Source of the DNA: Treponema sp.
Lineage (GTDB): Bacteria > Spirochaetota > Spirochaetia > Treponematales > Treponemataceae
Direction of reading: 5' to 3'
Assembly: GCA_012513125.1 (NCBI GenBank)
Contig: JAAZCS010000171.1
Coordinates: 1-17,374, forward strand
Length of the DNA: 17,374 bases
Shown one piece after another: positions 1-17,374 of this stretch; the stretch's first letter is position 1; each line of letters opens with the position of its first letter. A model generated the notes under the pieces. It made no database searches and had not been told where the DNA came from. It was given only the letters and a program-made list of their open reading frames with translations. The position numbers and the translations under genes are program-made.

Positions 1-90
1 ATATTATTCTCCAGATTATTTCACCGCGCAGTAAGCCGCAAAAAGATTTTCCTTACTCACTTCCATTATTTTTCTACTAGGTATCTTTTT

Positions 91-225
91 CTATCTTAAA
101 CATCTTTCGTCAATTCTTCGGTGCATACTGTAAATGTAATATGTAAAATACTTTCCCCAAAAATTGAGCGCAGTTGGATTCAATGTTTCGCAGTCAACAC
201 CAAGATATCTTATTTTTTCTTCAGT
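91..225 (-). pseudogene. C-terminal remnant of a GNAT N-acetyltransferase
   Basis: The minus strand reads 44 codons ending at a TAG (91-93). The peptide contains GVDCETLNPTALNFWGKYF, followed by YIYSMHRRIDE. The N-P-T-A-x-x-F-W-x-K-Y-F pattern is the familiar C-terminal end of GNAT acetyltransferases. An in-frame TGA lies just upstream and there is no start codon or acetyl-CoA loop, so only the last strand and helix survive. It lies 12 bp downstream of the DUF3795 stop on the same strand, so it may be the tail of a former second gene of that unit. Assignment to GNAT rests on this C-terminal motif alone. Confidence 0.6.
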
Positions 226-237
226 TCAATAACAACT

Positions 238-921
238 TTATTTCCTATATTTTTCAAGTGCTTCCAAAACTTTTTCTGTACTTCCAAGAGCGTCAAAATC
301 CTTAGCGTAGTCAACTCCATTTGCAACAGCATTTTTAATTGTCTCAGAATAAACTTGCTCGCCGTATTTCTTAATTAACAAGCAATATGCTTTCATTGTA
401 AAAGCATTGTCATTTTTAAAGAAGCCTTTGTTACAAGACTTTAATTCGTCACATTCCCAGCAACCTTTAATTTTCTTCTCATTGCAGCAAGTAGCATTTG
501 GACATTTTTTATCTTCAAACAAAGTTGCGAACGAACAGCAATTATAATCACTTCTGCAGCCGCCACACCACTGGCCTAAAAAGCAAAAGTCGCAGTTAAG
601 TCCGCAATAGCAAACTGGATTTAAGCCTTCCCGTCCTTCTTTTACAAACTCATTCTTCAACTTCTTACAGTTTTCTATACGAACGCCATTGTCACCTTGC
701 TCTTTATCAAAAGAAAATTTATTCAAAAGCTCACACGGAAATTTTTCACATTCGCCACAAAATCTCTTCCCTTTGGAAATAGTACAAGAAGCAAGCTCGC
801 ACTTTCCATGAAAAGGATTTCCTTTTGTAGCTACACATCCGCCACAGTTATATTTTTCCTTGTAATCGCATTTAGCGCAATCCAAGCCACAGTAAGTTGT
901 AATTCTTTCTTCACCTAGCAT
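238..921 (-). CDS. DUF3795 cysteine-rich protein, probably metal-binding
   Basis: A 227-aa protein with two copies of a Cys-rich module. The first (about residues 8-66) has CGLDCAKC, then CGGC, and ends in a C-x-x-C-x-x-F-P-C segment. The second (about 104-165) has CGLNCDFC, CGGC and CWEC. This spacing is that of DUF3795 proteins, which are common in anaerobes and have no established activity. The Cys clusters suggest Zn or Fe-S binding, which is inference. No signal peptide or membrane segment is seen. The start is supported by a GAGAGGG ribosome-binding site 5-6 bases before the ATG. The gene looks intact and stands alone; the only sequence behind it is a GNAT remnant. Confidence 0.8.
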   Translation of the reverse strand: MLGEERITTYCGLDCAKCDYKEKYNCGGCVATKGNPFHGKCELASCTISKGKRFCGECEKFPCELLNKFSFDKEQGDNGVRIENCKKLKNEFVKEGREGLNPVCYCGLNCDFCFLGQWCGGCRSDYNCCSFATLFEDKKCPNATCCNEKKIKGCWECDELKSCNKGFFKNDNAFTMKAYCLLIKKYGEQVYSETIKNAVANGVDYAKDFDALGSTEKVLEALEKYRK

Positions 922-1211
922 TTTTATCCCTCTCTAACTTTATAAAATAACTATATCATCTTATTGAAAAAGAGAAAATAAACTTTTTCTCAACAAACAC
1001 ACTGGATTATCCTTGAATCAGAGATTATCCTTCAATATTTTTTTGCGGTGAATAATTGAAAAATACAAGCTACATCTTAGTACAATAGATAGTAAATTTT
1101 ACAACCTTTCATACTAAGTGGTAGTCGCAAAATTTGCGACAGTTGGACACGCCACAGGCGTGCTAAAGAAAAAGCTATATTACCGATTATTTAAACATAA
1201 GAGGTAGGAAA
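922..1211. other. Intergenic spacer between DUF3795 and SinI-type nuclease genes
   Basis: No convincing gene is seen in these 290 bases. Two copies of GATTATCCTT lie 18 bases apart (1005-1014 and 1023-1032). The right half holds the paired hairpins described separately and, at 1201-1204, the GAGG ribosome-binding site of the nuclease gene. The divergent promoters of the two flanking genes must lie here, but no clear pair of -35/-10 boxes could be fixed. Confidence 0.5.
1124..1162. repeat. Two adjacent GC-rich hairpins upstream of the nuclease gene
   Basis: Bases 1124-1140 form an 8-bp perfect stem (GTCGCAAA / TTTGCGAC) around a single A. Bases 1148-1162 form a 6-bp stem (CACGCC / GGCGTG) with loop ACA. 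They sit 50 bases before the nuclease start, in otherwise AT-rich DNA. Neither has a following T-tract long enough for a typical terminator on the plus strand. They could be an operator, an attenuator or a decayed recombination site; the sequence does not decide. Confidence 0.5.
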
Positions 1212-1901
1212 TTGAGTATAGAAAAATATTGTTCTGAAATAATTGAAGAACTAAATCCAAGTTATGATATAGAAGAAACACTACAGGAATCGTTCAAGAC
1301 TGTAATAAAGTATTTAAATCAATATCCTGAAAATCTTTCTTTGAGCTCAAAGAAGGAGTCACTTGATGTAACAACAAAAGATGGAATTACAAAACTCGGA
1401 GTTTCATATTTTCAAAGTTTCTATTCTGCAACAATTCCTCAATTACCACAAACAGTTTCTGATGAAATGGTAAGTATCATCATGAAAAAAGTATTTAAAT
1501 ACTCAGATGAAGAAGCAGAGAAAATAAAAATTTCTCATAAACAATCCATGGCATCAGAAAATGCTGTAGGAACTTTACTAGAAAGGTACTTAGATTCAGT
1601 TCTTAGACCTGTCGGTTGGGCTTGGTGTTGTGGAAACTTCGTTAAAGCAATAGATTTTATCAAATTTGATAATGGGAATTGGTTTGAATTACAAATCAAA
1701 AATAGAAGTAACTCAGAAAATTCTTCCAGTAGTGCAATTAGAAATAATACAAATATTCATAAATGGTATAGAATTGATGCAACTACAGGAAACACAAAAT
1801 GGAACAACCTTCCTGAATCAATGCAAGGTTTAAATCTATCAGAAGAAGGATTTAAGACTTTTGTAGAACAATATATTGCTGAAAATCTTAAATCCATATA
1901 A
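1212..1901 (+). CDS. Type II restriction endonuclease, SinI family (predicted GGWCC)
   Basis: A 229-aa protein that I recognise as the SinI/Eco47I family. The central block has an AIDF segment (D148), a FELQIKNR segment (E159, Q161, K163) and then NSENSSSS (168-174). That is a PD-(D/E)XK-type core, with D148 and the Q161-x-K163 pair as likely metal and catalytic residues. Conserved E116 and E124 precede it. The length matches the family, about 230 aa from memory. Its stop is one base from the stop of the convergent m5C methyltransferase, which protects the same site. The start is TTG, preceded by GAGGTAGG at 1201-1208; no in-frame ATG lies just upstream, and a weak start suits a restriction enzyme. 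The predicted specificity is inferred from family resemblance and partner type. Confidence 0.72.
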   Translation: MSIEKYCSEIIEELNPSYDIEETLQESFKTVIKYLNQYPENLSLSSKKESLDVTTKDGITKLGVSYFQSFYSATIPQLPQTVSDEMVSIIMKKVFKYSDEEAEKIKISHKQSMASENAVGTLLERYLDSVLRPVGWAWCCGNFVKAIDFIKFDNGNWFELQIKNRSNSENSSSSAIRNNTNIHKWYRIDATTGNTKWNNLPESMQGLNLSEEGFKTFVEQYIAENLKSI

Positions 1902-1902
1902 A

Positions 1903-3351
1903 TTAAGCACTAAAGTTTAATTCAGGTTCATTAACTTTTTTTTCTGCCATAGCTTTTTTCCGTTTTTTTGCCATTAGTTCTTTAAAAGAAACATTATCTG
2001 TAAAAACATATCTGGAAAAGGGAAAATCTACTGGTGGCAAAACTAGTTTTTCATTGGAAACAAGTTTTACAACTTGTTTTCCTATTGCAATTCCTAAGCT
2101 AACAGGAACTGCATTTCCAATTTGTCTATAAATATCTTTCATTTCACCAAAGAATTTCCAATCATCTGGGAATTCTTGAATACGCATATACTCTTGAATA
2201 CTTAAAGGTCTGTTTTTATCAGGATGGCACAAATCTGTGGCTGGCATTGTTGGGTCAGTAACGAGCGTTGGGGATGGTTCATTCCAACCTAATCGTCTAA
2301 AAAATCCTGTTTTTCCGCCACCGAGTTTTAATTTACTTCCCATTGCTTCAAATTGAACTTCCTTTGGCAAATTTTTCCAATATTGCCCTTCTTTTAACAT
2401 TCTAAAAAACTTCAAACGTTTTTCGGGAAAATTCATGTAAATTTGTTGAGATTCATCAAGATTAGAAATTACATCTTTTACAGTTTTCCATTTTGGTAAA
2501 CCGAAATTTCCATGTTCATCATTTGTCGGTGGTAAATAAGGAACTTTTTTTCCATCACGCGAGCAGAAGAAAACTACACGCTCACGTTTTTGTGGGGCAC
2601 CATAATTTGCAGCGTTGTACAAATTAAAAGTAACAGTATAACCACCTTCTTCGAGTTTACTTAAAATATGTACTAAAGCACCACCTTTTAATTCTTCTGG
2701 TGTTCTTGGAGAAAATCCAAAACGTTTTTCTACTTCTGGACTTTCGAAAGGAGCAGATAAAATACAACGCACATTTTCGATTACTGCAAACTTTGGGCGT
2801 AATTCCAAAATTCTATCAATAAATGTTAAAAATACGTTTCCACGAATATCGGTAAAACCCTTTCTTTGTCCTGCCGTACTAAAAGCTTGGCAAGGTGGAC
2901 CGCCAATAATTAAATCAATTTCTTGTTTTTCAGATATATTTGCAAACTTTCTTATATCTGCTCCTGTGTAATTGTTTATATCACCAATTAAGCCAATGTC
3001 AGGACGGTTTAATAAAACAGTTTTTCGTGTATTTGGTTCTATTTCAGAAGCGAGAATTGGAGTAATTCCGGCTTTTTCAATACCATAGTCAAGCCCTAAA
3101 GCACCGGAAAAAAAACTTAAAGCAACAATTTCGGGTAATTGTTCATTTTTTCGTATTTGGTCAGGAATATTTTTACTTAGTTTAAATATGGTTTCTTTAT
3201 CGTTTAAAAAAGATGGTTCTATAACCCAAGTTTTACCAACTTGAGAAGCGTGAATTCTATTTTCACGTATTAATTTCCGTACATACTGAGGTGTACATTT
3301 TAAAAAAGAAGATATATCTTCTACTGATAGGTACTGCTTGTTTGTTTCCAT
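1903..3351 (-). CDS. DNA (cytosine-5) methyltransferase, SinI type, with N-terminal helix-turn-helix
   Basis: Methylates cytosine-5 in the site cut by the neighbouring SinI-type nuclease. From the ATG at 3351 it is 482 aa. Residues 6-47 form an excisionase-like helix-turn-helix (SVEDISSFLKCTPQYVRKLI). The methyltransferase follows: motif I FFSGALGLD (80-88), motif IV GGPPCQAFS with nucleophile C154, motif VI ENV (E192), motif VIII QKRERV, and motif X with YRQIGNAVP. The FFSGALGLD form of motif I is the SinI/HgiBI type. The frame is open for 63 more codons upstream, but that stretch carries the promoter and, on the other strand, a transposase remnant. The ATG at 3351 starts just before the HTH domain and fits the promoter. 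The HTH domain may let the enzyme regulate its own promoter (inference). Confidence 0.85.
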   Translation of the reverse strand: METNKQYLSVEDISSFLKCTPQYVRKLIRENRIHASQVGKTWVIEPSFLNDKETIFKLSKNIPDQIRKNEQLPEIVALSFFSGALGLDYGIEKAGITPILASEIEPNTRKTVLLNRPDIGLIGDINNYTGADIRKFANISEKQEIDLIIGGPPCQAFSTAGQRKGFTDIRGNVFLTFIDRILELRPKFAVIENVRCILSAPFESPEVEKRFGFSPRTPEELKGGALVHILSKLEEGGYTVTFNLYNAANYGAPQKRERVVFFCSRDGKKVPYLPPTNDEHGNFGLPKWKTVKDVISNLDESQQIYMNFPEKRLKFFRMLKEGQYWKNLPKEVQFEAMGSKLKLGGGKTGFFRRLGWNEPSPTLVTDPTMPATDLCHPDKNRPLSIQEYMRIQEFPDDWKFFGEMKDIYRQIGNAVPVSLGIAIGKQVVKLVSNEKLVLPPVDFPFSRYVFTDNVSFKELMAKKRKKAMAEKKVNEPELNFSA

Positions 3352-3386
3352 AACGAAACAATAGTATAATGCAGTGCGTTTGTCAA
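3351..3386 (-). promoter_or_regulatory. Leaderless promoter of the SinI-type methyltransferase
   Basis: On the minus strand, TTGACA (3386-3381), a 17-bp spacer and TATTGT (3363-3358) place the expected start point at 3351, the A of the ATG. An alternative -10, TATACT (3368-3363), would leave a leader of about 5 bases. Either way there is no ribosome-binding site. The spacer contains the heptamer GCACTGC, also present at the hhaIM-like promoter with the same 2-base distance to a TATACT. Confidence 0.6.
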
Positions 3387-3396
3387 CAAATAAAAT

Positions 3397-3531
3397 GTTA
3401 ATAAAAAACCAACGGTCAATCCAGTCAACGAATCGCTGAACGGCTGGATAAAGAAGGAGCTGTTCATAGACTTCAATATTGAGAAGAGCAAAAGTGTAAA
3501 AGAAGATGTCGCCAAGTACATCGAATTCTGA
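3397..3531 (+). mobile_element. Remnant of an IS3-type transposase (OrfB C-terminal part)
   Basis: A 44-codon open stretch ends in TGA at 3529-3531. It encodes NESLNGWIKKELFIDFNIEK, followed by a segment ending in VAKYIEF. This matches the last part of the integrase core of IS3-family OrfB: the N-E-x-x-N-G-x-x-K-x-E segment with the catalytic Glu, then the helix that normally runs into Y-N-x-x-R-P-H. Translation stops exactly where that Y-N-x-x-R-P-H segment should be. No start, N-terminal half or clear inverted repeats are seen, so this is a relic. It overlaps, on the opposite strand, the spurious upstream extension of the methyltransferase frame. Confidence 0.6.
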
Positions 3532-3748
3532 TAGGAACACCTAAGTTTTTTCAGTATAGGGTGTTCACTTCTATTGACCGGTACAAGGCAACCTTTCCGC
3601 CATAAAAGTGTAAAATTATACTAGTTTTTCCCCATAAAAAGTGTTATTGCCACTGAAATTCTCGTCATCAATAATGCTTTTTCAACATACAAGGGAAGCT
3701 TTACGAAACTTAGTACAGAGACAATACACTGGACAATATACAAACTCG
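3532..3748. other. Intergenic stretch between IS remnant and repeat array
   Basis: No gene is supported here. The first part is probably the former 3' end of the insertion sequence, since it directly follows the transposase relic. From 3714 a plus-strand frame runs without a stop into the repeat array, but it has no convincing start. Confidence 0.4.
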
Positions 3749-3862
3749 TAACGATTTTGGGGTAAATTGCCATTATTTACTTGACGATTTTGGGGTAAAA
3801 ACGCATAATATATCTAACGATTTTGTGGTATTTGGACATAAAATACCTAACGATTTTGAGGA
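3749..3862 (+). repeat. Four direct repeats at an exact 33-bp period before the ATPase gene
   Basis: The 16-base unit TAACGATTTTGGGGTA occurs at 3749-3764, at 3782-3797 (TGACG...), at 3815-3830 (TGTGGTA end) and, degenerate, at 3848-3862. The start positions are 33 bases apart every time. The 17-base spacers between units are unrelated to each other. The last copy merges into the ribosome-binding site of the ATPase gene. Read in the frame starting at 3750, the array encodes an 11-residue repeat (NDFGVNCHYLL, DDFGVKTHNIS, NDFVVFGHKIP, NDFED) that ends in TGA. Both a DNA-binding role and a peptide relic are possible. Confidence 0.8.
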
Positions 3863-3868
3863 TTGAGG

Positions 3869-5203
3869 ATGAAAATATTCAAACGAAAGCTATATAACAA
3901 ACTACAAGAATGGAAGAATGATTCTCAAGGAAGAACTGCACTTCTTATAGAAGGCGCAAGACGAATAGGCAAGTCCACTCTTGTAGAGCAATTTGCGGAG
4001 AATGAATATGAAAGTTACATCCTAATTGATTTTTCACAAGCTCCTGAATCAATAAAAAAACTTTTTACAGACGTATCTAACTTAGACTATATTTTCCTTC
4101 AGCTGCAACTTCAGTACAAAACTGACTTGCACAAAAGAAAATCTGTTATAGTCTTTGACGAAGTTCAGCTTTACCCTTTGGCACGCCAGGCAATAAAATC
4201 CTTAGTAAAAGATGGCCGTTATGATTACATTGAAACAGGCTCTCTTATCTCAATAAAAAAGAATGTACAAAATATTCTTATTCCAAGCGAAGAAAGAAAA
4301 CTATCTATGTGGCCAATGGATTACGAAGAATTTCTTTGGGCGTTAGACGATACAACAACTATTCCACTTTTAAAATCTGTTTGGAAATCAAAACAATCTT
4401 TAGGTGAACAAACGAATAGAAAACTAATGCGTGATTTCCGTTTGTATATGTTGATAGGTGGAATGCCACAGGCCATTAATGAATATCTTGAAACAAACAA
4501 TTTTAAAAATGTTGATTTAGTAAAACGAGATATCCTTTCTTTATATGAAGATGATTTTAGAAAAATTGATTCAACAGGAAAAATATCTTTGCTGTTTGAT
4601 TCAATTCCAGCTCAATTAAACAAAAATACTTCCCGGTATCAAGTTTCTGGTGTTTTGAAAAATGAACGGGCAGATTCAATTCTTGATTTGATTGCAGAGC
4701 TAAAAGATTCAAAAACCGTTCTTGTTTCCTACAACGCAAACAATCCAAACGCTGGGCTTTCAAATAACAAGGATCTTGGGAAATTTAAGCTATTCTTGGC
4801 GGACACAGGATTATTCACAACACTTGTTTTTAAAGATAAAGACTTTACAGAGAATATAATCTATGAAAAACTTCTTAATGACAAGCTTCAAGCAAATCTT
4901 GGCTCTCTGTAGGAAAATATTGTTGCACAAACATTAACAGCAAATGGCTACGAGCTTTTCTATCATACTTTCTTAAACGAGAAGTCACACCATAATTATG
5001 AAATCGATTTTTTGCTCACAAGTAAAAATAAAATCTGTCCTATTGAAGTGAAATCAGGTCAACGCACAGTCCATCCTTCACTGGACGCTTTTTGTACAAA
5101 ATACTCTAGCCGTATTTTACATGAATATCTTGTACACACAAAAGATTTCAAGAAAGACAACGCCATAGAATGCCTGCCTGTTTACATGACTCAGTTTTTA
5201 TGA
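3869..5203 (+). pseudogene. AAA-family ATPase with DUF4143 domain, interrupted by an in-frame TAG
   Basis: The frame from the ATG at 3869 encodes about 445 residues of a P-loop ATPase of the AAA/DUF4143 group. Walker A is GARRIGKST (29-37) and Walker B is VIVFDE. The C-terminal part has an EIDFLL...CPIEVKSGQ segment, a D-x(n)-E-x-K arrangement seen in these proteins. Codon 348 (4910-4912) is TAG, in the middle of GSL-x-ENIVAQ, where a tyrosine (TAT/TAC) would be one base away. Downstream the same frame continues to a normal TGA-terminated end. GAGG at 3858-3861 supports the ATG; the TTG at 3863 is less likely. The function of these ATPases is unknown. The TAG may be a real nonsense mutation, a sequencing error or a suppressed codon. 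Confidence 0.8.
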
Positions 5204-5293
5204 TGGGAGACTGACTACAATAATACAGATAATAACCAGAATTTTCTATTTATTTTCTTTTGTAAAACCACAATCAAAATCCATTTGTTCCCG

Positions 5294-5815
5294 TTACTTC
5301 AACTTTTCCCATTCATCACGAGTGATTGCATACGCAACAGTTGTTTGCTTTTCATCATCAATAAACTCATGAACTTTTTTCATTCCATTAGACATTGCAG
5401 TTGCACTTGAAGCAACATTCGTCTGTTTCATATATGAATAAACTTTATTGAATGGAGTGTTTTCAAAAATCCAATCACGGCATTTTCTTGCAGCTTCCTT
5501 TGCGTAACCTTGATGCCAATACTTTTTATTTATGTGATAGCCAATTTCAGGTTTAATTATTCCATCAATATTCTGCATTGTAATTCCACAGTCGCCAATC
5601 ATTAGGTCACTGCTTTTTTGAACAACCGCAAACAGACCAAAACCAAATGTTTCATAACGGTCAATGTTTTTTGTTATCCAGTTTCGTACACGCTTTTCGT
5701 CAAACGTATATGGATAATGCTGCATAATTTCCGAATCTCCCAAGATTTCGTACAACGCGTCATAGTCATCTGGATTAAGTTCACGTAAAATCAATCGTTC
5801 TGTTTCTAGTTGCAT
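5294..5815 (-). CDS. GNAT acetyltransferase, RimJ/RimL type
   Basis: Predicted to move an acetyl group from acetyl-CoA to an amine. The 173-aa protein starts with LETERLILREL, the usual opening of RimJ/RimL-like (Acetyltransf_3) enzymes. It has the acetyl-CoA loop YWHQGYAKEAARKCRDW around residues 99-115, and a C-terminal strand with the N-V-A-S-S-A pattern. The length is normal. The ATG lies 2 bases beyond the toxin stop and its GGGAAG ribosome-binding site is inside the end of the toxin gene, so it is probably co-transcribed and coupled with the toxin-antitoxin pair upstream. The substrate cannot be read from the sequence: ribosomal protein, antibiotic or tRNA-bound amino acid are all possible. 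Confidence 0.85.
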   Translation of the reverse strand: MQLETERLILRELNPDDYDALYEILGDSEIMQHYPYTFDEKRVRNWITKNIDRYETFGFGLFAVVQKSSDLMIGDCGITMQNIDGIIKPEIGYHINKKYWHQGYAKEAARKCRDWIFENTPFNKVYSYMKQTNVASSATAMSNGMKKVHEFIDDEKQTTVAYAITRDEWEKLK

Positions 5816-5817
5816 TT

Positions 5818-6096
5818 TTACTTCCCATATATTTCTTGATGATCACCAATATCAACCGGTATTATTTTTTCTTCAATAATTTGAAACTCTATTGATATTC
5901 TATACCTCATATTTATTGAAATAGAATATCCTGAAAAACAAGATGTCTTAAATTGATGTAATCGTAGCGATGGATGAAATGGATTCAACCCAAGAAGTGT
6001 CATTGTCTTTTTGTATTGATTCTTCAATTCTGGATGTCTTTTAAGAAATCTTCTGACACGATTTTCATATGATTCCGTATATATAATCTCAATCAT
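5818..6096 (-). CDS. RelE/ParE-superfamily toxin
   Basis: A 92-aa protein from the ATG at 6096. It has the RelE-like fold signature: an N-terminal helix region rich in Arg/Lys (YENRVRRFLKRHPELK), then RLHQFK, the G-Y-S-I-S-I strand, N-M-R-Y-R-I, and the closing PVDIGDHQEIYGK. The D-I-G-x-H-x-E-x-Y ending is typical of YafQ/HigB-like mRNA interferases of type II systems. Ribonuclease activity is expected from the family but not provable here. The start overlaps the end of the antitoxin gene by 8 bases (6089-6096), the usual coupling. A TTG two codons upstream is a less likely start. Confidence 0.82.
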   Translation of the reverse strand: MIEIIYTESYENRVRRFLKRHPELKNQYKKTMTLLGLNPFHPSLRLHQFKTSCFSGYSISINMRYRISIEFQIIEEKIIPVDIGDHQEIYGK

Positions 6097-6346
6097 TTGC
6101 AACCCGTTTCATATGTTCCTCAATGCCATCTTTGTGGAATCTTCCGGCGGCCATATCTTCCTGACTTTCCCTAATTGCCGCATCAAGTTCCATCTCACGA
6201 AGTTTATTATAATCTTCTATTTTTAGTACTATGTATTTTTCTTTACCACGAACGGTTATAATTGCACTTTCGTTTTCTTTTATTGTGTCATCAATTATTG
6301 TTACACCCTTTGTCTTTAATTCGTTTGCCGTAATTGTCATTTCCAT
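6089..6346 (-). CDS. Phd/YefM-family antitoxin
   Basis: An 85-aa protein opening with TITANELKTKGV and containing ESAIITVRGKEKYIVLKIEDY, the N-terminal DNA-binding part of Phd/YefM antitoxins. The acidic, helical C-terminal half (about 50-85) would wrap the toxin. It is the first gene of the minus-strand operon antitoxin-toxin-GNAT. GAGG 9 bases before the ATG serves as ribosome-binding site. Two palindromes on its promoter fit autorepression by the toxin-antitoxin complex. Confidence 0.85.
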   Translation of the reverse strand: MEMTITANELKTKGVTIIDDTIKENESAIITVRGKEKYIVLKIEDYNKLREMELDAAIRESQEDMAAGRFHKDGIEEHMKRVAND

Positions 6347-6364
6347 AGACGTACCTCAATAATA

Positions 6365-6407
6365 AGAATAAAGCATATAGTACTATCTATCAATACTATT
6401 AATAGTA
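6365..6407 (-). promoter_or_regulatory. Promoter and palindromic operators of the toxin-antitoxin operon
   Basis: On the minus strand TTGATA (6393-6388), a 17-bp spacer and TATTCT (6370-6365) make a good promoter. The perfect 10-bp palindrome ATAGTACTAT (6377-6386) lies within the spacer, and the perfect 14-bp palindrome TACTATTAATAGTA (6394-6407) directly abuts the -35 box. Both share TACTAT/ATAGTA half-sites. This is the layout expected for a Phd/YefM autorepressor. Confidence 0.7.
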
Positions 6408-6543
6408 CTTCCATAGAATATCAAACAGGAGAACAAAAAGTGAAACTTCTTGTTTATCTATATTTAGATTTTCTTCTACAGGTTCTTCATTTTATGGTAG
6501 AATTGAAAAAATCTTAAATAAAAAAGGATTGGTTTAAGAGAAT

Positions 6544-8365
6544 ATGGATATTGAAAATAAGCAGAATGCAGATAATTCGTTTTCAGATGGGAATACTCTA
6601 AATTTTAATTCAAATAAAGAGAATCATATCTTAAAAAATATGTATTTTAAAATACTCCCGCAACAGATGATTTATGGTTTCGTTTTTATGCTCAATACGA
6701 TTATTGACAGCTTTATAACTAGCCGTTTCTTAGGATCAGAAGCTATGGCCGCTTTAGGATTTTATACACCTGTTTCAAATGTTTTATTTCTGTGTTATGT
6801 ATTTATTACAGGAACGCAGGTTATGTGTGGAAACAGCATTGGCAGAGGAAAAAGTCGTAAAACTGTTTCTATTTTTTCAACATGTGTTGTTGTCATTTTA
6901 ATATATTCTCTGTTGTGCAGTGTATGTATGTACTGCTTTTCAAATCAGATAGCAGGACTTCTTGGTGCACAAGGAATATGCCACAAAATGCTTTCAGATT
7001 ATCTGGCAGCAATTTCATTTGGTGCTGTCGTTATGATGCTTTATTCACTCTTTATGGGATTCCTTCAGATGAATAACAGAACGGATCTTTTCAGAATAAC
7101 TCTTGGAGTGATGATAATTTCGAACTTTGCTCTTGATATACTTTTTGTATCAAAACTGAATATGAGGATGTGGGGGCTCGGTCTTGCAACTACTGTAAGC
7201 AATCTGTTGTCGGCACTTATTGCAGCCTTAGGAGTTATTAAGTCAAAAAGAAAACCTGTTGTTTATTTTATGCCCAAACAATTATGTTTTAACAGACTTC
7301 CAGAAATGACAAAACTTGGTTCGACCTAAATAGTATTTAATCTTACAGTTGCACTTAGAGCATATATTCTTAATATTATTCTGATGAGTACGGGTGGCAC
7401 CAATGCGGTGGCTGTAATGACGGTACTTAATCTAACATTGAGTTTTATCGGAATGATTCCCACAGGAGCATCCAATACAGTACTTTCACTTGGAAGTATT
7501 TTCAATGGCGAAAAGAATCGGAACGCATTGGAAAATTTACTTAGATTTTCAATAAAAGTATCAACATTACTGTCAATTGTTGCAATAATTGCAGTTTCCT
7601 TATTTGCACCTTTTATTTCGGAAATTTTTTATCAGAAAGGAACGGAAGTCGAAAACATGACAATTGTTATGCTTAGAATTGTTATTTGGTGGAGTATTTT
7701 TTTCATCAATAAGCGGAATAATTACAAAAATATATCAGTGCAGAGGGAAAATCATGATAAGCAATATCTTTTCACTTGCGGATAATATTCTGGTAGTTGT
7801 ATTTGCATTGCTGTTTTCACGGATTATAGGAACTGTAGGAATATGGGCAGCCTATCCAATGGCAGAAATAACAGCTCTTCTGATAATTATTGTATATTTA
7901 TGGAAAGAATCGAAAAAGTTTCCATCTTCTGCTAGTGATTTTGCAGGGACAAGAACAGGTTTTGAAGTATCTGAAGATGATATGCTTTCAATTGAAGTAA
8001 GAACTATGGATGAAGTAGTAAAGGTTTCCGAATGTATAATGCAGTTCTGCAAAGAGAAGCATACACCTTCTAAAACAGGATTTTTTGCAGGACTTGCAAT
8101 TGAAGAAATGGCAGGAAATATAGTTCGCTACGGATTTGAAGATGGAAAAAAGCATGAAATCAGTATTTTTGTCATAAAGGAAAAAGATAACCTGACAATA
8201 AGAGTAAAGGATAATTGCAAAGCGTTCGATCCGATTCATTATATGGAACAGTTCAGTGACGATGATTCAATTAAAAATATAGGAATAAAACTAGTGGAGA
8301 ATACGGCAAAAGATATGAAATATCAGCGTATTCTTGATCTTAATTACCTGACAATATGTTTGTGA
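6544..8365 (+). pseudogene. MATE-family transporter fused to an RsbW-like ATPase domain, disrupted
   Basis: If the two lesions are repaired this is about 606 aa. The first 450 residues or so have the many membrane helices of a MATE transporter, with paired blocks such as PQQMIYGFVFMLNTIIDSF and LNLTLSFIGMIPTGASNTV. The last 135 residues form a GHKL ATPase of the RsbW anti-sigma kinase type: LAIEEMAGNIVRYGF (N box), IRVKDNCKAFDP (G1) and NIGIKLVENTA (G2). Lesion 1 is an in-frame TAA at 7327-7329. Lesion 2 is at the seven-T run 7697-7703; six T would restore the frame into SSISGIITKIYQC. The STAS and SpoIIE genes beyond the cassette are its likely partners. The ATG at 6544 is preceded by a possible -10 TAGAAT (6498-6503). 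As sequenced, no full-length product can be made. Confidence 0.8.
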
Positions 8366-8401
8366 TTATATGTGTTTTTTTATAAAATAATGTTATACGG
8401 A

Positions 8402-8425
8402 CGGCTCACTGAGCCGCTTTTTTTT
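8402..8425 (+). terminator. Rho-independent terminator at the left edge of the cassette
   Basis: A stem CGGCTC (8402-8407) / GAGCCG (8411-8416) with loop ACT is followed by C and eight T (8418-8425). It lies 9 bases inside the inferred cassette border and directly before the hhaIM-like promoter. It would stop transcripts arriving from the MATE gene. Confidence 0.8.
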
Positions 8426-8436
8426 ATAAATAATGA

Positions 8437-8472
8437 TTGAAATTTATAGCGCACTGCGCTATACTGTATCTA
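8437..8472 (+). promoter_or_regulatory. Leaderless promoter with GCGC-containing palindrome, hhaIM-like gene
   Basis: TTGAAA (8437-8442), a 17-bp spacer and TATACT (8460-8465) put the start point at about 8472, the A of the ATG. The 19-bp palindrome TATAGCGCACTGCGCTATA (8445-8463) fills the spacer and overlaps the -10 box; its arms match 9/9 around a central C. It contains two GCGC sites, the predicted target of the encoded methyltransferase. Repression or methylation feedback is inference; the boxes and the palindrome are directly visible. Confidence 0.75.
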
Positions 8473-9476
8473 TGATTGAAATACAAGATAAAACTTTGAC
8501 TGACTATAAGTATATTGACCTCTTTGCAGGTATTGGTGGTTTTCATTTAGCACTTTCTTCTCTAGGAGCAGAATGTGTATATGCAAATGAATGGGATTCT
8601 TTTGCACAGAATGTCTATAACGAAAATTTTGGAATTGAACCAGAGGGTGATATTACAAAGGTTGATGAAAATACAATTCCCGACCATGATATTTTATGTG
8701 CGGGCTTTCCTTGTCAGGCATTTTCAATCAGTGGTAAACAAAGAGGCTTTGAAGACAGTCGTGGAACTCTATTTTTTGATGTTGCTCGTGTTGTAAAAGC
8801 TAAAAGGCCAAAAGTTGTATTTATGGAGAATGTAAAAAACTTTGCAACACATGATAATGGAAATACGCTTACAGTAGTAAAAACTACAATGGAGCAATTA
8901 GGCTACACTTTTTATGAAAAGGTATTGAACGCCGTTAATTACGGAATGCCTCAAAAAAGAGAGCGTATTTATATGGTTTGTTTCAGAAATGATTTAGCAA
9001 ATACTGTTTTTTCATATCCAAAACAATTCAAACTTACAAAACATGTCGAAGATTTTCTGCTTGATGACGAAAGTCTTGTAAAAGATTTATATGTAGAAAG
9101 AGAAGATACATTTTACAATGGAGAGAAAGACGACAAATATAGCGATACATCTATCCGCTTGGGAATTGTGAATAAAGGTGGTCAAGGTGAAAGAATTTAC
9201 AGTACAAAGGGAATTGCAATTACACTTTCAGCATATGGTGGCGGTGTCTTTGCAAAAACAGGTGGTTATCTTGTAAATGGACGACCTCGAAAATTACATC
9301 CGCGAGAATGTGCAAGAATTATGGGGTATCCTGACACTTTCAAAATAAGTAAAAATAAAAATCAGGCATACAAACAGTTTGGAAATTCTGTTGTCGTAGA
9401 TGTTCTTCAATATATTGCTATTGAAATTGGTAAAACACTTGCAGTTCAAGAATCTGCAAAATCCTTAAGTGCGTAA
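8472..9476 (+). CDS. hhaIM: DNA (cytosine-5) methyltransferase, M.HhaI homologue (GCGC)
   Basis: Methylates the inner cytosine of GCGC. The 334-aa protein resembles M.HhaI along its length, starting MIEIQDK (M.HhaI: MIEIKDK). That settles the ATG at 8472; an in-frame ATG 39 bases upstream would have to be read through the promoter. Motif I is DLFAGIGG (16-23), motif IV GFPCQAFS with nucleophile C81, motif VI ENV with E119, motif VIII QKRERI (161-166), motif X QFGNSV. C81 and E119 have the same numbers as in M.HhaI. The target-recognition region GGQGERIYSTKGIAITLSAY keeps Q238 and R241, matching Gln237 and Arg240 of M.HhaI. The specificity call is therefore firmer than usual. It is the first gene of the cassette and overlaps the next by one base. 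Confidence 0.95.
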   Translation: MIEIQDKTLTDYKYIDLFAGIGGFHLALSSLGAECVYANEWDSFAQNVYNENFGIEPEGDITKVDENTIPDHDILCAGFPCQAFSISGKQRGFEDSRGTLFFDVARVVKAKRPKVVFMENVKNFATHDNGNTLTVVKTTMEQLGYTFYEKVLNAVNYGMPQKRERIYMVCFRNDLANTVFSYPKQFKLTKHVEDFLLDDESLVKDLYVEREDTFYNGEKDDKYSDTSIRLGIVNKGGQGERIYSTKGIAITLSAYGGGVFAKTGGYLVNGRPRKLHPRECARIMGYPDTFKISKNKNQAYKQFGNSVVVDVLQYIAIEIGKTLAVQESAKSLSA

Positions 9477-9760
9477 TGAAAGAACTTGATTTTAGAAAAT
9501 GGCTTAATGTAAATGGAGTTTCAAAAAAAATGCAATCTGATTTTGTTTCAAGGCTAAAACGCCTTGAAACAAAACTTGAAATCTTCGATATTGATGAAGA
9601 ATATAAGAAAGATAAATGTGAAAAACTTCTGAAATATCTTTCTAATGGTTGCAAAGAAAGCCCCTACTCAAAAACTCTTGAACTTTTGGGAACATCCAAC
9701 CAACATACAGTTCTAAAATATGCGGTAAAGAAATATATTTCATTTTTGGAATCTATTTAA
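9476..9760 (+). CDS. 94-aa helical protein of unknown function in the HhaI-type R-M cassette
   Basis: I do not recognise this protein with certainty. Its ATG shares a base with the methyltransferase stop (TAATG), so it is translationally coupled to hhaIM. It has 94 residues, is rich in charged residues and is predicted helical: FRKWLNVNGVSKKMQSDFVS, then a RLKRLETKLE helix, then ILEx-free acidic DIDEEYKKDKCEKLLKYL, and a C-terminal KYAVKKYISFLES helix. The general look (F-x-x-W-L, S-R-L, a final Y-x-x-F-L) recalls small helical domains attached to nucleases or the core-binding domain of recombinases, but that is impression only. It has no obvious helix-turn-helix of the C-protein type. Its last 8 bases overlap the 3' end of the convergent nuclease gene. 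Confidence 0.7.
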   Translation: MKELDFRKWLNVNGVSKKMQSDFVSRLKRLETKLEIFDIDEEYKKDKCEKLLKYLSNGCKESPYSKTLELLGTSNQHTVLKYAVKKYISFLESI

Positions 9761-10577
9761 ATTCAAGCTTGAATTTTTCTATATCTCTTTCTTGCTGATC
9801 TTGTACAAGAGAAATTGAGAAAATAACATTTGGATTGGAAGTATTGGAAAGTCGTGTCACTTTGAAAATATCTTCTTTTTCATTTTTGAACTGATATGTA
9901 TGCGATTCTCCTATTATTTTATAGGTCATAGGCTTGGCATTCATTTTTACAAAAACATACTTTCCATCTTTGTAAATTTTCTTTATGGAAAAACCTTCTG
10001 AAGTAGCAGCTTTTTCAATTTCCCGATAATCGTTCTCGCTTGGATTAGCAGAACCGCTCTTTTTTCTTCTGTACAATGCAATTACATCAAAATAGTTTTG
10101 GAAATGCTCAATTGGAAAAATAACAAAATTGTCTGACTTCATATTATCATTTCCGACTTCTTTCTCAATTATGAAATATTTTACACCTTTAGCTTTATAG
10201 AATTCACAAATCCAAGAATAAAAATATGATTTATCCATTAACAATTCAGTACCATCAGTTCCAGGATTTTTATATCTATCAAAATCCTCTGTCATTTTAT
10301 CAAGAATTGCCTCTGATTGGATATTTTCAGGGTAAGCATTTGCTTTTGAGTAATCAAAAGAATTCGAATCTGTATTGGTAAAAGCAACAAATTGTCCGCA
10401 TTGTGCTTGTTTCATTTTTGATTCAATGTAAAAAATCGCAATTCCACTTTTCGTTAGCAGAATATCAGATTTTGTTGAATCCGATCCACCTTCCGCTTCA
10501 AAATTATATTTGTTGTCTGCGAAGTTCGCCTTTAAATATTTTAAGCATTCTTTTTCACAAATTTGCCAGTTTTCCAT
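9753..10577 (-). CDS. hhaIR: Type II restriction endonuclease, R.HhaI homologue (GCGC)
   Basis: Predicted to cut GCGC. The 274-aa protein shares long blocks with R.HhaI as I remember it: GGSDSTKSDILL, FYIESKMKQAQCGQFV, VIFPIEHFQNYF, RRKKSGS and a late NPNVIFSISL. The PD-(D/E)XK site is S37-D38 followed 13 residues later by E52-S-K54; R.HhaI has SD-x11-EAK. R.HhaI is a monomeric nicking-style enzyme of about 258 aa with catalytic, recognition and DNA-binding sub-domains, and this protein covers all three. The ATG follows AGGAAGGG, which lies across the stop of the upstream methyltransferase gene 11 bases away, so the nuclease is coupled to that gene and not to hhaIM. It converges on the 94-aa gene with an 8-base overlap. 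Confidence 0.9.
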   Translation of the reverse strand: MENWQICEKECLKYLKANFADNKYNFEAEGGSDSTKSDILLTKSGIAIFYIESKMKQAQCGQFVAFTNTDSNSFDYSKANAYPENIQSEAILDKMTEDFDRYKNPGTDGTELLMDKSYFYSWICEFYKAKGVKYFIIEKEVGNDNMKSDNFVIFPIEHFQNYFDVIALYRRKKSGSANPSENDYREIEKAATSEGFSIKKIYKDGKYVFVKMNAKPMTYKIIGESHTYQFKNEKEDIFKVTRLSNTSNPNVIFSISLVQDQQERDIEKFKLEFK

Positions 10578-10588
10578 TTTACCCTTCC

Positions 10589-11548
10589 TTAAAAATTTTT
10601 TTTTATACTATTTCCAAGTGTATTTATAACATTTACAGTCATTGCATTTCCTGCCTGCATTAACAAATGCCTATCAGAAACAGTTCCTTTTACTTTATCG
10701 GCATATTCCTTTGGAAAACCTTGTAGCAAAAGGGCTTCGTACCCTGTTAATTGATAAATTTCTCCATTTTTTACATATAAAATTCCATCTCGTTGAGAGC
10801 GTAACGTCGGACATCTTTCTTCATAAATCCTCAAATCAGACATTCGTGTATCAAGGATTTTCCCTTCCATTTGTTTCAAATCTTCAACTGTATATTTTCC
10901 ACAATTTGTTGGATTGTTCAGATAATAATGTAAGATTTCTAAACGCTCTGCTGATGCTTTATTATTATCAATCAAATAATTTTTCAACGAAGGCTTTTCG
11001 ATAGTTTGTGGCCATTGAAATTCATCAATACTTTTATTCAAAGATTTATTCACACCAATAAAATAAACTCGTTGCCTCATTTGTGGTACTCCGTATTCAA
11101 GGCTTGTAAGGACTTTATAAATGATATCATATCCAGAGTCGTTTAATTCATTAAGAATTATTTTTAATGTTTCGCCATTGTCATGTGTTACAAGTCCTCT
11201 TACATTTTCCAAAATAAAGCATTTTGGTTGAGTTTCTTTCATGATTCTTGAAAAATGAAAAATGATTTGTCCTCGTGAATCATCAAATCCTGTTTTTCTG
11301 CCCATAACAGAGAAGGTCTGACATTGGAATCCTGCTATAAGAAGGTCAAAATTTGGTAAAGTTTCAGTTTTTATGTTTTTTAAGTTTCCAAAATTCTTTT
11401 CATTTTCTGTATTAAATAATTGTTTGTAAGTTGCAACTGACAAACGGCTTGTATCGGAATAACCAACAGACTTTAAGCCACATTGTTCTAGTCCTAATCG
11501 ACCTCCGCCAATTCCAGAGCAAAAATCAAAGAAAGTAGATATTTCCAT
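10589..11548 (-). CDS. DNA (cytosine-5) methyltransferase of unknown specificity, with altered PCQ motif
   Basis: A 319-aa m5C methyltransferase from the ATG at 11548; the 14 codons upstream carry the likely promoter and add no domain. Motif I is FDFCSGIGGGRLGLE (7-21), motif VI ENV (E114), motif VIII QMRQRVYFIG and motif X AGNAMTVNV. Motif IV reads GFQCQTFS: the catalytic C76 is present but the normally invariant Pro is Q75 (CAA where CCA is expected, one base change). The acidic residue after motif I is D32 where Glu is usual. The target-recognition part (around LDTRMSDLRIYEERCPTLR) is unlike M.HhaI, so another target is expected. It is the promoter-proximal gene of the operon with the R.HhaI-like nuclease. 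It may be impaired or specialised. Confidence 0.85.
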   Translation of the reverse strand: MEISTFFDFCSGIGGGRLGLEQCGLKSVGYSDTSRLSVATYKQLFNTENEKNFGNLKNIKTETLPNFDLLIAGFQCQTFSVMGRKTGFDDSRGQIIFHFSRIMKETQPKCFILENVRGLVTHDNGETLKIILNELNDSGYDIIYKVLTSLEYGVPQMRQRVYFIGVNKSLNKSIDEFQWPQTIEKPSLKNYLIDNNKASAERLEILHYYLNNPTNCGKYTVEDLKQMEGKILDTRMSDLRIYEERCPTLRSQRDGILYVKNGEIYQLTGYEALLLQGFPKEYADKVKGTVSDRHLLMQAGNAMTVNVINTLGNSIKKNF

Positions 11549-11583
11549 ATAAATTTTGTATGATATTTTGAAATAAAATGCAA
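11548..11583 (-). promoter_or_regulatory. Possible leaderless promoter of the third methyltransferase
   Basis: TTGCAT (11583-11578), a 17-bp spacer and TACAAA (11560-11555) would place the start point at 11548, the A of the ATG. Each box matches the consensus at only 4 of 6 positions. No ribosome-binding site precedes the ATG, which agrees with a leaderless start. Confidence 0.35.
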
Positions 11584-11601
11584 TATACAAGGAAAAGAAT
11601 A

Positions 11602-11632
11602 TTTTTTAATCGAGTCAAGCTCGATTAAAAAA
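11602..11632. terminator. Long hairpin with T/A tails, possible two-way terminator
   Basis: A perfect 13-bp stem, TTTTTTAATCGAG (11602-11614) and its complement (11620-11632), with loop TCAAG. The T-run on the right-hand arm of the minus-strand read and the A/T-rich base would allow termination from either side. It lies just upstream of the methyltransferase promoter and mirrors the terminator at the cassette's left edge. Confidence 0.6.
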
Positions 11633-11871
11633 TGAATTGAACCTTAGGGCTTGAGCGAAGAATTGGTTGTAAAAAAGGAATATTTCAGAAAACAAGTCGA
11701 GCTTGCTTTCTGAAAGGATATTTAACTTTAGGGCGATGCAATGTAGCGGTAGTATGCGGCTATACGCCGCTGAAAAAGTGAACTTAAAAATTGAAGCGTT
11801 GCTTCTGAAAAATACAAATATTTTCATTAAAGAAGAATAAAAAAAATGGGAATATTTATAAGAAATAATTT
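11633..11871. other. Hairpin-rich non-coding tail of the cassette
   Basis: No convincing gene in about 240 bases. Three further hairpins are seen: 11683-11715 (9-bp stem TTTCAGAAA/TTTCTGAAA plus CAAG/CTTG, loop TCGAG), 11756-11770 (GCGGC/GCCGC, loop TATAC), and 11793-11805 (GAAGC/GCTTC, loop GTT). A near-repeat AACCTTAGGGC / AACTTTAGGGC occurs at about 11640 and 11722. A minus-strand open frame of 97 codons crosses the region (11615-11908), but it runs through the palindromes and into the attC, and I regard it as spurious. Confidence 0.55.
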
Positions 11872-11938
11872 CGTATAACAAGAGGTTCGTAGCCGACAAC
11901 GCAGTCAAGCTGCGTTGCGGTACAACCCGTTGTTAAAT
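11872..11938 (+). other. attC: attC-like recombination site
   Basis: A long imperfect hairpin with attC organisation. R'' is GTATAAC (11873-11879) and R' is GTTAAAT (11932-11938), which fits GTTRRRY. AACAA (11877-11881) pairs with TTGTT (11930-11934), GGTT (11884-11887) with AACC (11924-11927), CCG (11893-11895) with CGG (11918-11920). Then CAACGCAG (11897-11904) pairs with CTGCGTTG (11910-11917), loop TCAAG. A11896 and a base near 11888-11889 are unpaired on the same arm, like the extrahelical bases of attC sites. R'' departs from RYYYAAC at one position. Confidence 0.72.
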
Positions 11939-11980
11939 TAAAGTAAGAACTAAAATTAATAAGAGAAGGTTGAATATAAT

Positions 11981-12277
11981 ATGGATATTGAAAAAAAACA
12001 AGATGAATCAAAGTTGTTTATAAAAGTAAGCGGAAGACTTGATACACAGACATCACCGCAGCTGGAAGAGTGTGTCAAAGGCAAACTTGATGGTATTACT
12101 GAACTCAAAATTGACATGGCAGATTTGGAATATATTTCAAGTGCTGGGCTTCGTGTTCTTCTTATGATATCAAAGATAATGAAAAATCAGGGAAGTTTTG
12201 TAATCTGCAACATAAATGAAACGGTCAAAGAAGTTTTTGATGTAACAGGTTTTTCTGATATACTGACAGTTGAATAA
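11981..12277 (+). CDS. STAS-domain anti-sigma factor antagonist (RsbV/SpoIIAA type)
   Basis: A 98-aa single-domain protein of the SpoIIAA/RsbV family. In this family the unphosphorylated form binds an RsbW-type kinase and frees its other partner. The phospho-acceptor loop is DLEYISSAGLRVLL, with S53/S54 as the candidate serine, and the opening IKVSGRLDTQTSPQLEE is typical. Its natural kinase is probably the RsbW-like domain fused to the MATE protein at 6544-8365, or the ATPase domain of the phosphatase next door, which also ends one base beyond this gene on the other strand. The N-terminus MDIEKKQ resembles the MDIENKQ of the MATE protein. The ribosome-binding site (AGAAGG) is rather far, about 11 bases, from the ATG. 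Confidence 0.9.
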   Translation: MDIEKKQDESKLFIKVSGRLDTQTSPQLEECVKGKLDGITELKIDMADLEYISSAGLRVLLMISKIMKNQGSFVICNINETVKEVFDVTGFSDILTVE

Positions 12278-12278
12278 G

Positions 12279-14273
12279 TTAGAGGTTTTTGCTGATAGTA
12301 ACAATATTTCTGCCATTTGAGCGTTCGTATATAAAACTGTCCATTGTTTTTTTGACAATCATTATGCCAAGCCCCCCAATTTTTCTTTCTTCTGCTGAAA
12401 GAGTGGTATCAGGATTTTTTTTGGTTGTTGGATTATATTCTGTTCCTGAATCAGAAAGTGATATAACAGCATGATTATTATCTTTATTGATGGTTATAGT
12501 ACAATCGCCTGTGTCCGGAGTATAAGCATAATATGAAATATTTGAAAATAGTTCATCAAGTGCAACATCAATTTGATTCTTTGTTTTTGGACTGCATGAA
12601 TTTTCATCAAGATATTTATTGATAAAATCAGTAATGTTCTCCAGATTATTTACATCAGCTTTTACTGTTATACTATGTTCGTCATTGTTGGCTTTTCCAT
12701 GGTAGATTAGATTGAGCATGGTAATATCATCAAACTGAGCAGCCCCATTTACAAAGTTCATTATTGAGTCTGATACTTTCTGCAGAATCGTTTCATTATA
12801 CGTATCCTTGTTTGAATTCAGAACTTCAAGCATTCTGTCTGTTGTGTACATTTCATTTTGAAGATTTTTAGCCTCTGGTACACCATCCGTATAAACAAAA
12901 ATTCTGTCACCCTTATTTAGCTGCAAAGCATATTCATGATATTTTATACTCTCCATTCCTCCGAGGACAAAATCATGTTTATCTACAAAAAGTTCATAAT
13001 TTCCATCTTTTCTACAGATTGCAGGAAATTCGTGACCGGCATTAGCTGCAGTAAGAATACCGGTAGATAATTGGAGAATTCCTAACCAGACCGTAACGAA
13101 CATATCAGATTTATTGTTGCTACATAATTGTTTATTCACATTTGAAAGTATTTCTGACGGAGTTCCACCAAGAAGAGCTTGATTTTTTATAAGTGTTTTT
13201 GCTATGACCATAAATAGAGCAGCAGGAACACCTTTCCCTGAAACATCAGCAATGACACAGCATAAATGATCATCATCAACCATATAGAAATCGTAAAAAT
13301 CTCCTCCAACCTCCTTTGCGGGATGCATTGAAGCTATAAGATCAAATTCTGATATGTCGGGAAAAGGCGGAAATATAGATGGAAGCATATCAGCCTGAAT
13401 CTGTGTGGCAATATTAAGCTCCGCTGCGATTCTTTCTTTCTCCGACATAATATTTGACAGCTGTTCAATATAACTTTTAAGTTCAATTCCCATCTTGTTA
13501 AAGGAAGTTGCAAGATCACCAATTTCTGTTTCAGAGTTGATATTAATAGACATATCTATATTATTGTCTATATTCTTTATAAAATTCGCAGTGAACTTAT
13601 CAAGTTTTCTTATAGGTGTGACAATCTGTTTATTTGAAAGATAGTAATTGAGAATCATTATTAACAAAATTACTATAGCTACCGTTATTGATGCACCTAG
13701 TATATATGTTAAAAAGATTTCCAATACCTTCGGAATTTCTACATCGACACCAACTAATGCAACTGGATCACCATTACTGTTAAAAATAGGATAACATGCA
13801 GTTGCTATATATCCAATTTCCGGTTCCTTTGTAATAATAACTTTCATTTCGGGATTTCTGTTATATACTAATTTACAGTATTCCTTACCATCATCAGGAT
13901 AAGATTCATGTTCACCAAAGTTTAGAAAACTATTATCATCTGCTATATCCCAAAGAAAAGTTATATCTTCTTCATTAGGTATAAAAACATAATAATAAAG
14001 AATATCAGAATCATTTTCCATGATGGTCAAATAGTTTTTTATTTCTAAATAATAATCATCTTTTTCAAAACTCTTTTTATATTCTTCAATTTTATCGCCA
14101 TTGATCATATCAGAAGCTGTATAGCAGTACTGAGATACTGTCTTTTTACATTGATTGTATACAATGTTGGAATACAAAATACTTATTACGATTACAAGAG
14201 AGACGATAAGGATAATACCCGTTAACATTTGACTGACAATAATAGTGGTACTGAGTGAATGCTTTTTTTTCAT
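12279..14273 (-). CDS. Membrane SpoIIE/RsbU-type phosphatase with sensor, HAMP and ATPase domains
   Basis: A 664-aa membrane signalling protein. Membrane segments lie at about 10-38 and 187-212 and enclose an extracytoplasmic sensor (about 40-185) of Cache type, ending in VALVGVDVEI. A HAMP-like linker (213-270) and a coiled part (270-295) follow. The PP2C/SpoIIE phosphatase (about 298-510) shows EVGGDFYDF (321-329), IADVSGKG (341-348) and YTDGVPEA. The last 130 residues are a GHKL ATPase with DVALDELFSNISYYAY, SLSDSGTEYNP and GGLGIMIVKK. In such systems the phosphatase removes phosphate from the STAS antagonist when a signal is sensed; the attached kinase domain could reverse this. GGAG 8 bases before the ATG supports the start. 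It converges on the STAS gene with a one-base gap. Confidence 0.92.
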   Translation of the reverse strand: MKKKHSLSTTIIVSQMLTGIILIVSLVIVISILYSNIVYNQCKKTVSQYCYTASDMINGDKIEEYKKSFEKDDYYLEIKNYLTIMENDSDILYYYVFIPNEEDITFLWDIADDNSFLNFGEHESYPDDGKEYCKLVYNRNPEMKVIITKEPEIGYIATACYPIFNSNGDPVALVGVDVEIPKVLEIFLTYILGASITVAIVILLIMILNYYLSNKQIVTPIRKLDKFTANFIKNIDNNIDMSININSETEIGDLATSFNKMGIELKSYIEQLSNIMSEKERIAAELNIATQIQADMLPSIFPPFPDISEFDLIASMHPAKEVGGDFYDFYMVDDDHLCCVIADVSGKGVPAALFMVIAKTLIKNQALLGGTPSEILSNVNKQLCSNNKSDMFVTVWLGILQLSTGILTAANAGHEFPAICRKDGNYELFVDKHDFVLGGMESIKYHEYALQLNKGDRIFVYTDGVPEAKNLQNEMYTTDRMLEVLNSNKDTYNETILQKVSDSIMNFVNGAAQFDDITMLNLIYHGKANNDEHSITVKADVNNLENITDFINKYLDENSCSPKTKNQIDVALDELFSNISYYAYTPDTGDCTITINKDNNHAVISLSDSGTEYNPTTKKNPDTTLSAEERKIGGLGIMIVKKTMDSFIYERSNGRNIVTISKNL

Positions 14274-14348
14274 TGGGAAGTCTCCTTTTCAATCATATGA
14301 TAATTTGCATAGATAAATTCTGATAGAAATATGATTTGATTATATATC

Positions 14349-14891
14349 TTATATTTGCTTACAAAAAATATTTATTTCTTCCACTTTTGGCAATAGATCA
14401 TTTTTATTTTCTATTGAGCATAACCCCAAGTGTGCAGCAGACTTAATTTCCATATGTCCATAAAAATGTTCAATAGTACCGATAATTCTTTCACACTCTT
14501 TCATATTAGGACCTGTTCGTAACGCAACAGAATATCCTTTTTTTTCACCACTCAGCTTGGCATGAGGTTCATGAGTATTACACCAAGGAGTGCATCTGTC
14601 TATGAAAGATTTAAATTGACCTGGAACGTCCGCCCAGTAAGAAGGCGAAACACATATAATTATTTCAGCCTTTTCAAATTCAGAAATTATTTTTTGAATA
14701 TCATCATTTTGGATAATACATTTTGCCGTAGCATGGCAACTACGGCAGCCCTTGCAAAAATCATATTTATAATCATCAATGCAAATATTTTTTACCGCAT
14801 ATTTTTTTTCTAGATTTGAGCAAATAATTTTTACAATTTCCGCAGTTGCACCATTTTTAACAGGGCTACAATTAATAACCAATGCATTCAT
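14349..14891 (-). CDS. Flavodoxin-like NAD(P)H-dependent FMN reductase / iron-sulfur flavoprotein type
   Basis: A 180-aa flavodoxin-fold protein. The FMN phosphate loop is INCSPVKNGATAEIV (6-20), followed by CKGCRSCHATAKCIIQND (residues 46-63), the Cys-rich loop of the iron-sulfur flavoprotein/FMN reductase group. SPSYWADVPGQFKSFIDR is the second flavin-binding segment. It probably reduces quinones, nitro-compounds or another small acceptor; the electron acceptor cannot be told. It is slightly short at the C-terminus compared with the family but has no visible lesion. GAGAGG before the ATG gives a good ribosome-binding site. The decayed argF-like fragment lies just upstream on the same strand, with an 18-base gap. 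Confidence 0.85.
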   Translation of the reverse strand: MNALVINCSPVKNGATAEIVKIICSNLEKKYAVKNICIDDYKYDFCKGCRSCHATAKCIIQNDDIQKIISEFEKAEIIICVSPSYWADVPGQFKSFIDRCTPWCNTHEPHAKLSGEKKGYSVALRTGPNMKECERIIGTIEHFYGHMEIKSAAHLGLCSIENKNDLLPKVEEINIFCKQI

Positions 14892-14909
14892 TTTTTACCT
14901 CTCAAAAAC

Positions 14910-15209
14910 TTATCGAGTTAAACAGAAAATAATAATCGCCTGTTCAACTTCATGCATACGCTTTTTGAATTCATAACCTACAAAATATTTTGAATCAATC
15001 GCATCAGAAGAAACAGCCTGCCCGCCCAACAGATTTATACCCTTTTCAAAAGTAATCCGAGTCCACAAACCTTTTTGTGGCAAGAACATTGCTACAGTTT
15101 TTCCATTCAAGAAGCCCTTGTATTTTCCAGTCTGGAGTTCATCTGCGATTGTAAAGATTTCGTGTATTTCGTTTGGCGTGAAGTCTGTTAGGTGAAGAAA
15201 GTGTTTCAT
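14910..15209 (-). pseudogene. argF: Truncated ornithine carbamoyltransferase-like gene
   Basis: The 99-codon frame begins MKHFLHLTDFTPNEIHEIF and continues to FEKGINLLGG, which is the N-terminal part of an ornithine/aspartate carbamoyltransferase. Normal enzymes exceed 300 residues. Similarity ends near residue 72 and the remaining 27 residues (up to AIIIFCLTR) are unrelated. The carbamoyl-phosphate loop that should read S-x-R-T-R is here KGLWTR, so a key Arg is lost as well. The ATG overlaps the stop of the cat remnant (TATGA), a trace of an older coupled pair. No product with transferase activity is expected. Confidence 0.75.
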
Positions 15210-15445
15210 AGATTGTCCAAATACTCCTGAATTTTTTGTGCAAACTTTCCAACGTGAAGTCCATCTGCAAAAGAATGATGAACTTGAACAGAAAGTGGCA
15301 TAAAATAACGACCGTCTTTTATATAATATTTTCCCCAGTCAAACAAAGGAGTGGCATTGTTTTTTTCCAGCTCCACACTGTTTCTAAAAACCATGCAGTG
15401 CATTGCGCGCAGCCAAGTTTTTTCATCGATTAGTTTGTATTTGTT
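15206..15445 (-). pseudogene. cat: Chloramphenicol acetyltransferase gene with a large internal deletion
   Basis: The frame holds the extreme N-terminal part of a CAT (KLIDEKTWLRAMHCMVFRN) joined after about 10 residues to its C-terminal part (PLFDWGKYYIKDGRYFMPLS, then VQVHHSFADGLHVGKF). The catalytic HHxxxDG motif is present. A CAT has about 210-220 residues; here only about 75 remain, so some 140 internal residues are gone in frame. The expected ATG before KYKLIDE is also missing (AAC is seen), although the frame is open further upstream to 15559 in unrelated sequence. The enzyme trimer could not form from this. Its stop overlaps the start of the argF-like remnant. Confidence 0.75.
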
Positions 15446-15623
15446 GGATTTGATTTGCCTCTTGGATAGAGTAATATTACTTAAGGGAGAGGGAATATGC
15501 AAGAAGTTGATTTTCTTTTGCAAACGTATTGTTTTATAATTAATTCTATTTTGTTTCAATTTTGAATCTATATAGACATTAAATTAGATTCTTACTATAT
15601 TCTTTTTATAACATGGAGGAAAA

Positions 15624-16238
15624 ATGAGTACAATAAAAAATCTTATTGAAGAATCAAGAAAATTTAGAAAAGAAACTGTTCCATTAACACTACGGATTCC
15701 ACAAGATCTTAACGATTTTATTGAAGAATTTGCTGGGCAATTATCGCTATCAAAACAAGAAACTATGCTAAATCTATTAGAAGAAGGAGTTAGTATTGCA
15801 AAAGAAGAACTAAAAAAACTTGATACGATTGATGAAAAACTGGAACACTACAATTATCATCTTCTAAACACAAATAAAGGAAATAACTACTCAGATCATG
15901 AATGGATGTTTACAAAAGGATATGCGGCGGCATTCTATGATCCTTGGAAATTTAATATTGATCGTATTAAAAAAGGAGATAGAGTATTTCTTTACGAAAA
16001 TGGTATCGGTATCATTGCAATGGGTATTGGAACTGGAAAAACTATTTCCATTGATTATGAAGGAAAAAAAGATGAATGCCATTATCAGGAACTTCAAGAA
16101 TATAAAGTTTTATCAAAAGCAATGCCTTCATCTGAAATCAAAAAAACATTAAACCGAAATGTCGTATTTTTAAGAACAATGTCTGGGGTTCCTAATGGGA
16201 AATTACTTTATGATGTTATATTAAAAGATTTTATGTAA
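15624..16238 (+). CDS. Ribbon-helix-helix protein with C-terminal EVE/PUA-like domain
   Basis: A 204-aa protein of two parts. Residues about 16-64 (VPLTLRIPQDLNDFIEEFAG and the following SKQETMLNLLEEGV) look like a ribbon-helix-helix DNA-binding domain. Residues about 78-200 resemble an EVE/PUA-like fold: a DHEWMFTKGYAAAFYDPWKF segment, then IKKGDRVFLYENGIGIIAMG. EVE-type domains in other proteins bind modified bases, including 5-methylcytosine, so a reader or regulator of methylated DNA is conceivable here beside three m5C methyltransferases. That is inference. GGAGGAAAA directly before the ATG is a strong ribosome-binding site. The integron integrase gene follows 59 bases later in the same direction. 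Confidence 0.7.
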   Translation: MSTIKNLIEESRKFRKETVPLTLRIPQDLNDFIEEFAGQLSLSKQETMLNLLEEGVSIAKEELKKLDTIDEKLEHYNYHLLNTNKGNNYSDHEWMFTKGYAAAFYDPWKFNIDRIKKGDRVFLYENGIGIIAMGIGTGKTISIDYEGKKDECHYQELQEYKVLSKAMPSSEIKKTLNRNVVFLRTMSGVPNGKLLYDVILKDFM

Positions 16239-16297
16239 TTTTTATTAAAAATCTATAAAAAGTGCTGAAAATGATAAATCGGTGCATATATTAATAT

Positions 16298-17374
16298 ATG
16301 GATATTTTAATTACAAACAGCAAATTTTCTGAGATAAAGATTCAGTTCAATTACAACGAATCATTTATCTCGGCAGTAAAAAAAATTCCCGGACGAAAAT
16401 GGAATCTCAAAGACAAATATTGGACAATTCCAGACACACAGCAAAATGCTGATTCACTTTTGTCGCATCTTTATTCAACCCATCTATTTGATATAGATTG
16501 TTCTTTGCTATCACAAGAAGAAAGCATAATAAAAATGAAAAATATCTTGAAAGCAAAACATTATAGCGAAAGGACGCAATCAACATATATAAAATGGGTT
16601 GAGTCATTTCTAAAAAAATATTGTGAAATACCACAGACGATATTAGGACAAAAGCAGATTAATAATTTTCTCACAGAGCTTGCAACAAAGAAAAAGGTAA
16701 GTGCGTCAACACAGAATCAAGCACTTGCAGCCCTACTCTTCTATTTTAGATTTGTAAAAGGAGACAACCCGATTGAACTTAACGATGTGATAAGAGCAAA
16801 ACGTCCGCTACGACTTCCGGTAGTTTTTAGCAGAGAAGAAATTAGTAAAGTATTTGTCCAGCTTGAAGGCGACAAGAAACTTGCGGCACAATTACTATAT
16901 GGAACGGGAATGAGGTTGAATGAATTATTAAATCTAAGAATTCTCGATATAGATTTTGATAGAAATGAAATTACGATTCACAATGGAAAAGGTTCAAAAG
17001 ACAGACTTGCGATTCTTCCACAAAAACTAAAACTCAAAATACAAAAACATATAGAACAGGTCAGGCAAATTCACAATAAAGATTTAGCAGAAGGATGGGG
17101 AAAAGTTTTTTTATCAGAAGCATTAAAACGGAAATATCCAAATGCATCAAAAGAATTTAAATGGCAATGGCTTTTCCCTCAGAAAACACGATGGATAAAC
17201 AAAGAGACAGGAGAACAAGGCCGGTGGCACATGGACGAATCAGTTCTGCAAAGAGCAGTTCAATTCGCAATAACACGAGCAGGAATCGATAAAAAAGCAA
17301 GTTGCCATACATTTCGGCACTCGTTCGCGACCCATTTGTTAGAAAGTGGCTACGACATACGGACGATACAAGAG
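16298..17374 (+). CDS. intI: Integron integrase (tyrosine recombinase), 3' end beyond the window
   Basis: The frame is open for 359 codons to the window edge. Residues 75-165 are the core-binding domain (HYSERTQSTYIKWVESFL). The catalytic domain shows box I GTGMRLNELL with R206 and HTFRHSFATHLLESGYDIRT with H337 and R340. Between them, about 277-295, lies ALKRKYPNASKEFKWQWLFP, the extra patch found in integron integrases and absent from XerC/D. The last His and the nucleophilic Tyr fall outside the window. Residues 1-66 are an added N-terminal domain (YNESFISAVKKIPGRKWNLK, then YWTIP), longer than classical IntI and resembling the HARP-type module of some recombinases. The plus-strand reading matches the cassette orientation, as in the inverted integrons described from treponemes. 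No attI is recognised on its 5' side. Confidence 0.92.
   Translation, partial: MDILITNSKFSEIKIQFNYNESFISAVKKIPGRKWNLKDKYWTIPDTQQNADSLLSHLYSTHLFDIDCSLLSQEESIIKMKNILKAKHYSERTQSTYIKWVESFLKKYCEIPQTILGQKQINNFLTELATKKKVSASTQNQALAALLFYFRFVKGDNPIELNDVIRAKRPLRLPVVFSREEISKVFVQLEGDKKLAAQLLYGTGMRLNELLNLRILDIDFDRNEITIHNGKGSKDRLAILPQKLKLKIQKHIEQVRQIHNKDLAEGWGKVFLSEALKRKYPNASKEFKWQWLFPQKTRWINKETGEQGRWHMDESVLQRAVQFAITRAGIDKKASCHTFRHSFATHLLESGYDIRTIQE

Follow-up and report, generated by a model that had tools for sequence, protein, structure and literature searches.

The window analyzed here, 17,374 nucleotides of contig JAAZCS010000171.1 from a Treponema sp. genome (GCA_012513125.1), carries a block that encodes M.HhaI, a 94-amino-acid protein, R.HhaI and a second C5-methylase. 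The features of the block and its surroundings are as follows.

8392..8393, left junction, AATAATG/TTATACGG, with a flank that is neither attC nor attI-like
8393..8417, plus strand, 5' leader of the cassette, TTATACGGACGGCTCACTGAGCCGC, a hairpin followed by eight T, terminator-like
8445..8463, plus strand, inverted repeat TATAGCGCACTGCGCTATA, 5' of the M.HhaI gene, which contains both GCGC sites that the cassette has
8472..9476, plus strand, M.HhaI-type C5-cytosine methylase gene (ATG at 8472, reading frame open from 8433; 523.5 bits to PDB 10mh; PF00145)
9476..9760, plus strand, gene for the 94-amino-acid protein (family searches gave no match above cut-off)
9753..10577, minus strand, R.HhaI-type restriction endonuclease gene (E 3.7e-38 to PDB 6uke, residues 3-258; PADLOC REase_II, E 1.1e-41)
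10589..11548, minus strand, second C5-cytosine methylase gene (reading frame open from 11590; PF00145, E 9.7e-69)
11594..11868, plus strand, cassette tail, non-coding, with several palindromes
11872..11938, plus strand, attC site, crossover between G 11932 and T 11933 (fold and covariance model R1)
11932..11933, right junction, CCGTTG/TTAAATTAAAG
16298..17374, plus strand, integron integrase gene intI, a neighbor outside the cassette, truncated by the contig end (TIGR02249, 367.6 bits against a cut-off of 265)

The predicted genes are arranged as two convergent pairs, M.HhaI with the 94-amino-acid protein and the second methylase with R.HhaI. A methylase and an endonuclease homologous to those of the Haemophilus HhaI system (PDB 10mh and 6uke), which we take to be specific for GCGC, are found side by side; the block differs from that system in its additional 94-amino-acid protein, its second C5-methylase and its packaging as a cassette. 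The original prediction had recognized the restriction-modification (R-M) system. It needs one correction: the homolog of M.HhaI is encoded on the plus strand, starting at the ATG at 8472, and the minus-strand gene (10589-11548) specifies a second, different C5-methylase. The second methylase aligns to M.HhaI with 156 to 158 bits and reads FQCQ at motif IV, where the related loci L034, L107, and L108 have FPCQ, suggesting that it may be inactive or misread. The gene for the 94-amino-acid protein adjoins that for M.HhaI in L034, L107, L108, L109, and L110 (63% identical) and was not found in L035.

The cassette genes would be expressed from their own promoters, since the leader is terminator-like (match at 8402-8416) and two of the genes face backwards; promoter-like matches, 18 against 16.9 expected, were not above chance. 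The M.HhaI product probably represses its own promoter by way of the two GCGC sites that lie within the inverted repeat. This repeat is also present in L034, in L036/L107 (one locus fetched twice) and in L108; it was not found in L035, L110, or L111, and L109 is without that gene end. The predicted function is to cut DNA with unmethylated GCGC, which would provide phage protection and self-maintenance.

Judged from its sequence, the interval 8393-11932 is a single integron gene cassette of 3,540 bp. Its first seven bases, TTATACG (8393-8399), are the exact reverse complement of 11872-11878, the R'' side of its own attC, and joining the two ends to mimic a circle gives a bottom-strand fold of -24.1 kcal/mol (z -7.35) whose outer arm is an uninterrupted 10 bp, recreating an attC. 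The attC region by itself, a hairpin with R and L boxes, folds at -18.7 kcal/mol on the bottom strand (z -5.90) and at -19.5 kcal/mol on the top strand (z -5.41), with none of 200 shuffles as good in either case; because both strands fold well, strand choice is not settled by the fold alone. A covariance model was trained on 20 attC sites from treponemes, this one among them. At E <= 1 it placed a single site in the window, at 11873-11938, whose 76.8 bits in model R1 are to be read with its presence in the training set in mind. A looser attC pattern matched 7 times in the window, where 1.93 matches were expected, so that the simple pattern alone is insufficient to establish an attC. Rfam returned nothing at gathering scores across the window; one sub-threshold match in 8300-12000, to BSR0626 (E 0.5) over the tail and attC, was taken as chance. 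The complementary ends, the 10-bp arm and an attC-like hairpin had all been noted from the letters of the sequence, and each was borne out.

The decisive evidence is a copy of exactly this block, 99.07% identical, in another treponeme species (L034, on contig G200:C151). There it sits within a cassette array with other neighbors, flanked on both sides by attC sites (74.3 and 88.5 bits), a positive outcome of the search that the original prediction had proposed, for the same block bounded by G/TT. The blastn homology to this copy starts at 8391 and stops at 11935, that is, at the 3,540-bp block plus a few bases shared by the junctions, which supports the cassette boundaries independently. In five aligned pieces of housekeeping GTPase loci, identity between the two genomes is just 70.4 to 80.4%, indicating that the movement of the block, as one unit, was recent. 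Comparison of the two genomes thus shows that a unit with the same boundaries occurs in two treponeme species, within an attC array in one and on its own, apart from an array, in the other, and that it was exchanged recently. This is a natural case of a complete defense system transferred between species as one cassette. In a plasmid collection, 69 records had partial matches and none covered 80% of the query.

In the genome studied here, the cassette lies 4.4 kb upstream of the truncated intI. The contig, part of a fragmented bin, stops within intI, so that the array of that integron cannot be seen on it. This intI is transcribed away from the cassette, which therefore lies on the side where an array is not expected; passages of a report on treponeme integrons (PMC3607928) locate arrays downstream of intI. 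The original prediction had recognized neither the integrase gene at the contig end nor this position of the cassette. To the left of the cassette the covariance model found no attC at E <= 1, and the left flank scored -15.5 as an attI, against 8.2 to 32.5 for 13 attI-like sites. Elsewhere in the genome, at least 16 attC sites were found at E <= 0.01, a lower bound because 150 of 781 first-look candidates were scored, suggesting working integron parts. The TAACAA...TTGTTA pattern was too loose for this search (29 matches per strand against 57 in the reversed control), and the covariance model was used instead. An attC-like pattern beside a decayed second HhaI copy (G000:C195:3541-3596; 17.1 bits, E 0.46) was not accepted. 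Among the other mobile or defense genes of the region is a SinI-type R-M system at 1212-3540.

This arrangement is best read as the result of insertion at a non-array, attG-like site. Insertions of cassettes into attG sites are described by Loot et al. 2024, Nature Microbiology, as cited in passages of PMC12444791 and PMC12901181; as in those accounts, the cassette here stands at a chromosomal G/TT that is neither attI nor attC, whereas the present locus is a probable natural treponeme case seen without its empty site. A search of 200 genomes of the genus turned up none from the same species and none with matching flanks. For the HATPase part, the best relative that covers most of the sequence is 38% identical (35 of 200 genomes matched, many weakly), and the best-scoring relative of the SpoIIE-type protein, a member of a large family matched in all 200 genomes, is 45% identical. 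A STAS match shares the fetched locus with the SpoIIE-type gene in 14 of 20 cases, the window's own included, and no MATE match was seen in the other 19 (flanks of up to 1.5 kb). With such distant relatives of the flanking genes, the empty site could not be read. Overall, we give a probability of about 85% to the joint explanation that 8393-11932 is an integron cassette with a complete HhaI-type R-M system, excised by IntI and inserted in attG fashion. IntI would have excised it as a circle through the folded attC, and the circle would have recombined with the chromosomal G/TT of AATAATG/TTAAATTAAAG.

The closeness of intI, merely 4.4 kb away on the same contig, and the mobile or defense genes nearby, the SinI-type system among them, would also suit a last survivor of a former array that has lost either the attC of the left neighbor or the attI. 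We consider this unlikely. Random deletion would seldom produce a left junction like this one, an exact G/TT followed by the full leader; the sequence to its left does not resemble attI, and intI points away from the cassette, opposite to the arrays described in passages of PMC3607928. Misjoining of an array cassette to the present flanks during assembly is more doubtful still: the contig is binned and the attC and tail are repeated across the genus, but the left junction holds no repeat beyond G/TT, the two ends do not share a direct repeat of at least 22 bases, and no second copy of the same cassette was found in its own genome.

The module may also have moved by itself, through insertion with a long target duplication, the attC being incidental. 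These four genes also occur in genome G025, at 78% identity, between perfect 78-bp direct repeats (L107, 4384-4461 and 7588-7665), a likeness to the mechanism described in passages of PMC3031569, so the module can travel without an attC. The window has no such repeat (at the ends, none reaches 22 bases), and the unit shared with the second species takes in the leader, the tail and the attC and has the attC crossovers as its limits. These boundaries already contradict self-movement for this unit and make it highly improbable here. If the lone copy arose by attG insertion, gut treponemes have integrons that can seed their chromosome with R-M systems.

Treponeme cassettes have a common 25-nt hairpin leader and often a multi-hairpin tail of about 280 nt before attC. 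A leader of the same kind was present at 30 of 31 cassette starts (L117, L118, and L034), and the tail has matches in 80 of 200 genomes of the genus, with covariation at 13 of 30 pairs (11670-11870). R-M module copies outside cassettes are without leader and tail; G025 shares only cassette bases 26-3181, and G108 only 44-3158. The leader, right after the crossover, and the tail, right before attC, might be a shared treponeme chassis that receives ready-made gene modules, a proposal to which we give even odds. Cassette bases 1-25 and 3202-3540 would then be the chassis and the HhaI module would exist before and after, a partition that could equally well prove right or wrong; if right, cassette genesis could be reconstructed from sequence. 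Unrelated genes framed by one kind of leader and tail, along with copies of one such module that stand free of a cassette, offer a route to study how cassettes are made. This finding is more novel than the R-M cassette as such; titles and abstract beginnings among the literature matches listed mentioned neither a treponeme HhaI cassette nor the leader and tail.

R-M cassettes are of a kind already known. Passages of PMC12409362 and PMC12444791 describe R-M and other defense genes in integron cassettes of Vibrio and Xanthomonas, where type II restriction genes are likewise cassette-borne; those passages report integron restriction genes reduced in size, whereas here a 3.5-kb module has opposing operons and a second methylase. 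The chromosomal integron cassettes of Treponema, in the passages of PMC3607928, resemble the present one in attC type, an intI directed toward the array and strain-to-strain cassette exchange; up to that time no more than three genes had been reported between two sites, compared with four genes on two strands here, forming a complete R-M system alone upstream of intI. Four genes on both strands, including an R-M pair, had been called unusual; this holds for four genes on two strands and not for the R-M content, given the cassettes on record and a second R-M cassette in this same genome, which is complete, three-gene and BpuJI-like.

The features of the window, which is one entire contig of a fragmented treponeme genome assembly (406 contigs, 2.27 Mb, 80.6% complete), are as follows.

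8472 (ATG) to 9476, plus strand: M.HhaI-type methylase (523.5 bits against PDB 10mh)
9476-9760, plus strand: 94-aa protein (38 homologues)
9753-10577, minus strand: R.HhaI-type endonuclease (E 3.7e-38 against PDB 6uke)
10589-11548, minus strand: second C5-methylase (156-158 bits against M.HhaI)
11872-11938: attC, after the four genes (from its fold and the attC model)
16298 onward, cut by the contig end: integron integrase gene intI (TIGR02249, 367.6 bits)

The M.HhaI-type methylase and 94-aa protein genes are convergent with those of the second C5-methylase and the endonuclease. Family searches with the 94-aa protein returned nothing above cut-off. For the endonuclease, three relatives turned up when each species was searched through a single genome. 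We infer that the restriction-modification (R-M) proteins are active enzymes; the specificity of HhaI is GCGC. At motif IV, the second C5-methylase reads FQCQ in the window and FPCQ in three related loci (L034, L107, and L108); the FQCQ may be a sequence error or a loss of function.

The original prediction, that this HhaI-type R-M system is packaged as one integron cassette (8393-11932), was borne out at the boundaries. The cassette's first 7 bases, just past the left junction, are complementary to the R'' side of its own attC (R'' and L'' being names of attC parts). The bottom strand of the attC folds at -18.7 kcal/mol (z -5.90) and the top strand also folds, at -19.5 kcal/mol (z -5.41), with 0 of 200 shuffles as good in either case. 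Joining the cassette ends gives a 10-bp arm and -24.1 kcal/mol (z -7.35). The attC model (64 positions) gave a single match at E <= 1 in the window, having been built from 20 sites that include the window's own, three from L034, and five others from the same genome. The cassette would move by recombination. R-M cassettes are a known kind, since integron-borne R-M genes are already on record in the available text of PMC12409362 and PMC12444791. With four genes on two strands, the window cassette counts among the large ones, three genes being the maximum cited in the available text of PMC3607928.

Moreover, the whole block was recovered elsewhere, as the prediction of a mobile unit had anticipated. 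At L034 (CAMGTC010000151.1, an uncultured Treponema), one of the three endonuclease relatives, blastn aligned 8391-11935 to 5699-2157 at 99.07% identity. This copy sits in an array, with an attC to either side of it (74.3 and 88.5 bits) and another further on, and its adjoining reading frames differ from those beside the window cassette. Among 200 genomes of the genus (the genomes compared being mostly binned or unnamed assemblies), 139 match some part of the cassette, many just the tail or a methylase piece; apart from the window itself, only the L034 genome has a full-length match at 99%. The translation-GTPase loci of the two genomes are 70.4-80.4% identical over five aligned pieces, against 99.07% for the block, so the cassette passed recently between species, its non-coding parts with it.

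A second complete R-M set of the window's own genome lies between attC sites at 1987-2052 and 5517-5580 of locus L114, on another contig (G000:C399). Two C5-methylases flank a BpuJI-type endonuclease (PF11564, E 1.4e-104), and all three read in the same direction. At least 16 attC sites (E <= 0.01) were found in this genome on 10 contigs, window contig included, a lower bound because 150 of 781 candidates were scored.

Sites of the attG type are chromosomal G|TT positions that are neither attC nor attI. Treponeme intI genes are transcribed toward attI and the cassettes, according to the available text of PMC3607928. An attI-like stretch ending much like GATACGGAGAAATWWTG|TTA was picked downstream of intI in 13 of 15 intI loci, the other two lacking a candidate and the second of two candidates being taken at L125. 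The window cassette lies on the opposite side, 4.4 kb upstream of intI. On its left is a gene for a MATE transporter that carries a HATPase part at its C terminus (6544-8365), broken into three reading frames, its relatives having a single frame of about 600 aa; on its right are STAS and SpoIIE-type genes. On the 13-site attI-like matrix the left flank scored -15.5 versus 8.2 to 32.5 for those sites (leave-one-out), ranking 63 among the 614 GTT positions of the window. The simplest account is an attG event, in which one cassette entered the chromosome at a G|TT, as described for other bacteria in work cited by PMC12444791 and PMC12901181. The TIGR02249 match begins about 78 residues into the intI product, after an extra N-terminal part. 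The window also carries a convergent SinI-type endonuclease and C5-methylase with a helix-turn-helix part (1212-3540), at which the attC model search of the window found no attC.

The non-coding, multi-hairpin tail before the attC (11594-11868) has matches in 80 of the 200 genus genomes, the other 120 having none at that threshold; across the order, 11670-11868 matched 62 of 390 genomes (10 of 91 genera), and matches outside the genus were mostly short. In 21 of the 30 best-matching loci fetched (window and its L034 twin included), an attC follows within 150 bases; it is absent in 9, two of these through a contig end. Of the 26 segments upstream of tails, 24 were compared; leaving aside a locus that had been fetched twice and a cassette shared by two genomes, the comparison gave two short matches, of 40 and 63 bases, so the genes before the tails differ. 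A same-direction reading frame of at least 50 aa precedes the tail in 14 of the 26 segments, its stop codon 0-11 bases away in 12, while in the other two the distance is 44 and 99 bases; 9 segments have none, including the window, where the last gene points the other way, and 3 are too short. Two-sided changes occur in 13 of 30 predicted base pairs of the tail (24 chosen tails). In cassettes whose genes are unrelated, the tail precedes attC (loci L115, L116, L117, and L152-L181). At the other end is the leader (8393-8417 in the window). It was compared at 31 cassette starts, those behind plus-oriented attC matches of at least 39 bits in L117, L118, and L034, from three genomes. A hairpin of 5 bp or more, with 14 different stems, occurs in 30 of them (26% expected from shuffles), and 29 contain CACTG.

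L107 and L108 also carry all four genes, at 78% and 77% identity, but their similarity to the cassette is confined to its bases 26-3181 and 44-3158, respectively, and a search of the 11 kb fetched gave no attC at E <= 1. The L107 module lies between the two copies of a perfect direct repeat of 78 bp (4384-4461 and 7588-7665), resembling the R-M insertion with long target duplication described in the available text of PMC3031569; L108 has no flanking direct repeat of this kind. From the frame-less copies and the L107 repeat, it appears that a self-mobile module was placed in a frame made up of leader, tail, and attC; the order may also have been the reverse, copies of the L107 and L108 type having lost that frame. 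A second HhaI-type locus of the window's own genome (L110, G000:C195:1697-3529) is decayed, its methylase in two frames and its endonuclease in pieces.

The only two GCGC sites in the cassette (8449 and 8456) lie inside an inverted repeat, TATAGCGCACTGCGCTATA (8445-8463), directly before the M.HhaI gene. It is conserved in L034, in L107 (fetched twice, also as L036), and in L108, the module being only 77-78% identical in L107 and L108; L035, L110, and L111 gave no such repeat, and L109 is without that gene end. A promoter-like pair, TTGAAA-17-TATACT (10 of 12), brackets the repeat, promoter-like matches in the region not being above chance (18 versus 16.9 expected). The M.HhaI gene may be repressed by its own product. 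Terminator-like matches number 4 (1.5 expected), and the leader hairpin, followed by eight T, is among them.
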